Below are positions 1-64,000 of a stretch of DNA of 64,000 nucleotides, one piece after another. Position 1 is the stretch's first letter. The number at the start of each line of letters is the position of its first letter. The DNA is taken from assembly GCF_002003265.1 (NCBI RefSeq), contig NZ_CP019687.1, forward strand, positions 1,178,001 through 1,242,000. Reading direction: 5' to 3'. The notes below the pieces were generated by a model. It was not told the origin of the DNA. It was given only the letters and a program-made list of their open reading frames with translations, and did not search any database. The stretch is from Paenibacillus larvae subsp. larvae. Lineage in GTDB: Bacteria; Bacillota; Bacilli; Paenibacillales; NBRC-103111. Both the position numbers and the translations under genes were made by a program.

Positions 1-543
1 CAGTCTCCGCAGCACCTTCATAATCTGCACGGAATGTTTCATATCCAGATTATTCAAAGGCTCATCCAGAAAAATATACTCCGTGTTTTGGGCAATGACC
101 ATCGCTATAAAAGCCCTCTGACTCTGTCCCCCGCTTAACTGGTCCAAGTACCGGTTCTGGAACTCTTCCAATTCCATGTAACGGATAGCTTCATCCACAT
201 AGTTCTCATCTTCCCCTGTCAAATTCCCTTGAGAATACGGAAATCTGCCAAAGCTGACCAATTCCCTGACCGTCAGGCGGATGTTAATATGATTGGATTG
301 TTTAAGAATGGACATGGTCTTGGCAAGTTCATTACTTTTCCATTCGCTGATTTCTTTGCCTGCTATGAGAATTTCTCCCGAATCTTTGTTTATGAGCCGG
401 CTGATCATGGATAGCAAGGTGCTTTTCCCGGCCCCGTTAGGACCGATAAAGGATGTGATTTTCCCTTTAGGAACCTCAAGAGAGATCTGATCCACGACCT
501 TTTTATTCCCGTATTGTTTGGATACGTTTCTAACTTCTACCAT
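1..543 (-). CDS. yclP: Siderophore ABC transporter ATP-binding protein (YclP-like), 3' end outside window
   Basis: ATPase of a ferric-siderophore importer, expected to drive the two FecCD-type permeases encoded just upstream. The visible 181 residues contain the Walker A motif GPNGAGKST (about residues 34-42), a Q-loop glutamine near 82, the signature LSGGQ (136-140) and Walker B ending in FLDEP. Sequence similarity to B. subtilis YclP (petrobactin uptake) is strong by recollection; the exact siderophore is inference. The ATG at 543 overlaps the end of the upstream permease by 7 bases, so translation is coupled. The C-terminal roughly 70 residues lie beyond base 1. Confidence 0.93.
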   Translation of the reverse strand, partial: MVEVRNVSKQYGNKKVVDQISLEVPKGKITSFIGPNGAGKSTLLSMISRLINKDSGEILIAGKEISEWKSNELAKTMSILKQSNHINIRLTVRELVSFGRFPYSQGNLTGEDENYVDEAIRYMELEEFQNRYLDQLSGGQSQRAFIAMVIAQNTEYIFLDEPLNNLDMKHSVQIMKVLRRL

Positions 544-1490
544 GCCTTATTCTCCTTTAAGAGCAGATAAATAAAGTAAATTCCCCCAACAAAGTTGACA
601 ATAACGCTAAGTGTAGTGTTGAAGGTAAATACCCTTTCCACGATGAGCTGCCCTCCAACCAAAGCTATGATGCTGATCAGAACGGACCCGGGAATCAGGA
701 ATTTATGCTGATACGTTTTGAGGAATTCTCTTGTCACATTGACCACCAGCAACCCGAGAAAAGTAATCGGGCCAACTAAAGCCGTCGATATGGAAACCAG
801 AATGGCAACGATAATCAGCATTCTTTTGACAATTTTGTCGTAAGGAATCCCGAGATTCACGGCATGTTCCCTTCCAAGAGACAGCACATCCAGCATTTTG
901 GTATACCGGAAAACATAAGCGGCAACAAGAAACATTCCAATTACGGCAATAAGCAAAATATCAGTATTGATATTATTGAAGCTGGCAAACATTTTGTCTT
1001 GGACAATCTGAAATTCATTCGGATCAATCAGCATTTGCATAAAGGAGGAAAAGCTTTGGAACAAGCCTCCGAAAATAATCCCGACCAGCAAAAGGAAATA
1101 AATATTGTTCCCGTCTCTTCGAAACAAAATTTTGAAAAGAACCGCTGCAAACAGGATCATTAACCCTACCGATATCAGGAAGTTCATATTCTTATTTGCC
1201 ATGGCCAGATGAGAAGAACCAAAGACAAACACAACGAACGTCTGTATCAGCATGTATAGGGAATCCAGCCCCATAATGCTTGGCGTCAGAATCCGGTTGT
1301 TAGTGATCGTCTGAAACACCAGAGAAGAATACGCTATTGCGCTTCCCGTAAGAACAATAGCTGCTATTTTGAAACTTCTTTTGGGGATCACATAATCCCA
1401 ATTATTGCTGTTCACCTTGATCAGCATGAATACCGCGATTAAAATAAGCGCTAGTCCGGCCAGAATCCCTAACATTCTTCTATGATGCAT
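537..1490 (-). CDS. yclO: Siderophore ABC transporter permease (YclO-like, FecCD family)
   Basis: Integral membrane permease of a ferric-siderophore importer. The 317 residues form about nine hydrophobic segments with a FecCD-family layout, including the conserved GPITFLGLLVVNVTR stretch near residue 240, which in this family precedes the ATPase contact region. Length is normal. Its ATG overlaps the stop of the upstream permease by 11 bases and its own stop overlaps the ATPase start, so the three genes form one operon read leftward. It probably forms a heterodimer with the product of 1480-2433. Confidence 0.92.
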   Translation of the reverse strand: MHHRRMLGILAGLALILIAVFMLIKVNSNNWDYVIPKRSFKIAAIVLTGSAIAYSSLVFQTITNNRILTPSIMGLDSLYMLIQTFVVFVFGSSHLAMANKNMNFLISVGLMILFAAVLFKILFRRDGNNIYFLLLVGIIFGGLFQSFSSFMQMLIDPNEFQIVQDKMFASFNNINTDILLIAVIGMFLVAAYVFRYTKMLDVLSLGREHAVNLGIPYDKIVKRMLIIVAILVSISTALVGPITFLGLLVVNVTREFLKTYQHKFLIPGSVLISIIALVGGQLIVERVFTFNTTLSVIVNFVGGIYFIYLLLKENKAW

Positions 1491-2433
1491 AAGCGTTTCT
1501 CCTAAATAGTAAGTAAAGGAAGATGATGCTTCCGATCACTCCGACCGTAACACTTATAGATACCTCATACGGGAAAATGATAATCCGGCCTAGAATGTCA
1601 CAGAAAAGAACGAACACCGCTCCAAGCAATGCTGTGTGGGGAAGACTGTTTCTCAGATTATCTCCCCTGTAGATCGAAACGATATTCGGAATAATCAAGC
1701 CAAGAAACGGAATAGTACCTACAGTCAGGATTACCACTGCGGAGACCAGTGCTACGATCACGAGCCCAACATTGACAACCCGGTTATAGTTTACACCCAA
1801 GTTTTTGGAGAAATCTTCTCCCATTCCCGCCACAGTAAACTTGTTGGCATAGAGAAAGGCAATGATCACAATAGGAATACTAAGATATAAAAGCTCGTAC
1901 CTCCCTTTAATGATCATTGAGAAATCACCCTGAAGCCATGCATTGATATTCTGAATCAAGTCATATTTGTAAGCAAAGAAAGTTGTGATCGAGCTTACAA
2001 CATTCCCGAACATGATGCCGACAAGCGGGATAAAGATCGTATCCTTGAACCTGATCCGTTTAAGGATTTTCATGAACAATAACGTCCCCAGCAAAGCAAA
2101 GATGAAAGCTACAAGCATCTTCACCAGTGGACTGGCCGTGGTGAACAGCATAATCGAAACGAGAATACCCAGCCTGGCGAAGTCCATCGTTCCGGCCGTA
2201 GTCGGCGAGACAAATTTGTTGCGGCTGATCTGCTGCATGATAAGACCGCTAATGCTCATACTGACTCCCGCGATGATAATACTGACCAGACGGGGAATCC
2301 GGCTAATAAGAATAACCTGGACCTGTTCTTCCCCCAGATGAAGCATATCCATCGGGGAAACTTCTTTTACCCCGATGAAAACGGAGGCGAAAGATAAGAT
2401 AACAAGCGCTATGAAAAGGTATCGTAGTTTCAT
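1480..2433 (-). CDS. yclN: Siderophore ABC transporter permease (YclN-like, FecCD family)
   Basis: First gene of the iron importer operon. The 317-residue polytopic membrane protein has a FecCD-family pattern, with an N-terminal RIPRLVSIIIAGVSMSISG stretch and a GTIPFLGLIIPNIVS segment near residue 235, typical of this family. Its partner permease overlaps the 3' end. A Fur box lies about 145 bases upstream, so expression should rise under iron starvation. The substrate-binding lipoprotein (YclQ equivalent) is not upstream and would be expected beyond base 1. Confidence 0.92.
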   Translation of the reverse strand: MKLRYLFIALVILSFASVFIGVKEVSPMDMLHLGEEQVQVILISRIPRLVSIIIAGVSMSISGLIMQQISRNKFVSPTTAGTMDFARLGILVSIMLFTTASPLVKMLVAFIFALLGTLLFMKILKRIRFKDTIFIPLVGIMFGNVVSSITTFFAYKYDLIQNINAWLQGDFSMIIKGRYELLYLSIPIVIIAFLYANKFTVAGMGEDFSKNLGVNYNRVVNVGLVIVALVSAVVILTVGTIPFLGLIIPNIVSIYRGDNLRNSLPHTALLGAVFVLFCDILGRIIIFPYEVSISVTVGVIGSIIFLYLLFRRNAYAS

Positions 2434-2576
2434 AAATCCACCCCCGTGCAGACCATACCTTTAGACACGCTCCCCTGAAGCAGTACCAAAAAAATAAAAA
2501 TGGTACTTTTACGATAAAGATAAGACATTCAAGGAAATTATCTTATCTTTTAGGCTCAGTATGTATGATCTAGGTT

Positions 2577-2595
2577 GATACTGAGAATCATTATC
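2577..2595 (-). promoter_or_regulatory. Fur box upstream of the siderophore importer operon
   Basis: The 19-mer GATACTGAGAATCATTATC matches the classical Fur consensus GATAATGATAATCATTATC at 17 of 19 positions. It lies upstream of the YclN-like start (2433) and behind the fdhD terminator, so iron repression of the importer is the natural reading. The rest of 2434-2660 is AT-rich with no gene. Confidence 0.85.
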
Positions 2596-2666
2596 AACAC
2601 ATTTTAATATACATGCTCCTTCCCGATCCGTCAATACACCATTTGAAAAAAGTGCTGGTTATAAAA

Positions 2667-2711
2667 AGAAGCTGTTCCATTAAGTAGTAATCTACTTTTT
2701 GGACAGCTTCT
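2667..2711 (-). terminator. Rho-independent terminator of the formate dehydrogenase operon
   Basis: The arms AGAAGCTGTTCC and GGACAGCTTCT pair with one bulge and enclose a second small hairpin (AAGTAG/CTACTT). Read on the minus strand it follows the fdhD stop by 25 bases and is followed by TTTTTAT. Confidence 0.8.
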
Positions 2712-2735
2712 ATCTTTTTGAAATTCTTTTCTTTA

Positions 2736-3575
2736 TTATATATGCCCCAGCTCGATTCGCTTAAGTCCCGTATAAATATTGAACGTATGATGCCGGAGAA
2801 AACCGACAGTAGTGATATTCAGTTCTTCCGCCAGATCAAGGGCAAGCTGTGTCGGAGCGGACTTGGACAAGACTATCCCGCACCCGATCCTTGCTGTTTT
2901 GAGCAGCACTTCCGAAGAAAGGCGGCCGCTGAATACCATGATTTTGTCGTGAAGCGGAATTTGATGCATCAGGCAATGTCCATAGATTTTGTCCAGGGCA
3001 TTATGCCTTCCGATATCCATGCGGAAGAGAAGAACGCCCTTCCTGTCACATAAAGCCGCATTATGTACCCCCCCTGTTAGCCGGAAGGTCCGGGCTGCCT
3101 CCTGCATCTGCTCCATCAACCTAAAGCATTCTTCTACTCTTATAGACAGGCCAGATTCAGGAATCTTTTTCACTGTATGCCGGTCATTGTGGAAATAAAA
3201 GCTTTGTCTGCTCTTCCCGCAGCAGGAAGAAATCACGCGTTTCGAATGAAACTGCTCATAAAACGGGCGGGTCTGTGCGGCTTTAATATAGGCAAACCCC
3301 GTATTTTCATCAATTGCCAGATCGTCGATATCTTCAAATCCGGAGATGGCGCCTTCCGAACATAAAAACCCTGCAACCAGTTCCTCCAGATGTTCAGGTG
3401 TACAAACAAGAGTAGCAAATTCACGGTCATTCAAGACAAGAGTTAAGGGATACTCTGTCACAATCTGATCCTCTGTCTTTTCTGCCTCATTCCCCTGTAC
3501 ACGGAGAATTCTGCGGGTTATTTGTACAGGCAGTCCCACATGGCTCCAGTCTGGTTCACTTTTCACCTTTTTCAC
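2736..3575 (-). CDS. fdhD: Formate dehydrogenase accessory sulfurtransferase FdhD
   Basis: FdhD transfers sulfur from a cysteine desulfurase to the Mo-bis-MGD cofactor of formate dehydrogenase, a step needed for activity. The 279-residue protein has the family's cysteine motif (VISSCCGKSRQ near residue 115) and the conserved GGVHNAALC and DIGRHNALDK stretches. It is the last gene of the fdhA-DUF1641-fdhD operon and overlaps the preceding gene by 20 bases. The start is GTG with a weak Shine-Dalgarno; a second GTG three codons on is possible. Confidence 0.93.
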   Translation of the reverse strand: MKKVKSEPDWSHVGLPVQITRRILRVQGNEAEKTEDQIVTEYPLTLVLNDREFATLVCTPEHLEELVAGFLCSEGAISGFEDIDDLAIDENTGFAYIKAAQTRPFYEQFHSKRVISSCCGKSRQSFYFHNDRHTVKKIPESGLSIRVEECFRLMEQMQEAARTFRLTGGVHNAALCDRKGVLLFRMDIGRHNALDKIYGHCLMHQIPLHDKIMVFSGRLSSEVLLKTARIGCGIVLSKSAPTQLALDLAEELNITTVGFLRHHTFNIYTGLKRIELGHI

Positions 3576-4047
3576 CCAAACTTTGGCCCATTCCCTTGAG
3601 GAAATTCAGACCAAAACGGACTGCACGATTAATGTCAGGGTCTTTTAATGCTTTCATCAGATCAAAGAGTCCGATTTTTTCCTCTGTTTGATTTTCTTCC
3701 CGGGCTTTATGAAACCCTGTTGATACGCTGCTTGCCATTTTCTTGACAACGTCTGAATCCAACATGGAAAGAGTACCGGCCATAGCCATCAAATTATTAA
3801 TCGTGTTCGTATTGTTCGGCTTATTCATTTCTTTCACAATAACTTTGGCCAATTCTTCCTTAGATTGAAGAGCCGCTTTCATGGTATCCATAATTCCGCT
3901 TTCATGAAGCTCCTGCAGCAGACGGATATAGGAACGAAGCCCCTCGGAATTCCGGGAAAGTTCTTCCAGGACCTCCGCCCAAGCCTTTTCGTTTGCTTCC
4001 TTTTCGGAAAGAACCGGCTCTGTAATTGTTGTAATTGATTTTGCCAT
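3556..4047 (-). CDS. DUF1641 protein of the formate dehydrogenase operon (YjgD/YrhD-like)
   Basis: A 163-residue soluble helical protein of the DUF1641 family, found next to YjgC/YrhE-type formate dehydrogenases in Bacillales. The C-terminal third (LMKALKDPDINRAVRFGLNF) carries the conserved signature of this family. No catalytic motif is visible; a structural or maturation role for the FdhA enzyme is inferred only from constant gene association. The start is 3 bases downstream of the fdhA stop. Confidence 0.88.
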   Translation of the reverse strand: MAKSITTITEPVLSEKEANEKAWAEVLEELSRNSEGLRSYIRLLQELHESGIMDTMKAALQSKEELAKVIVKEMNKPNNTNTINNLMAMAGTLSMLDSDVVKKMASSVSTGFHKAREENQTEEKIGLFDLMKALKDPDINRAVRFGLNFLKGMGQSLGEKGEK

Positions 4048-4049
4048 GA

Positions 4050-6998
4050 TTATTGTCCTCCATTCACATTAACATCCGCAATCGGTTCATAATCTTGACG
4101 CTCCCATTTTCGTTCAACCTGAACTCCGGTCTGCGGGCGGCGTCTGGCAAAACGATGATTGTGCCTGGGAAGCGGACTGATCCCTTCTTTTTGAATGATC
4201 TCCATTCTTGCACGTGTTTGTTTGTACGCCGGCGTACTGGTCTTCATATCAACCGCATTTCCTGAAAGGATATTGATTGCATTTTCGTGGCTATGGGAAT
4301 GCATTGGAACATAAATATGATTGCCTTCTACACGATCCGTGACCAGAACATGCAATTTGATAGACCCGTACGGAGAAACCAGCCTGACAAGCGAACCGTC
4401 TTCAAGTCCTCTTTTTCCCGCCAGTTCGGATGATATTTCCACAAACACGCTCGGAAGTTTATAGTTGATCCCTTTGGATTTTCCCGTCAAATTGGTTTCG
4501 TGGAAATGCTCAAGCAGACGGCCGTTGTTGACGATTAAATCAAAATCAGACGGATATCCGACAGGTGGAATGTACTCGGCTGTTGACAAACGGGCTTTCC
4601 CGTCAGGGAAGTTAAACCGTTGTGTATAAAGAAGAGGCTCATCCGTACCATCTTCCCGCACCGGCCAGTGCTGACTGTTCCAGTGCTCCAGCCTGGAATA
4701 GCGAACTCCGGCGAAAGTAGGGACGAGACTGGCGATTTCATCCATTACATCACCCGGATGCTTATATGCCCAATTTGCCCCCATCCGGTTGGCAAGCTGC
4801 TGTATGATCCACCAGTCCGGCTTCGAATCGCCCAGTGGCTCCAAAGCTCTATACAGCCTCTGAATGCGCCGTTCCGTATTGGTAAAAGTACCGTCTTTTT
4901 CAAGTGACGGACAAGCCGGGAGCACTACATCTGCAAATTGGGCGGTTTTCGTTAAGAAAACATCCTGAACCACGAAGAAATCAAGTTTGACGAGTGCTTC
5001 TTGGACATTATTCGAATTTGAATCCACCCAAACCATATCTTCGCCCATCAGATACATTCCTTTTAACCGGCCTTCATGGATAGCTTCAACCATACCTACG
5101 TTAGTAAGCCCCGGTTCGGGAGAAATGCGGACTCCGTATGCTTTTTCAAATTTTTGTCTCACTTCGTCGTCGGCAAGTTTCTGATAGCCCGGGAGCCACT
5201 GCGGTAAAGCCCCCATGTCACAAGCTCCCTGCACGTTATTGTGTCCCCGCAGCGGATAGGCTCCTGTGCCGGTGCGGCCATAATTGCCTGTTACCAGAAG
5301 CAGATTAGATATGGCTGCAGAAGTATGGGAGCCGCCTACATTTTGCGTAACCCCCATTCCCCATAAAATGCAGGTCCCGCTCGCCTCGCATATCATTTTG
5401 GCAGTTTGAATCAGCTGTTCCCCGGGAATTCCCGTAATCTTTTCCGCATAGCTGATCGTGTATTTCTCAATCATTTGTTCGTATTCTTCCCGGTTGTTTA
5501 CTCTTTCCCGTAAGAATGCCTCATCATGCCAGCCCTGATCCAGTATATATTTGGCCAAAGCCGTAAGCCATACAAAATCAGTCCCCTGTTTAGGACGTAT
5601 GAATAAGTCAGCGCGCTCTGCCATCTCGTGTTTGCGCAAATCGGCGACAATCAGTTTCTGTCCACGCAGTTTATGAGCCCGTTTGACCCGGGTTGCCAGC
5701 ACGGGATGCGCTTCCGCGGAATTAGCGCCCACAATGATCACAAGCCCTGCTTGTTCGATATCCCGGATGGTTGCGGAATCTCCGCCGTATCCTACTGTAT
5801 TTTGCAGTCCGTCAGAAGCCGGGGACTGGCAATAGCGGGAACAATTGTCCACATTATTGGTTTCGAACACTTGCCGGGCCAGTTTTTGCATTAAATATGT
5901 ATCTTCGTTAGTAGTCTTCGAGGAAGCCACAAAAGACAGGGCATTTCCCCCATATTCTTCTTTGATCCTGCCTAGCCTTTCGGCAATGTAATCAATAGCT
6001 TCATCCCAACCGGCAGGTGCGAATTGGTCCCCCCGGCGGATCAGTGGGGCAGTTAAGCGCTGGTCACTATTCACAAAATCCCAACCGAACTTACCTTTGA
6101 CACAGGTGGAAATGGAGTTGACAGGGGCCTGCTCGTTAGGTTCGATCTTGAGGATAACGCGGTCTTTTGTCCATACTTCAAAGCTGCATCCTACACCGCA
6201 AAACGTACATACGGTCTTCGTTTTTTTCGTCCGGGTCTCCCGCAAGGCAGCTTCCATCTCCGAAACAGCAAAAATACCGCTGTAACCCGGTTCCACCGCT
6301 TTGACCAAATCGATCATGGGATTCATCAAACCCTCGCTCATACCGGTCAGAAAACCGGCCTCACCCAGCATGGTTTTTTCCATGAGCGCATTGCAAGGAC
6401 ACACCGTCACACAGTGACCGCATGAAACACAGGAGGATTCGTTTATGGCTTTGTCGTCGTCCCAAATCACTCGGGGAATTTCCCGTTCCCAATCAATGCT
6501 CAGTGTTTCATTCACCTGAAGATCCTGACACGCTTCAACGCAGCGTCCACAGAGAATACACTGGTCCGGATCGTACCGGTAGAACGGATTCGACATATCC
6601 TTCTTATATCCTTTTGGACGAAACGGCCGGGACTGATGTTCAATCCCCAGCATTTCCGTAGTATTATGTACTTTGCAATTTCCATTGTTATTATCACAGA
6701 CCGTGCAGTAAAGCATATGATTTTCCAGAATTCGGTCCATGGCCTCTTTTTGGGCAATTTGGGCTTTTTCCGAAGACGTCCGAATTCTCATACCGGGCTT
6801 CAAAGTCGTAGAGCAGGCACGGACTAGCTTCCCGTCAGCTTCGCACATACAGGTATCACAGCTTTGAATCGGTCCCGTTATGGGAGAGTAACAAATGTGA
6901 GGGTGATCCTTACCCAATTCCAGAAGAAAATCCAGAATCCGGGTTCCTTCAGCTGTTTCATGCTCTTCGCCATTCAATTGAAATTTTACCGTTTCCAT
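4050..6998 (-). CDS. fdhA: Formate dehydrogenase alpha subunit, molybdopterin and multi Fe-S
   Basis: Oxidises formate to CO2 using a Mo/W bis-MGD centre. The 982 residues hold, in order, an N-terminal [2Fe-2S] ferredoxin-like domain (cysteines near 36-62), a Cys-rich segment (YCTVCDNNNGNC), two 4Fe-4S clusters (CILCGRCVEAC near 148 and CVSCGHCVTVC near 191), a further cluster (CTFCGVGC near 265) and the molybdopterin oxidoreductase core. The active-site metal ligand is cysteine (CSRYCQSPA), not selenocysteine. The domain layout resembles NAD-linked cytoplasmic FdhA of Bacillus (YjgC/YrhE), but no diaphorase subunit is encoded here. The start at 6998 has a purine-rich GGAGG-like sequence upstream. 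Confidence 0.95.
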   Translation of the reverse strand: METVKFQLNGEEHETAEGTRILDFLLELGKDHPHICYSPITGPIQSCDTCMCEADGKLVRACSTTLKPGMRIRTSSEKAQIAQKEAMDRILENHMLYCTVCDNNNGNCKVHNTTEMLGIEHQSRPFRPKGYKKDMSNPFYRYDPDQCILCGRCVEACQDLQVNETLSIDWEREIPRVIWDDDKAINESSCVSCGHCVTVCPCNALMEKTMLGEAGFLTGMSEGLMNPMIDLVKAVEPGYSGIFAVSEMEAALRETRTKKTKTVCTFCGVGCSFEVWTKDRVILKIEPNEQAPVNSISTCVKGKFGWDFVNSDQRLTAPLIRRGDQFAPAGWDEAIDYIAERLGRIKEEYGGNALSFVASSKTTNEDTYLMQKLARQVFETNNVDNCSRYCQSPASDGLQNTVGYGGDSATIRDIEQAGLVIIVGANSAEAHPVLATRVKRAHKLRGQKLIVADLRKHEMAERADLFIRPKQGTDFVWLTALAKYILDQGWHDEAFLRERVNNREEYEQMIEKYTISYAEKITGIPGEQLIQTAKMICEASGTCILWGMGVTQNVGGSHTSAAISNLLLVTGNYGRTGTGAYPLRGHNNVQGACDMGALPQWLPGYQKLADDEVRQKFEKAYGVRISPEPGLTNVGMVEAIHEGRLKGMYLMGEDMVWVDSNSNNVQEALVKLDFFVVQDVFLTKTAQFADVVLPACPSLEKDGTFTNTERRIQRLYRALEPLGDSKPDWWIIQQLANRMGANWAYKHPGDVMDEIASLVPTFAGVRYSRLEHWNSQHWPVREDGTDEPLLYTQRFNFPDGKARLSTAEYIPPVGYPSDFDLIVNNGRLLEHFHETNLTGKSKGINYKLPSVFVEISSELAGKRGLEDGSLVRLVSPYGSIKLHVLVTDRVEGNHIYVPMHSHSHENAINILSGNAVDMKTSTPAYKQTRARMEIIQKEGISPLPRHNHRFARRRPQTGVQVERKWERQDYEPIADVNVNGGQ

Positions 6999-7141
6999 GT
7001 CTATTCAACCTCCAGATGCCTTTTTAAATACTTACCCGTTAAACAGGAAAAAGAACCACCACAAAACAAATCGCGCAAAGGTATATTGCAAATTTGTTTA
7101 TGGCAGCTTACCGGACTAACAGGTTCAATGTCCAAGTCTTA

Positions 7142-7362
7142 TTATACCAGATGGAGGAAGCTGGAAACTAGATTTATTTCTTCAGGGTCAATAGCGGAAG
7201 AAGCTCTTTGCCACTCGGTATCATGAGCTTCCGGAGCCTTCATAATAGCTTCATAGAGTCCGGGATTTCTAAAGTAAAGGTTCGATAAGCCAGCATACCG
7301 GCCTTATACCTTTTGGGTTTAAGTCCCCCATACAGATAATATCGTGGTTTTTTAAGTATAAG
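7142..7362 (-). pseudogene. Remnant of a TetR regulator C-terminal (WHG-type) domain
   Basis: On the minus strand one frame reads YKAGMLAYRTFTLE and the next continues NPGLYEAIMKAPE through DPEEINLVSSFLHLV and a stop. Joined, they give a plausible WHG/TetR C-terminal domain (AYRTFTLENPGLYEA). One missing A in a short A run near 7272 explains the frame change. No DNA-binding domain remains. Family assignment is by recollection of the AY..F....PGLYE pattern, so moderate. Confidence 0.45.
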
Positions 7363-7542
7363 GGCTGAAGATCAACCCATCTCCCATTTCCCGGGCAAGC
7401 GCAAAACCCGAGAAAATAAGTCAAAAAAGGACTATTTCAACACTGCGTATATTAAACCCCGCTATTTTAACACTTTAGTCTCTGGCCAGTAGTTTGTTTA
7501 TTGAAACTTTCTTTATCCATTGGCGTCTGTGTAAGATGGAAT
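7363..7542. other. Non-coding spacer upstream of the small membrane protein
   Basis: No convincing coding frame, RNA structure or repeat was seen here. It separates the TetR remnant from the small membrane protein gene at 7543. Confidence 0.4.
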
Positions 7543-7770
7543 ATGAAAGGATTGAAAATATGGAAGTTGCCATGCTGTTTTCTTTTTGCCTTTGCTCTGA
7601 TTGTGCTTATAGCGGTCATAACCTTTAAAATCATCAAGAACAAAGAACTGCCTTCCAATTCCTATACCCCGTTCGATTACATCACCGGACAATCCAATGT
7701 TGAATTTCATGAAGAAAAAGAAGAAAAGGAAGAAGATATGGCCAAGGATGATAACAAAGGTAAAACGTAA
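7543..7770 (+). CDS. Small single-pass membrane protein (possibly DUF3951)
   Basis: A 75-residue protein: MKGLKIWKLP, one hydrophobic helix (about residues 9-28), a basic KIIKNKELPSN segment, the motif YTPFDYITGQ, then an acidic lysine-rich tail. The YTPFDYI.GQ motif after a single helix resembles the short DUF3951 family of Bacillales, recalled without a search. An upstream TTG (7501) in the same frame is less likely because ATG 7543 follows a purine stretch. Function unknown. Confidence 0.6.
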   Translation: MKGLKIWKLPCCFLFAFALIVLIAVITFKIIKNKELPSNSYTPFDYITGQSNVEFHEEKEEKEEDMAKDDNKGKT

Positions 7771-7793
7771 AAATGAATCAAAAATGACTCACG

Positions 7794-7988
7794 TCAGGCA
7801 GAATCATGGTCTTCTGAAATTTCCTTGTAAGACTGTTGCCGGTCAAGTAATTCCCGGATAAGATACCCCAGACCAATGGAGAATCCAATGGTAATCAGAA
7901 GGTTAACCGTTCTGACAAACAAATGGGTAAATCCTATAATCAACATACTGTTTAATAGGATTAATAAAATAGAAAAAGCGATCCCCAC
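7794..7988 (-). CDS. Small two-helix membrane protein, start uncertain
   Basis: About 64 residues with two hydrophobic helices (GIAFSILLILLNSMLIIGF and NLLITIGFSIGLGYLI) and a charged C-terminus. The GTG at 7988 has no good Shine-Dalgarno. The frame stays open upstream (FDIRRAHKHLY) behind a GGTGGAG sequence but offers no ATG, so the true start may be a rare codon or may have been lost. Not recognised. Confidence 0.45.
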   Translation of the reverse strand: MGIAFSILLILLNSMLIIGFTHLFVRTVNLLITIGFSIGLGYLIRELLDRQQSYKEISEDHDSA

Positions 7989-8149
7989 GTATAGATGTTT
8001 ATGAGCTCTACGAATATCAAATCCCCCTACTCCACCGTCCGATCAAATGTACCATTTTATGTATATATCGGTATACATAAGAAAATTTGTTACTCCGAGC
8101 TAATCAGATCGCTTACTTGCTTACTTTCCCTTCTACATTAATGTGAAGT

Positions 8150-8398
8150 CTAATTCTCTTGCCGGTTCAAGATCGTTTCGAAAGATTTACAGCGGCTTTG
8201 CATGGCGAAAACGGATAATAGAGAAATCCAGGTTGGAAGAAATGATCCTCTCTTTGAGAGGAGGCAAGTTGGGGGTAAATCTGAGTTCAATATTAGGCTC
8301 TTTTGCAAGCTGTCCCAGCAAATCGTTGAGAGGTTCCATGACGAGAGGCTTTTTTCCTTATAAAGCAACAGGCTTCCTCCTTTATATTGGCTAAGCGC
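8150..8398 (-). other. Coding-like debris downstream of the ArAE pseudogene
   Basis: One minus-strand frame reads PLVMEPLNDLLGQLAKEP followed by NIELRFTPNLPPLKERIISS before a stop, which looks like a protein fragment rather than random sequence. It may be the lost ArAE C-terminus after more frame changes, or another gene. Not identified. Confidence 0.3.
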
Positions 8399-9049
8399 TC
8401 AGTATTCTTTTCCCGTCTTGACCAGTTGGCCTGCAGATACCTCCCGCAAAATCCGGTTCAGGTCATTTAATATGGCTCCCGCCTCATTCAAAGTACTAAT
8501 GGATTTGATTAGAAGAAATTTCGCTTAATTTACGGATACTTCTTGCAGCCTTTGGCAGATTATTAGACGGAGCTATAACTACGTTTACTAATATGGCTAC
8601 AAGACAGCCAAGAATCGTCTCCGCAATCCGCCCCATCCGTAATAGGGGGTTTTCAAAAAGGCCAAAGCCATCACAGCGCTGACACCGACTTGGGACACAA
8701 TCTGATTGTTCAACCGGAAAGCGGATGTTAACGCCGTTCCCAGAAGTACGCTTAGGAAAATGGCAATGGTGCTGTTAGAAACCAAGGAGCCGATGAGCAG
8801 ATTGATTAGTACTCCGTAGATAACCCCAACTATTCGGTAGAATGCTTTAATCAGAGTACTGGCTACGGTTATATTCACAATTAATACAGCGGCTATCGGA
8901 GCAAGATATGGCGGATATTCTGGAGTAAATAGCAAAGCAATCCACCATGATATGGCAGCAGCCAATGCTGTTTTAAAAACAAGCATGCTAAAACCGATTT
9001 TATGAAGAAAAGTGATGAAAGATTGATATATGGTTGCAGTTTTGTGCAT
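8399..9049 (-). pseudogene. Aromatic acid exporter (ArAE/FUSC family), frameshifted
   Basis: From ATG 9049 the frame encodes about 138 residues of an ArAE-type N-terminus with several helices (FKTALAAAISWWIALLF, APIAAVLIVNITVASTL). At TPYYGWG near 8630 one base is missing; the next frame continues RIAETILGCLVAILVNVVIAP, then a second frame change near 8510 leads to STLNEAGAILNDLNRIL and a stop at 8399. Family members are about twice this length, so the C-terminus is also lost. The intact protein would be an inner-membrane exporter of aromatic acids. Confidence 0.75.
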
Positions 9050-9199
9050 ATAGTTATCCTCATCTCAGATAGTTTCTCTAATGCCTATAATAGCTGGTTC
9101 ATCTATATTTTGGTTCTGCACTCCCTAAAAGAAACCTTTGTCATCTTACCATATTTTCCGGGTTAAAGTCTTTATCTTCTGCCTCAAAAACATGAAAAG

Positions 9200-9218
9200 A
9201 TCCTCTATAAAGGAGGAT
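9200..9218 (-). terminator. Hairpin terminator after the Cdd1-like pseudogene
   Basis: ATCCTC and GAGGAT form a perfect 6-bp stem with a 7-base loop. On the minus strand it is followed by CTTTTC, about 25 bases after the pseudogene's stop. Confidence 0.55.
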
Positions 9219-9241
9219 ACCGCCTATCCAAATATGTATGA

Positions 9242-9521
9242 CTACTTTTCCTGCCCGGGTCTATCTGAAGGGTATCCGTTGGTTTCCCTGTAATGTTTTC
9301 TTTCTTCTGTAAAGTCCCACCATTTTTTATTACTTTCAGGATTATTGGCATAATAGACTACTAAACGGAATTGGTCCTCTACACAGAATCTACTTGGTAA
9401 CCCGGTTTTTTTCAAGATCAATCACCAGATCGGCACCATTCTTTCCTTTTAATTGTTCGACTGAATAATACCCTAAAGCAATCAGATCCTTCGCAAACTC
9501 AGGACCAATTGACGGAATAAG
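9242..9521 (-). pseudogene. Helix-hairpin-helix protein, Cdd1/pathogenicity-locus type, frameshifted
   Basis: The first frame gives LIPSIGPEFAKDLIALGYYS then VEQLKGKNGADLVIDLE, a helix-hairpin-helix (IPSIG..A..L..LG) as in the short Cdd1 family. After a run of seven A near 9411 the frame changes; the continuing frame encodes CVEDQFRLVVYYANNPESN and KKWWDFTEERKHYRETNG, the expected second half. Adding one A restores a single reading frame. The 5' end with a start codon is not visible. Function of the family is unknown. Confidence 0.6.
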
Positions 9522-9637
9522 GATACATAAGAAATGATGTACAGCACGAATCAAAAGTCAGCTGGAAAATTTGACGCAAAACAAACGATTTGATATATTA
9601 TCTATATATTATAAGACGTAATAAGGATGTGTTTATT

Positions 9638-10395
9638 TTGGAAAATCCGGACTTGTTTTGGGGCTCTTCTCTGAAGGAATTGAAACAAGGTTATAGGGAA
9701 CTGGAAACCCATTTTGTATGTATTCTATGCGGGAGAGCAGTTGAAAAAGGAGTTATCTATCAGGAATACGGTATTTTCTATGAAGCGGAGAGGTTCACCC
9801 GCCTTCATATTGAACATACCCACGGATCGGTATTTGATTATCTGATCCAGCTGGATAAGAAGCTGACCGGTCTGACAGATCACCAAAGTAGTCTTCTTCG
9901 CCTCTTTTATCAAGGGAAAAATGATAGCCAAATCCAGCAGGAACTCGGAATCGGCAGCGTCTCGACCATTCGGAATCACCGTTTTGTTCTGAAAGAGAAA
10001 GAACGGCAGGCCAAAGTATTTCTTACCATGATGGAGCTGCTTAAAGAGAAAGACCGCCATGCTCCGGAGTTTGTCCCCTTGACCCCTCAGCGAAAATGGT
10101 AGATGACCGTTACAACATCACGAAGGAAGAGAACGAAAAATTGCTTCACAAGTATTTTCCCGAAGGAACGGACGGACCTTTGACCAGCTTTAGGTCTCTT
10201 CAGGAAAAACACAAGCTGGTTGTGTTAAAAGAAATGATCAAGCGTTTTGAGAGTGGGAAGATTTATACGGAAAAAGAAGTGAATAGGATTCTTGCGGCCG
10301 CTTACGAGGATTATGCGATACTAAGGCGTTACCTGATTGAATACAGATTTTTGGACAGAAAACCGGACGGAAGCCAATATTGGAAGAAAGACTAA
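9638..10395 (+). pseudogene. DUF2087 transcriptional regulator split by a frameshift
   Basis: The first part (TTG 9638 or earlier, to 10102) has an N-terminal domain with a CILC zinc-like pair and a helix-turn-helix (LTDHQSSLLRLFYQGKNDSQ, then IQQELGIGSVSTIRNH). The second part (10096-10395) is a DUF2087 domain (KYFPEG to YRFLDRKPDGSQYW). In related Bacillales proteins I recall the two as one chain of about 250 residues. Inserting one base after GTCCCCTT (about 10080) joins them as FVPLDPSAKMVDDRY. Two overlapping cistrons (ATGGTAG overlap) remain possible. Confidence 0.6.
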
Positions 10396-10772
10396 CCGAA
10401 AGGATGAAAAGCCAGATGAGCAGAATAAATAAAGAGCACAGAGCCGAATTGCAGCAGGCTTATAAAGAACTCAAGAAACGGGCTGCCGTCTATCAGATCA
10501 GAAATACAATGAACGGCAAGCTTTTTATAGATTCGACCTTGAACTTAAAAACGTTAAACGGAGAAAAGTTTATGCTGAATATGGGAACGCATAATAATCG
10601 GTCCCTCCAGCAAGAATGGAAGGAATTCGGTGAGGATGCTTTTGTTTTCGAGGTCCTGGAAGAGCTTAAAAAAACCGAGAACGAGTATGTGGATATAAAA
10701 GATGAGTTGAAAAAGCTGAAAGACAAATGGCTTGGGCAGGTTCAACCTTACGGGGAAAAAGGGTATAACTAA
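10380..10772 (+). CDS. GIY-YIG nuclease family protein
   Basis: A 130-residue protein with a GIY-YIG-like fold signature: AVYQIRNTMNGKLFIDSTLN corresponds to the two short strands GVYxI..TxNGKxYIGST, and NMGTHNNRSLQQEWKEFGED to the following helices. The second motif is IDST rather than YIGS, and the first is AVY, so catalytic activity is doubtful. TTG 10380 has a GGAAG sequence 8 bases upstream and overlaps the DUF2087 stop; ATG 10404 is the alternative. Role unknown. Confidence 0.65.
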   Translation: MEERLTERMKSQMSRINKEHRAELQQAYKELKKRAAVYQIRNTMNGKLFIDSTLNLKTLNGEKFMLNMGTHNNRSLQQEWKEFGEDAFVFEVLEELKKTENEYVDIKDELKKLKDKWLGQVQPYGEKGYN

Positions 10773-11067
10773 CGGAAGGCGCATCCGGCAAGCCTATGAC
10801 AACGATAATCCCGGCATAGAGGAAAGATAACTTCAAAAGGAGTTTTGTTGGTTGTTGATCTTCAAATCATCTGCCAGATCACCGGGTTTTGAAAAGTTTA
10901 TTCATGGAACTAAAAACAGCAGAGGAAGCGCAGGTTCAGTTTCCTCTATGTGACAAAGACCAGTACCCCAACCCTGGTCTTCTTAGAATTTCAAAAGAAA
11001 GTCAAATTGCCCTTGACCCTGACCTTAGGGGAGCCCCTACGCTATAAAAGGAAAGGAGGTAAGAATA
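10773..11067 (+). promoter_or_regulatory. MerR-type promoter region with tandem hairpins
   Basis: TTGACC at 11013-11018 is followed, 19 bases on, by TACGCT (11038-11043); the spacer CTGACCTTAGGGGAGCCCC is a partial dyad. A long 19-bp spacer holding a dyad is the hallmark of promoters controlled by MerR-family activators, here probably by the downstream regulator itself. Two perfect stem-loops lie upstream: AGAGGAA/TTCCTCT (10921-10947) and AAGACCAG/CTGGTCTT (10956-10981); neither has a T tract. Confidence 0.55.
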
Positions 11068-11811
11068 CTGCTCTACACGGTAAAAGAGGTCGCAGCCTTA
11101 TCACAAGTAACTGTAAAGACTCTACATCATTATCATAAGATAGAGCTTTTGCTTCCATACGAGATCAGTGAAGCGGGATACCGCTTGTATGGTGTAAAAG
11201 AACTGGAGCGTTTGCAGCAGATTTTATTTTACAGGGAGCTTGATTTTCCATTGGAGAAGATTAAACAGCTTCTTGAAGGCGAATCGCGGTTGGGTATTTT
11301 GTCCGACCAGAAGGACCTTCTCTTAGCCCGAAAACAGAGACTGGATCGCCTGATACAAACATTGGACGAATCAATAGAATCTGTCGTGAAAGGAGAAGTT
11401 ATGGATCAATCAAGCATGTTCAAAGGGTTTGAAAGCGAACAAAAATGGAAAAATGCCTTAGCCGAGCACAAAGAATATTTGAAAGAGACTTATGGTTTGG
11501 ATATTCTTGAAGACAGGCCAATAGATGTTAAAGATATGAACGAAAAGGCTTCCCGGGCGGATCGTTTTATGGAGGAAATGGCCAAAGCTCTCAAAGCCGG
11601 AATGAAATTTGACGACGAAACCGTTAGGGGCTTGATCAGGGAACATATTGATTTTCTGAATCAGAATGTTCATGCCACAAGCGCTGAAGATTTTGCTTTA
11701 CAAGCCCGGTTTTTCCTGGATGATGACTTTCATCGCAATATAATGGAGTCAAGGCAGACAGGTCTGGCATATTATCTTTTTACCGCTGCGGAATCTTATG
11801 CGGTAAAGTGA
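11068..11811 (+). CDS. MerR-family regulator with TipAS effector domain
   Basis: A transcriptional activator: an N-terminal MerR helix-turn-helix (VKEVAALSQVTVKTLHHYHK), a dimerisation coiled coil around residues 70-110, and a C-terminal TipAS domain (about 130-247) that in relatives binds thiopeptide-like or other antibiotics. The start is probably CTG at 11068, preceded at 8 bases by AAAGGAGG; starting at the downstream TTG 11149 would cut the DNA-binding helices. It is followed immediately by a terminator that an insertion sequence has split. No regulated drug-resistance gene is adjacent, so autoregulation is the visible target. Confidence 0.85.
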   Translation: MLYTVKEVAALSQVTVKTLHHYHKIELLLPYEISEAGYRLYGVKELERLQQILFYRELDFPLEKIKQLLEGESRLGILSDQKDLLLARKQRLDRLIQTLDESIESVVKGEVMDQSSMFKGFESEQKWKNALAEHKEYLKETYGLDILEDRPIDVKDMNEKASRADRFMEEMAKALKAGMKFDDETVRGLIREHIDFLNQNVHATSAEDFALQARFFLDDDFHRNIMESRQTGLAYYLFTAAESYAVK

Positions 11812-11815
11812 GAAA

Positions 11816-11833
11816 AAAAGGCATCCTAAACAA
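11816..11833 (+). terminator. Left half of the merR terminator, split by an insertion sequence
   Basis: AAAAGGCATCCTA (11816-11828) is the exact complement of TAGGATGCCTTTT at 13511-13523. Removing the insertion and one CAA copy rebuilds a 13-bp perfect stem with the 7-base loop AACAAAA, just after the regulator's stop codon. Confidence 0.85.
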
Positions 11834-11901
11834 TGATATGCTCCCCTCATAGTAGACAGGTGAAATAATAAAAACCTGCTACTATGAAGGGAGCATTTCT
11901 T

Positions 11902-12579
11902 ATGTCTAAAGTCCAGTACAACGCGAAGGAGAAATTCGCCATGATCGAAGAAATCGAAAGTGGTGAGCTTGGTCTTATGGGCGTGGCGTATAAGTATGGG
12001 ATATCGAAATCAACCCTGGTGAAATGGCGACGCCGATATGACGTCTATGGTTTGGAAGGACTAGAAGTTCGAACAAAGAACCGCAGCTATTCTGCAGAAC
12101 TTAAGCTTCAGGCGGTGTTGGATTACCTTAAGGGGGAATTATCCCAATGCGACATCATTCATAAATACAAGATTGCGAGCAGAACACAGCTATCGAACTA
12201 GGTGAAGAAGTATAATAGTCATAGCAGCTTAAAGACCTATCAAGGGGGAGCAAAGGCTATGACGAAGGGACGTAAGACAACCTGGCAGGAACGGTTGGAG
12301 ATTGTTCAATATTGTCTGACACATAACCAGGACTATAGGAAGACAGCGGAGCAGTATCAGGCTTCCTGCCAACAGGTATACCAGTGGGTGAAGAAATATC
12401 AGGACGGTGGGCAAGAAGCGCTACAGGATGGCCGAGGACGTAAGAAGGCAGAAGAAGAATTAACCGACGCCGACCGCCAGAAGCTTGCGATGAAGAAGAT
12501 GGAGGCAGAAATTGAACGTCTACGAGCGGAGAATGCACTCTTAAAAAAGTTAGAGGAACTCGAAAGAAGGGGACGCTAA
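11902..12579 (+). pseudogene. IS3-family transposase OrfA, interrupted by an amber codon
   Basis: DNA-binding subunit of the transposase. Two helix-turn-helix segments are seen (EEIESGELGLMGVAYKYGIS and CLTHNQDYRKTAEQYQASCQ) followed by a leucine-rich coiled coil (MKKMEAEIERLRAENALLKK). The TAG at 12199-12201 interrupts RTQLSN-VKKYNSH where copy 2 has tryptophan at the matching place (RWISKY), so TGG to TAG is likely. ATG 11902 follows GGGAG. Confidence 0.85.
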
Positions 12580-13460
12580 GTCAAGTACGTCAAAAAAATA
12601 TCTATCTCGCCATACAAACGATTCTGCAAGACGGGAAATTCAGCATAAAAACGCTGTGTGAAATTGTGGAGATTCCGCGATCAAGCTATTACAAATGGCT
12701 AAAACGTAAGCCCAGTGTACGTGAACAGGAAAACCGCATGCTCACAGAAGCGATGATGGCGCTCTATGAGAAGGTAGGAGGTATCTACGGGTACCACAGA
12801 TTAACGCTTCACATATGCAGAGAAACACAGCAGCGGATTAACCACAAATGCATCCAGCGCCTCATGAAGCTAAAGAGGCATTCAGTCGGTGATTCGCAGA
12901 AGTCGAAAGAAATATGCATCGTCAACTCCTCAGCACGTGGCTGAGAACCTGTTGAACCGTGAATTCGCTGCGACAAAGCCGAATGAGAAATGGGTAACGG
13001 ATGGTAACGGAATTCAAATATGGTCACGGTCAAAAGGCGTATTTAAGCGCCGTTTTAGACTTCTATGGCAATACGATTGCTGTCTTACGTTTTCGGGCAC
13101 TCCAACAATAATGGCCTCGTGTTTCAAACCGTCAACAAGGCGATACAAGCGGCATCGGGCAGCAGGCCCATGCTGCATAGTGACCGGGGCTTTCAATATA
13201 CCTCGCAAAAATTCAAAAAGATCCTGGAGAAAGGAAACATCATGCAGAGCATGTCTCAAGTTGGCAGATGTATCGATAATGGCCCCATGGAATCCTTCTG
13301 GGGAGCCCTAAAATGTGAGAAGTATTATTTGCATACTTACCATACCTTTGAAGATCTCGAAAGGGACATTGAGGCTTACATTTACTTTTACAATTACGAG
13401 CGATTACAAGCGAAATTAAACGGCCTTAGTCCGATGGAATTCAGGATCAAGGCCGCTTAA
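12560..13460 (+). pseudogene. IS3-family transposase OrfB (DDE integrase), multiple frameshifts
   Basis: Reached by a -1 shift at AAAAAAG (about 12543). Fragments in all three frames match an rve-type integrase in order: IPRSSYYKWLKRKPSVREQE, then RRSRKKYASSTPQHVAENLL, then KWVTD, TEFKYGHGQKAYLSAVLDFY, and finally HSDRGFQYTSQKFKKILEKG with GPMESFWGALKCEKYY. The last piece holds the second Asp and the Glu of the DDE triad. Frame changes near 12880, 12997 and 13095 destroy the gene. Confidence 0.85.
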
Positions 13461-13510
13461 CTAATTTTTATTATTTGTACTGTCTACTTGACAGGGTGCA
13501 GTTCACAAAA

Positions 13511-13523
13511 TAGGATGCCTTTT
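13511..13523 (+). terminator. Right half of the split merR terminator
   Basis: TAGGATGCCTTTT, the complement of 11816-11828, lies six bases beyond the right IS end, after the CAA duplication. Confidence 0.8.
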
Positions 13524-13582
13524 CGCGTCGTTCCGTCCGATCGCACGGCACAGTTGATAGTGGTCAAAGCCTCTAGTTTTTA

Positions 13583-13947
13583 TTTGCAATTCAACTATTC
13601 GCGTAGGATGCGACATAGCCGCGCTATATGGCGGTCGGCTTAATTGATTTCAATCCACGCATCCGCGTAGGATGCGACATTGAAAACCAAAATAACCTTT
13701 CGGAAATTATCCATTTCAATCCACGCATCCGCGTAGGATGCGACGGGAATAGCAATCAATTCGGTTTGTATTTTGATGATGATTTCAATCCACGCATCCG
13801 CGTAGGATGCGACATTTACATCTGCTTCAGTTGCATATTTGTAATTGTTATTTCAATCCACGCATCCGCGTAGGATGCGACAGGAATTGTTTCCTGAGGG
13901 TGTTTCAGATGATGTATTTCAATCCACGCATCCGCGTAGGATGCGAC
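13583..13947 (-). CRISPR. Type I-C CRISPR array 1: six repeats, five spacers
   Basis: The 32-base repeat on the plus strand begins ATTTCAATCCACGCATCC and ends GCGTAGGATGCGAC. The minus strand therefore ends in ATTGAAAT, the usual transcript orientation of I-C repeats. Perfect repeats start at 13647, 13713, 13782, 13850 and 13916; the one ending at 13614 is degenerate (about 24/32), marking the leader-distal end. Spacers are 32-37 bases. No cas gene is intact in the window, so any interference would need proteins encoded elsewhere. Confidence 0.97.
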
Positions 13948-14124
13948 AGCGAAATTTGAACAAAACAATCAAAATTGAACATTTTTTTGATTAAATCATT
14001 CAAACAATGATTTTTTGATTCAAATTTATTACAATCAAATATACCTATATCCAGATATTTGTATATTTTTGGTGAAATAATGGTGCGAATCTCCCGGGAT
14101 TTTCATGTGCACTATACATTCGCA
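13948..14124 (-). promoter_or_regulatory. CRISPR leader of array 1
   Basis: An AT-rich stretch adjoins the newest repeat, then come GTGCGAAT and ATTCGCAC (14082-14089 and 14117-14124) as an 8-bp inverted repeat around CCCGGGA and GTGCAC motifs, as I recall for I-C leaders. Position and orientation match transcription leftward into the array. Confidence 0.7.
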
Positions 14125-14180
14125 CTAGAAAATGAATAGACCTTCCAAATCAATTACTTCTTTTACACCCGTTAGCCTTA
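14125..14180 (-). pseudogene. Probable 3' scrap of a type I-C cas2 gene
   Basis: The minus-strand frame ending at TAG 14125-14127 reads RLTGVKEVIDLEGLFIF. The recalled Cas2 C-terminus of I-C systems ends in HIGAKPSIDLEDPLIF; the shared G.K..IDLE...IF pattern and the position right beside the leader, where cas2 normally ends, support the call. Upstream the frame has a stop and no more similarity, so most of the cas operon is gone from here. 14181-14452 shows no coding sequence. Confidence 0.4.
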
Positions 14181-14452
14181 ATATCGATTGACGTAATATC
14201 TACCCTATCACCTGCTTATGAAAACATTTGTCAGTTACAAATGTCCAATTACAGAAGTACACTCCTTTTCACTTCCATAATACCCCATATCAGCTTCCAT
14301 TACTAGCGCGAGAAATATCCAACATGGCATATATTTACCTCTATGGAAAACCCAATTCCACAATTCAAATGCCCTCCCATCACCTTCCCTATTCATTTAT
14401 TAGTCAATATGCCTCAAAAAATAAATGTAATATGGTTAAACTAGCATTCCCG

Positions 14453-15085
14453 CTAATAAAGCCTTTTCTCGTAGCTTTCCTTAAGTCCCTTGGCAATTAT
14501 TTCTTCCGTAAAATCTTCACGATTTACATGAGCAACCAACATTTTGGAAACTTTAGGGAGCAGGTCTTGATTCAACCATGAACCTGCCTCCCAGGTTTGC
14601 GAGCGTTTGAAAGCTTTAGCGCAATGGACATAGCACTCTTCCACTTCAACTCCAATACCCAGTAAAGGCGTTTTTTCCCTCGCTTGCATGCGGTTCATCA
14701 GTTCGGGATTTTTTGTTATGCATGCCCGACCATTAATACGAAGTGTCTCTTCCAGACCAGGAATTAAAAAAATGAGACCAATCCTGGGACTCGACAAAAT
14801 GTTGCGGACTGAGTCTATACGTCGGTTCCCCGGCCGTTCCGGAATAACGAGATGCTTATCATCTAAAACCAGCACAAAACCCGCAGCATCCCCGCGTGGC
14901 GATACATCACAATTGCCTTCTTTGTCTGAGGTTGAAATAAATATTAGGGGCGTCTTCGCAATAAATTCACGACAGTATGAATCTATATGGTGTATGGATT
15001 TGTGCTTTGCCACTTCACTGGAATTCCCAATCAACTCCCTAACCTGCTTCTCCTCAGTTAAAACATCCTGGAAACAAAGATTCAT
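14453..15085 (-). CDS. Pyridoxamine 5'-phosphate oxidase-like flavin-binding protein
   Basis: A 210-residue protein of the PNPOx-like split-barrel family (the MSMEG_1061 / FMN-binding subgroup). Seen: FISTSDKEGNCDVSPRGDAAG, the usual first strands with an FMN-site SPRGD, LVIPERPGNRRIDSVRNIL, and a C-terminal CYVHCAKAFKRSQTW, typical of this subgroup. Likely reduces or binds a flavin-type substrate; the substrate is unknown. ATG 15085 follows AGGAAAAAG. Confidence 0.85.
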   Translation of the reverse strand: MNLCFQDVLTEEKQVRELIGNSSEVAKHKSIHHIDSYCREFIAKTPLIFISTSDKEGNCDVSPRGDAAGFVLVLDDKHLVIPERPGNRRIDSVRNILSSPRIGLIFLIPGLEETLRINGRACITKNPELMNRMQAREKTPLLGIGVEVEECYVHCAKAFKRSQTWEAGSWLNQDLLPKVSKMLVAHVNREDFTEEIIAKGLKESYEKRLY

Positions 15086-15320
15086 GACTTTTTCCTTTCT
15101 GGTTTTATTCTTGTCAAGTCCGCTGTTGCGTTGTTATTCGTTGTATGTACCATCGTAACATAACATCATTTAGATAACATATCATTGATCTTACTTCTAG
15201 AGGAAATTTACGGTTAAAATTAGCTAAGAGATCATTTAAACAAAAAGGTAAATAATTAAGAGTCATATAAACATACATAATACTATTATTGACGAAAACT
15301 CGACAAGGGGGATTATGGAA

Positions 15321-15915
15321 ATGTCAGAAAGTATGAATGCACTACTGAAAGCAAATGCAGAAGCAGATTTGCCTGCTATTGAGTTTCACCCAATCAAGGG
15401 AAGTTGCTTTACTTACTTGCAAAGATGAAAGGCTCAAGGGATATTTTGGAAACGGAACTCTTGGAGAGTATAGTAGTATTTGGCTGGCTCGTACCTTACC
15501 TGAAGATGGACAACTCATCACACTTGAATTTGATCCCAAGCATACAAAAGTAGCTGAAGAAAACATAAGAAACGCCGGGTTAGATTATAAAATTGAAGTC
15601 ATTACAGATCCTGCACTCGAAACATTGCCAACCCTTAAGGGAAGAGGGTTCTCTGATTTTGACCTAATCTTTATTGATGCTGATAAACTTAATAACCCCT
15701 ACTATCTGAAATGGGCCCTTGGCTTTCCAGACCAGGTACGGTTATTAATTATTGGGGATAATGTACACAATGAAGATGTAATTGAGAATAACAGTGATGA
15801 CATAAATGTGCATGAGGTTCGTCAATTTATTGATTTGTCATATGAAGAGTCACATATAGATTCAACTGCTATTCAAACTGTAGGTATAAAAGGATATGAC
15901 GGGTTTGTTCTTTGA
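15321..15915 (+). pseudogene. Family 3 O-methyltransferase, two frameshifts near the N-terminus
   Basis: A SAM-dependent O-methyltransferase of the caffeoyl-CoA type. The frame from ATG 15321 gives MSESMNALLKANAEADLPAI; a shifted frame continues KLLYLLAKMKGSRDILET; the third continues GTLGEYSSIWLARTLPEDGQ and then the SAM-binding LITLEFDPKH and FDLIFIDADK motifs to the stop at 15915. Adding one base near 15403 and one near 15452 restores a normal protein of about 197 residues. AAGGGG precedes the start. Confidence 0.8.
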
Positions 15916-16194
15916 GTTGTAAAAGTGGGGAACTGATTATTCGGCTTTTTTCTTTCCAAAATAATAATTTGTGAAACAGTTTGTAGACCATGTCCTATCC
16001 CCTACTTAGGTCTTTCAAGATTTATGTTGAATTGATAAATTTCCCTTCAGGTGAAAACGTTTTTCTAGCATAAGTGGCCGGCTCGATCTGAGATAAAACA
16101 GAAAACTGAAGCAACCTATTTTAGGCAAGGCCGGTCCATTTTAAGTAAAATCAAATACAACCAAAAAGAGCATTTTGAGTAGGATTTATCGGAA
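15916..16194. other. Non-coding spacer before CRISPR array 2
   Basis: No gene, leader-like sequence or repeat is visible. It adjoins the degenerate, leader-distal end of array 2. Confidence 0.4.
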
Positions 16195-16634
16195 GTTTCA
16201 ATCCATGCATTCCACGTAGGATGCGACTAGAAATTTACGATACGACTGGTATTGTGACACCTATAATTTCAATCCACGCATCCACATGGGATGCGACCTT
16301 TAGCGTTGTTCGAAACTGCAATTACTTCATGATTTCAATCCACGCATCCGCGTAGGATGCGACGCGTGCGGACGGCCGCCACATAATCGGGGTTTTTATT
16401 TCAATCCACGCATCCGCGTAGGATGCGACATTCGCCTGTCGCCATATGACACTGGCCACAGAACGATTTCAATCCACGCATCCGCGTAGGATGCGACCAT
16501 ATCGTGAGTCAGGCGACTTACGATTCATACCGTATTTCAATCCACGTATCCGCGTAGGATGCGACACCCTTCGGCTTCTGCAACAGCAGATACCCGGTCA
16601 TAATTTCAATCCACGCATCCGCGTAGGATGCGAC
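16195..16634 (-). CRISPR. Type I-C CRISPR array 2: seven repeats, six spacers, leaderless
   Basis: Same repeat and orientation as array 1. Repeats start at 16195 (33 bases, degenerate with one extra base), 16266 (changed in the stem), 16332, 16398, 16466, 16534 (one change) and 16603. The degenerate end is again on the left. To the right, where a leader is expected, about 28 bases that could be a partial spacer run straight into a truncated bacteriocin gene. The array therefore looks fossil, without promoter or acquisition site. Confidence 0.95.
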
Positions 16635-16662
16635 ATTGACTCGTATTGACGCACGTCGCGCT

Positions 16663-17107
16663 CTGGAAAAAGCCCATCCAAGCCTGAGAAATAAAAAGCA
16701 ACAGGAGAATAGCTAAAACCTTAATTTCTAATAATATGACTAAGTTGATTAGAATCAGGATGATTCCATTTAACTCAAATAACGCATCTTTAATAAACAC
16801 TTTATGCATCCATGTTCTAATAGGCAGGATTTTGAATTCCTTCACTTTATAAAGGTAGGAGATGAATAAAAGGAGAAGAAGAACATATTTCAAGAATAGT
16901 GGATACCAAAAAATGGTTAAAGGGAACGCGCATTTAAAAAAAGTTTCTGACAAAGTGAAGCATGTGCTTAACATTCTGCAAATGTTAGTAGGTAATAAGT
17001 AAATTCGTCACTGAAAAATCTCATTTTTTTTGAAAAATGAAGTCGATAATGCTTTTTTATAAAAAGAACTAGGTATTGCAATATATAAAAAAGCTTTTTG
17101 GGAACAT
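16663..17107 (-). pseudogene. Circular-bacteriocin membrane protein (CirB/CclB-like), 5' fragment with frameshift
   Basis: ATG 17107 follows a perfect GGAGG at 5 bases. The frame starts MNVPKKLFYILQYLVLFIKK and runs to FTYYLLTFAEC; after one missing base near 16980 the next frame continues with MLSTCFTLSETFFKCAFPL and helices (YVLLLLLFISYL, IILILINLVILLEI) to AWMGFFQ, where it meets the CRISPR array. About 145 residues of what in cirB/cclB relatives is a several-hundred-residue membrane protein remain. Assignment rests on position next to the bacteriocin gene and membrane character; family match is inferred. Confidence 0.5.
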
Positions 17108-17166
17108 TCATAAGACCTCCAAAACCTCTGAATCCATATATGCATTGAAATTGATGAATAAATAAA

Positions 17167-17220
17167 ATAAAACAAGGGATTTAAGGGATTATCATTGAGT
17201 TTGGTAATCCCTTGTTTTAT
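17167..17220 (-). terminator. Terminator of the bacteriocin structural gene
   Basis: A 15-bp perfect stem (ATAAAACAAGGGATT with its complement at 17206-17220) follows the structural gene by 6 bases on the minus strand and is followed by an AT-rich tract. Confidence 0.8.
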
Positions 17221-17226
17221 GGTTAA

Positions 17227-17421
17227 TTACCAGTCAATGATTGTCTTTTTACCAGCCCATTTTATCATGTACCCTATTCCATTAGATAAAAACCATGCTG
17301 CACCACCTGCAATTCCAGCACAAAGAGATAAGGCCGACACGATAGATAAACCGTTAAAAACTGCATTAATTACTTGAGCAGCATTTTCTGCAGAAATACC
17401 ACTTGCAATTAATTCAAACAT
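17227..17421 (-). CDS. Circular bacteriocin precursor (AS-48/circularin/amylocyclicin class)
   Basis: A 64-residue precursor. A probable three-residue leader MFE precedes a 61-residue core from Leu4 to Trp64. The core has the amphipathic multi-helix, Gly/Ala/Ile-rich pattern of circular bacteriocins: GISAENAAQVINAVFNGLS, a Gly-rich AGIAGGAAWFLSNGIGY hairpin, then basic IKWAGKKTIIDW. A C-terminal Trp joined to an N-terminal Leu is the ligation pair of amylocyclicin-type peptides. One Cys (in SLCAG) is unusual for the class. GGGGG precedes ATG 17421. Neighbours are a SpoIIM/DUF95 membrane protein and a CirB-like fragment, as in known clusters. No ATPase or separate immunity gene is seen, so production is doubtful. 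Confidence 0.8.
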   Translation of the reverse strand: MFELIASGISAENAAQVINAVFNGLSIVSALSLCAGIAGGAAWFLSNGIGYMIKWAGKKTIIDW

Positions 17422-17449
17422 ATTATCACCCCCTCGAAGTTAATATGAT

Positions 17450-18279
17450 TTATAGACAAGGCATAAAGCCTCGGCTACCATAAGAATAAATTCGGAGACA
17501 TTCATCACCTCTTGCGATTACTTTTCTAGTTCGTTCTGAGATAGTGTTTTGTTTATTAGCAAAAAAATAAATAATGTATAAGATAATTGCACCTACACTT
17601 GCAAATATAAAATTCCAAGATGTTGCTGAAATTAAAGTAAGAACTGCTACTGTCGAGAAAATCAGCTTTGACCCAATAGAGACAAAATATATTTCATTTA
17701 TCAATTTTCTATCTCCAATTTTCAAAGCTTCAATGAAAGCAGCAAAAATCAACAACACATTAGAAACAAGATAGGTTTTTAAAATCTTTTTTTTGTTCTT
17801 TAGAATGGATTCATTTTTAAATACAATTTTTAACATTTTTGCAGAAATAACAAATGCTATTGAGAGTAATAACATGGTGGAAAGTGTTTCCGGGAGGAAA
17901 TGAGGGTATGTACTTATTGCTGCAATAAGTCCTTTTTCCTTTAAAATAATTGCAAAACTTTCTCCAAAAACAAAATACGTAGCTATTACAGGAATTGCAG
18001 ATACAATATAGAAGAAGATAGAGCAAAATATAATGATTAAACCAATGATAAAATTATGGGAAAAATTTGGAAAAAAGTTTCAAGGACATTCAATCCATCA
18101 AAACCTATTGTTTTGATTTGATCTGTATCTTCGAAAACAAAACCATAAATAAAACCTACTAAAATACTTAGACCAATTAAGAAGATGGCTGCTTTATGTC
18201 CAACAGAAATATAGGCTTTCATATTCACTTCACCAAAACCTTTTAAAAGATAATAGAAAACTCTACTTATTTTTAACAC
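17450..18279 (-). pseudogene. SpoIIM/DUF95-family membrane protein of the bacteriocin cluster, frameshifted
   Basis: DUF95 (SpoIIM-like) membrane proteins accompany circular bacteriocin genes and are thought to aid maturation, export or immunity. The first frame gives RVFYYLLKGFGEVNMKAYIS to LNVLETFFQIFP; the next gives HNFIIGLIIIFCSIFFYIV, FGESFAIILKEKGLIAAIS, YPHFLPETLSTMLLLSIAF and on to the stop at 17450. One missing T in the T run near 18065 explains the break (LETFFQIFSHNFIIG). About 276 residues if repaired. The start is GTG 18279 or ATG 18222. Confidence 0.7.
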
Positions 18280-18433
18280 CCCCTAATCTTGAAAAGAGGG
18301 ATGATGGTTAAAAGCAAACTAGATTAGCATATACTTAATTTACCATATAAATACATAAAATGTACAATATGAATTTTATGTATTTATTCTCATTTGAATT
18401 TAAAAGGGAGTATGAATATAACAAAATATGGTA

Positions 18434-19396
18434 TTAATTATTGCCGTGCCCATTCATCCACCCATCGTATGGCACCAAGTTTTTCTCCCATGTTCGGCTC
18501 AAAATATGAAAAACCGGCGAACGCCTGCCTGACGCAATCCTCCGGGCTGATCTCCATGCCTCGACAGGAAGGAGAAAAAAAGCGCTTATGAGCAATCGTT
18601 CAGCCGGAGTCAACCCTTTTATTTGTTCGTAACCCTTTATTAGAGCAGAGATATTTGCCGGATCAAAATTAGTTGTATTTAGCAAGGTTTTGGCGGTTTC
18701 GTAGTAGGTTGAACCCATTCTTAGCAGATCCCAGTCGATCAGGAATGGTCTGCTTGGATGAATAATGATGTTAGGCAAGGTGACATCCCCATGAATTAAT
18801 GCGGGATGATTGATTTCCTCTTCCATGATCTGTTTCGTTTCCGGTTTCCTTAGGATGCTCCATGATTTGTTGGCCAGTTCAATGCAAAGTCCCCCATGCT
18901 CTCTGAACCATTTCCCCTTGCTTTTATTTCGCCGGATAGTTAATAACTGGAGGCGAAAGAGCTAATCTTGCAGTTTAAACAACTTGGTTTGCTTATAGGT
19001 ATACCGGGACATGGAAGGAAGAGAGTCCTTGCAATTGTTGTGAAGAGTCGCCAAGGCCCTGCCGAGATTTTCGTAATCCTCCTCGCTTTGGATGCCGCTG
19101 CCTTCAACCCAGTCCGTCATATAGTAGGGCCTGCCATTATGAGAGACCCAATATTGGCCTGATTTTGTAACCAGCCAATTGGGCAAGTGAGGATATCCGC
19201 TTTCCTTTAATTTTTGGATATAAGAAGAGAGACGGGTAATTTGCTCTCTTGTTGTCAATTTTGGCCCTGTCTTTCTTCGGGAAAAGGGCTTTACCAAAAA
19301 ATCCCCTTTGTCCGTTGACAGACGGAAGGCCCTTATGTTGCCCACCGGCCGATTCAACCCGCGACTCCCTGGGGCAGGTGGATGAAGAGAATGCAC
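18434..19396 (-). pseudogene. CotS-family spore coat protein (kinase-like fold) with an internal amber codon
   Basis: Spore-coat proteins of the CotS/CotI family have an aminoglycoside-phosphotransferase-like fold. The frame reads RPVGNIRAFRLSTDKGDFLV, PYYMTDWVEGSGIQSEEDYE, a single in-frame TAG at 18962-18964 (LFKLQD-stop-LFRLQLLTIRR), then HPALIHGDVTLPNIIIHPSR and PFLIDWDLLRMGSTYYETAK, the Brenner-type HGD and IDWD motifs. Apart from the TAG, the reading frame is unbroken for 320 codons. The N-terminus is short and begins at a GTG right after a TAA, so it may be cut as well. Confidence 0.75.
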
Positions 19397-19397
19397 T

Positions 19398-19534
19398 TAT
19401 GGCATCATTTTAAAAATGAGCAATATTGGTATGGTGTAACTAATCCTGTATTTGATTTGACTCTCCATACGTACAAAGACGGGAAAGAGGTGGAGAAAAG
19501 CGGGACAACGCGGAATATGGAAAAATTGGAATGA
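19398..19534 (+). other. Unidentified protein fragment
   Basis: One frame reads WHHFKNEQYWYGVTNPVFDL then TLHTYKDGKEVEKSGTTRNM before a stop. The composition looks like real protein, but there is no start site or recognised family. Probably debris from a rearrangement that also trimmed the cotS-like gene. Confidence 0.3.
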
Positions 19535-19737
19535 GCGCGGGATCTGGGGGCAAGAGATCTGGTCCTGGAGACCCAAACGTCCAATTTTCCGGCTATTAGC
19601 ATCCGTTAATAATAAGGAGAGGCTTAATAGCCTCTGGAGCTTGTCAAGAAACCCACTTCACATAGAAATTGTCTGTATAGTCCGGTGGGGGATCCCTCCA
19701 AGCCGCTGCCCGGAACCCGTGAAAGAAATGAAAGCCT

Positions 19738-19760
19738 GAAGAGGCTTAAACAGCCTCTTC
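19738..19760 (-). terminator. Hairpin terminator downstream of the cyanase gene
   Basis: GAAGAGGCT and AGCCTCTTC form a perfect 9-bp stem with a 5-base loop, 23 bases after the cyanase stop. A similar GAGGCT/AGCCTC hairpin lies at about 19619-19634. Confidence 0.6.
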
Positions 19761-19782
19761 CCGCTTATCATAGCACATGCCG

Positions 19783-20203
19783 CTAAAACTTTTTGTAAGG
19801 GAGGAATTTTCCGTTTAGCATCATCAGTACGCGGTCACCTTTCGGATCCGGGACCCGTTTAATATCCATCTCGAAGTCAATTGCAGACATAATGCCATCA
19901 CCAAATTTTTCATGAATAATTTCTTTCATTCCGGGACCGTAAACTAAGAGTATTTCATAAAAACGATAAAGAAGCGGATCTGTAGGCGGCATCTGAATAG
20001 CCGTCCCCCGGTAAGGTACCTCTGTTAAGCACTCGGCAACCCCCTGATCAAGCTCCAGAAGAGAAGCTACTTGTTCTGCTTCTTCATTGGAAAGTGTAGC
20101 TTGTCCTAATAATGCCGAGGCCGTCCATGCCTCCGAGCGGTCAATGACTTTCGCGATATCCGCCCACTTTAATCCTAATTTCCTCTTGGCCTCGAATCTC
20201 CAT
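19783..20203 (-). pseudogene. cynS: Cyanate hydratase (cyanase), 5' end damaged
   Basis: Cyanase converts cyanate and bicarbonate to ammonia and CO2. The frame from about 20193 reads EAKRKLGLKWADIAKVIDRS and ends with the signature PTDPLLYRFYEILLVYGPGM, HEKFGDGIMSAIDFEMDIKR and LNGKFLPYKKF; the catalytic Arg, Glu and Ser of the family lie in these parts. No start codon is in this frame before a TAG; ATG 20203 is in another frame (MEIRGQEE), so a small indel near 20194 has probably broken the start. The internal ATG at 19992 would give only the C-terminal third. Confidence 0.75.
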
Positions 20204-20232
20204 TCCCCGGTTTGCTAAACTGTTAGACAAAA

Positions 20233-20270
20233 AAAAGACGGGCCCCGGCGATCCGGTTGACCCGACTTTT
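20233..20270 (-). terminator. Terminator of the osmC-like gene
   Basis: AAAAGACGGG and CCCGACTTTT pair with one mismatch around a GC-rich loop. It lies 7 bases past the OsmC stop and ends in a T-rich tract on the minus strand. Confidence 0.75.
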
Positions 20271-20276
20271 GAAAAA

Positions 20277-20699
20277 TTAAGGCTTCACTGCTTCTTTACC
20301 ATTCAAAATGAGCTTGTAACGGATATCTGCTTTGAGAGAGTCCGAAACAGCACAGTATTTTTCTTTTCCCAATTCAATGGCTCTCCAGATACGATGATCG
20401 GGAACATCCCCATTGATTTTAAAAACAAGATCTATAGCCGTAAACCCTTTAGGCGGTTCCTCATCACGGGTTCCTTCCGCTTCAATCTCAATACTTTGAA
20501 TAGTATCCAGCGTCGAACGTAAAATCATGGTGATGTCGATCCCCATGCAGCCGGCAAGACCTGCAAGAATCAGTTCCATAGGAGTGGCCCCTTTGCCGTC
20601 TCCGCCGTAAGCAGCCGTTGCGTCCATAGTGACGCTGTATCCGGAAGGCCCAACCGAAGTAAAGGCCCGTTTTCCTTGCCAGGTTGTCGTTACTTTCAT
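20277..20699 (-). CDS. OsmC-family peroxiredoxin-like protein
   Basis: A 140-residue OsmC/YhfA-type protein. The two conserved cysteines are present: AGLAGCMGIDI (near residue 50) and GKEKYCAVSDSLKADIRYKL (near 115). These act as the peroxidatic pair in family members that reduce organic hydroperoxides. ATG 20699 is chosen because GGGGGAAA precedes it; the frame's earlier ATG at 20738 has no ribosome site. It lies 45 bases from the amino-acid transporter operon and may be read with it. Confidence 0.88.
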   Translation of the reverse strand: MKVTTTWQGKRAFTSVGPSGYSVTMDATAAYGGDGKGATPMELILAGLAGCMGIDITMILRSTLDTIQSIEIEAEGTRDEEPPKGFTAIDLVFKINGDVPDHRIWRAIELGKEKYCAVSDSLKADIRYKLILNGKEAVKP

Positions 20700-20743
20700 A
20701 TTTGATTTCCCCCTTTTCTCCTGTGAGGTAAGAGTCATTATGG

Positions 20744-21490
20744 TTATTCATGATCCAGTATTTTCAGAAATTTCCTTGCTCTTTCGCTTTGCGGACTTTC
20801 AAAGAACGCGTCTGGATCGGCTTCCTCTACAATAATTCCTGCATCCATAAAGACTATGCGGTCCGCTACTTTCCTGGCAAACTTCATTTCGTGTGTTACA
20901 ACAAGCATGGTCATGCCGTCTTTTGCCAATTGCTGCATGACATCCAGTACCTCACCCACAAGTTCGGGGTCAAGTGCGGAGGTTGGCTCATCAAAGAGCA
21001 TGATTTTGGGTTCCATTGCCAGCGCACGTGCTATAGCGACCCGCTGCTGCTGACCTCCGGAAAGGCGGGAAGGATACACATCCTTCTTGTCAGCAAGTCC
21101 CACCCGGTCCAACAATTGTTCGCCGATTTTTAGAGCTTCCTCTCTCCGCATCTTTTTTACCACCAACAATGATTCGATAACGTTCCCTAATGCAGTCTTA
21201 TGCGGATATAAATTAAATTGCTGAAATACCATCCCGGTTTCCCGGCGGATCTCCAGAATGCGTGCCCTCCGCTGACGGGCCGGCATTTTAGCGTCTATAT
21301 GAATGCCGTTGACTTCAACAGTACCGCCGCTCAACTCTTCAAGTCCGTTGATGCAGCGTAGCAGCGTACTTTTCCCTGAACCGCTCGGACCGAGCAGAAC
21401 GACAATTTCATTCTGTTTGACTTGCAAATTGATGTCTTTCAACACAACTGTGTCCTGAAAGGATTTGGTTAATCCGGCTGTTTGAATCAT
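20744..21490 (-). CDS. Polar amino-acid ABC transporter ATP-binding protein
   Basis: GlnQ/TcyN-like ATPase. Residues include Walker [14 protein letters not shown] (near 38), Q-loop [10 protein letters not shown], signature [15 protein letters not shown] and Walker [14 protein letters not shown]. The ATG at 21490 ([11 protein letters not shown]) is preferred: AAGGAG lies upstream, and the earlier GTG 21502 is too close to it. It is the third gene of a binding protein-permease-ATPase operon read leftward. Substrate is probably a polar amino acid such as glutamine or cystine; this cannot be settled from sequence alone. Confidence 0.9.
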
Positions 21491-21511
21491 GGGTCTTCTC
21501 ACTCCTTGCCC

Positions 21512-22155
21512 TCAATATGCTTTAGCTAACCGCTTTTCAATCGCTCCCAATATGGAGGAGAAAACCGTACTCATCACCCAATACATAACAGCAATTCCGA
21601 TATAGAAAGGCATATTTACATAATACTGGGCAATCATAAGCTGTGCCGATCGAAGCAGCTCGGTAACTGCAATGGAGGAAACGAGTGAGGTTTCTTTCAG
21701 CATGCCAATAAAGGTATTCCCCATTGGCGGAATTGCCACTCGAGCCGCCTGGGGCAGTATAATCCTGCGCATCGCCTGCCAGGAAGTCATTCCGGCTGCA
21801 TAGGCTGCCTCTGTCTGCCCTTTCGGAATGGAAAGAATGGCTCCCCGGAAGGTTTCGGACAGGTAAGCACCGACATTGATACTGAGTGCAACAAAAGCCG
21901 AGTTAATGAGCTTAAGGCAATTCCGTAATCAACCAGTCCGTAATAGACAATAAAAATCTGAACAAGAGCAGGCGTGCCCCGTATAATAGATACGTAAGCA
22001 CGCGCAAGCCATTGAATGGGACGGTTTCCCTTTATTCTGGCGATGGCAACCACTACTCCAATGATCAGACCGAAAAACATGGACACAACAGTGATTAATA
22101 GTGTATAGTAAGCACCTTTCAATAAGAAAGGTATATTTTCAAGAACAAGACTCAT
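21512..22155 (-). pseudogene. Polar amino-acid ABC permease (HisM family), frameshifted
   Basis: The first frame has a typical N-terminus (LKGAYYTLLITVVSMFFGLI) and the RAYVSIIRGTPALVQIFIVY motif; near 21915 it changes frame and the next one continues with NSAFVALSINVGAYLSETFR, the GAILSIPKGQTEAAYAAGM EAA-loop region and three helices to the stop. Adding one base between GCCTTAAG and CTCATT restores a normal protein of about 214 residues. As read, the importer would lack its permease. Confidence 0.88.
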
Positions 22156-22191
22156 AACCTGCCGAATTCCCTTCTCCCTATCCTGGTATCA

Positions 22192-23058
22192 TTATTCAGC
22201 CGGAGGTTCTTCACCAAACCATTTTGTGAAAATAGTTTTATAAGTCCCGTCAGCTTTCAAATCTTTTAGTGCCTGATTCAGGGCATCCCGCAGCTCCGTA
22301 TTCCCTTTGGTCACTGCAATAGCGGCCTTATCTGATTTGACTGCCTCTCCAACGACTTTTATCTTAAATCCGTTCTTTTCTACGATTGGTTTCAGAGCAT
22401 ACATATTGTTAATGGTTGCATCAATTCTTCCGTTGTTCAGATCCTGCAGGGAAGTAATGACATCATCGTAAGTCTTAATAGTGAAGTTCCCTACTTTAGG
22501 CAGTGCCTCATTGCGGAGATAAGCCTCGTCATTTGTGCCAAGTCCAACCCCAATATTTTTGCCTTTGAAATCTTCCAGTTTGGTAATGCTGTTGTTGTCC
22601 TGTTTCACAATGACTTTCACCTGATTGGTAATATAGGGTTCAGTAAAGTCCATTTGCTTTTGGCGATCTTCCGTTATGGTCATCTGGCTGATAACCGTAT
22701 CGAACTTCCCTGCCTGTAAACCGGCGATCATCCCGGAAAATTCCTGGCTGACAAACTCCGCTTTAAGACCCATTTTTTTCGCGATTTCTTTGGCTATATC
22801 AGCATCAAAACCATCCATTTCCTTTTTATCGTTCAAAAAGTTATACGGTGCATAAATTCCCATAATTCCGACCTTCAGCACACCGGATTGCTTAATTTGT
22901 TCCAGCGTTCTGCTGTTTTTATTTCCTGTATTGTCAGAAACCCCCGGAGTACTGCCTGCCTGATCCCTGGCTGAAGACCCGCATCCGCTAAGTGCCAATG
23001 CAACCAGCAAAAAGGCGGCAAGAACTAGGATAAGCGATTTTCTTGGTTTATTTTTCAT
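22192..23058 (-). CDS. Amino-acid ABC transporter substrate-binding lipoprotein
   Basis: A 288-residue extracellular solute-binding protein of family 3. An N-terminal signal ends in a lipobox (ALALSGC, Cys near residue 26), followed by a low-complexity linker, then LKVGIMGIYAPYNFLNDKKE, GFDADIAKEIAKKMGL, GKFDTVISQMTITEDRQKQM and a C-terminal TIFTKWFGE. It captures the ligand for the permease/ATPase pair downstream. Start ATG 23058 follows AAGGAGAG. Confidence 0.93.
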   Translation of the reverse strand: MKNKPRKSLILVLAAFLLVALALSGCGSSARDQAGSTPGVSDNTGNKNSRTLEQIKQSGVLKVGIMGIYAPYNFLNDKKEMDGFDADIAKEIAKKMGLKAEFVSQEFSGMIAGLQAGKFDTVISQMTITEDRQKQMDFTEPYITNQVKVIVKQDNNSITKLEDFKGKNIGVGLGTNDEAYLRNEALPKVGNFTIKTYDDVITSLQDLNNGRIDATINNMYALKPIVEKNGFKIKVVGEAVKSDKAAIAVTKGNTELRDALNQALKDLKADGTYKTIFTKWFGEEPPAE

Positions 23059-23152
23059 GTCGGGTTCTCTCCTTATTTATGTAACTCGTATTAATGTCTC
23101 CACTTTTCCCACAAGAATCCATATAATTCAAAAATTGCGGACACTTGAACAC

Positions 23153-23734
23153 TTAAATCCCTAACAGTCCAAAAAATTCAAACCTCGCGGTTTCAGAAGC
23201 TAGTTTCTGTGCACTCATCTGCTGAATGCCGTTCCCTGGCAAAGGTGAACTGAACAGCCAGCGTGAAATAACGCCCTCAATCAGGCTCATCAGAAAAGCA
23301 GCCCTCACCTGAGGATCTATCGTATCCGGAAGCATTCCCAGTTCCTTCGCCCGCTGAATATTTAGAACAAAGGCATTCTCCATAGCAATACGCGTGTCTC
23401 CTATGGCTTTCCGGACTGCCTCACTGGCTGAAGTCCCTCCCAGCATCATTTCCATTAAATAACGGTTGGCTTCAGCAAACTGGAATAAACGGGTTAACAA
23501 GTCTTCAGAAGCATGGACCATGTCCTGGATAGTACCTGCCTGCCGGCGATAGCCTTGAGCAATAACCTCAAGCAGTTTTGCCTGTCCTTCTTGAATAAGC
23601 TCAAGTGCAATAGCTTCCTTGCTTTTGAAGTACCAATAAAATGTTCCCTGCGCTACTCCAACCTCTGCCACTATATCTGAAATTTTCGTAGCATGAAAAC
23701 CGCCGGTCGCAAATCGCTTCAAGGCAACTTGCAT
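23153..23734 (-). CDS. TetR-family transcriptional regulator
   Basis: A repressor with a clear TetR helix-turn-helix (GGFHATKISDIVAEVGVAQG followed by TFYWYFKSKEAIALELI) and a C-terminal ligand domain similar to YxaF/FadR-type regulators. The conserved first helix begins about eight codons upstream of ATG 23734 (SERRSQI), but no ATG, GTG or TTG is in that frame, so the start is either a rare codon near 23788, behind AGGGGGAG, or lost. The likely operator and promoter lie just upstream, suggesting autoregulation. The neighbouring amino-acid operon is a possible target. Confidence 0.85.
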   Translation of the reverse strand: MQVALKRFATGGFHATKISDIVAEVGVAQGTFYWYFKSKEAIALELIQEGQAKLLEVIAQGYRRQAGTIQDMVHASEDLLTRLFQFAEANRYLMEMMLGGTSASEAVRKAIGDTRIAMENAFVLNIQRAKELGMLPDTIDPQVRAAFLMSLIEGVISRWLFSSPLPGNGIQQMSAQKLASETARFEFFGLLGI

Positions 23735-23803
23735 GATCTGACTTCTTCGTTCGCTGTTCAGCTTGGGATCCTGGTCTGAATGTGAAATCCCGCTCCCCCT
23801 TGA

Positions 23804-23824
23804 TTGATTCGTCAGTCAGTCAAT
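23804..23824 (-). promoter_or_regulatory. Probable TetR operator
   Basis: On the minus strand, TTGACTGACTGACGAATCAA overlaps the expected transcription start, combining TGAC direct repeats with a partial palindrome, as in many TetR operators. Direct evidence is only the sequence pattern and position. Confidence 0.5.
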
Positions 23825-23832
23825 ATAATTAA

Positions 23833-23861
23833 ATCCTATTGGATAAGTCGGCTTTTGTCAA
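23833..23861 (-). promoter_or_regulatory. Sigma-A promoter of the tetR gene
   Basis: TTGACA (23856-23861) and TAGGAT (23833-23838) on the minus strand are spaced by 17 bases, directly upstream of the operator-like sequence. From here to 24190 no gene is visible. Confidence 0.65.
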
Positions 23862-24190
23862 GTAAAAATTTAGTAGAAAATCATTTTCATTGAAAGATTG
23901 AAAGTTTCCGTTAAACATAAAAACAAGGCACCTCCGCAGGTAAGTGTCTTAGCCAAATTATTATAAGATTAATTTAATCATTCATTGAAAAGAGAGATGC
24001 CGCGTATACCATTTAATCGACTGATCCAGTACAAAATTGTCTGAACTGCATGTTCATTGGAGAGATTAACTCTAATTGGAAACACACTCAAAAATAACGG
24101 GATTCCATAAGAATTCTAATCTTATTCCATCCATTCCCCTCCGGCAACTAAAAAGACTTCATTCCAAACTCTGGTACAGGATGTTCCATC

Positions 24191-24478
24191 CATAATACAG
24201 AACAACTTATAATTCCAAAAAGCACAGTAAGTATGAGTGTAGACGGCTTAGTAAATTTAGGGTTAATAGAAAGAAAACAATCACAGGAAGATCGTAGAGA
24301 AGTTAATTTGAAAGTAACTCTTAGTGGAGAAAAAGCAGTTCAAAAATCTATTAAAAATGCCTCTTCGTATAGGGCAATGGCAGCCGCATTAGAAAACCTT
24401 TCAAAAGATGAGATTCAATTATTATTACGCATTCATAATAACTTGTTGTCCTCTTTGCAACAGATGAATCCTACTTGA
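24191..24478 (+). pseudogene. MarR-family regulator, N-terminus missing
   Basis: The frame starts mid-domain: HNTEQLIIPKSTVSMSVDGL, VNLGLIERKQSQEDRREVNL, then a dimerisation helix to the stop. This is the recognition helix, wing and C-terminal helix of a MarR protein. The first about 60 residues are absent upstream, so only a fragment survives. ATG 24233 could start an 81-residue product lacking the full DNA-binding domain. Confidence 0.65.
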
Positions 24479-24541
24479 GCAAAAATGATCTTTGATATCA
24501 GAGATAAAAGAGTTCTTTGGAATTTTACATTTAAAAATAAG

Positions 24542-24571
24542 AAAAAAAGTCCAAATTCAGGACTCTTTTTC
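24542..24571 (-). terminator. Bidirectional hairpin terminator
   Basis: AAAAAAAGTCC and GGACTCTTTTT form an 8-10-bp stem between the MarR fragment and the Nudix remnant and can serve both strands. Confidence 0.7.
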
Positions 24572-24847
24572 TTTAGTATAAAGAGCAGCGTAGGCAAGAT
24601 GTTCCTCGCTGATCCCGATATTCCCTTCTGATGGTTCACATAAATAAGCGACAATAAAAACGTGTTTACCAGGAAGCACTTCAAACAACCAGGCATGCTT
24701 CAGAAAATGACCGTCACCTCAAGACCCAGTTCCTCCCTGATTTCCCTCTTCACTGTTTCTTCCGGCTGTTCTCCGTATTCTATCCTTCCACCTGGAAGTT
24801 CCCATTCTCTCCGTTCATTGACTTCACCTAATAATACAGACTGCACC
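24557..24847 (-). pseudogene. Nudix hydrolase remnant, frameshifted and 5'-truncated
   Basis: The frame reads VLLGEVNERREWELPGG followed by RIEYGEQPEETVKREIREEL, an intact Nudix box (G-x5-E-x7-RE-x2-EE-x-G), then a TGA; a neighbouring frame continues LKHAWLFEVLPGKHVFIVAY and EEHLAYAALYTKEKES to the stop. Its 5' end runs into the 3' end of the small membrane protein gene on the same strand, so the original start is gone. Confidence 0.7.
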
Positions 24848-25069
24848 TAGTATTAGTACAGCAGAAAGAAGTGTACAAACCCGTCTTCCCCAGCGGATGC
24901 GTTGCGAGTGCCCGTTTTTGTTTTTTTTCCTCTCAGATTCCGTATCAAAGCGGCATAGCAGATCATCAAATGTTATTCGTTTCGGATCAGCCTCTGTTTC
25001 CTTTTCCGGACTGCCAAGCCACATTCCCTCATCCGTTTGCTTGGCACCTATCTGTTCCCTATGCATCAT
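24824..25069 (-). CDS. Small C-terminally anchored membrane protein
   Basis: An 81-residue protein with a soluble acidic/basic N-terminal part and one C-terminal hydrophobic helix (RRVCTLLSAVLILGAVCII). AGGAGG at 4 bases before ATG 25069 gives a firm start. The last residues overlap the Nudix remnant, so the C-terminus may be an accident of the same rearrangement. No family recognised. Confidence 0.55.
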   Translation of the reverse strand: MMHREQIGAKQTDEGMWLGSPEKETEADPKRITFDDLLCRFDTESERKKNKNGHSQRIRWGRRVCTLLSAVLILGAVCIIR

Positions 25070-25079
25070 GATTCCTCCT

Positions 25080-25857
25080 ATTATAATATGATAAAATGTA
25101 AACTTTCCCTTATTTCGAATTATTTTACCTTACTTTTTACATTTTACCATAAAATTCCACATCCGCAAGACTATTTATAAAATGTCATACGAGAAGCAGG
25201 ATACTATTCTGCAGCCGGGAAACCCGGACAAACCGGTTGCCGAGCAATTGTTCTGGCAACTAACCCATATATAAGAATCTGAAACCCTTACTAGCTGGCG
25301 TCTGCCGGCAGTTCATCTGTTGAAAATGTCATTGTCCATTACCGAAAAACACATTCGTATTGCCCATTCTGAAGGCATTCCAGCAGGTCGTACCCAGGCA
25401 ATACTGCGTCTCATTACTTTTCCATTTTATCATACGGCAAACTGTTCCATGCAGCGGTTTTAACGATATTTTTTGGCTATTTATCGTCATTTGTCTGACT
25501 GATCGCACCTTAGGTTCAAAATGATTGAACTATTGGTGTAAAAACAATCACGTTTATGAATATTTAACTAATGCTAATTTTCCTAATATTCGTAAAATTG
25601 TAATTAACACTGCCGCCTTTCTCCTTCTTCTTCACCTTCGTAGATTTATTCTTCTCTGATATGATTCTTGTTTCTTCCTTTCAGTTTAAGTTTCTCCGCT
25701 GATTTTGCCTTTTATTTGATCAATGGGAGAGGTGTTGTTTCTATAAAATGATGATTCCATCTCATTTATTAAAGGAGGTGCTGTTTGACGTCGATAGTTG
25801 TAACCGGAATGGATGTAGTTAGTGGTCTCTATAAAACTGAAAAGTGAGGGATCTGTG
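25080..25857. other. Long spacer with protein-like debris
   Basis: No complete gene. On the plus strand near 25180-25275 a frame reads KMSYEKQDTILQPGNPDKPV before a stop, and near 25320-25460 another reads MSLSITEKHIRIAHSEGIPA; both look like pieces of decayed coding sequence but are not identified. An AT-rich stretch before 25800 probably holds the amidase promoter. Confidence 0.35.
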
Positions 25858-27287
25858 ATGAAACATGAATATTTAACCGCCAGCAAATGGTTAAGACTGG
25901 TAACCATTCCTTTTTTGGTTCTTGTTCTTTGTTTGTCAACTGCTTCGGTTTACCGCGGAGCTGTTTCAGCCGCCAAGCCTGATCAGCGTTACAAGCCGGG
26001 GCCGCTGTATCAGTATTTTGTAACTGCCTCAGAAACTTATCAGGTTCCTCTTAAACTTCTTCTGGCTGTGGGTTATGCAGAAACGAGGTGGGACGATCAT
26101 GGCGGACTTCCAAGTCAAATGAACAGCTTCGGAATCATGCATCTGGCCGATAATCCGGAGAATCAGACTCTCTTGCAAGCAAGCCGCTTGCTGGACACTT
26201 CCCCATCTGTTCTTCAAAAGGATAAGGAGCAGAATATCCTTGGTGCAGCAGCTGTGCTTGCGGATATCGCCAAAGACGAACATGGGGGTAAGCTGCCCGC
26301 CTCACTTGCCGACTGGTACACTGCAACCGCAAAATACAGTAGTATTGTTGACAAACGATTAGCAAGGGAATATGCCGATGAAATATACCGTATCATGAAC
26401 CGGGGCGTCTCTCTTGTGATAGATGATTCAGATATGTTCATTCAGCCCATTGCCGTAATACCAAACCGCGGAGAATATGAATCCGTTCAGGATAACAGCT
26501 TTTCTGTCTTGTCTACGGATTATCCAGAAGCGCACTGGGTACCGGCATACAGTGGAAATTACCGAACAGCAGATCGGCCTTCTGACGGGGATATTACCCA
26601 AATGGTGCGAGATAAAGACATTGCCTATCACGCCAGAGAAGCCAACTCTTATTCCATTGGAATAGAACACGAAGGATATATTGATAATCCCTCTTGGTAT
26701 ACGGATACCATGTACCGTTCCTCTGCTAAACTGACTCCTTATTTGTGCGACAAATACGGCATACCTAAAGACCGTGCCCACATTCAGGGACACCCTGAAA
26801 TTCCCGGAAATGACCATACTGATCCTGGACCTAATTGGGATTGGAATTATTACATGTCTTTAGTTAATCCGTCCACGGTATCAGTTACAGTCGATAACGC
26901 CACGTCCGGGCGCTTTACTGCCAGCTCCAATTGGGGCACTTCAAACTGGAGTGCACAACGTTACGGTGCTGATTATGCATTTGCTGCTCCTAATATGCAA
27001 ATCAGTGATGTCGCCTGGTTTAAAGTCAATGTTCCATCAGCCGGTACTTATAACGTTTATGCCTGGTGGCCGGCAAACAGCGGATATAACCCTTCCACCC
27101 CTTTTATTATCAAGACAACTATCGGTAATCAGACCGTCCGGGTTGACCAGACACAGAACGGCGGCAAATGGAACCACATCGGTGCATTTACCTTGTCAGC
27201 AGGAGACGAGAACTTGATCGGAGTATCGAGATGGACATCGGCGGCTGGATACGTATTGGCAGATCTGTGAGGATAGTAAAACGGTAA
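25858..27287 (+). pseudogene. Secreted N-acetylmuramoyl-L-alanine amidase with golvesin-like domain, damaged
   Basis: A cell-wall hydrolase: signal peptide (ends AVSAA near residue 40), a lytic-type helical region (about 45-180), an Amidase_2 domain and a C-terminal golvesin-type beta domain (from VDNATSGRF). Two defects are visible. First, HWVPAYSGNYRTADRPSD passes directly to GDITQMVRDKDIAYHA; the usual stretch between, with the first zinc His and the AHY motif, is missing (about 35 residues, in frame), while GIEHEG and GHPEIPGNDHTDPG remain. Second, a base is missing at GATCTG near 27265; restoring it gives ADAVRIVKR and a stop at 27287 in place of ADL. ATG 25858 follows GTGAGGG. Hydrolase activity is unlikely. 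Confidence 0.8.
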
Positions 27288-27298
27288 TAAAAAAGACT

Positions 27299-27312
27299 CC
27301 TGACCCGGGAGC
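27299..27312. repeat. Left attachment-site repeat (attL candidate)
   Basis: CCTGACCCGGGAGC, identical to 33756-33769; it sits 11 bases past the restored amidase stop codon in the loop/right arm of a terminator. Confidence 0.6.
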
Positions 27313-27344
27313 GCAACCACCCCTAATATATCTACGTACATCTT

Positions 27345-27371
27345 AAAAACCCTTGATCTATAAGGGTTTTT
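27345..27371 (+). terminator. Rho-independent terminator inside the left end of the element
   Basis: AAAAACCCTT and TAAGGGTTTTT form a perfect stem with a 6-base loop, followed by CTTG. Confidence 0.8.
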
Positions 27372-27561
27372 CTTGTTCGCATCTGTTCGTATCCGAGTGA
27401 TTTATGGTGATTCCGAGTACATTCCGTCCCCAATTTGTCCCCAATGGGGAGGGAATCTTTCACAAAAAAAATAAAGGAAAGGTATTGCTTTTTAGCTCTC
27501 ATACCTTAGAATTGTACTGAGGTTATGGAAAAGGTAATTGATTAGAAAGGACGGCCATCAT

Positions 27562-27765
27562 ATGAAATTTGGAGTACGTAAGCCAAGCATCAAGAAATCA
27601 ATATCCACCCGGACAAGCATTAACCGCCAGGCGGTCCATCGGGCAGGTATAAAGATGCCGTGGGGATATGGCGCTGTAAGGAATCCTAAAAAAGCAGCCC
27701 GAAATAAAGTCTATAACAAAACAACAGTAAGTTTCTGGGGTATGATTAAGAAGTTATTTAAATAA
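27562..27765 (+). CDS. Small basic protein of the integrative element
   Basis: A 67-residue Lys/Arg-rich protein (MKFGVRKPSIKKSISTRTSI to FWGMIKKLFK). AAAGGA lies upstream of ATG 27562, and a tight terminator directly follows the stop. Similar short basic proteins occur in Bacillales prophages, but no function is known. The strong start and terminator suggest a real, separately transcribed gene. Confidence 0.7.
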   Translation: MKFGVRKPSIKKSISTRTSINRQAVHRAGIKMPWGYGAVRNPKKAARNKVYNKTTVSFWGMIKKLFK

Positions 27766-27786
27766 GCCCTTCGGGGCTTTTTATTT
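27764..27786 (+). terminator. Terminator of the small basic protein gene
   Basis: AAGCCC-TTCG-GGGCTT followed by TTTATTTT: a compact UUCG tetraloop hairpin overlapping the stop codon. Confidence 0.9.
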
Positions 27787-27794
27787 TGACAAAA

Positions 27795-27819
27795 ATAACC
27801 TGCCACAAAGGCAGGTTAT
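27795..27819 (-). terminator. Terminator of the YjcZ-like gene
   Basis: ATAACCTGCC and GGCAGGTTAT form a perfect 10-bp stem; on the minus strand TTTTTG follows. It lies 20 bases after the YjcZ-like stop. Confidence 0.85.
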
Positions 27820-27839
27820 CCTATTTCTCCCACACTTGT

Positions 27840-27959
27840 TTAATACAAAAAGGTCCGAGAAACAATAACCAATAAAATGAACAGGACTAAAATAGCTCCT
27901 GTATTCGTGAACAACCCTCCGTAACATGAACCGCCGTATCCTCCACAAGATGAGCTCAC
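27840..27959 (-). CDS. YjcZ-family sporulation peptide (39 residues)
   Basis: A tiny protein MSSSCGGYGGSCYGG followed by a single helix GAILVLFILLVIVSRTFLY. The Gly/Tyr/Cys-rich head with a C-terminal hydrophobic helix is the signature of the YjcZ family of spore-associated peptides. The start is GTG 27959 with GGAG 9 bases upstream, and a terminator follows. Membrane location in the developing spore is inferred from the family. Confidence 0.75.
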   Translation of the reverse strand: MSSSCGGYGGSCYGGLFTNTGAILVLFILLVIVSRTFLY

Positions 27960-28137
27960 GAGTAACACTCCATTCTTTTAGGCTCAATATCATTGTATGA
28001 TAAGAGCCAGGTCTTGATTGGACTGTTGGAGCCTGTTTTAGAAAAGGGCTGTGGACTTGTAAGGGAGCTATTTCTTTGTACATTGCCCGCGAGCATCTAG
28101 GAGATTAACCCTGAGCGCTCTTTTTGTATTGCTTGTG

Positions 28138-28398
28138 CTAAGCAAAATAAATTATATACAAAAATACAATACATACATTAAAGGGCAGTGTAGCTACAGT
28201 GAACCAAATCGCTTTTTGTTCTCGTGTATGTTTTTTATTGAACAAGGTTTCCATGTAAATGTTAAGTACAGTGATGAATAGAACAACTAAAACATATCTA
28301 GGTATATTACTTGTAAATCTTGACGTTATGAGGTAAGAGAAAAAAATCAGAAAAAATAATTGTGTGAAAGATAATTCATACTTCTTAAGAATACCCAT
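28138..28398 (-). CDS. Small polytopic membrane protein, candidate immunity protein
   Basis: An 86-residue protein with three predicted helices (FTQLFFLIFFSYLITS, RYVLVVLFITVLNIYM, AIWFTVATLPFNVCIVFLYI). AAAGGTGGAG precedes ATG 28398. It starts 11 bases after the stop of the peptide-precursor gene 28410-28958, so the two are co-transcribed. A short multi-helix membrane protein directly behind a secreted hydrophobic peptide gene is the usual place for immunity; this role is inference and the protein does not resemble SdpI by eye. Confidence 0.55.
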   Translation of the reverse strand: MGILKKYELSFTQLFFLIFFSYLITSRFTSNIPRYVLVVLFITVLNIYMETLFNKKHTREQKAIWFTVATLPFNVCIVFLYIIYFA

Positions 28399-28409
28399 TT
28401 TCTCCACCT

Positions 28410-28958
28410 TTAATTAGGACAAGCTAAACTACCTAAATAATATAATGCTCCAGCTCCTGCTGCAACTCCTATACCAAGGGGACCAGATACTCCTAATGCA
28501 TATGCTAGAACTGAGTATCCAGTTGAGTGGGCTAACCCTATTCCTCCTAAAACTGCAGAACACCCAAGTGTCCTTACGCCTGCAGCTTGTTCCGCTTTCA
28601 CAATCTCATTTTCAACTTCCTGTAAAGCTTTAAGCAACTGTTCTTTTTTATCTTGTCCTTGTAATCCAAGTAACATGGTATTGAAATTATCTACTTGTGA
28701 TTGAATATCTTGTACAGAAAGTTCTAAATTGTTCTCTTCCAGATCTTGCTTAAGTTTTTGCTTATCTTTTACCTTCAACAAATCGCCGATTCTTTCCAAG
28801 TTATCTTTTACTACAATCGCAACCAACTCTGTTTGTGAATCACTTCTTTCAGCGGCTACAACGGGATTTAAACCTAGACTCATAAAAGAGGTCAAGGCCA
28901 TAAGAAATACCATAGATAAAATAATGCTTTTTGTTTTTCCCCATCTAACCAGATACAT
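28410..28958 (-). CDS. Secreted precursor with hydrophobic C-terminal peptide (SdpC-like antimicrobial candidate)
   Basis: A 182-residue precursor: signal peptide (IILSMVFLMALTSFMSLG to VVAAE), a charged helical pro-region (about residues 30-125), then a roughly 53-residue Gly/Ala/Leu-rich tail from TLGCSAVLGGIGLAHSTGY to LYYLGSLACPN with two cysteines near its ends. A signal peptide, helical pro-region and two-Cys hydrophobic C-terminal peptide is the architecture of SdpC (sporulation-delaying protein) and some halocin-type precursors. AAGGAG at 9 bases supports ATG 28958. Activity and processing are inference. Confidence 0.55.
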   Translation of the reverse strand: MYLVRWGKTKSIILSMVFLMALTSFMSLGLNPVVAAERSDSQTELVAIVVKDNLERIGDLLKVKDKQKLKQDLEENNLELSVQDIQSQVDNFNTMLLGLQGQDKKEQLLKALQEVENEIVKAEQAAGVRTLGCSAVLGGIGLAHSTGYSVLAYALGVSGPLGIGVAAGAGALYYLGSLACPN

Positions 28959-29109
28959 TCTCACCATCTCCTTAAAAAATAATTTTTATCCCTTAATTTT
29001 ACATATATGGATATAGTGAGTCAATGGTTTTTTTCATTCGCTTTAAAATGTATATTCAACAAAACCAAATCTCTTGCAGTTTAAATTAACGATGTGACAA
29101 GAAAGATAA

Positions 29110-29143
29110 AAAGAGCCTTGAGGTGCTTCCTCAAAGGCTCTTT
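29110..29143. terminator. Strong hairpin terminator
   Basis: AAAGAGCCTTGAGG and CCTCAAAGGCTCTTT pair over 14 bases with one bulge, with T- or A-rich flanks on both strands. It lies in the 450-base gap between the peptide operon and the subtilase gene; the rest of that gap (28959-29109, 29144-29411) shows no gene. Confidence 0.75.
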
Positions 29144-29411
29144 CTGCGGTGCTTCTTCACACCCATATTATACCAATTATTAAGTAAGGTATCTACTGGT
29201 TGCAAAAACATGGGTTTTTGGGTAAGATGGTTGCAAAAAGCTTTTGTCAAGAACTTTTTTGATTTTTTATTGACAATCTTGCCTACAACCAATTCACTAA
29301 ATAAACGTGAAAATCACAACCAATAAAAACCGCCGCAGCATTTGCTGGTCGGCCGAAATAAAATTAACTAAATAAATGCAGTGAATTCATCCAAAAAGAT
29401 GCCAGAATCAT

Positions 29412-31486
29412 TTATACTTTTCTCAATTTAAATTTTTGATTTTTACCATTATTTTGTTTATATACAATAATCTTTGAACCATTTTCTGTTTCATAATCTG
29501 CTACATCCAATACTAAAGTCGGATCTTTTTTATTTTTAATAATGTAATAGCCGTCCCGTGTAGCTTCCAGGATCCAATAATGCTCTTCTTTATATTCATT
29601 AGGTGTAGCAAAAACCTGTTTGGAATTTGGGATAGCATTCCAAGCCAGTACTAGATTTTTATCACTTACACTTTTTATTTGATAGGCATCTCTATCATAT
29701 ACAAATTTCCATTTTTGATTATCCCCACCATGATTACTCCATAGTGTAACCTCACTATCACTTCTATTTAAATCTACAACACTTGTATCATTTAAAGCAG
29801 TTACAATTTGTACTTCATTAAGTTCTTCTTCATTTTGCTTTGTTTTTACCTTGATTTCATTACTAAATTGCAAAACGTTCCAATTGTCGTCAGCAGCTGC
29901 AATTTTAAATGTGTACTCGGTATTGGGTTGTAAATGATTTATTGTAGTAAACGGATCAAAAACTCCTTGTACTAAAACACCATTGCAATACACGTTATAT
30001 TTTGGCTCTTGATTCTCATCAAAATCATAAGGACTCCACTTTAAAGTCACACGATCGGTTTGGATGTCTGTCGCTTGTAAAACTATTGAGGTTGCTGGGG
30101 TAAATCCTAATTTATTTAAAATCGCTTTTAGATCAGGCATAACCCCTATTTTGTCAGAAGACGGGTTATTCGATGGCGTCCCTGTTTCTTGGTCACTTAA
30201 CAGGTCTCTTACCTCCTTGGGTGTGAATGGTTTTCCTAACTTTGCTTTTGCAATCCCTTGTAGGTTCACTGCTGCTCCTGCAATGATGGGAGAGGCACTG
30301 GAGGTTCCATTAAAGCCATCCGTGTATAAATTTTTTATACTTGGATACTTATCATTGGAGGTTGTGGTGGTTACATTTTGACCCCATGCATACACATCAA
30401 TTCGGCTACCGTAATTAGAGAACCATAAACGATTATGAGAAGTATCTGATGATCCTGCACCTACCATAATGGCACCGGAATCTTTAAAATCTGGGCTGTT
30501 TCGATTGAAAATATACTTCCCGTCCTTTGTAAAAGTATCCAGGTTTACACTTCCATTTGCTCCTGCTTCCACAACTGTAATACCTTTATTTACCGCATAT
30601 TTAATGGCATCAAATTTATCTTGATCATATTCTATTGGAACCAAGACACCTCCTGGCGTAACTTGCATTTCCAGTAGAAGAACATCCCCAGGGGTCATCT
30701 CATGCACTGCACTTACAATGGCATCGACCATGCTTCCTACGCCATTGGCTCTTGTTGTAGATGTTACTTTTGGTCGTGCTTTTGGTGAAGCTCCAATAAT
30801 ACCTATTTCATTATCAGTTCCTACAACTTCTCCTAAAACAGCAGTACCGTGGCTTGCTTGGTCAATAAGGTTAATACTGCCTGTAACGAGCGTAATTTGC
30901 TGATCGACTAGATCTTCATGATCCAGCAGCCAACCATTTTCCATATCTACAAAGGTAATCCCTTCCCCTTCCCCTCCAGGTATAGTCCATGCATATCGGG
31001 CATCAATTCCATGGGGGCAGCTTTTAGGTACCCTTTTTTTTTGAATAGAGGATTACGATCAGGTTGAGCGTATACATCCCCATGTTTCGTTAGATCGTCC
31101 TTTGGAATAACTGAATCCGACCCTTCAAATTCAACATGGGGCATTTCAATGTAGGCCGTTTCAACAAAAGGAGATTGTTTGAGTCTGTCCACAATAGACT
31201 GAGGATCTCCTTGATCTTTTGAAACTTGTATCGAATAATAATGAAATAAACTCAAATCTTTGGGTAGGTTATAGGTTTTCAAATCTTGAATTATATCTTC
31301 CGGTGATACTGTAAAAATGAGACGATTAAATTCCAAGCCAGAAAAGTCACTAAAAAAATCAACATGACCTTGGGTCAAGATATTCTCTTCTTCTAAAACT
31401 AGAGGTGTAGATTGTAGTACCTCATCCTTAAACTTTACAATAAGGTTGGTATATTCATCTTGTTCTGTTAATGTTCTACTATTCAT
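29412..31486 (-). pseudogene. Subtilase (S8) with fibronectin type III and ricin-like domains, one frameshift
   Basis: A serine protease. The first 179 codons (ATG 31486, GAAGGAGAAG upstream) form a pro-domain-like region; at GCTGCCCCCATGG near 31014 one C is missing, and the next frame continues HGIDARYAWTIPGGEGEGIT, then the triad: Asp in TFVDMENGW, His in SHGTAVLGEV, Ser in NGTSSASPI. After it come a fibronectin III domain (ATDIQTDRVTLKWSPYDFDE to FSNEIKVKTK) and a ricin-type beta-trefoil (SNHGGDNQKWKFVYDRDAYQ, NGKNQKFKLRKV). No Sec signal is seen at the N-terminus. ATG 30944 inside the second frame would lack the pro-region. Confidence 0.85.
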
Positions 31487-31685
31487 TTTTTCTTCTCCTT
31501 CGTTTTCTTTTCATATAATTACAAATAAATCCCTTTAAATTTCCTATTGCTATGTAAGACTAATCATTTTAGTGCCTACATAAAAATCAATCCTCCTTTC
31601 GTTTACACTTAAAATATAACTTTAAAAATGTCTAAAAAAGCATAGAGTTTTTCACCCATTGATGAAAATTTTCTGAAAGGTGATA

Positions 31686-31975
31686 ATGTTGAATAATCTT
31701 GAGAAAAAACAAATGGGACTAAGGATTAAAAAATTACGTGAAGAAAAAGGCCTTACGCAAGATGAATTGGCGGAAATGCTTAAGATGAAAAACCGGGCTA
31801 CCGTATCCAGTTATGAGCTGGGCGTTCTATTCCTCCTAGTGATGTTCTGCGCAATTTAGCTGATATTTTTGATGTGTCTGCCGACTATTTACTTGGGAGA
31901 GGGGAAACTGACGAATCCGTTACTCCATCAGAGAATAATCCAGCGGCTCGGTATCTGAAATTGGGTGGGCGATAA
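31686..31975 (+). pseudogene. Phage-type XRE repressor, frameshifted
   Basis: Helix-turn-helix_3 protein: MGLRIKKLREEKGLTQDEL, AEMLKMKNRATVSSYELG, then one base is missing near 31826 and the next frame reads SIPPSDVLRNLADIFDVSAD, YLLGRGETDES to a stop at 31975. AAGGTGAT precedes ATG 31686. If repaired it is a standard repressor of about 97 residues for the integrative element. Confidence 0.8.
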
Positions 31976-31998
31976 AATTAGGGAGACAGAGCCAAGAT

Positions 31999-32523
31999 AT
32001 GACACAAAAAGAATTAGGTAAGCAGGTAGACGAGAATCAAAGACAAATTTCCAGCTATGAACTGGATCTTAAACCTGTTCCGGAGCATACACTTGATAAA
32101 ATCATGGAAGTTTTCGGTTTGTCGTTCCCGGAATTTTTAGCTAAGTACAACATGTGGGATGAGCCCATTCACTCCCATTTTGATAGAGATGTGGATAAGC
32201 AGATTGCTTTCGAGCAAACTGCTGCTGGTAACATTACCGACCAATCAAATTTATGTAAACGCAAACAGGAATTGACTGGTAGGCGATGGGGGTATAGAAA
32301 GCTCATCCCACTGTCCGCAATTGTACAAGCCCACAAAGCCTGCCTACGAAATAGGTATGAGATCGCTGATTACCTAGGCGTGACAGAAGAGTTTTTACAA
32401 GATGCAATTGACTATTACCGGGATAAATACGGTGTATGCACACAGCATGAACAATATTTAATTTACTTTGACCCACTCAACGTAATTGAACCCGTATTAT
32501 CTTTTGGCGCTTTCCAGCTGTAA
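31999..32523 (+). CDS. HTH protein fused to an ImmA/IrrE-like C-terminal region
   Basis: N-terminal XRE helix-turn-helix (TQKELGKQVDENQRQISSYE) followed, from about residue 95, by LIPLSAIVQAHKACLRNRYE and IADYLGVTEEFLQDAIDYYR, which resemble the end of ImmA/IrrE metalloproteases after the HExxH zinc site. No HExxH is present, so the protease core appears lost and the chain may be a fusion by deletion. In phage-like elements ImmA cleaves the adjacent repressor; this copy could not. The frame is open a little upstream of ATG 31999. Confidence 0.6.
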   Translation: MTQKELGKQVDENQRQISSYELDLKPVPEHTLDKIMEVFGLSFPEFLAKYNMWDEPIHSHFDRDVDKQIAFEQTAAGNITDQSNLCKRKQELTGRRWGYRKLIPLSAIVQAHKACLRNRYEIADYLGVTEEFLQDAIDYYRDKYGVCTQHEQYLIYFDPLNVIEPVLSFGAFQL

Positions 32524-32577
32524 GGCTGTTTACTATACATAAAAACAGAACATACGTTCCATTAGGAAGGAACTAAA

Positions 32578-33633
32578 ATGGCATCCATTGAAAAACGTGG
32601 TACAAACTCATGGCGACTTATAGTAGAGGTAGGATACGATTCTAAGGGTAAACGTGTAAAAAGAACCCGAACTATAAGAGTGGAAGACCAAGCTTTATTG
32701 AGGACAACGAAGAAGCTTAGAGAATATCTGGAGACGGAGTTGCACAAATTTAAAATTGAAGTTGAGGCAGGGGAATATATTGCTCCTGAGAAAATGACAT
32801 TTGGGGTCTTTGTCGAAGATTGGCGAACCAAATACGCCGTAAAAGAATTAAGCCCTAAAACGTTAGCCGTTCACATGCGATTTATTAACCTACGAATTTT
32901 ACCTGTTTTCGGAAGTAAGCGTCTGGATCAGATCAAACCGTTTCACATTGTACAATTTCTGACCGATCTGAACGAAGGTGACCGTTTAGACGGTAAGGAT
33001 GGAAAACTTGCTTCTGGAACAATCCATTATGTGTACCGCGTTCTGAAAAACATTTTTTCGCGGGCGAACGAGTGGAAAATCATCAAAGGGAATCCAGTCG
33101 CAGAGGTGAAAAGGCCGAAAGTCGCACATAAAGAGGTTGAGGTCTACGATGAAAATGAAGTCGCAGAATTGTTCCAGGCCTTAGAAAAATTGGCGAATAA
33201 TGATCACGTTAGCCCCGACAACCGGTTTGCGCCGAGGCGAACTGGTCGGCCTCGAGTGGGGGCACGTTAACCTGGAGAAAGGAACAATTGACGTTAAACA
33301 GAGCATTACGATGGCCTTAAACGGCAAGCCGATTATCATAGAACCTAAAACCAAAAAATCCAAAAGAACAATCTCTTTACCTGATTCAGTCGTGGAAGAA
33401 TTTCTGAAAAAGAATAACCTGCGCCATATTCGCTTTCACGATCTGCGTCACACATCGGCACCCTGCTTATCAACCAGGGAGTGCATGCAAAAATCATATC
33501 TGAGCGCCTGGGCCATGCCAGCCTAACCACCACCATGAACGTATACGGCCACGCTCTTCAATCAGCTGATAAGGAAGCTGCCAACAAGTTCGAGAATGTA
33601 CTTTTTTTCAGAAAATCCAACGGAAAGCAATAA
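32578..33633 (+). pseudogene. Tyrosine integrase, frameshifted and internally deleted
   Basis: Site-specific recombinase of the element. Order: N-terminal AP2-like arm-binding domain (SIEKRGTNSWRLIVEVGYDS), SAM-like core-binding domain (FGVFVEDWRTKYAVKELSPK), then a frame change near 33200 to the catalytic domain with TTGLRRGELVGLEW (Arg), a jump from VVEEFLKKNN directly to IRFHDLRHTSA (about 60 residues missing), a second one-base loss near 33462, then ERLGHASLTTTMNVYGHAL (His and Tyr). AGGAAGGA precedes ATG 32578. Not functional as read. Confidence 0.9.
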
Positions 33634-33664
33634 AAACGACACACTGCCCACGTGCCGTTTTTAT
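33632..33664 (+). terminator. Terminator of the integrase gene
   Basis: AAAAACG-ACA and TG-CCGTTTTT pair directly after the stop and end in TTTTTATT. Confidence 0.65.
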
Positions 33665-33755
33665 TAGGATTCTTTCGTCCCCAATTCGTCCTCAAGCAAA
33701 ATTACACCCCATTAGAAACCTTTATAAATCAGGAAAACTGCACACTCCACATGTA

Positions 33756-33769
33756 CCTGACCCGGGAGC
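33756..33769. repeat. Right attachment-site repeat (attR candidate)
   Basis: Second copy of CCTGACCCGGGAGC; the following CTTTTAG supplies the missing right end of the amidase terminator. From 33770 to 34001 no gene is seen. Confidence 0.6.
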
Positions 33770-34001
33770 CTTTTAGATTGTTATAGGAAATCCCTTCATT
33801 CGGCAAAGGTTCTGCTTTATGGGCGCTAGTGCTCAGCCTTTAAGTAAGGAAATAACCGATTTCCCCGGGTTTAGCAGGCAGCACTTAAGGGAAATATTCC
33901 GCTTTATAATCCACTTAGAATCTTAGGCCCATGACAGACGCACATACGATATAGACCAATACCGCATATGCTATGACATCTATCTTCAGGGAGGTAAAGG
34001 G

Positions 34002-34760
34002 ATGAACCATAGAAAGCGTATAGCAAGCAAATGGGAAAAACATAAGATTCTACTTGACGAGAAACTGTTGAAAAAATATCTTCCTGCCACTTTTAAGTAC
34101 AGTAAAGATAAGCTTGAGGAGATGCTGGAGCAATATGGAATGGTTTACATTAAGCCGGAGAAAGGGTATGGAGGCAAAGGGATAATCCGGGCAGAGCAAT
34201 TAAACGGACCAATCGTAACGTACAAGTATCACTATAAGAAAAACGTTCACCAATGCGAAACATTCGATGAACTAAGCGATGCAATCGAAGGCCATCTAAA
34301 AGCTTATTCCAGACAGTTCCTGATTCAAAAAGGAATTTATATGCTCCGTTATAAAGGTGTTCCATTTGACCTGCGTGTCATGGTCCAATTGAGTCCATCC
34401 GAAAACTGGGAAGCAACGGGTGTTATTGGACGAACTGCGGATCCGAAAAGAGCCGTAACTAACGTGAAAAGCGGCGGAAAGGCTGTTCCGGTGGAAAAAT
34501 TATTAGCTAAGCATATGCCAAAAGAAAAACATAGTTTTATTACATTTATCAAGAAAATAGGAGTAAAATGTGCAAAGCAACTTCAGACCAAATATCCCAA
34601 TTTAAAAGAAATCGGCGTGGACATTGCGGTGGATACAGATCATCACCCATGGATATTGGAAGTAAATACCCTCCCTGCTATTTACGGATTTAAAATTCTA
34701 AAAGATAAGTCCATTTATAAAACAATGAAGCTATATTCCAAAGCTTATAATAATAAATAA
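34002..34760 (+). CDS. YheC/YheD-like ATP-grasp protein (spore-associated)
   Basis: A 252-residue ATP-grasp protein of the YheC/YheD family, associated with the endospore coat. Seen: GMVYIKPEKGYGGKGIIRAE (ATP-binding lysine and glycine loop), VPFDLRVMVQLS and GVDIAVDTDHHPWILEVNTL (metal-binding E-x-N near the end). GGGAGG at 7 bases before ATG 34002 fixes the start. It is shorter than YheC (about 360 residues), lacking that protein's N-terminal domain. Ligated substrate unknown. Confidence 0.87.
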   Translation: MNHRKRIASKWEKHKILLDEKLLKKYLPATFKYSKDKLEEMLEQYGMVYIKPEKGYGGKGIIRAEQLNGPIVTYKYHYKKNVHQCETFDELSDAIEGHLKAYSRQFLIQKGIYMLRYKGVPFDLRVMVQLSPSENWEATGVIGRTADPKRAVTNVKSGGKAVPVEKLLAKHMPKEKHSFITFIKKIGVKCAKQLQTKYPNLKEIGVDIAVDTDHHPWILEVNTLPAIYGFKILKDKSIYKTMKLYSKAYNNK

Positions 34761-34800
34761 AAGTTCTCCGGAATTGGTGTGAATCTCCACTTTTATTAGA

Positions 34801-34877
34801 ATCACGAAACCGGAACATGCGGTGAACCCTCTTACTAAAGAGTATGGCTAAGTGATCCCTCCGGTTCTGTCTTTTTT
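34801..34877 (+). terminator. Structured terminator-like RNA element
   Basis: AACCGGA (34808-34814) pairs with TCCGGTT (34860-34866) and is followed by CTGTCTTTTTTAG. Inside, ATCAC/GTGAT and CTCTT/AGAG can pair too, making a larger branched fold than a simple terminator. It could end the YheC/D-like transcript or be a small RNA. Confidence 0.5.
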
Positions 34878-34921
34878 AGATTCACGCCAACATTTCAAAA
34901 GTAAAATGTTGGCGTGAATCT
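34878..34921. repeat. Perfect 18-bp inverted repeat
   Basis: AGATTCACGCCAACATTT and its exact complement at 34904-34921 enclose an 8-base loop. The arms are not GC-hairpin plus T-tract like the other terminators here. From 34922 to 35037 nothing else is visible. Confidence 0.85.
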
Positions 34922-35037
34922 ATTATTAGTATGGAACCCAAAATAATTGCCATATAGAAATCAATTTGGCACGATTACTAATACAGCATTTGCCGAACGA
35001 TAATGGGGGTTTTTATAAAATCCCAAGTACCCTCTAT

Positions 35038-35083
35038 ATTTAAAAAAGACGGAAGCCCAAAGGGTATTCCATCTTTTTTAAAT
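35038..35083. terminator. Bidirectional terminator
   Basis: ATTTAAAAAAGA and TCTTTTTTAAAT are perfect complements, extended by GGAA/TTCC after one mismatch. It ends the small membrane protein gene on the minus strand. Confidence 0.75.
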
Positions 35084-35121
35084 CTGTATAACCAGATATA
35101 ACCTTCTTCCGATCCCCTGGA

Positions 35122-35412
35122 TCAGACAAGACGCCTATGATGGTCTAATACAGCGATGAAAAGTAGTTTACATAAGTATACGAAAAATTGAAACATAACA
35201 AACATCAGAGACAAAAATGCGGCAATTACCCAAGCCTCAAACGCAGAAGAATGAAAAGCCGAGAAAGGTTCCGGAAACATTGCAGCCAGACTAAAGGAAA
35301 CCGCCATTGACAAGGCAGCCCCCATCAGAAACATCCGGGTAGTCAAAGCAAGCAAAGGAAGAGCAAATACCAGTGTATAGAACCAGATATTTGTATAGTA
35401 GTTTTGGTACAA
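35122..35412 (-). CDS. Small membrane protein of unknown function
   Basis: A 96-residue hydrophobic protein with three likely helices (FYTLVFALPLLALTTRMFLM, AALSMAVSFSLAAMFP, WVIAAFLSLMFVMFQFFVYL). No family recognised. It is followed by a terminator. The start at 35412 has no strong Shine-Dalgarno. The 385-base gap beyond, to the tetR start, holds only AT-rich sequence and the operator at 35745. Confidence 0.5.
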   Translation of the reverse strand: MYQNYYTNIWFYTLVFALPLLALTTRMFLMGAALSMAVSFSLAAMFPEPFSAFHSSAFEAWVIAAFLSLMFVMFQFFVYLCKLLFIAVLDHHRRLV

Positions 35413-35744
35413 AAATGGCAGCGGAGAACAAAATACAAGTACGGTTCATTGGTAATAAGGGAGACGTTTCATTGATAGCTCACCTCAATTTATCATTAGG
35501 CACTTGTTCCATTTATACCATATATATCCTCTGTTTCTATTTTATTCTAAATTCACGAAAAGTTCAACAATTATTCACATCTTGTTCAATTTTTTTCTGA
35601 CAATGACAAGCATCAAATAAGGTTCCGCATGCATGCCCGTAAACGGTTCCCTTCAAAATCGACCACTTATTTATGAGATCTCTCATTCAAACTATCGCCT
35701 CTTTTCGGGAAGAATAAACACTACATAAATTTCCATTGATTATC

Positions 35745-35760
35745 TACCGTCCAGACGGTA
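35745..35760. promoter_or_regulatory. TetR operator controlling the SMR efflux operon
   Basis: TACCGTC-CA-GACGGTA is a perfect inverted repeat 38 bases before the TetR start codon, and similar ACCGnnnnACGGT operators are known for QacR-like regulators. Autoregulation of the three-gene operon is inferred. Confidence 0.7.
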
Positions 35761-35797
35761 TACTATGTTTGATTTATTTTTCAAGGAGGAATTATTG

Positions 35798-36337
35798 ATG
35801 TCTGCCCCATCCAAGCGCCAGCATATTCTGGATGCGGCCTGCCGCATTGTTAAGGAACTCGGAGCCGTACATTTAACTTTAGACGCTGTAGCCAAAGAAG
35901 CGAGGGTAAGTAAAGGAGGACTGCTTTATCATTTTCCGAGCAAAGAAGCCCTGATCCAAGAAATGATTACTCACATGGATGAAAAGTACTTGAAGAATGT
36001 AGAAGCCCTAAGCCGTCAGGATAAGGAATCCCGGGGGAATTGGTCCCGGGCATATGCCATTGAAACCTTCAATCAAGTGGAGGGGGACAAAGATATTTTC
36101 CCCGCTTTGCTGGCGGGTATTGCCACTTCTCCTGATTCGCTCGAACCTTTAAAGCAGACTTACGGCCATTTACGGAAAAGGCTCGAAGATGATGGAATTG
36201 ATCCATTAAAAAGCAATCTAATCCGGTTGGCCTCTGACGGGCTATGGTTTTCCGAATTGTTTGGATTAGATCCTCTGGAGCCTTACATGCGGTCAAAAGT
36301 GCTTGAAGAATTGATTCGATTATCTAAGGAGAACTGA
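35798..36337 (+). CDS. TetR-family regulator of the adjacent SMR efflux pair
   Basis: A 179-residue repressor. Helix-turn-helix: DAACRIVKELGAVHLTLDAV followed by AKEARVSKGGLLYHFPSKEA. The C-terminal part resembles TetR_C regulators of multidrug pumps. AAGGAGG at 8 bases favours ATG 35798 over 35765. Five bases separate it from the first SMR gene; all three genes form one operon behind the operator at 35745. Confidence 0.9.
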   Translation: MSAPSKRQHILDAACRIVKELGAVHLTLDAVAKEARVSKGGLLYHFPSKEALIQEMITHMDEKYLKNVEALSRQDKESRGNWSRAYAIETFNQVEGDKDIFPALLAGIATSPDSLEPLKQTYGHLRKRLEDDGIDPLKSNLIRLASDGLWFSELFGLDPLEPYMRSKVLEELIRLSKEN

Positions 36338-36342
36338 ACATC

Positions 36343-36675
36343 ATGATAGGATATCTAACTTTAGCAGTATCGCTTACCTTAGAAATGTTTGGAGCCACCA
36401 TGTTGAAATTATCTAAAGGATTTACGAAATGGCTGCCTGCTGTCCTGGTTGTATTCGGGTATGGTTCCGCCTTTTACTTCTTTTCCAAGTCTTTAACTTA
36501 TTTACCTCTTAATCTCGCATATGCCACCTGGGCAGGTCTCGGGACGTCGCTGACCGTTCTGGTAGATTATTTTTTCTTTAAAGAGTCGCTGACCAAGCGG
36601 TCTCTCCTAGGTCTTGTCCTCATTGTCTGTGGAGTTTTTATTTTAAATCTTTCGGGGGTTGCTTCTCATGGATAA
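36343..36675 (+). CDS. Small multidrug resistance (SMR) protein, subunit 1
   Basis: A 110-residue four-helix EmrE-type transporter. The essential membrane Glu is present (VSLTLEMFGATMLKLSKGF, Glu14), as is the YATWAGLGTSLTVLVDYFFF motif of helix 3. It presumably forms a hetero-oligomer with the next gene, as in EbrAB, YkkCD and YvdRS, exporting cationic compounds with proton influx. Its stop overlaps the next start (ATGGATAA). Confidence 0.93.
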   Translation: MIGYLTLAVSLTLEMFGATMLKLSKGFTKWLPAVLVVFGYGSAFYFFSKSLTYLPLNLAYATWAGLGTSLTVLVDYFFFKESLTKRSLLGLVLIVCGVFILNLSGVASHG

Positions 36676-37072
36676 ACATCCTGCTCAAAAACGTTCTTTA
36701 TTTGGCTATTTATTTCTAACGTGCTCCATCATATCTGAAGTCTTTGGGACTACTATGCTTAAATTCTCGGATGGTTTTACCGTTTTCCTTCCGACTTTGG
36801 GGATAATAGCTGGGTTTAGCATTGCTTTTTACTGCCTGAGCCTTTGCCTTCGCTACTTATCCATGAGTTTGGCCTATGCTACTTGGGCAGGAGCCGGAAC
36901 GGCATTGACCGCTCTAATCAGTGTTGTTGTTTTTCGGGAGTCATTAAATGTCATAGCTGTCTTCGGTCTTTTGTTCATTATTGGCGGAGTATTTTTTTTG
37001 AATAAATCCAAAGAAAAAGGGCCGGATGAAGACCAGGCTTCACCGGGATCTCCACGGGCAGACGGGTTATAA
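36668..37072 (+). CDS. Small multidrug resistance (SMR) protein, subunit 2
   Basis: A 134-residue SMR partner with Glu in [38 protein letters not shown], and a longer charged C-terminal tail ([13 protein letters not shown]). ATG 36668 overlaps the stop of subunit 1, so translation is coupled. The last 6 bases overlap the 3' end of the convergent Nudix gene. Substrate unknown. Confidence 0.92.
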
Positions 37073-37624
37073 GCCCCTCTGTCCGTTCACTCCTGCGATA
37101 TCCAGCAATTCCTGTTCCAGCAAGTTCTTATCTGTCTCTATTTCCGGCGAAACAGGTCTGGAATTAACATTCACAAGCTGGTAACCCCTAAAGTTGCAAT
37201 GATGGATAAAGCATCCCTTCTCTTCAAGCAAATATGGAAGATATTCCGGAATATTCACAGCTACCCCCCTATTCTCCGGATGGAGAATCCAGGTTATATC
37301 TTTCCAATCGAGTATTCCCTCTCTTGTTTTTAGCGGCGTTTCATAAGTAACGGACTTATCCAGACAAGCTTTATACAGGTACATCCCTCCCAATTTCCGG
37401 TCATCACCAAGCCAAGTGACCAAACCCTTACATTCAAATTTATCCGGCTGCAGGAAAAGACCTGTTTCCTCTAATACTTCTCTTCTTACTGATTCCACAG
37501 GGCTTTCCCCCTGCTCAATTTTCCCGCCAATACCATTCCAGGCTCCCATCCAGGAAGACTTTTGCCGGTTTAAAAGCAGAATTTGATCGCCTCTTCTGAT
37601 AAAACAAATATTGTATGTAATCAT
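37067..37624 (-). CDS. Nudix hydrolase (8-oxo-dGTPase-like)
   Basis: A 185-residue Nudix protein with a full box: [20 protein letters not shown] followed by TGL (G-x5-E-x7-RE-x2-EE-x-G). The N-terminal [20 protein letters not shown] and [12 protein letters not shown] match MutT-type housecleaning enzymes, which hydrolyse modified nucleoside triphosphates; specificity is not determined. It converges on, and overlaps by 6 bases, the second SMR gene. Confidence 0.87.
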
Positions 37625-37706
37625 AGCTCTATCCTCTCCATCATTTTAAGGATGGTAAAAATTTTTGTTCCCGTCACTTTTTGTCCAAAGGAGACTAAAA
37701 TGATGT

Positions 37707-38489
37707 TTAATGGTTATTCAGTCGAATGACATAAGCGTCCAGCAGCACCCGCGATAATACATGCAGCGGAAGTCTGGAACGGACTTCATATTCCGGAAAA
37801 AAGGACTGTTCCCCCTTGTAACCGACAATGACTATGTCAGAAAGCCTGGCCAGGCTGGAATCGATCCGGGTGGTCAGGGTGATGGTCGGAATCTCCTTAA
37901 TTTTGAAATTTTTGCAGGCCTCCACCAGTTCACCGGTCTCCCCGTTTAGAGAAACAAACAGTACCACATCGTCTTTGACCAGCTTCCGGGAGATAACGCG
38001 GATAATGTTAGGATCGTTGTGCATTTCACAATTTTTACCCATTAACTGCAGCTTTACTGTCAGTTCTGTTCCAATGAATTCAGAAAAACCCCTGGCAAAT
38101 ACGTATACTTTGCTCGCCTTGTAAATCTCCTGAATCGCCTTTTCCAGCTGGCGGGTATCCAGCATTTGAATAGTCTGGATCACTTCTAGTTCATTTTTTC
38201 GGATCGCTTCCCGAATTTGTGTATCCACCGATGCTTTAATCGGCTCATCTTCCATTGCATGACTGTTGTTTTTAATGCTGTATTTAAATGATGTATATCC
38301 ATCAAACCCCAGCTTCTTCATCAGCCGAACAATGGTTGCAGTCGAAACACTCGCCTCTTCGCTCAGTTTAAGAATGGACAGTTCGCTCATGCGGGGCAGA
38401 TTCTTATAGATAAAATCCAATAGATGGCGTTCCGAGTCGCTGAGCTGCTGGTAAGTCTCCGGCGGTATTTGAAAAATGGGATTCTGCAT
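37707..38489 (-). CDS. RpiR-family regulator of the tagatose/fructose-type operon
   Basis: A 260-residue regulator: HTH_6 N-terminus (LPRMSELSILKLSEEASVST, ATIVRLMKKLGFDGYTSFKY) and a C-terminal SIS domain (KVYVFARGFSEFIGTELTVK, LFVSLNGETGELVEACKNFK) that senses sugar phosphates. ATG 38489 (MQNPIFQIPPE) is chosen because family members start here; the long upstream extension is not protein-like. It is divergent from the catabolic operon with inverted repeats between, so it probably controls it. Confidence 0.9.
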   Translation of the reverse strand: MQNPIFQIPPETYQQLSDSERHLLDFIYKNLPRMSELSILKLSEEASVSTATIVRLMKKLGFDGYTSFKYSIKNNSHAMEDEPIKASVDTQIREAIRKNELEVIQTIQMLDTRQLEKAIQEIYKASKVYVFARGFSEFIGTELTVKLQLMGKNCEMHNDPNIIRVISRKLVKDDVVLFVSLNGETGELVEACKNFKIKEIPTITLTTRIDSSLARLSDIVIVGYKGEQSFFPEYEVRSRLPLHVLSRVLLDAYVIRLNNH

Positions 38490-38553
38490 ACCTCTTCTTT
38501 GGCCCCTTTTCCTTATGTTTGTATGTGTAGGTACTACCTTGCGATTTTGGTGA

Positions 38554-38580
38554 TGTAAACATTTACACACCCTGTAAACA
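38554..38580. promoter_or_regulatory. Operator-like repeats between rpiR-type gene and the sugar operon
   Basis: TGTAAA-CA-TTTACA (38554-38567) is an inverted repeat, followed by a further TGTAAACA (38573-38580). Position in the divergent intergenic region suggests binding by the RpiR protein. Confidence 0.55.
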
Positions 38581-38659
38581 TAGCTTCTCCAGGCTGTGCC
38601 ATAATAAAAGTGCAGCAAGCGGCAATAGAAAAACAGTCTTAAGCAAGGGGGGGAACATC

Positions 38660-39589
38660 TTGATTTATACCTGCACTTTAAATCCCGCCATCGACTTATT
38701 TGTGGCTCTTGAGGATTTAAAACCAAATATAGTAAACCGCACTAATGATGAAGATTACCAGGCAAACGGAAAAGGAATCAACATTTCCTTCGTGCTGAAC
38801 ATGCTTGGCATACAAAGTACAGCTCTTGGCTTCATTGCCGGGTTCACCGGACATTATATACAAGATGAGCTGAGAAAAAAAGGGGTTCAGACCGATTTTA
38901 TTGAGGTGGACGGCATAACAAGAGTGAATGTCTTTGTCCACGGTCCTGAAGAGTTTAAAATTGTCAATCGCGGACCGGTTATCCGGCCTGCTAAAACAAC
39001 GGCTATGCTTGATAAAATCCGCAGCATTCCGGAAGGAAGCCTTCTTTTTGTATCCGGCAGTCTTCCGCTTGGCATGAGTGATAGCGTTTATGTGGATATT
39101 GCAAAGATCTCCTATGAACGGGGAATTAAACTAATTCTGGATATCAGCTCGCAAAAAGTACTGGATTGCCTGCCTTATCACCCTTATCTCATTAAACCTA
39201 ACGATGAAGAACTCAGCAGTTGGTTTGGCCAATCGTCTTTGTCGAAAGAGGAGCTTATAAGACGCGGCAAGCAAATGCTGGAGAAAGGAGCTCGGCAGAT
39301 TTTAATATCCAGGGGAGACCAGGGCTCGGTCTTTATCAATAAGGATAAAGTAATTGAGGTCTCTTCCGTTCAAGGGGAGGTGGTGAATACCGCTTGTGCC
39401 GGAGACACTCTTTTAGCCAGCTTCATAGCCAAATTATTATCAGGAGAAAAAGAGGAAGCAGCCCTTCGCTTTGCCTCGGCAGCTGGAGCTTCCACCGCTT
39501 TTTCCAAAGGACTTACCAATTTTCATGATGTGCCATTCTTAATGAACGACATTCAACTATTTGTACATCATTCAAAGGAGAGAGTCTAA
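38660..39589 (+). CDS. Ketohexose-1-phosphate kinase (TagK / 1-phosphofructokinase type)
   Basis: A PfkB-family kinase of 309 residues, phosphorylating fructose-1-phosphate or tagatose-1-phosphate to the 1,6-bisphosphate. Seen: N-terminal YTCTLNPAIDLFV, GKGINISFVLNMLG near residue 38 and the C-terminal active-site loop VNTACAGDTLLASF. The usual GAGD is CAGD here, keeping the catalytic Asp but with Cys in place of the first Gly. The start is TTG 38660 behind AAGGGGGGG. It is first in an operon with a PTS permease and a GatY-type aldolase, which favours tagatose. Confidence 0.85.
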   Translation: MIYTCTLNPAIDLFVALEDLKPNIVNRTNDEDYQANGKGINISFVLNMLGIQSTALGFIAGFTGHYIQDELRKKGVQTDFIEVDGITRVNVFVHGPEEFKIVNRGPVIRPAKTTAMLDKIRSIPEGSLLFVSGSLPLGMSDSVYVDIAKISYERGIKLILDISSQKVLDCLPYHPYLIKPNDEELSSWFGQSSLSKEELIRRGKQMLEKGARQILISRGDQGSVFINKDKVIEVSSVQGEVVNTACAGDTLLASFIAKLLSGEKEEAALRFASAAGASTAFSKGLTNFHDVPFLMNDIQLFVHHSKERV

Positions 39590-41022
39590 TGGCTAAGAAA
39601 AAAATTATTGCTGTTACAGGTTGCCCTACTGGAATTGCCCATACGTTTATGGCTGAAGAAGCCTTAAAACGGGCTGCAAAAAAGCTGGATGTGGAAATAA
39701 AAGTGGAAACCCACGGCCAAGTGGGAGTGGAGAATGAGATTACCACTAAGGAAATTCAAGAAGCGGACGGTGTTATTATCGCCGCGGATAAGGATGTCCA
39801 GGCAGACCGTTTTATCGGCAAACCTGCTGTTGATGTCCCTGTAGCCAAGGCCATTAAAGGCGCTGAGCAATTGATTCAAACGATCCTTGACGGAAAAGGC
39901 AAGCCTTATAAATCAGCCTCGTTCCCCGCTCAAAGCGTACAAGTTCAAGAGGATGCGACACCCGATTCCTCATCCTTCGGACGCCAAATCTATAAGCATA
40001 TCATGAATGGTGTCTCCTACATGCTTCCTTTTGTGGTGGGCGGGGGAGTACTGATTGCCCTTTCATTTCTGTTCGGGATTCACTCCGCGGATCCCAACCA
40101 TGAAACATATAATCAGACAGCCGCATTTCTGATGAAAGCCGGACAAGTTGCCTTCGGATTAATGGTTCCCGTCCTGGCCGCTTTCATAGCCGAATCTATT
40201 GGTAAACGTCCCGGACTTGTTGTCGGTTTTGTCGGAGGTATGATTGCAAACACTGGAGGGGCCGGTTTCCTCGGAGGAATTGTTGCCGGTTTCCTGGGCG
40301 GATTTACCGTCTACCTGTTATCCAAAGCATTTAAGAAGCTCCCCCAGTCCCTAGACGGACTTAAATCAATCTTTCTTTATCCGGTCTTCGGTATTTTATT
40401 CATTGCCTTGTTGATGTTCTGGATTGTAGAGCCGATGAATGGTATCAATGAATCACTGAAAAACTTTTTGTCCGGTTTCCAGGATGCCAACCCGGTTTTA
40501 CTGGGATTGATTGTTGGCTCAATGTGCGCCTTTGACATGGGAGGTCCGGTAAATAAAGCCGCTTATGTCACCGGTACGGCATTGCTTGCTGAAGGAAATA
40601 TGTATTTTATGGCGGGTGTATCGGCTGCTTGTATCACACCTCCGCTGGTTATCGCTTTTGCAACCGTATTCTTTAGAAAATATTTTGATGCACAGGAAAG
40701 AAATGCCGGTCTGGTTAACTTCATTCTAGGCTCCACCCATATTACGGAAGGCGCTATTCCTTTTGCGGCCAAAAATCCGATCGTTGTCATTCCGGTACTT
40801 ATGGTCAGCTGCTCCATTTCAGCTATTCTCACATATCTGATGAAAATTCAGGTCCCGGCGCCTCATGGCGGATTCCTTATTCTCCCTGTCGTGAACGGAG
40901 CATTTCAATGGGTCATCGCCATTTTGGCAGGTTCCCTGATTGGAGCTGTCCTTTACGGATTCTCCCGCAAACGCTCTTATGAGAAAAACAAGCAGTTATC
41001 AACCGCATCAGGAAAGGCTTAA
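39589..41022 (+). CDS. PTS fructose/tagatose-type EIIBC component
   Basis: Sugar permease of the PTS fructose family, 477 residues. EIIB domain at 1-100 with the phosphorylated Cys in IIAVTGCPTGIAHTFMAEEA; a linker rich in Ser/Pro; then the EIIC domain with about nine helices (VSYMLPFVVGGGVLIALSFL, GGMIANTGGAGFLGGIVAGF, MCAFDMGGPVNKAAYVTG). No EIIA domain is fused or encoded nearby, so phosphoryl transfer must come from an EIIA elsewhere. The start overlaps the kinase stop by one base (TAATG). Confidence 0.92.
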   Translation: MAKKKIIAVTGCPTGIAHTFMAEEALKRAAKKLDVEIKVETHGQVGVENEITTKEIQEADGVIIAADKDVQADRFIGKPAVDVPVAKAIKGAEQLIQTILDGKGKPYKSASFPAQSVQVQEDATPDSSSFGRQIYKHIMNGVSYMLPFVVGGGVLIALSFLFGIHSADPNHETYNQTAAFLMKAGQVAFGLMVPVLAAFIAESIGKRPGLVVGFVGGMIANTGGAGFLGGIVAGFLGGFTVYLLSKAFKKLPQSLDGLKSIFLYPVFGILFIALLMFWIVEPMNGINESLKNFLSGFQDANPVLLGLIVGSMCAFDMGGPVNKAAYVTGTALLAEGNMYFMAGVSAACITPPLVIAFATVFFRKYFDAQERNAGLVNFILGSTHITEGAIPFAAKNPIVVIPVLMVSCSISAILTYLMKIQVPAPHGGFLILPVVNGAFQWVIAILAGSLIGAVLYGFSRKRSYEKNKQLSTASGKA

Positions 41023-41070
41023 CCAGAACCATCGGGATTAGAGTTTAAAGAGAAATCATACAGAAAGTAG

Positions 41071-41958
<888 letters not shown>

Positions 41959-41970
41959 TCCGGTGAAGAC

Positions 41971-41999
41971 AAAAAAGAGGCGGGAAACCGCCTCTTTTT
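41971..41999 (+). terminator. Terminator of the PTS sugar operon
   Basis: AAAAAAGAGGCGG and CCGCCTCTTTTT form a perfect stem with a 4-base loop, 12 bases after the gatY stop. Confidence 0.92.
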
Positions 42000-42069
42000 C
42001 GTATAAAGAAAGTATGTCTGATAAAGGAAAAAAGTTCTTGTTTTCAGCGCTGCTCCTCCTTACAGGGAG

Positions 42070-42261
42070 CTACTTTCCCTTATTCTGCCGTTTACGCCTG
42101 CGTTCCTCCAGTACGATTGCAAGCATAATACATACCACAGGGGCCGCCAAAGATACAAGGCCTGCCTGAAAGCCCATAAGCAGCACAAAGAAAGAAACCA
42201 GCCCAAGTATAACCAAACAAAGGGTTGTCCACTTCCCGCTCATATTTATTATCGTCTCCAT
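42070..42261 (-). CDS. Small two-helix membrane protein
   Basis: A 63-residue protein (METIINMSGKWTTLCLVILG) with two helices and a basic tail (EERRRKRQNKGK). The start could be 42261 or the ATG at 42243. No family recognised. It lies 61 bases upstream of the D-alanyl-D-alanine carboxypeptidase stop on the same strand; the function is unknown. Confidence 0.5.
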   Translation of the reverse strand: METIINMSGKWTTLCLVILGLVSFFVLLMGFQAGLVSLAAPVVCIMLAIVLEERRRKRQNKGK

Positions 42262-42321
42262 CCTGCATCCATTCCCCCAAATAGTAACAGAAAAAAGCAG
42301 GAATGACAATTTCACCTTTGC

Positions 42322-43275
42322 TTACTTTTGGACCATCAACTTATCAAATCCATAATCCAGGAGTTTTTGGGAATCTGTCCATACGTTGTCCCTGCCGGAA
42401 TGAAAGACAACCGAAATCAGATTTTTCCCGTTCTTCCTTGCAGAAGAAACCAGGCAATAGCCTGCTTCATCCGTAAAACCCGTTTTGATTCCATTTACTC
42501 CGCTGTAATAGACCGGGTTATCCTGAAGCAGCAATTTGTTCCGGTTCACATAAGTTTGGGCTGGTTTAGCTGCCGCCGTCGTATAAGATTCCTTGCTCAC
42601 AATATTCCGGAATAATTCATTCTTCATGGCTTCCTTGGCGATAAGCGCCATGTCATGTACAGTAGAATAATGCTCCGGATCATGAAGGCCATGGGAATTT
42701 ACGAAATGGGACTTCGTTGCCCCAATTTCCTTGGCTTTTTTATTCATTAATCCGGCGAAATAAACATTGGCTTCATCCGCCGAGATGTTTTTGCCTTTAT
42801 CCCGGTTGGCCACATATCTGGAAACTGTGCGAGCCGCATCATTCCCGGAAGGCAGCATCATACCGGCAATCAGATCACGAAGTTTAAGCTTCTGTCCTTG
42901 TACAAGGCCGGCTGAACTTTCCCCGGCCGTCTTCAGATTCACTTCATCCCCCACTGTAATGACATCATTCGGGTTACCTTTTTCCAACGCCACTAGAGCA
43001 GACAAAATTTTTGTCGTACTGGCCGGATACATTTTTTTGTTTTCGTTTTTATAAAAAAGTGTCTCACCCGAATCCAGGTCCATAACAAAGGCCGCTTCCC
43101 CGGCAATTTCATTCAAGGCAAAGCTCCGGTTACTGGAAGAGGTGGTCACATAGTTCCAGGCCGACTTTGCCAGCGTTTTACTATGGCCCCAATTTGCAGC
43201 AGCCCATGCTCCTCCCATAAGTATACAGACCAATAAAATCAGGCCAAAACCGCGTTTCTTCTTTTTACGCTTCAT
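42322..43275 (-). CDS. D-alanyl-D-alanine carboxypeptidase (PBP5 family)
   Basis: Penicillin-binding protein trimming peptidoglycan pentapeptides. The three active-site motifs of the S11 family are present: SxxK as STTK (MYPASTTKILSAL), SGN (MMLPSGNDAARTVSRY) and KTG (GVNGIKTGFTDEAGYC). An N-terminal basic stretch and one helix (GFGLILLVCILMGGAWAA) act as a signal/anchor. The 317 residues lack the C-terminal beta domain of full PBP5. GGAGG at 7 bases fixes ATG 43275. Many relatives act in sporulation or vegetative wall maturation. Confidence 0.92.
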   Translation of the reverse strand: MKRKKKKRGFGLILLVCILMGGAWAAANWGHSKTLAKSAWNYVTTSSSNRSFALNEIAGEAAFVMDLDSGETLFYKNENKKMYPASTTKILSALVALEKGNPNDVITVGDEVNLKTAGESSAGLVQGQKLKLRDLIAGMMLPSGNDAARTVSRYVANRDKGKNISADEANVYFAGLMNKKAKEIGATKSHFVNSHGLHDPEHYSTVHDMALIAKEAMKNELFRNIVSKESYTTAAAKPAQTYVNRNKLLLQDNPVYYSGVNGIKTGFTDEAGYCLVSSARKNGKNLISVVFHSGRDNVWTDSQKLLDYGFDKLMVQK

Positions 43276-43465
43276 ACAAAAATCCTCCATACACAGGGCG
43301 GCTGTTATTTTTATATTGACAGGGAAATTTCCAAACCTTGAATAAAAGCTGAACATTCCCTTAAAAAAGTTATAACAAAATAGGTAAACAAGTAGGTGCT
43401 TACTACTCGCAGCGGTTTTCTTCGGCGCATATTTTACAGATATCACAAAAAAGGTGGTTATCCCA

Positions 43466-44941
43466 ATGTCTATGAAAACAGGACAGCAGTATATAGACGG
43501 AATTAATCAAGCGAAACCCTGCGTCTGGCTGGACGGGAAACCTGTTAAGGGTAAAATCTCCAAACATACGGCGTTTCGGGGTGTCATGAAAACGCAAGCC
43601 GCTTTATATGACTTGCAGCATCAGGAAAAACTTAAACCGGTTATGTCCTATGAATCTCCCGATACAGGCCAGCCCGTCGGCATGTCATTTTTGCGTCCGA
43701 AGACAAGAGAGGATTTAATCACCCGGAGGACGATGATGGAGATATGGGCAAATGTTCATCACGGTTTTCTTGGACGGGCTCCTGATTATATGAACACTGC
43801 CATGATGTCCTTTTATTCAGCTGCAGATGTACTAAACGAACATCATCCGCAGTTTGCCGAGAATTTGAAACAATACTATGCTTACTGCCGTGATCACGAC
43901 ATTACCCTATCTCATGTTTTTATCCAGCCGCAAATCAGCCGGTATGGAGACACTTTGACATTCTTGGGTGAAGAAGCGGTAACTGCACGCATTTTAGAGA
44001 AAACCAGTGAGGGAATCATTGTATCCGGCGCTTTTCTGCTTGCGACCCAAGGGGTTACGGCCGATGAACTTTTGGTGTATCCATCCCCAGCACCGGGAAC
44101 CAATGAGAATAGCCCTTATGCTTTTATGTTCGCTGTGCCGAACAACCTTAAAGGGATCTCATTTATTTGCAGGCAAAGTCTAGTTCTGGGAGATTCTTCG
44201 TTTAATTTCCCGCTAAGTTCCCGGTACGAGGAAATGGATACGCTGGTTGTCTTTGACCATGTGCTTGTTCCTTGGGACCGTGTATTTATATGCGGGGATC
44301 AGATTATGGTCTTCCGCATGTTTAAAGACAGCCACTTTCATACGCACGTCAACCATCAGATTATCTGCAAAAATATTGCCAAAACCGAATTTGTCCTTGG
44401 TACAATCCAATACCTGATTGAGGTTCTGGAAATTGAAGGCCACCTTCATGTTCTTGAGAAGGCAGCTGAAGTTATGCTGACACTGGAATCATTAAAATCG
44501 TTCCTTATTGCTTCAGAAGTTAACGCGAGCTTGGACCAGTGGGGTACGATGGTACCCGATCCTGCTCCTTTGACAGCTGCAAGCAACCTATTCCCTAAAG
44601 TTTTTCCGAGAATGCTGGAAATTGTACAACTGCTGGGCGCAAGTGGCATCATCATGATTCCTAGTGAGAATGATTATTCCTCACCGGTTTCGGCGGACTT
44701 AAGCAAATATTTGCGGGGACTCGGCTCTGCGGCTAAAGAGAATACCGCCCTGTTCCGGCTTGCCTGGGAGCTGAGTGCAAGTTCATTTGGAGGAAGGGAA
44801 GCTTTGTATGAACGTTTTTTCTTCGGTAATACCTTTACAGTCACGAACCGCTTTTATCAAAGCTACGGATACAAAGAGATCTGCCTGCAAAAAGTAAAAA
44901 ACTTTCTGAACCAACGGAAAAAGAATACGGACGAAACATAA
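43466..44941 (+). CDS. 4-hydroxyphenylacetate 3-monooxygenase oxygenase component (HpaB family)
   Basis: FADH2-dependent aromatic hydroxylase, 491 residues. The family pattern is clear from MKTGQQYIDGINQAKPCVWL through RRTMMEIWANVHHGFLGRAP, DITLSHVFIQPQ (flavin-binding region), SGAFLLATQGVTADELLVYP and FDHVLVPWDRVFICGD. Its flavin reductase partner (HpaC type) is not adjacent. AAGGTGG upstream supports ATG 43466. The substrate is probably a phenol, but the family also includes chlorophenol and pyrrole hydroxylases. Confidence 0.9.
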   Translation: MSMKTGQQYIDGINQAKPCVWLDGKPVKGKISKHTAFRGVMKTQAALYDLQHQEKLKPVMSYESPDTGQPVGMSFLRPKTREDLITRRTMMEIWANVHHGFLGRAPDYMNTAMMSFYSAADVLNEHHPQFAENLKQYYAYCRDHDITLSHVFIQPQISRYGDTLTFLGEEAVTARILEKTSEGIIVSGAFLLATQGVTADELLVYPSPAPGTNENSPYAFMFAVPNNLKGISFICRQSLVLGDSSFNFPLSSRYEEMDTLVVFDHVLVPWDRVFICGDQIMVFRMFKDSHFHTHVNHQIICKNIAKTEFVLGTIQYLIEVLEIEGHLHVLEKAAEVMLTLESLKSFLIASEVNASLDQWGTMVPDPAPLTAASNLFPKVFPRMLEIVQLLGASGIIMIPSENDYSSPVSADLSKYLRGLGSAAKENTALFRLAWELSASSFGGREALYERFFFGNTFTVTNRFYQSYGYKEICLQKVKNFLNQRKKNTDET

Positions 44942-44949
44942 AAATGTGA

Positions 44950-44979
44950 AGGATTGGCTAAAGTACCAATCCTCTTTTT
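44950..44979 (+). terminator. Terminator between convergent hpaB-like and rtp genes
   Basis: AGGATTGG and CCAATCCT form an 8-bp stem followed by CTTTTTA, just after the monooxygenase stop and overlapping the rtp stop. Confidence 0.85.
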
Positions 44980-45340
44980 ACGTGTAATTGTCTTTCAAAG
45001 CTTTATGCAGAATCGAGATACTGCGGTCGAGGTCCTGCTTGACCTGTTTTTTGTATAAACGGGCCTTTTCCTTGCCTCCATCCGTAAAATGGTACAGGAC
45101 AATTTCCTGAAAATCCGTGCTCGGATCGGTTCCCTTCAATTTCTTGGTACGATATAAGATACCATCTGCCACAAGTTCGTGGAGCGCTCTATAGATTTCA
45201 GACTGCGGGGGCTTATATCCGTAAGGAGCAAAAGCCTCTTTAAGCTCTTCCAGCATTTGATAACCATATCCCCTGTTTTGCTCAATCATAGTCAGCAGGT
45301 ATATTTTAATAAAAGCTCGCTGTGCCAGCAGAAACCCCAT
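44978..45340 (-). CDS. rtp: Replication termination protein (RTP) homologue
   Basis: A 120-residue winged-helix protein. Compared from memory with B. subtilis RTP, it matches end to end: GFLLAQRAFIKIYLLTMIEQ against GFLVKQRAFLKLYMITMTEQ, EIYRALHELVADGIL against EVYRSLHELLDDGIL, EIVLYHF and ARLYKKQVKQDLDRSI near the C-terminal dimer helix. RTP dimers bind Ter sites and stop replication forks in one direction. GGAGGTAGG precedes ATG 45340. A PadR-type transcriptional regulator is the main alternative, since the fold is related. Confidence 0.8.
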   Translation of the reverse strand: MGFLLAQRAFIKIYLLTMIEQNRGYGYQMLEELKEAFAPYGYKPPQSEIYRALHELVADGILYRTKKLKGTDPSTDFQEIVLYHFTDGGKEKARLYKKQVKQDLDRSISILHKALKDNYT

Positions 45341-45404
45341 TTAACCTACCTCCAGCTTTTTATAGTCTATTTGTTTTTGCCCATTTTTTTCTTTATTTTG
45401 AGAG

Positions 45405-45432
45405 TACTTGAATATAAGTTCGTTTTCAAGTA
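45405..45432. promoter_or_regulatory. Inverted repeat upstream of rtp
   Basis: TACTTGAA (45405-45412) and TTCAAGTA (45425-45432) are perfect arms 12 bases apart, 65 bases before the rtp start; ACTTGAATATAAGT nests a second partial dyad. A dimer-binding autoregulatory site is plausible. It does not match the B. subtilis Ter consensus. From 45433 to 45828 no other feature was recognised. Confidence 0.5.
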
Positions 45433-45828
45433 GAAGGAAAAAGAAAAATAAACGAAACGCGGCCGGTTATATAACTATTATGAATTTTTCATATATTGTA
45501 TTTAGATAAATAGACAAATATAAAGCTTGATTGAAAAAATAGATTTCCGTGAAACTACATTAGCCAGATCAACATGCAATCTAAGCAGGCTTTTCATGTT
45601 ATCCGGGCATATTGAATAGAGCAGAGGCCCTTGGATAGCACCGCAGCCCCATGCCCAATCTGCTTTTATGTACCCCCAGTCATCAACCCTTAATATCCGC
45701 GAATGGCTTGAAATCAGACGAATAGCCTTGTCCCATAGGAAAAAATAAAGGGGTCACAGGACAAATGTACAATCCCCCGATTCCCCTTCCCTATATACTG
45801 TACAAAGACCAAAAAGGAGTTGATAAGC

Positions 45829-46053
45829 ATGCCTTACCGCCACCATTATCACCATCCCCATCATTGTAAAGTATCGCCTGTTTTCTGTCCTCCTCTGAAA
45901 ATATGCAAAAACTGTTACCACCCTGTACCGGTTCCTGTCGTTCACCCTATTGAAGTTATTCGCCGCCACCATCTGGTTCCGGTCCCCCGTCCCGTTTATA
46001 CTTATTCGGAAAGGGATGTGCTGGTCGATCCATGTGGGTTTGGGTATCTTTAG
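45829..46053 (+). CDS. CotD-like spore coat protein
   Basis: A 74-residue His/Pro/Tyr-rich protein (MPYRHHYHHPHHCKVSPVFC) with five cysteines and repeats of PVPVPVVHP type. Composition and size match the CotD family of inner spore coat proteins. AAGGAG at 11 bases supports ATG 45829. A terminator follows, so it is monocistronic; mother-cell (sigma-K) control is expected from the family but no promoter was identified. Confidence 0.75.
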   Translation: MPYRHHYHHPHHCKVSPVFCPPLKICKNCYHPVPVPVVHPIEVIRRHHLVPVPRPVYTYSERDVLVDPCGFGYL

Positions 46054-46063
46054 GAAGCATATA

Positions 46064-46093
46064 AGGCCGCCGATTGGGCGGTCTCTTTTTTTG
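46064..46093 (+). terminator. Terminator of the cotD-like gene
   Basis: GGCCGCC and GGGCGGTC pair around GATT and are followed by TCTTTTTTT. Confidence 0.85.
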
Positions 46094-46265
46094 CCTTAAT
46101 AATGAAGATGGAAATAGCTTTTGTCATAGTCTTAAATGCTTCTATAAGGTATTGTGATGGGCATAAAGTGTTATTTTCGCGAATATAAAGCTTACCACTT
46201 TGCTCATTCCGCATAAACCTACTATAATAAAAAGGAATTTTGAATTAGAAAAAAGGTGGAACCTT

Positions 46266-47192
46266 ATGATTGACAAGAAGAAGACCTATGAAGATCTCTT
46301 GCAATTTTTATCTCCTGAAGATATAAAAATAGATGAATCCCTTAAGCTCTTTACGTATACAAAAACCGGAGGCACCGCGGATCTTTTCATCACTCCGCCT
46401 ACCTATGAAGCAGCGGGACAGTTAATCCGCTATGCCCGAAACCATGACCTCCCTGTTACTTTGATCGGAAACGGCTCCAATCTGATTGTACGGGACGGAG
46501 GCATTCGCGGCATTGTCCTGAGTCTGATGAAACTGAATAAAATAAATCCGGGTGTGCATGCCATAACCGCTCAAAGCGGAGCAGCTATTATCGACGTCTC
46601 CAGTGCCGCCCTTAAGCAGCATCTGAGCGGACTGGAATTCGCCTGCGGAATTCCGGGTTCAGTAGGCGGTGCCCTGTTCATGAATGCCGGTGCCTATGGC
46701 GGAGAAATTTCCGATGTCCTAAAAAGTGCACTTGTCCTGACTTCAGAGGGAGAGTTGCTGCAGCTGACCAAAGAAGACCTGGCCCTCAGCTACCGGAAAA
46801 GCGCCATTGCGGAAAAACGCTATATTGCTTTGGAAGCCACTTTCGGGCTGACACCTTCCAATCCGGCGGCGATTAAGGCCAAGATGGATGAACTTACCTT
46901 TCTGAGGGAATCCAAACAGCCGCTTGAATACCCTTCTTGCGGAAGTGTCTTCAAGCGTCCGCCCAATCACTTTGCCGGGAAACTAATTCAAGACAGCGGG
47001 CTGCAAGGAACCCGGATTGGAGGAGCAGAAGTATCCCGGAAACATGCCGGATTTATCGTGAATATAGATAACGCCACTGCCAAGGATTACACTAATCTGA
47101 TCAGGCTTGTACAAAATACGGTGAAAGAAAAGTTTGGCGTAGATCTGGAAACGGAAGTAAAAATTATCGGGGAGGATAAGGAACAGGCCTAA
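46266..47192 (+). CDS. murB: UDP-N-acetylenolpyruvoylglucosamine reductase MurB
   Basis: FAD-dependent reductase of peptidoglycan synthesis, forming UDP-MurNAc. The 308 residues show [14 protein letters not shown], the FAD loop [35 protein letters not shown], and the type IIb pattern [19 protein letters not shown] (catalytic Ser) and [20 protein letters not shown] at 7 bases fixes ATG 46266; the upstream extension to 46200 is not conserved. The gene appears intact. Confidence 0.95.
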
Positions 47193-47264
47193 AGGGTAAA
47201 GACAGAGATTTTTTTTTGCCGGAAAAGACTGAAACTTAAGCTTGACCTTGTCTTCTCTTTTGAA

Positions 47265-47298
47265 AAAAATGCACCATAATTAATTATGGTGCATTTTT
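47265..47298. terminator. Bidirectional terminator, perfect 34-bp palindrome
   Basis: AAAAATGCACCATAATT is followed directly by its exact complement. It serves the converging murB and hcp genes. Confidence 0.9.
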
Positions 47299-47309
47299 AC
47301 TGCTTACTC

Positions 47310-48599
47310 TTATCTTGCAAGCATGATGTTCATGTCTTCCTGAACGTCTCCAATGAGTTTGAGCCCAAAAGCATTTACCAGTACGTTCATGACTCCTTCG
47401 GTCAGGAATTCCGGCGGTTTAGGGCCAATTCGGATGTCCCGGATTCCCAGGCTGAACAGTCCGAGGAGAATGGCCACTGCTTTTTGCTCGAACCAGGAGA
47501 GTACGATGCTGACCGGCAATTCATTAACTGAACAACCGAAAGCATCCGCGAGTGCAAGTGCAATCTTAACTGTAGAACCTGAATTATTGCATTGTCCCAG
47601 ATCAATGTACCTTGGAATATCGGTACCCGGAACTAATCCGTAATCGACATCATTGAACCTGAATTTCCCGCAGGAAGTAGTAAGGATTACTATATCCGCA
47701 GGAAGCCGGGTAGCCAATTCCCGATAATAATTTCCGCCTTTGCCGGGAGCATCACAGCCTGCAATCACAAAGAAATGGCGGATTTTCCCCGACCGAACGG
47801 CTTCAACAATCTCCGGAGCCAAGCCCAGTACGGTTTCATGATGGTATCCAGTCATTAAAGTTTGCTCGGATTCAATATGTGCCTCAGGCAGTTCCAGAGC
47901 CCGTTCGATCAAAGGTGAGAAGTCATTGCCGCTGATTTTGGTAACTCCTTCAAGACCCGCTACCTCGTAAGAGAAGAAGCGATCGGCATATGTGCCTTTA
48001 ATCGGCATTACACAGTTGGTTGTGGCCAAAATGGCACCCGGGAATTCCTCAAACAAACGGCGCTGGTCATACCAGGCTTTCCCGATGTTACCTTTTAAAT
48101 GGGGATACTTGTTGAGTTTCGGATATCCGTGTGCAGGAAGCATCTCGGAATGTGTATATACATGAATGCCCTTGCCTTCCGTTTGTTTGAGAAGCTGCTC
48201 AAGTGCAAACAAGTTGTGGCCGGTAACCACGATGCATTTTCCTTCTATTTTGTTTTGGGAAACCTGTACAGGATTAGGAATGCCCAGATAATCTGTATGG
48301 GCACGGTCCAGCAAATCCATAACCCGTACAGTCGCCTCCCCTACCTTCATTGCCATGTCCAAGTGTTCCTGCAGGTTAAAGTTGGAATTGGTTAAGGTCA
48401 TGTATAAAGCTTCGTGTGTAACTTGGTCTACGAACGGATCCGTGTAGCCAAGCTGGCGTGCGTGTGTTGCATAGGCAGCCACACCTTTTAATCCAAAGAT
48501 GATCGTATCCTGCAAACTCGCTATATCCTCGTTTTTTCCGCATACGCCCATGACGGTGCAGCCGCCGCTAGGTGTCTGTTCACATTGATAACAAAACAT
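47310..48599 (-). CDS. hcp: Hydroxylamine reductase / hybrid cluster protein
   Basis: Iron-sulfur protein with a 4Fe-4S cluster and the hybrid 4Fe-2S-2O cluster, linked to nitrosative stress and hydroxylamine or NO reduction. N-terminal MFCYQCEQTP and CTVMGVCGKNED give the spaced cysteines of the short, Gram-positive/anaerobe type. Hybrid-cluster ligands appear in ATTNCVMP, FVIAGCDAPGKGG, TTSCGKFRFND and LGQCNNSGS. 429 residues, a normal length for this type. AGGAGG at 9 bases sets ATG 48599. A FNR-type promoter lies upstream. Confidence 0.94.
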   Translation of the reverse strand: MFCYQCEQTPSGGCTVMGVCGKNEDIASLQDTIIFGLKGVAAYATHARQLGYTDPFVDQVTHEALYMTLTNSNFNLQEHLDMAMKVGEATVRVMDLLDRAHTDYLGIPNPVQVSQNKIEGKCIVVTGHNLFALEQLLKQTEGKGIHVYTHSEMLPAHGYPKLNKYPHLKGNIGKAWYDQRRLFEEFPGAILATTNCVMPIKGTYADRFFSYEVAGLEGVTKISGNDFSPLIERALELPEAHIESEQTLMTGYHHETVLGLAPEIVEAVRSGKIRHFFVIAGCDAPGKGGNYYRELATRLPADIVILTTSCGKFRFNDVDYGLVPGTDIPRYIDLGQCNNSGSTVKIALALADAFGCSVNELPVSIVLSWFEQKAVAILLGLFSLGIRDIRIGPKPPEFLTEGVMNVLVNAFGLKLIGDVQEDMNIMLAR

Positions 48600-48648
48600 A
48601 AAACGATACCTCCTGTAACGGGATTTGAAAAGCAACCAGGTAAGAGTT

Positions 48649-48692
48649 ACTATACAGCTCCGCCAGAAGGTACCCGTGTGTTTACAATCACA
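48649..48692 (-). promoter_or_regulatory. FNR-dependent promoter of hcp
   Basis: TGTGT-TTACAA-TCACA (48677-48692) matches the FNR consensus TGTGA-N6-TCACA at 9 of 10 positions. On the minus strand a TATAGT -10 element is at 48649-48654, placing the FNR site centre about 42 bases before the expected start, the classic activating position. Confidence 0.75.
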
Positions 48693-48830
48693 TTTCAAGA
48701 AAAAAATTAGTACTGTGTCACATTTCCTCCATACATATTTCCGATAGAGTTTCGTATATTGGAGGAGGCTTTCAGATACCGCTTCCATTTTGGTCAGCAA
48801 TTCTCTTAAGCATATGTTAATTTTCATGCG

Positions 48831-49904
48831 TCAATTGAGAATGGATGCTGCCTCTTGCATAATTTCCTGTACAATGTCTGATGCTTTTGTGTCCGCCTTC
48901 AACAAACGTGTTGCTTGACCGGCCCATAAGGGCATGTACTCCGGGTTGTTTTGCCGTGCCGCTTCCTTCCGGATATCCCCTGTTGCAGTATTTTGGCTTG
49001 GAAAAGGGAGCGGAGCTATGCCCGATTGCTCTACATGGCGGATAAAGGCATTCCGGATTCCTCTGGCCGGCCGTCCTGAAAACGCCTTCGTTATAACGGT
49101 GCTTTCTTCCGTGCTTTCAAGGAGGGCCTGCTTATAAGCCGGATGAGCTCCAGATTCGACTGCTGCCAGAAAGCGCGTTCCCAACTGCACTGCTTGTGCA
49201 CCAAGGGCAAGAGCCGCAGCAAGCCCCCGCCCATCCATAATGCCGCCTGCCGCAATAACCGGGACTTGAACAGCGTCCACAACTTGAGGTACAAGGGAAA
49301 ACGTCCCCACGTTAACACCATAGGCATAATTCTCAAGTGAGAAAGTGCCCCGGTGCCCGCCCGCATCGCTTCCTTGAGCCACAAGTATATCCGCCCCCTG
49401 CTCTTCTGCCATCAGCGCCTCATTTACTGAAGTGACCATCGCAATCACAGTCCGCTTCTCTTGTTTAGCCAGCCGCATGGCCTCGTCATTGAGTACACCA
49501 AATGCTGTGCTAATGACCGGCACCTGTTCTTCCAGTAAGATCTGAAACTGCTCGGAAAAAGGATCCGGTGTTGAAAAATGAAGCGCGCCTTGAGAAATAC
49601 CCAATTGTTCCCTAAGAGAATGCAGCATACGTTGGACTTCATCTATGCGGCTTAAATCATCCTCCATGGATACAGCAAATAAATTAACAGCAAAAGGCCG
49701 GTTTGTCAGCCTGCGGATTTCCCGGATTGTCTCCCTGATGGCTTTTGGTTCCATATAAGCAGCCCCTAGAGTACCCAAGCCGCCTGCTTCAGAAACAGCA
49801 GCCACTAAGGCTGCCGTAGTCGGTCCTCCAGCCATCCCGGCCTGCACAATCGGATAATGTATGCCTAGTTGTTCACACAATGCGGTATGTAAGTGAAGTG
49901 CCAT
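48831..49904 (-). CDS. Nitronate monooxygenase (NMO family)
   Basis: FMN-dependent oxidase of nitronates such as propionate-3-nitronate. The 357-residue TIM barrel has PIVQAGMAGGPTTAALVAAV, GADILVAQGSDAGGHRGTFS (catalytic His in AGGHRG), VPVIAAGGIMDGRGLAAALA and LGTRFLAAVESG. The gene looks intact. It lies upstream of hcp on the same strand, with a 230-base gap carrying hcp's own promoter; both relate to nitrogen-oxide chemistry. The start at 49904 is behind GGAGGGG. Confidence 0.92.
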   Translation of the reverse strand: MALHLHTALCEQLGIHYPIVQAGMAGGPTTAALVAAVSEAGGLGTLGAAYMEPKAIRETIREIRRLTNRPFAVNLFAVSMEDDLSRIDEVQRMLHSLREQLGISQGALHFSTPDPFSEQFQILLEEQVPVISTAFGVLNDEAMRLAKQEKRTVIAMVTSVNEALMAEEQGADILVAQGSDAGGHRGTFSLENYAYGVNVGTFSLVPQVVDAVQVPVIAAGGIMDGRGLAAALALGAQAVQLGTRFLAAVESGAHPAYKQALLESTEESTVITKAFSGRPARGIRNAFIRHVEQSGIAPLPFPSQNTATGDIRKEAARQNNPEYMPLWAGQATRLLKADTKASDIVQEIMQEAASILN

Positions 49905-49970
49905 TTTTTATAACCCCTCCCTCTTCTCATCCCTTATTCTTTTCTTTCATCCCTGTTAATGGGATGCTGA

Positions 49971-50450
49971 TCAGACCTGCAGCACCATGACCACGCCAAC
50001 AATAAGACCGGTATCATCGATTTCCCCGTTTTTCTTGAACCCGAATTGCCCGTACAGCTTCTGCGCCCGGCCGTTATCTTCCGTCACGCTCAAATAGATG
50101 GCATCACATTCGTACTGATTCTTGATACAGCCAATAAGCACGGGAAGGAAACGCCTGGCATATCCCTGTCCCTGAAAACGCGAATCAATCATAAACCTGT
50201 CCAGCCAGACCTCCTTCTGCTCCGGACCTGTTCCGTACATAGCAAATCCGACCAAAGTTTCCCCGTCATAAAGGCCTACTGAGCACCAATTAGGCTCAAA
50301 TACTGATTCGGCCAGGGAATAAGCATTACTTTCAATATAAGACTGCTGTTTGCCGGAAACAGATAGTGCGGCAATACTCCGCCAGTTTTCACCGGAAGCT
50401 TTTCGAATATGCAGTCCGTCCCGGTTAGATACTTCCATTCCTGCTTGCAT
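49971..50450 (-). CDS. GNAT-family N-acetyltransferase (spermidine acetyltransferase-like)
   Basis: About 159 residues. The acetyl-CoA loop is FMIDSRFQGQGYARRFLPVL, followed by IYLSVTEDNGRAQKLYGQFG, a typical GNAT end. VFEPNWCSVGLYDGETLVGF and YGTGPEQKEVWLDRF resemble BltD/PaiA-type polyamine acetyltransferases. Several ATGs are possible (50504, 50465, 50450, 50438); 50450 has an AGGA upstream at a usable distance. Substrate not determined. Confidence 0.8.
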   Translation of the reverse strand: MQAGMEVSNRDGLHIRKASGENWRSIAALSVSGKQQSYIESNAYSLAESVFEPNWCSVGLYDGETLVGFAMYGTGPEQKEVWLDRFMIDSRFQGQGYARRFLPVLIGCIKNQYECDAIYLSVTEDNGRAQKLYGQFGFKKNGEIDDTGLIVGVVMVLQV

Positions 50451-50649
50451 TTTCGGCAGGCACATCCTATCACGTCCATATATAAGTTTAGTACGGGTTG
50501 CCAAAATAAGTAAAGCCGGATTATTCTTATTTTACTCAATCTGAACATAAAGAACAATTCCAGGTTTAGATAATGATATACTATTTGTAGAGATCTATCG
50601 TTTCGGAACAAGTGTTTCAATCCTATTTACTTATTTAAAGGAGAATACA

Positions 50650-51066
50650 ATGGATGTTTTTTCAATGATCGCGGAGCAAAAAATACAGGAAGCCATCCAA
50701 AAGGGCGAAATGGACAATTTGCCGGGCCAGGGAAAGCCTCTGGTGCTTGAAAACTGGTCATCGGTACCGGAAGATTTGCGCCTGGCTTATAAGATTTTGA
50801 AAAACTCCGGTCACCTTCCGGAAGAAATGCAGCTGCACAAAGAGATGGTATCCCTGGAAGAATTGATCGTACTTTGCCAGGATTCATCGGAACGCCACGA
50901 ACTTCAGAAACGCTTGAATGCCAAACAGCTTCGTTTGCAAATGCTAATGGAGCAGCGGGGCGGAACAATTTCGCCTACATGGAACAGGTATCGTTCCAAG
51001 ATAGAGAACCGGTTGAAAGGGAAAAAAACCGATAACCTGCCCCCATTCCGTTCGGAAAGAAAATAA
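50650..51066 (+). CDS. DUF1992 (DnaJ-homologue subfamily C28 conserved region) protein
   Basis: A 138-residue protein: AEQKIQEAIQKGEMDNLPGQ, GKPLVLENWSSVPEDLRLAY and KNSGHLPEEMQLHKEMVSLE are the conserved core of DUF1992. Function unknown. AAAGGAGAA precedes ATG 50650. A GC-rich hairpin with a T run (about 51066-51117) follows and can terminate it. Confidence 0.87.
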   Translation: MDVFSMIAEQKIQEAIQKGEMDNLPGQGKPLVLENWSSVPEDLRLAYKILKNSGHLPEEMQLHKEMVSLEELIVLCQDSSERHELQKRLNAKQLRLQMLMEQRGGTISPTWNRYRSKIENRLKGKKTDNLPPFRSERK

Positions 51067-51131
51067 AAAGCCGGCCGAGCCGCCTAATCCGGCAGCTACA
51101 GTCAGCTTTTTTCTTCTATATTTTTATCATC

Positions 51132-51977
51132 TCACCCTTTGCTCGCTCCAGCTGTCAAACCTTCTACAAGCAGTTTTTGCAGAAACATAAAGAGCAGCGT
51201 AATCGGTACCGCAATCAGTACAGCAGCCGCAGCAAAGATGGTAAAGTTGCTGTTTTGAAAATTGTTGATTTGGTCATATAATCCGACAGCTACCGTCCAA
51301 TTTTCCCTGCTCCTGAGCACCAGCCTCGCGAAAATAAAATCCACCCAAGGGCCGACAAATTGAGTGAGAGCCACATATGCGAGCATCGGCTTGGAAAGAG
51401 GCAGGATAATTCGTGTAAAAATCATCATATTTGTGGCCCCGTCCATTTTGGCTGCTTCATCCAGACTGCGGGGGATTGCATCAAAAAAACCTTTGACCAA
51501 AAAACTTCCCATCAATGGGGCTCCAGCCGAATATACGAGGATTAGAGCAAAATGAGTATCCAGCAGCCCTAGCTCCTTCAGCAGAATGAATATCGCAATC
51601 ATACTCATAAAGCCGGGAAACATACCCAAAATCAATATGGTGGACATGGCAGTTTTACGTCCCCTAAAGCGGAATCTCGATAACGCATATCCGGTAAGAA
51701 GGGTCAGCGTAACACCTATTATCATGGTGATGACAGAGATCTTAAGTGTGTTCATGTACCACTGGCCAAACAGGAAACTGTCTGAGGTGAATAGTTCCTT
51801 AAAATGATCCAAGGTAAAACTTTCGGGAATCAATGACTTGCTGTACAAAGATTTACCGGGCCGAAAAGAAGAGAAAATGACCCAAAGTGCCGGATACAAG
51901 CAGCAGATAGCTATTCCTGTAAGCAGAATGTAGCTGAGCGTAAGACGAAAGCCTTTTTTGGCAGATTTCGATTTCAT
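51132..51977 (-). CDS. malG: Maltodextrin ABC transporter permease (MalG-like)
   Basis: A 281-residue inner-membrane permease with six helices and the EAA loop DEAAKMDGATNMMIFTRIIL that contacts the ATPase. The C-terminus (LFMFLQKLLVEGLTAGASKG) is the conserved end of MalG-type proteins. Its ATG overlaps the malF stop by 4 bases. The ATPase (MsmX type) is not encoded in this operon, as is usual in Bacillales. Confidence 0.92.
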   Translation of the reverse strand: MKSKSAKKGFRLTLSYILLTGIAICCLYPALWVIFSSFRPGKSLYSKSLIPESFTLDHFKELFTSDSFLFGQWYMNTLKISVITMIIGVTLTLLTGYALSRFRFRGRKTAMSTILILGMFPGFMSMIAIFILLKELGLLDTHFALILVYSAGAPLMGSFLVKGFFDAIPRSLDEAAKMDGATNMMIFTRIILPLSKPMLAYVALTQFVGPWVDFIFARLVLRSRENWTVAVGLYDQINNFQNSNFTIFAAAAVLIAVPITLLFMFLQKLLVEGLTAGASKG

Positions 51978-53216
51978 TGGATCATATCCTCCTCTTTAAA
52001 CGATCGGGTTCTGCGGTAATTCCAGATAGAAAACGATGCAATTATCAGGAAGATGATAATACCAATGGCGGAAGCCATATTAAAACGGTTTTGATCCAGA
52101 GTAAGCTTATACAGCCAGGTTACAAGCAGGTCCGTGGCGCCGGCATACTGGTAGTCCCCTACCTCAGGCGATCCGTTCGTTAGTAGAAAAATAGCATTAA
52201 AGTTGTTAATGTTACCTGCAAACTGCATAATCAGAATCGGTGCTGTAGTAAATAAAACCATCGGAAGAGTAATCATTTTAAATTTTTGAAAGCCGGTAGC
52301 CCCATCAATCTCGGCCGCTTCATATAAATCATTGGAGATGGTAGTAAGCACACCCATAATTAGAATCATAGAAACGGGAATTCCGACCCACATGTTGACA
52401 ATAATGACGGTTACTTTCGCCCAAAACGGATCTGTCAACCAAGGGAGCTGCCCGAGTCCGAAATAAGATAAATACTGAAGGAATAATAAAGATCGTTCTC
52501 CAGAATGCTTTAAACCTGATATCCTTCTGCTGCACAAGCAAAGCAACCAGAAAACCGCCGAAATATGTCGTGACAGTGGACAAGATTGCCCATATAATCG
52601 TCCAGGTCAGGACACCGTAAAAAGTATGGCTCCAGGATTTAAGCTGAACGAGGTCCCGGAATGTCTGCAGGCCGACCCAATTAACCAGCTTCGCGGGAGG
52701 AATGTGGTCCGGCAAGGAATAGTTGGTAAAAGCCAGCAGAATCATGAAAATAATCGGCATGACGGTAAAAAACAAAACTCCGATAGCCGGTATAGCCAGA
52801 AAAGCCTGGGCAAATTTCTTATCCATGATGTACCGGACCGATTCTTTGATATTATTCGGCTTTATCCCCCCTTCCCTTGTTTTTCCTACCTTGTATGCGT
52901 CCTTAATGTTCATCGCATAAATAAGGATAAAGACAAGCAGAAAAAGGAGCGTGATAAGCCCTTGAATCAGCAGGAATATAGAGTGGTCCCCAGGTATTAA
53001 TTTGGATACTCCGTCTACGGTTCCGATAAAGCTAGCCGTTTCTCCTAATGTGGTAATACCCCAAACCGCGGTCACCAGATTCTCGTATAAATACCATAGG
53101 CCCAGCACTTCTATTGTAAATAAGAAGAGGCCCTTCACAAACTGCTTATTGTATAACTGTCCCATGCCAAAGCTTAAACAAGACAATACGGTCGCTGTGG
53201 TACGGTATCGAGTCAT
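51974..53216 (-). pseudogene. malF: Maltodextrin ABC transporter permease (MalF-like), internal out-of-frame deletion
   Basis: N-terminal cytoplasmic/helix region (VLSCLSFGMGQLYNKQFVKG), helices and periplasmic-like loop to KAFWRTIFIIP are in one frame. At about 52488 the sequence jumps to QYLSYFGLGQLPWLTDPFWA in another frame, continuing with the EAA loop LYEAAEIDGATGFQKFKMIT to the stop. About 20-25 residues expected between (the AIPQFIS...FGPIN-type stretch) are missing, and the deletion is out of frame. GGAG upstream supports ATG 53216. As read, the maltodextrin importer would not assemble. Confidence 0.88.
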
Positions 53217-53252
53217 TCTTTTCTTCCGGCTCCTCTCCCTAATATGAGCCGC

Positions 53253-53275
53253 ACACCGGGAGAGTTAACCGGTGT
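53253..53275 (-). promoter_or_regulatory. Intercistronic stem-loop between malE and malF
   Basis: ACACCGG and CCGGTGT are perfect arms around a 9-base loop with no T tract. Such hairpins after the binding-protein gene often stabilise its mRNA or thin out downstream transcription; inference here. Confidence 0.5.
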
Positions 53276-53298
53276 TGGCCTGCTTACCAGTTTCAGGG

Positions 53299-54582
53299 TT
53301 ACTTTACTGCCCCGTTATTAAGATCCTTCATCTGCTTCACAGCATTATCCAGTGAAGACTTTACATCTTTGTTATTGTTCCAGATTTCAGCAAATGCAGC
53401 GCCCATTGGATTCCATACATTGCTGGTTTCCGGGTTGGATGGCATCGGCTGTGAATTTTTGAACTGCTCGGCAAAAGCTGAAACATACGGATCGTTCTTA
53501 ATTTGTGCATTTTCCAGGGCCTCCTTGTTGGCTGGTACTGAACCTACCGTTTTGTTCAGCAGAAGCTGGGCTTCCTTGTCGGAAGCAAACCGTGCAAACA
53601 ATTTTGCCGCATTCGGATACTTGGAGTAAGCATTTACATACCAGGCTTTGATACCAGAGAAGGAAACAGCCGGTTTACCGCCGATTGTCGGAACTGGTGT
53701 AATTCCAAGCTTGTCTCCGAGCGCTTTCTTATATCCTGCCAGCTCCCAAGGGCCATTGATATCCATGGCAACATCGCCGGAGGTAAACAATCCGCGCTTA
53801 ATATCCGGATTAATGTCACCAGTATTAACCGGCAGAATTTCCTTAAGGCTAATGTAAGTTTTCATTCCCTCAAGTGACCCCTCGTTATTTAAACCAATAT
53901 CATTTTTGTCTGTTCCATTTTTACCGAACACATACCCTCCGGTAGAGGCGAAGAACGGATAATTAAAGTAGAAATTCCCGGTTTCCCACATCAAGCCATA
54001 TTTATTGTTTTCCTTGTCCATATAGGTTTTACCGAAACTAACCACATCTTCGAACGATTTCGGCGCTTCTTTAACAAGATCTTTATTGTAATAAAGTGCA
54101 TAAGTTTCTGCTGCCCTCGGGTAGCCGTACATTTTGCCGCCGTAGGTCACTCCTTGTACCGCTATTTCCGTATTCTCCTGTTTCGTTTTATCTCCAAATA
54201 CGTCATTAGGAAGTACCAGATTAGCGGTCGCGGCTCTTCCGAGCTGGTCATGGGGGAAAATTACCACGTCAGCCGCAAGGCCCGTAGGACCATCGGTTAA
54301 TAGACGGGTTACCTGATCGGTAGGTGATAATTCATCAATTTGAATTTCTACATGATATTTTTCAGTAAACTTCTTGGCAATCTGTTCGGTGAATGTTTTT
54401 TCTTCCTTGCTCTCCCATATGATGAGTTTAGCCCCTGCTTCCGGCTGAAGTTCACTTTGAGTTTGTGCCCCTTGCGCCGGCGAAGAATCCGCCTGATTGG
54501 CAGCCTTTTTTGGCGTGCAGGCAGCTAACGACAAACTCATTGTAAGCGCCAATAAAACAGCCGTACTTTTTCCCCATTTCAT
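53299..54582 (-). CDS. malE: Maltose/maltodextrin-binding lipoprotein (MalE-like)
   Basis: A 427-resid. family 1 solute-binding protein. Lipobox SLSLAACTPKK (Cys22), then KLIIWESKEEKTFTEQIAKK, DELSPTDQVTRLLTDGPTGL and AADVVIFPHDQLGRAATANL, which match maltodextrin-binding proteins. C-terminal NPMGAAFAEIWNNNKDVKSS is also typical. First gene of the malEFG operon; upstream is a dense set of operator-like sites and a cre-like site. Confidence 0.93.
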   Translation of the reverse strand: MKWGKSTAVLLALTMSLSLAACTPKKAANQADSSPAQGAQTQSELQPEAGAKLIIWESKEEKTFTEQIAKKFTEKYHVEIQIDELSPTDQVTRLLTDGPTGLAADVVIFPHDQLGRAATANLVLPNDVFGDKTKQENTEIAVQGVTYGGKMYGYPRAAETYALYYNKDLVKEAPKSFEDVVSFGKTYMDKENNKYGLMWETGNFYFNYPFFASTGGYVFGKNGTDKNDIGLNNEGSLEGMKTYISLKEILPVNTGDINPDIKRGLFTSGDVAMDINGPWELAGYKKALGDKLGITPVPTIGGKPAVSFSGIKAWYVNAYSKYPNAAKLFARFASDKEAQLLLNKTVGSVPANKEALENAQIKNDPYVSAFAEQFKNSQPMPSNPETSNVWNPMGAAFAEIWNNNKDVKSSLDNAVKQMKDLNNGAVK

Positions 54583-54615
54583 GCAATTGACCCCTTCCCC
54601 TAATTAATTAGGAAC

Positions 54616-54937
54616 GCAAACGTTTTCTCTCCTGTATTCAAAGAAGTCAACCGCATGATGTTTTAGAAGAGACAAAACCAACTGTAAGCGCTTCATACCT
54701 AAGTTGATCATACATGATCGGCTTTCTTTTTGTAAAAACGTTTGTATTGTAGATTTTGAAGTCTTTTTCATGCTTTGGCTATCTTAATCAACGTTTTTCT
54801 TACTGTTTCTCACCGTATCTAACTTTTGCCCCTTTTATATGCGCCTTCTTTCATTGTAAGTAAGCATACTTTACAACTACTCATCGAATGAGCTACCATG
54901 AAGATATTATGCAGGCATCACAGAGCACAAACGTTTG
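54616..54937. promoter_or_regulatory. Repeated AACGTTT operators and a cre-like site in the mal intergenic region
   Basis: Four copies of an AACGTTT core occur between the divergent genes: GCAAACGTTTTC (54616-54627), AAACGTTT (54736-54743), AACGTTTT (54790-54797) and the perfect palindrome CAAACGTTTG (54928-54937). TGTAAGCGCTTCAT (54683-54696) resembles a CcpA cre site. Such sites fit a LacI-family regulator, presumably the adjacent one, with catabolite control. No gene lies in 54583-54981. Confidence 0.7.
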
Positions 54938-54981
54938 CATGAATCTGTGCCGCCTAACCGTACTCTCAAGGAGGTCAAAAT

Positions 54982-56013
54982 ATGGCTGTCACCATTATTG
55001 ATGTAGCCAAAAAAGCCGGGGTATCCCCTTCAACCGTTTCCAGGGTATTATCCGGGTATCCCCGCATTAGTCCGAAAACGGCTCAACGAGTGCGGGAAGT
55101 TATAGAGGAATTGGGATATCACCCTAACGTGATGGCCAAAAGTCTGGTTTCCAAAACAACCTCCACACTGGGACTTATCCTGCCCAGACCGGCAGAGGAA
55201 TTATTTTTAAACCTGTTTTTTGCTGAGATTATCCGGAGAATTGTAACCCAAGCGGCGCGTGCCGGATATGATGTTCTTATGACAGCCGGTTCTAGAGAAC
55301 ATCCTGAATTAGATGCGGTTACAAGACTTGTTAACAGTCACCGTGTAGACGGCCTTATTTTGCTTCATTCCCGTAAACATGATCCGGTTATTTCTTTTTT
55401 GACGGAACGAGGCTTCCCTTTTGTTCTGATAGGCCGCAATGAAGATTATCCGGATATTTTGTCCGTAGATAATGATAATATCCAGGCTGCTTATGATGCC
55501 ACCCGCCACTTGATTTCCCAGGGGCATCAGCGCATCGGTTTTGTCAGTGGTCCGCCTGATCTATTCGTTTCAAAAGACCGTTTGTCCGGATATCAGATGG
55601 CTATGAAAGAAGAAGGAATAAAAACACGGCCGGAGTGGATTGTAGAGGGGGAATTTCTGCAAGAAAGCGGTTATAGGGCCATGTCCTTTTTCATGAGTTT
55701 GCCGGAACGCCCTACTGCTCTTGTCGTCATAGATGACCTGGTTGCTATTGGAGTACTTCACGGTCTGGGTGAATTAGGTTATGAAGTTCCTAAAGACCTG
55801 GGCATCATCAGCTTTAATAACCTAACCATGTCTGAGCTTTCTCATCCCCCTATCAGTTCCGTGGATATCGGCATTTATCAGATCGGCCATACGGCTTCTC
55901 AGACACTAATCCGCTATATCCGGGGAGAACCGTTTAATCAGAACCGTTTTATCGTCCCTCACCGTTTGATTGTCAGGGAATCCTCTCTATCACCTGTTCA
56001 GTCTAAACAATAA
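54982..56013 (+). CDS. LacI-family regulator of the maltodextrin operon (MalR-like)
   Basis: A 343-residue repressor or activator. LacI helix-turn-helix TIIDVAKKAGVSPSTVSRVL, hinge helix NVMAKSLVSKTTSTLGL and a periplasmic-binding-like sensor (VDGLILLHSRKHDPV, SVDNDNIQAAYDATRHLISQ, HQRIGFVSGPPD). Divergent from malE; AAGGAGG at 6 bases sets ATG 54982. The gene's terminator has been split by the IS at 56040. Confidence 0.92.
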   Translation: MAVTIIDVAKKAGVSPSTVSRVLSGYPRISPKTAQRVREVIEELGYHPNVMAKSLVSKTTSTLGLILPRPAEELFLNLFFAEIIRRIVTQAARAGYDVLMTAGSREHPELDAVTRLVNSHRVDGLILLHSRKHDPVISFLTERGFPFVLIGRNEDYPDILSVDNDNIQAAYDATRHLISQGHQRIGFVSGPPDLFVSKDRLSGYQMAMKEEGIKTRPEWIVEGEFLQESGYRAMSFFMSLPERPTALVVIDDLVAIGVLHGLGELGYEVPKDLGIISFNNLTMSELSHPPISSVDIGIYQIGHTASQTLIRYIRGEPFNQNRFIVPHRLIVRESSLSPVQSKQ

Positions 56014-56022
56014 TAAAAGAAG

Positions 56023-56039
56023 AGGCCCACATGTTAAGT
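56023..56039. terminator. Left half of a convergent terminator split by IS copy 2
   Basis: AGGCCCACA (56023-56031) pairs with TGTGGGCTT at 57342-57350 except for one mismatch. Removing the IS and one AGT copy gives a 9-bp stem with a 13-base loop between the LacI gene and the converging GNAT gene. Confidence 0.75.
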
Positions 56040-56111
56040 TGATATGCTCCCCTCATAGTAGACAGTAGAAAAAACAAAAACATCTACTCTACAATGATGG
56101 GAGTTTTTACA

Positions 56112-56792
56112 ATGTCCAAAAGGAGTCCAACTTCTTTAGAGGTAAAGCTACGTGTCGTAAAGCGATGTCTTCAGAATGAGACAAACCCAAGTTATGAGGC
56201 GAAACAGCTGGGAATAGACAAAAACACGGTAACAGATTGGGTAAGGAAGTATAAAGCAGATGGTCTTGACGGATTAAAGGAATCCAGAGGATGTAAAGCT
56301 TACTCAGAGGATCTGCAGCTGGCTGCAATCAGAGATGTATTATCCGGTAGTCATTCTATACGAGAGGCGACAAAGAAGTATCATATTTCTAGTAAAAGTG
56401 TTTTGACGAGATGGATCTCCAAGTATACTAATGGGGTAGAAATAAAATCTACTCGTAAAGTATCTCGTATGAACAAAGGACGTAAAACCACTTTCGAAGA
56501 ACGCATTGAAATTGCACAGTATACGATCGCAAACGATCTGGATTATCAGAAATCCATGGAGAAATATGATGTTTCTTATTCACAGGTGTACGCATGGGTT
56601 CGTAAATATAAATCTGGCGGTGAGGAAGCCCTCAAGGACAATCGCGGTCGTAACAAGCCTGCGGAAGAGTTGGATGATCATGAACGACTCAAGCTTCGGA
56701 TCAAAGAATTAGAAGCACGGAACGAGTATTTAGAAATGGAGAACGCTCTGGCAAAAAAGTTGGCAGAGATCCGGCGACGACATACACGCTAA
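56112..56792 (+). CDS. IS3-family transposase OrfA
   Basis: An intact 226-residue DNA-binding subunit with two HTH repeats (CLQNETNPSYEAKQLGIDKN and YTIANDLDYQKSMEKYDVSY) and a C-terminal leucine-zipper-like helix (ERLKLRIKELEARNEYLEME). GGGAG precedes ATG 56112. At GCA AAA AAG near 56752 ribosomes can slip -1 to fuse OrfA to OrfB, as in other IS3 elements. Confidence 0.88.
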   Translation: MSKRSPTSLEVKLRVVKRCLQNETNPSYEAKQLGIDKNTVTDWVRKYKADGLDGLKESRGCKAYSEDLQLAAIRDVLSGSHSIREATKKYHISSKSVLTRWISKYTNGVEIKSTRKVSRMNKGRKTTFEERIEIAQYTIANDLDYQKSMEKYDVSYSQVYAWVRKYKSGGEEALKDNRGRNKPAEELDDHERLKLRIKELEARNEYLEMENALAKKLAEIRRRHTR

Positions 56793-56795
56793 CGT

Positions 56796-57265
56796 TAGTC
56801 CGACATGCAGACTGGTATCAAGCTATCCAAGAACTGCACGCTGAGAAAGGCTATGCCGTCACGAAGCTGTGCAAGCTAGCCGGAGTCGCTCGATCTGCCT
56901 ATTATAAATGGCTAAAATGGAAACCATCTATCAGGGAACTTGAAATCCTTTCATTGGCCAAGGAAGTGAAACTTCGCTATGACAAGAGAAAGGGTGTACT
57001 TGGTTATCGTCAAATCCGCACACAATTGAACCGGAAACTCAAAAAGAGTTACAACAAAAAACGTTATTATCGAATCATGCGCGCTCTTGAATTAAAAGCG
57101 GTGATTCGCAGGAAACGACCGAATTACGTGAAATCCTCTGCAATACATGTGGCTGAAAATGTGATGAACCGCGAGTTTCACGCGGACTCTCCCAATTTAA
57201 AGTGGTGCACAGATGTCACAGAATTGAAGTATGGGAATGGTCGTAAAACCCTCAGTTCAATTTAA
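56796..57265 (+). pseudogene. IS3-family transposase OrfB, C-terminally truncated
   Basis: In the -1 frame: LVRHADWYQAIQELHAEKGY, RSAYYKWLKWKPSIREL, HTH_21 region KKRYYRIMRALELKAVIRRK, then the start of the integrase core NLKWCTDVTELKYGNGRKT. It stops right after the first catalytic Asp region; the rest of the DDE domain is deleted. The copy cannot transpose by itself. Confidence 0.85.
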
Positions 57266-57341
57266 CAGAACTGAGGGAAACAAACTAACTGTTTTTGTTT
57301 TTTTACACTGTCTACTTGACAGGGGGCACTTCAAGTTTCTC

Positions 57342-57350
57342 TGTGGGCTT
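57342..57350. terminator. Right half of the split LacI/GNAT terminator
   Basis: TGTGGGCTT, complement (one mismatch) of 56023-56031, nine bases beyond the IS end. Confidence 0.7.
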
Positions 57351-57387
57351 GTATCCGCTTGGATGATATTCCCTCTATCAGGTAGAT

Positions 57388-57840
57388 TTATTCTATTTCC
57401 GGCTCCGCTTCATACACACATCGGAACCGTTCGGTACCAGGATATAACTCTCCCAGACTGGAGATGGAAAAACCAATATTGCGGTAAAATTCAACTGCAT
57501 CCTCGTCCGTTTCCGCTGTCAGGGTTACCGGCTTTTTAAGTGCAAGAATTTCAAGGATTTGGCCCCTTCCGTACCCCATCTGTCTGTATTCGGGATCTAC
57601 AGCAAGATGATGAATCGCCAGATTTCCTGCATGATCCATTTGGAATCCAATAATTCCTATGTATACTTCCCCTTCTTTATATCCATACAATTCAAACTCG
57701 GCCTGATCCTTATACAGGGCTACCGCCTTTCCCATAGCTCCGGAAGAAGGGAATACCGAATAAGACAGAAGTTCCAGGATATCCGGCTGATTTAGCCGGT
57801 CAGATTGAATCCGTTCAAGCACATTGTATCGCCCTTTCAT
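57388..57840 (-). CDS. GNAT-family N-acetyltransferase
   Basis: A 150-residue acetyltransferase: LAIHHLAVDPEYRQMGYGRG is the acetyl-CoA binding loop (R/Q-x-x-G-x-G), and ETDEDAVEFYRNIGFSISSL the typical C-terminal segment. Substrate not predicted. It converges with the LacI gene, and their shared terminator carries IS copy 2. Confidence 0.88.
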   Translation of the reverse strand: MKGRYNVLERIQSDRLNQPDILELLSYSVFPSSGAMGKAVALYKDQAEFELYGYKEGEVYIGIIGFQMDHAGNLAIHHLAVDPEYRQMGYGRGQILEILALKKPVTLTAETDEDAVEFYRNIGFSISSLGELYPGTERFRCVYEAEPEIE

Positions 57841-57983
57841 GCTTATTTACGTTTTTACATTGTACACGGATTTGCCCGGAAAACCAAATGCTTGTTTATT
57901 GATTCCAAATTCCCTCTTACAATGACGCCTACCGAAGAATTGCGGCCCGATATATGGTTATTCATTGGCACAAAAACTCGCCG

Positions 57984-58015
57984 ATTCTCAATAAATGTTC
58001 AGAGAATCGGCGATT
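57984..58015 (-). terminator. Terminator of the HAD phosphatase gene
   Basis: CGCCGATTCTC and GAGAATCGGCG form an 11-bp perfect stem; the minus strand continues AGTTTTTG. It lies 15 bases after the HAD stop. Confidence 0.9.
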
Positions 58016-58030
58016 GTTCGTATCTTCAGG

Positions 58031-58864
58031 TTACTCTGCCGAGGCACTGCATTTTCCTTTATTTCCCAGTATAAAGGTTTCCATCACATGAGCTACACCA
58101 TCTTCATTGTTGGTTTTTGTAATGAAATTAGCTGCATGCTTAATTTCATTAAAGGCATTTCCCATGGCCACACCTAATCCTGCATATTCAATCATGTGCA
58201 GATCATTTCCGGCATCACCCACGCAAATAATCTCTTCCCTCGAAATGCCAAGATGCTCGGCAAGCTTTTTGACTCCTTCACCCTTATGTGCCCGTTTATT
58301 TAAAAACTCCAGAAAAAAGGGAGAACTCTGAACAATCGTATAGGCCTCTTTCACGGATTGCGGTAATCGGGAGATGGCACGACTTAGTCTCTCTTCCTCA
58401 TCAACAAACATAATTTTGATAATGTCCTCATCCGCCCCAATTTTCTTAAAGTCTGCTACCTGAAAATCTATTCCGTTCAGATCGGCTTCATGCCGGGTAT
58501 ATTTTGATGCCTTGGGTGTAATAAGACCGCTCCGGGAAAAAGCGTGAATATTCACTCCAAGTTCCAAGCTAAGCCCATACAACTGATGCAAATCCTGGCC
58601 GTTTAAAATTTGTTTGGCAATCACTTCGCCTGTCCCGGTGTTTTGAACAACCGATCCGTTATAGCAGATGGCATAATTCTGTTCAGAAATCAGGTCCAAT
58701 TCCTCCAGAAATTTCTCAATTCCGACCAGCGGGCGGCCGGTCGCAAGCACAACCTGAACTCCTTGTTCCCTGGCCTCTTGGATCGCTTTTTTGGAAGCCT
58801 CTGAAATAGCATGATTGTCTCCCAGTAAAGTTCCGTCCATATCGACTGCAATTAATTTGTACAT
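58031..58864 (-). CDS. Cof-type HAD-family sugar phosphatase
   Basis: A 277-residue HAD-IIB hydrolase. Motif I is VDMDGTLLGDNH (nucleophile Asp), motif II VLATGRP, and motifs III/IV GEGVKKLAEHLGI and CVGDAGNDLHMIEYAG. Similar to YidA/YkrA-type enzymes that remove phosphate from sugar phosphates or flavin precursors. ATG 58864 (MYKLIAVDMDG) is chosen over 58918 because homologous proteins begin here. Confidence 0.92.
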   Translation of the reverse strand: MYKLIAVDMDGTLLGDNHAISEASKKAIQEAREQGVQVVLATGRPLVGIEKFLEELDLISEQNYAICYNGSVVQNTGTGEVIAKQILNGQDLHQLYGLSLELGVNIHAFSRSGLITPKASKYTRHEADLNGIDFQVADFKKIGADEDIIKIMFVDEEERLSRAISRLPQSVKEAYTIVQSSPFFLEFLNKRAHKGEGVKKLAEHLGISREEIICVGDAGNDLHMIEYAGLGVAMGNAFNEIKHAANFITKTNNEDGVAHVMETFILGNKGKCSASAE

Positions 58865-58952
58865 ATTCTTCAGCTGTCCCCCTGTGAAGTTCTTGATGAT
58901 CCCCTTAACTATTAACAAGTCAGGCTATTCCGTAAAGATGCCGGGCAGATCT

Positions 58953-59639
58953 TCACTTGGCCAGCTCTTGTTCAATTAATGCCTTCACAGTTTCATAATC
59001 GGCGTTTTCGGCGGGAAGGCCGTTCACATAAATGGTCGGGGTACCGGGAATAGCCAACCGTTTTCCGATCTCTTTGTCTTTTTTCATCTGCTGCAAATAC
59101 GTCCCTGCATCCAGGTCTTTCTCAAACTGCTGCAGGTCTGCCCCTGGAATTCCTTCTTTCACCAAATTCAGAAGGAAATCTTTGGTTGCCCAATTTGACT
59201 TCTCATTTTTTTGTTTTTCCATCATTAGCTTATGATAGGTTTCAAAAAACTCATGGTTTTGCTGATAAAGAGTTTCTCCGGCAAGGGCAGCCAGATTGGA
59301 GTCCGGTCCCAGAAACGGGTAGTCAAGTACGTATACAGCGGCCTTTCCCGACTGAATATAGTCCTGATCTAACTTAGGAAGTACTGTCTCGGTCCATTTT
59401 TTGCATGATGGACATTTGTAATCCGTAAATTCCACGATTTTAACCGGTGCCTCCCTATTGCCTATTACAGGCTGATTCGCATAATCAAAATCCTCGGGAA
59501 CCTTGTCCACTTTGGCGGTATCCAGATCGGGAAAGGTATCTCCTTTTTTCTCCGAAGCCTGCTGAATAAAGAAAATGGAGGTAATTAAAACTACAAATAC
59601 AATGATGACGAGCAAAATCCCTGTCTGCTTCTTATTCAT
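58953..59639 (-). CDS. DsbA-family thiol-disulfide oxidoreductase (BdbD-like)
   Basis: A membrane-anchored, extracytoplasmic thioredoxin-fold protein of 228 residues. One N-terminal helix (GILLVIIVFVVLITSIFFI), then APVKIVEFTDYKCPSCKKW with the CPSC redox motif, and the cis-proline loop AIPGTPTIYVNG. It oxidises thiols in secreted proteins. AAAGGAGAT fixes ATG 59639. The DsbB/BdbC partner is not adjacent. Confidence 0.92.
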   Translation of the reverse strand: MNKKQTGILLVIIVFVVLITSIFFIQQASEKKGDTFPDLDTAKVDKVPEDFDYANQPVIGNREAPVKIVEFTDYKCPSCKKWTETVLPKLDQDYIQSGKAAVYVLDYPFLGPDSNLAALAGETLYQQNHEFFETYHKLMMEKQKNEKSNWATKDFLLNLVKEGIPGADLQQFEKDLDAGTYLQQMKKDKEIGKRLAIPGTPTIYVNGLPAENADYETVKALIEQELAK

Positions 59640-59768
59640 CCACGATCTCCTTTGTATTCTCATACTCTTTCTATCAAGGCGGTATTACTATAAATGAAAG
59701 AATAGAAAAAAATCAAGGAGGTTTTTCTCAAAAAAGAATCCCTCAAGTGGGATTCGGATTGCCGGTAA

Positions 59769-60221
59769 TTATTTTTTTCTCCATCTAAGCCTACGGGGAG
59801 CAGCGAGTTCGATCAATTCAAACAACAGGGTATATAACAGAGCATAAAGTGCCGTACCGAACAAAGAAAAATGGATTCCTTGAACCGCTCCGGCCAGCAG
59901 AATAATATAAAGCCATGTAAATCCGTAACACAGTCCCGCATTGACAAGACCTCTCCAGAAAAGAGAGCGTTTAAACCAGATCTGTGTACCAAGTTCAAAT
60001 AAAGACCCTGCCAGAATAAACAGCCGGAAAATAAATAGCATCCCAATTGAAAACACCATACCGGACATAGCCCCTCCCACACTTACATCATCAGGATAGA
60101 GCTTGGACAATACAACAATAACCAGCAGGTTCACACTGGCAGCTGCTAATAAAGTAGCCACAATGACAAACAAAAATAAAAGTGCAATGAATATTTTTGA
60201 AGATCTGGACGGTTTCTGCAA
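59769..60221 (-). CDS. Membrane protein of unknown function
   Basis: About 150 residues with four hydrophobic helices (IFIALLFLFVIVATLLAAAS, AMSGMVFSIGMLFIFRLF, NAGLCYGFTWLYIILLAG, ALYALLYTLLFELIEL) and a basic C-terminus. TTG 60221 is preceded by GGGAGGGTGG, a better start than the upstream codons. No family recognised. Its product lies beside YdcF- and DsbA-type genes without clear link. Confidence 0.6.
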   Translation of the reverse strand: MQKPSRSSKIFIALLFLFVIVATLLAAASVNLLVIVVLSKLYPDDVSVGGAMSGMVFSIGMLFIFRLFILAGSLFELGTQIWFKRSLFWRGLVNAGLCYGFTWLYIILLAGAVQGIHFSLFGTALYALLYTLLFELIELAAPRRLRWRKK

Positions 60222-60305
60222 GGACCACCCTCCCCTGACGAATGGGAATTGCGATAGTACCATCTTATGCAGAAGTCCGGCAATTATGAAAAGAAAAAGT
60301 TGTCT

Positions 60306-60908
60306 CTAATCCATTTCTTCATCCTGAAGTTTTCCTGATTGTACACAGTGAATAAGGTTCCGGCACTCATCGGTCACTCTTTGGATCCCTGTTTCATGAA
60401 GGAACCAGTTGTCTTCGCGAGTCTTTCTATCATCAACCGGACAAAGAGAATATTCAATCCATTCCGGCATATAAGTTCTCATGTTTAGATAACACCTTCG
60501 CATATGAAAAGCAGTTGTGACTATAAGAATACGCTTCAGGCGGTGCAGTCCCATAGCACGGTCCAGTTCAAGCAAGGAGCTGAGAACATTCTCTCTGGTA
60601 CTTGTAGACCGTATCTCCGTAATGATATCCGTCTCCGGTATCCCTTCATTTATAGCTCCCTGTTTCATGACGAGTGCTTCAACATCTTCCTGCCCTTCCC
60701 ATTGATTGCCTCCGGAAAACAGTATTTTTCCGGCTCTGCCCTGTTTATAAAGTTCAATTGCCTTAGGGACACGGTATGCCAGACTCCGCTGGGAGCCAAA
60801 TACAAAAATGCAATCTCCCTGCCGGCCGTCATCCTTTATTTGATGGAACAGAAGCCTTGTCATATCTTCACGAGACAGACATTCGGCATCCATTTGCGAT
60901 AATAGCAT
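60306..60908 (-). CDS. YdcF/DUF218-family protein
   Basis: A 200-residue DUF218 protein. Core: CIFVFGSQRSLAYRVPKAIE, KILFSGGNQWEGQEDVEALV (S-G-G motif), STSTRENVLSSLLELDRAMG and LIVTTAFHMRRCYLNM, all typical. Family members (SanA, YdcF) bind SAM or act in envelope processes, but the activity is not settled. GAAGGGAG upstream supports ATG 60908. No transmembrane helix is present, so it is cytosolic. Confidence 0.87.
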   Translation of the reverse strand: MLLSQMDAECLSREDMTRLLFHQIKDDGRQGDCIFVFGSQRSLAYRVPKAIELYKQGRAGKILFSGGNQWEGQEDVEALVMKQGAINEGIPETDIITEIRSTSTRENVLSSLLELDRAMGLHRLKRILIVTTAFHMRRCYLNMRTYMPEWIEYSLCPVDDRKTREDNWFLHETGIQRVTDECRNLIHCVQSGKLQDEEMD

Positions 60909-61049
60909 TTGCACTCCCTCCCTTCTCACGCAATCTATGATTCTCTTTCCAGTTTACCTCATTTTTCTCTAAACTATAAGGAACAAGCGCCTGAATGACA
61001 AAGCGGATGTAGATAAAGTTACCAATTGAACCCGTAAGTTCAAAAAAGA

Positions 61050-61077
61050 AACGGCAATTCCTTCGCCGGATGCCGTT
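61050..61077 (-). terminator. Terminator of the phzF-like gene
   Basis: AACGGCA and TGCCGTT are perfect arms; the minus strand continues TTTCTTTTTTG, 12 bases past the stop. Confidence 0.8.
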
Positions 61078-61088
61078 CCCTGCTTCTT

Positions 61089-61991
61089 TCAGAAGCTATA
61101 TTCCTCATACTCTAGCATAAATTCTTTAACATAGACAGCCGTCCCTGAAATTTCTACATGAAGGTGCCCTTGTTCTTTTCTGACATAGACGTATACCCTT
61201 CCTTCACGGTTCATTTCCTGTCCCTGTTCAACAATCAAACGGACTTCCTCTTGGTGACTCTGTAGGAAAGTTTGATAATAAGCGCCCAAGACTCCTGCGG
61301 CCGTTCCCGTAACTGCATCTTCGACAATGCCCGATTGAGGAGAGGAAAAATGGCGGGCATGCAGATCCGCTTTGGGATCGTACGTATGTAAGCAAAACGG
61401 ATGCAAAGATACAGACTGTTTCTGTATGAGCACTTGTGGAAATCTCACGTTATCAGGTTTGATCATGTTAAAAGTTTCAAGACTACGGATGGGCACCAGC
61501 AGTGTCCATATGCCTGTACTTCCGTAAACAACGGGATAAGCGGGGTCGATATGATCGGCTGTAAGCCCCATGAGCCCGGCTAAGGCATCGATAGAACCTT
61601 CATACGGGATAAATTTCGGTTCAGCCTGCTGCATATGGATAAAAAACCCCTGCTCGGTATCGGAAACCCTGATTTTCAGTATTCCCGCTTTCGTCTCAAC
61701 GGATAATTCTTCCACTTCAGGAAGCAGCCCTTGATGTTTGAGGCAGAAGACTGTAGCAACCGTTGCATGACCGCACAAGTCCATCTCATGGCCCGGTGTA
61801 AAATAACGAAAACGAAACGAGGCCACATCAGATTTCAGCACAAACGAAGTTTCGTTAAAGCCCACCTGGCGGGCAATTTGCTGCATATCCTCTGCGCACA
61901 AACCGTCTGCATGCAAGACTACCCCTGCCGGGTTACCCTTGTTCGAAATAACACTAAAAGCATCATAATGATAAACACGTACTTTCTTCAT
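61089..61991 (-). CDS. PhzF-family isomerase-like protein
   Basis: A 300-residue member of the PhzF/YddE/YHI9 family, relatives of diaminopimelate epimerase. Catalytic Glu region: ARQVGFNETSFVLKSD; second domain SGIVEDAVTGTAAGVLGAYY with the conserved G-x-E-D-x-x-T-G-x-A-x-G. ATG 61991 follows GAGGGTG and starts KKVRVYHYDAFS, as in relatives. The phenazine role is limited to other species; the substrate here is unknown. Confidence 0.92.
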   Translation of the reverse strand: MKKVRVYHYDAFSVISNKGNPAGVVLHADGLCAEDMQQIARQVGFNETSFVLKSDVASFRFRYFTPGHEMDLCGHATVATVFCLKHQGLLPEVEELSVETKAGILKIRVSDTEQGFFIHMQQAEPKFIPYEGSIDALAGLMGLTADHIDPAYPVVYGSTGIWTLLVPIRSLETFNMIKPDNVRFPQVLIQKQSVSLHPFCLHTYDPKADLHARHFSSPQSGIVEDAVTGTAAGVLGAYYQTFLQSHQEEVRLIVEQGQEMNREGRVYVYVRKEQGHLHVEISGTAVYVKEFMLEYEEYSF

Positions 61992-62164
61992 CCAGTCACC
62001 CTCATCCTGTATGTAATTCAGCTTATTTCCTGATAGTATTCGCCTGCCCTTCTGCACGGCATAATAAAAGTAATGCTTTTTTATAATACCATATATTGGG
62101 ATATGAATGCACATATTTCAACCTTGAATAGATTCGGTAAAATATACCTGTTCCCCATAAGAAA

Positions 62165-62300
62165 ATCGAGCTCAACGGGAATGCCTACAATATCGCCGTC
62201 TATGGGGATGCCCGCCATTATGCGGCTTTATTCTGGGATGAGGTGGAGAAAGAGTTAGAAATTCATGAGACAAGAAACCTTGGCCGTTGCCTTTTTGGAG
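62165..62300 (+). other. Unidentified coding remnant
   Basis: One frame reads KIELNGNAYNIAVYGDARHY then AALFWDEVEKELEIHETRNL, protein-like but without a start, and it runs into the CNNM terminator region. Family not recognised; likely the end of a decayed gene. Confidence 0.35.
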
Positions 62301-62338
62301 CACATGGGGGAAATTATTGCTGTTTAAATTCAATGATA

Positions 62339-62352
62339 AAAGCCGCTGTGTA
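62339..62352 (-). terminator. Half of the CNNM-gene terminator, split by a 51-bp relic
   Basis: AAAGCCGCTG (62339-62348) is the exact complement of CAGCGGCTTT (62410-62419). Without the relic and one GTA copy the loop would be TGTATGT. Read on the minus strand it follows the CNNM/CorC stop. Confidence 0.85.
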
Positions 62353-62403
62353 TGAACTGCACCCCAATTGTTGGATGCAACTAACAATTGGAGGTGCATT
62401 TCA
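62353..62403. mobile_element. 51-bp relic of an IS3-type element (two inverted ends joined)
   Basis: The left end TGAACTGCACCCCAATTGTT and, read inward from the right, TGAAATGCACCTCCAATTG match with one substitution and one indel, separated by only 10 bases. GTA is duplicated on both sides (62350-62352, 62404-62406). The TGAACTGCACCC start is shared with the right end of IS copy 1. Either an IS that lost its interior or a tiny MITE. Confidence 0.75.
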
Positions 62404-62409
62404 GTATGT

Positions 62410-62419
62410 CAGCGGCTTT
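62410..62419 (-). terminator. Other half of the split CNNM-gene terminator
   Basis: CAGCGGCTTT, 5 bases after the CNNM stop on the minus strand, complement of 62339-62348. Confidence 0.8.
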
Positions 62420-62423
62420 CACT

Positions 62424-63713
62424 TTATTTAGTTTGGCTAGTCCGGATTTCAATCTTGCGGATCCGGTTTTTGTCACGTTCCCGGATAGTAAAGGTTAGAT
62501 GACCGTATGTCCAGCCGACATTTTCTTTAAGAAATTGATTCTGGCTGTACAGCCAGCCGCCAATGGTATCCACTTCTTCCGCATCAAATTCGACTCCGAA
62601 CAAAGGCTGAATCCGGTCAAGCGATACCTTTCCGTCCACCAGATAAGTGGTTTCATTGATTTGTTCAATCTCCTGAGGCTCATCTTCGTCAAATTCATCA
62701 CGGATTTCGCCTACGATTTCTTCCAAAATATCCTCAATGGTTATCAGTCCGGCCGTGCCGCCATATTCATCAAGCAGCAAGGCGATATGCACGCGTTCCT
62801 GCTGCATTTTCTTAAGCAGTGATTTAACCGGCATGACATCAGGCACCATGAGAATCGGATGAATCAAAGATTTAAAATCAAACGGCTTTTGAGGATCGTA
62901 GTTCAGAAAAAATTGTTTCGTATTGACCATCCCGATAATGTTGTCCTTACTGCCTTCTGCTACCGGAAAACGTGTATACTGTTCCTGCCGGATGGTATCC
63001 ATGTTTTCCTTCAGGGAATGGTTCGTAAACAGGCAGACCATATCCGTCCGGGGTACCATGATTTCCTTGGCGAGCAGTTCATCGAATGTAAAAATTCTGT
63101 TTACATAACCGAATTCGGTTTTGTTGATTTTACCGCTCTCGTAACTTTCAGATAAAATAATGCGGATTTCTTCTTCCGAATGGGCTTCTTCATGTTCGCT
63201 CACTGGCTTTAAGCCAAACAATTTAATCAGCAGATTTGCGGAGCCGTTAAGGAGCCAAATGAACGGATAAAGAATTTTATAAAAATAAATAATAGGTTTG
63301 GCCGTTAATAAACTGATCTGCTCGGCTTTTTGAATGGCAATCGTCTTAGGGGCCAGCTCTCCCAATACCACATGAAGGTAAGTTACTAATATGAATGAAA
63401 TCAGAAAAGAGAGAATACGGGTCCAGTTTCCGGACAAATGCAGGATGCCAAATAAAGGGTGAAGCAGTTTTTCAACAGTCGGTTCTCCCAGCCAGCCAAG
63501 ACCCAAGGCCGTGATCGTAATCCCCAGTTGACAAGCGGATAAGTATTCGTCCAGGTTGCCCGTCACCTTCTGAACAGCTACTGCATTTTTTTTGCCTTCA
63601 AACACCATCTGGTCTACCCGACTTGAACGCAGTCTTACAATCGCAAATTCCGTCGCCACAAAAAAAGCCGTTAACAAAATTAAAATAGCGACCATAATCA
63701 AATTAACACCCAT
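62424..63713 (-). CDS. CNNM/CorC-family membrane protein (hemolysin-like, YhdP type)
   Basis: A 429-residue protein: CNNM transmembrane domain (residues about 1-190, starting MGVNLIMVAILILLTAFFVA with ATEFAIVRLRSSR), two CBS domains (IMVPRTDMVCLFTNHSLKEN and MVPDVMPVKSLLKKMQQERV), then a CorC_HlyC domain (DEPQEIEQINETTYLVDGKV to VGWTYGHLTFTI). Relatives export Mg2+/Co2+ or support magnesium homeostasis. Gene intact; its terminator contains the 51-bp IS relic. Confidence 0.93.
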   Translation of the reverse strand: MGVNLIMVAILILLTAFFVATEFAIVRLRSSRVDQMVFEGKKNAVAVQKVTGNLDEYLSACQLGITITALGLGWLGEPTVEKLLHPLFGILHLSGNWTRILSFLISFILVTYLHVVLGELAPKTIAIQKAEQISLLTAKPIIYFYKILYPFIWLLNGSANLLIKLFGLKPVSEHEEAHSEEEIRIILSESYESGKINKTEFGYVNRIFTFDELLAKEIMVPRTDMVCLFTNHSLKENMDTIRQEQYTRFPVAEGSKDNIIGMVNTKQFFLNYDPQKPFDFKSLIHPILMVPDVMPVKSLLKKMQQERVHIALLLDEYGGTAGLITIEDILEEIVGEIRDEFDEDEPQEIEQINETTYLVDGKVSLDRIQPLFGVEFDAEEVDTIGGWLYSQNQFLKENVGWTYGHLTFTIRERDKNRIRKIEIRTSQTK

Positions 63714-63931
63714 TCATCAACCATCCTTTAATTATTTAGCATTTTGCCTGATTTCATAGACTCCAGGGGCAGCAAAACGCTGATGTTAGAACTTTTGATT
63801 AGTTCTTAAGAACTTATTTTATGATTAATTCCTTTACCTGACAAATTTCTCTATGCTTCAAAAAATCCCCCATCGGCCGATCTGGGCATGTTTAGCAGTT
63901 AAACGAAACTCCGCACGTTTGTTTTGCGCTT

Positions 63932-63960
63932 TTGACAATCGCTCGTACTGTATTTAAGAT
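63932..63960 (+). promoter_or_regulatory. Sigma-A promoter of a gene starting at the window edge
   Basis: TTGACA (63932-63937) and TAAGAT (63955-63960) are 17 bases apart. GTGAGGTGATCAAGAT at the end looks like a Shine-Dalgarno and the first bases of a start codon at about 63999. From 63714 to 63931 nothing else is seen. Confidence 0.6.
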
Positions 63961-64000
63961 GTAGGCATATGCAGAAGGCTTAAAGTGAGGTGATCAAGAT

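Follow-up and report, generated by a model that had tools for sequence, protein, structure and literature searches.

IS3-family insertion sequences of an IS150-related clade very probably integrate at the centre of intrinsic-terminator hairpins, reading their target as a structure. Their insertion points lie in hairpins and are centred on them, the arms of these hairpins covary from site to site with no common motif, the elements sit there independently of orientation, empty sites carry the hairpin, and hairpin insertion is absent from another IS3 group. We propose that integration occurs at the hairpin centre, the stagger being 3 bp in most cases, and that the target would be a GC-rich dyad of about 7-15 bp with a short loop and A/T tracts outside, of nearly any sequence and in either orientation. 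If this is true, a widespread IS clade has as its target a structural class found at most gene ends, with landing sites that are near-harmless and nearly unlimited; it would be a tractable system in which to study hairpin recognition by a DDE transposase, and annotators could foresee where insertions fall and detect terminators that have been split.

The split hairpin downstream of merR

In the window (the whole stretch of 64,000 nucleotides that was analysed), the gene for a MerR-type regulator with a TipAS domain (11149..11811, plus strand; domain matches of 35.6 bits to TipAS and 32.4 bits to MerR-DNA-bind) has a stop codon ending at 11811, and the left arm of a split hairpin, AAAAGGCATCCTA (11816..11828, plus strand), recognised by pairing across the element, starts at 11816. 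It is followed by the left part of the loop, AA (11829-11830), the left copy of a CAA target duplication inside the loop (11831..11833), and a decayed IS3-family element of 1672 bp and end-type F1 (11834..13505, plus strand; ends TGATATGCTCCC...GGGTGCAGTTCA). Beyond the element come the right copy of CAA (13506..13508), the loop bases AA, and the right arm TAGGATGCCTTTT (13511..13523, plus strand), which pairs with the left one. Rejoined without the element and one CAA, the flanks form a perfect 13-bp stem with a 7-nt loop (-20.3 kcal/mol, z -6.35), a fold equalled by 0 of 200 shuffles, and A- and T-tracts flank it. The site has a strict stem score of 15.5; a score of 14 was reached by 9 of 11,700 random flank points. 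The first-pass annotation had described the same element boundaries, the CAA duplication and a 13-bp stem with a 7-base loop right after the MerR/TipAS stop, all of which we confirm in the sequence.

The merR ORF as listed begins at TTG, and its true start probably lies further upstream. After a Shine-Dalgarno-like AAGGAGG (window 11050-11073) the merR frame reads GTA AGA ATA CTG CTC, with no ATG, GTG or TTG in the expected place; the gene may have a rare start codon or be damaged. On the other side, a CRISPR-like array (window 13572-13948; repeat ATTTCAATCCACGCATCCGCGTAGGATGCGAC, spacing of about 66 bp) begins some 50-70 nt past the split hairpin. The merR hairpin stem GCATCC/GGATGC is identical to a stem within this repeat, and the merR terminator could be derived from a degenerate CRISPR repeat, or the match could be due to chance.

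The inserted copy is a pseudo-element. Between its terminal inverted repeats, TGATATGCTCCCCTCATAGTAGACAG on the left (11834..11859, plus strand) and CTGTCTACTTGACAGGGTGCAGTTCA on the right (13480..13505, plus strand), there are remnants of orfA (11884..12579, plus strand; two HTH segments and a coiled coil, interrupted by a TAG at 12199-12201) and of orfB (12583..13460, plus strand; a DDE/rve integrase core with several stops and frameshifts, including 3 TGA, 1 TAG and 2 TAA in the orfB frame). These pieces match IS3 transposases (HTH, rve), the last orfB piece matching rve models. An intact relative (L010/L036) has an orfA of 240 codons in frame 0 and an overlapping orfB of 319 codons in a different frame, and against the IS3 transposase model NF033516 (cut-off 160) OrfB scores 271.5 bits in a family-C relative and 267.3 bits in family B. 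The clade thus belongs to the IS3 family by its transposase model, its overlapping orfA (HTH) and orfB (DDE core), its ends and its target-site duplications (TSDs).

The window's genome (4.29 Mb, one contig) holds 55 matches to the element, in three groups of copies. Its family includes Paenibacillus genomes and its family-C transposase shares 98.7% identity with plasmid-borne copies from Paenibacillus larvae, so that the DNA probably comes from P. larvae or a close relative. A second F1 copy within the window is a deletion derivative of 1294 bp (56040..57333, plus strand; TSD AGT at 56037-56039 and 57334-57336), with a LacI-type gene on one side and a convergent gene on the other. It splits a terminator-like hairpin of 7 bp with a 13-nt loop, the arms being GCCCACA (56025..56031, plus strand) and TGTGGGC (57342..57348, plus strand); RNAfold shows no stem of at least 6 bp enclosing this site.

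Hairpins at insertion points across the collection

We assembled 117 elements with distinct flanks: 17 from the window's genome, 53 from 80 named loci found via transposase alignment (an element was called in 53 of the 80) and 47 from other genomes of the family and phylum (Bacillota). Ends were called from terminal motifs, TSD and transposase strand, flank folding never being used; since known end motifs are required, elements with unrecognised ends are missed. Copies in the window's genome with a single recognisable end (for example L034, L042, L043, L045 and L050-L055) were left uncounted, and two plasmid copies with mis-called ends, L277 (P. larvae) and L271 (Listeria), were dropped. By end-type the collection comprises 85 F1 (the window's type), 7 F1r (Ruminococcus and relatives), 9 F2 and 16 F3 elements. 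The ends are IS3-like, TG...CA, with the exception of one F3 group that starts with TA, and the TSD is exactly 3 bp in 89 cases, 4 bp in 5 and 9 bp in 1, with none of at least 3 bp in 22.

The first-pass annotation had suggested, from the merR site, that a hairpin is recognised rather than a sequence, and had proposed gathering the other copies and examining their rejoined flanks. With element and TSD deleted, 82 of the 117 sites passed a strict test (a Watson-Crick stem scoring at least 9, one mismatch being allowed, whose axis lies at most 4 nt from the insertion); of 11,700 points drawn at random from these flanks, 117 passed. The majority of copies do sit in hairpins. The offset of the stem axis peaks at 0 and is near zero in frequency beyond 10 nt. 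Passing sites occur in every end-type (F1 64/85, F1r 2/7, F2 6/9, F3 10/16) and in each of several genomes (13/17 in that of the window, 4/8 in G057, 7/8 in G094, 4/6 in G055 (F3) and 3/5 in G033), and are rarer where there is no TSD (10/22) than where there is one. RNAfold on its own places the site in a hairpin loop closed by at least 6 bp in 73/117 cases against 551/4680 random points (in G057, by RNAfold alone, just 2/8), and at least 8 bp enclose the site with a minimum free energy of -12 kcal/mol or lower in 104/117 against 1096/3510. The 35 sites that fail the strict test include, by eye, some offset or bulged hairpins and others with none (e.g. L111, L128, L179).

Terminators lie between genes, where an insertion can be tolerated, which would suit an element that inserts at random and survives where selection spares harmless copies. 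Such a process predicts intergenic DNA generally, not centring within a few nucleotides of a dyad axis, and a different IS3 group with copies in genomes of the collection (L157/L308 type; six in G057 and two in the window's genome) has 0 of 8 in hairpins, with a best score of 6.0. On the centring and on this control we reject random insertion with selection, which we hold to be highly improbable.

At two sites the hairpin also occurs without the element. At a site in G094 after a sigma-54-like gene (named by eye), the IS lies in the hairpin loop with a TSD of AAT, and the hairpin is whole in five of six sister genomes, both sides aligning in four of the six. At a second site an intact hairpin is found in one of seven sister loci (L345), where the right flank is 86.7% identical, the region having diverged in the others. 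Natural empty loci at two sites other than merR therefore carry the terminator hairpin, as the first reading of the merR site would have it.

These loci also bear on whether the arms are part of a longer element and the hairpin arrived with the IS. Identical arms do recur among F2 copies in the window's genome; by eye, however, they belong to a different IS gene, of which they form the 3' end. In most copies the arms vary between sites, a direct repeat of at least 3 bp lies between arm and element in 95 of 117, and the empty sites have the arms without the element. Given the variable arms, the TSDs and the empty sites, we reject this explanation as almost inconceivable.

Structure, sequence and terminator character of the target

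No shared target motif was found, every column around the insertion holding at most 0.44 bit, and each of the nine innermost stem positions includes all four Watson-Crick pair types. When flanks were re-paired between sites, hairpins fell from 67 of 89 observed to a mean of 3.5 (maximum 7) over 100 rounds, in support of the earlier suggestion that structure is what is recognised. A sequence motif as target is rejected by this low information content and because arms are not interchangeable between sites. The flanks are nonetheless mirror images in composition, A-rich from -14 to -23, GC-rich inside and T-rich from +14 to +22.

A transposase dimer that reads a double-stranded dyad, as two half-sites with A/T tracts outside and no extrusion, would account for sites that are centred, mirror-symmetric and orientation-neutral, as a symmetric dimer predicts, and the A- and T-tracts could bend the DNA at a fixed distance. 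We consider it rather unlikely, because there is no common half-site, four pair types being found at every stem position, and because re-paired flanks keep their tracts and composition but lose the signal; a half-site reader would not need matched arms. Since half-site sequence is not shared, an extruded or single-stranded hairpin is the more likely target. In the structural reading that we prefer, the recognised form would be an extruded cruciform or a single-stranded hairpin, and the transposase itself, not a host factor, would be what recognises it.

Judged by their sequence, the targets appear to be intrinsic terminators: GC-rich hairpins that come after a gene and are themselves followed by a T-run. 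Of 51 strong-hairpin targets, 37 have a terminator tail (six or more T/A in 8 positions), against 94 of 223 background hairpins of similar strength (p 9e-5), an enrichment which indicates that terminators are preferred. At 84 of the 103 sites with enough flank, the expected strand has an ORF end no more than 150 nt away. Both figures also fit a coupling to transcription termination, in which the transposase would be recruited by an RNA polymerase that has paused, by a termination factor or by the hairpin of the nascent RNA. Against it, if only in part, stands the neutrality of orientation: the stronger T-tract is on the right of the IS in 43 cases, on the left in 45 and tied in 29, and relative to gene ends the 103 sites divide into 27 with a gene end upstream only, 26 with one downstream only (on the other strand), 31 with both and 19 with neither. 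Four F2 elements of the window's genome (L038, L056, L057, L151) moreover all occupy one recurring hairpin at the 3' terminus of a related IS transposase gene, reading KLTPVEYRRQLAA-stop by eye, of which one uninterrupted copy is at C1:1563026-1563058; a terminator is thus not strictly required. We regard recruitment by termination as distinctly unlikely. Replication strand shows no bias either (31 leading against 28 lagging in seven genomes, the contig start being assumed to be the origin), and on this split, with the origin so assumed, an orientation bias towards lagging-strand single-stranded DNA is rejected.

The elements carry a hairpin of their own. At the merR site a stem-loop occupies the left end (11835..11898, plus strand; -37.3 kcal/mol in 80 nt), and the Shine-Dalgarno AAGGGAG (11887-11893), ahead of the ATG at 11902, lies in its 3' arm. 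All four end-types have such a long left-end hairpin with the orfA Shine-Dalgarno in its 3' arm, the first 80 nt folding at -33.2, -28.3, -32.7 and -36.5 kcal/mol in F1, F1r, F2 and F3 against -11.9, -9.2, -14.1 and -15.5 for shuffles, while right ends fold at a mean of -19.4 and an internal segment at -12.8 kcal/mol; the control IS3 group has no long left-end hairpin (-11.0 kcal/mol). A T-rich run (at least 5 of 9) past the last GC pair follows in 57 of 117 elements. The stem-loop may hide the transposase Shine-Dalgarno from read-through transcripts, blocking translation, and together with its T-run, where present, it may stand in for the split terminator; by masking and replacement in combination, the cost of landing to the host would be small. 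In the 1.27-kb F2 and F3 types orfA is shorter, at about 105-116 codons, and these elements too land in hairpins, so a requirement for the second HTH of orfA is rejected. Two F1 left ends form a near-perfect palindrome of 71 bp in the window's genome (C1:1503114-1503184; L051/L268); it is MITE-like (-37.9 kcal/mol) and sits within a weak hairpin of 7 bp, with no 3-bp TSD.

Clade limits and related systems

In a tree of 96 transposases, a 100/100 branch separates the control group from F1, F2, F3, ISSau2, ISEnfa5 and IS150/ISKpn8. Pass and fail labels are unclustered on it (25 changes against 27.6 when shuffled), so that no non-targeting Firmicute branch is visible and the targeting trait is undatable on this tree. 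The first-pass notion of a terminator-targeting IS3 relative is supported for a whole clade and not for a single copy. In the control-group copies L308-L316 of G057, the flanking repeats resemble AATAGCGNATCTNAGTTCC; such repeats are perhaps a family that this group targets or carries.

Among Firmicute plasmid relatives, a looser measure gives a score of at least 9 in 5 of 7 (including ISSau2 at 21.5) against 33 of 780 in the null. ISSau2 (Staphylococcus) and ISEnfa5 (Enterococcus) lie inside the clade on the transposase tree. ISSau2, from one site only, is in an 18-bp hairpin with TSD TTA and has a left-end stem-loop of -26.9 kcal/mol; we found no description in the open-access literature that joins ISSau2 with terminator insertion. 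The ISEnfa5 copies (L269, L270) adjoin resistance genes.

The nearest classical group is IS150/ISKpn8 of the Enterobacteriaceae (about 36% identity), which falls among the clade's branches at 91/88, under the star threshold. Unlike the clade, IS150 is without a long left-end hairpin (-9.1 kcal/mol). Plasmid copies of IS150 and ISKpn8 with both ends score as hairpins in 0 of 6 cases, a set from which L362 (end truncated by IS26) and L275 were left out. The single IS150 copy in Nico21(DE3) is inside gltL, where by eye there are AAAGCCC/GGGCTTT arms at unequal distances, and IS150 is therefore not a clean negative. A Hok-family gene is annotated downstream at all eight fetched IS150/ISKpn8 plasmid loci (L275, L276, L362-L367), and the K-12 copy of IS150 (L373) adjoins hokA, a recurrent hok-associated target.

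Terminator inverted repeats are used by other mobile elements. IS1630 (IS30 family) duplicates the entire inverted repeat, and group IIC introns, which are retroelements, insert next to the stem of the terminator. Unlike IS1630, the elements studied here show a 9-bp duplication at just one of the 117 sites. The IS1447 group is likewise of the IS3 family, enriched in Firmicutes and with 3-4 bp duplications; its ends start with TA, its expression is via transcriptional slippage, and the available text of PMC6211511 does not report a hairpin target. In the open-access literature, as distinct from subscription papers and ISfinder notes, we did not find an IS3 group that targets terminator loops in general, a behaviour that may already be known to curators.

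IS3 elements that enter REP hairpins are already in print (available text of PMC1525189), and the parallel with IS1397 and ISKpn1 drawn in the first-pass annotation is apt as to behaviour. In that text IS1397, ISKpn1 and ISPsy8, also of the IS3 family, insert at the hairpin symmetry axis, ISPsy8 with a 3-bp duplication, and target choice by IS1397 and ISKpn1 is reported to lie with the transposase. Insertion at the axis is present here too; the use of one repeated palindrome family (REP) is absent, save that F2 copies within the window's genome share a single hairpin, and each target has its own sequence with only the fold and the A/T tracts in common. A bolder reading, which we hold to be rather unlikely, goes further: one structure-specific contact might read any terminator hairpin as well as the element's own left-end hairpin, the element being in effect a mobile terminator that takes the place of the terminator split by its insertion, with the fold alone defining the target and REP targeting a specialised case. 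REP-loop IS3 elements were thus already known, and what is apparently new is general terminator-loop targeting by a clade.
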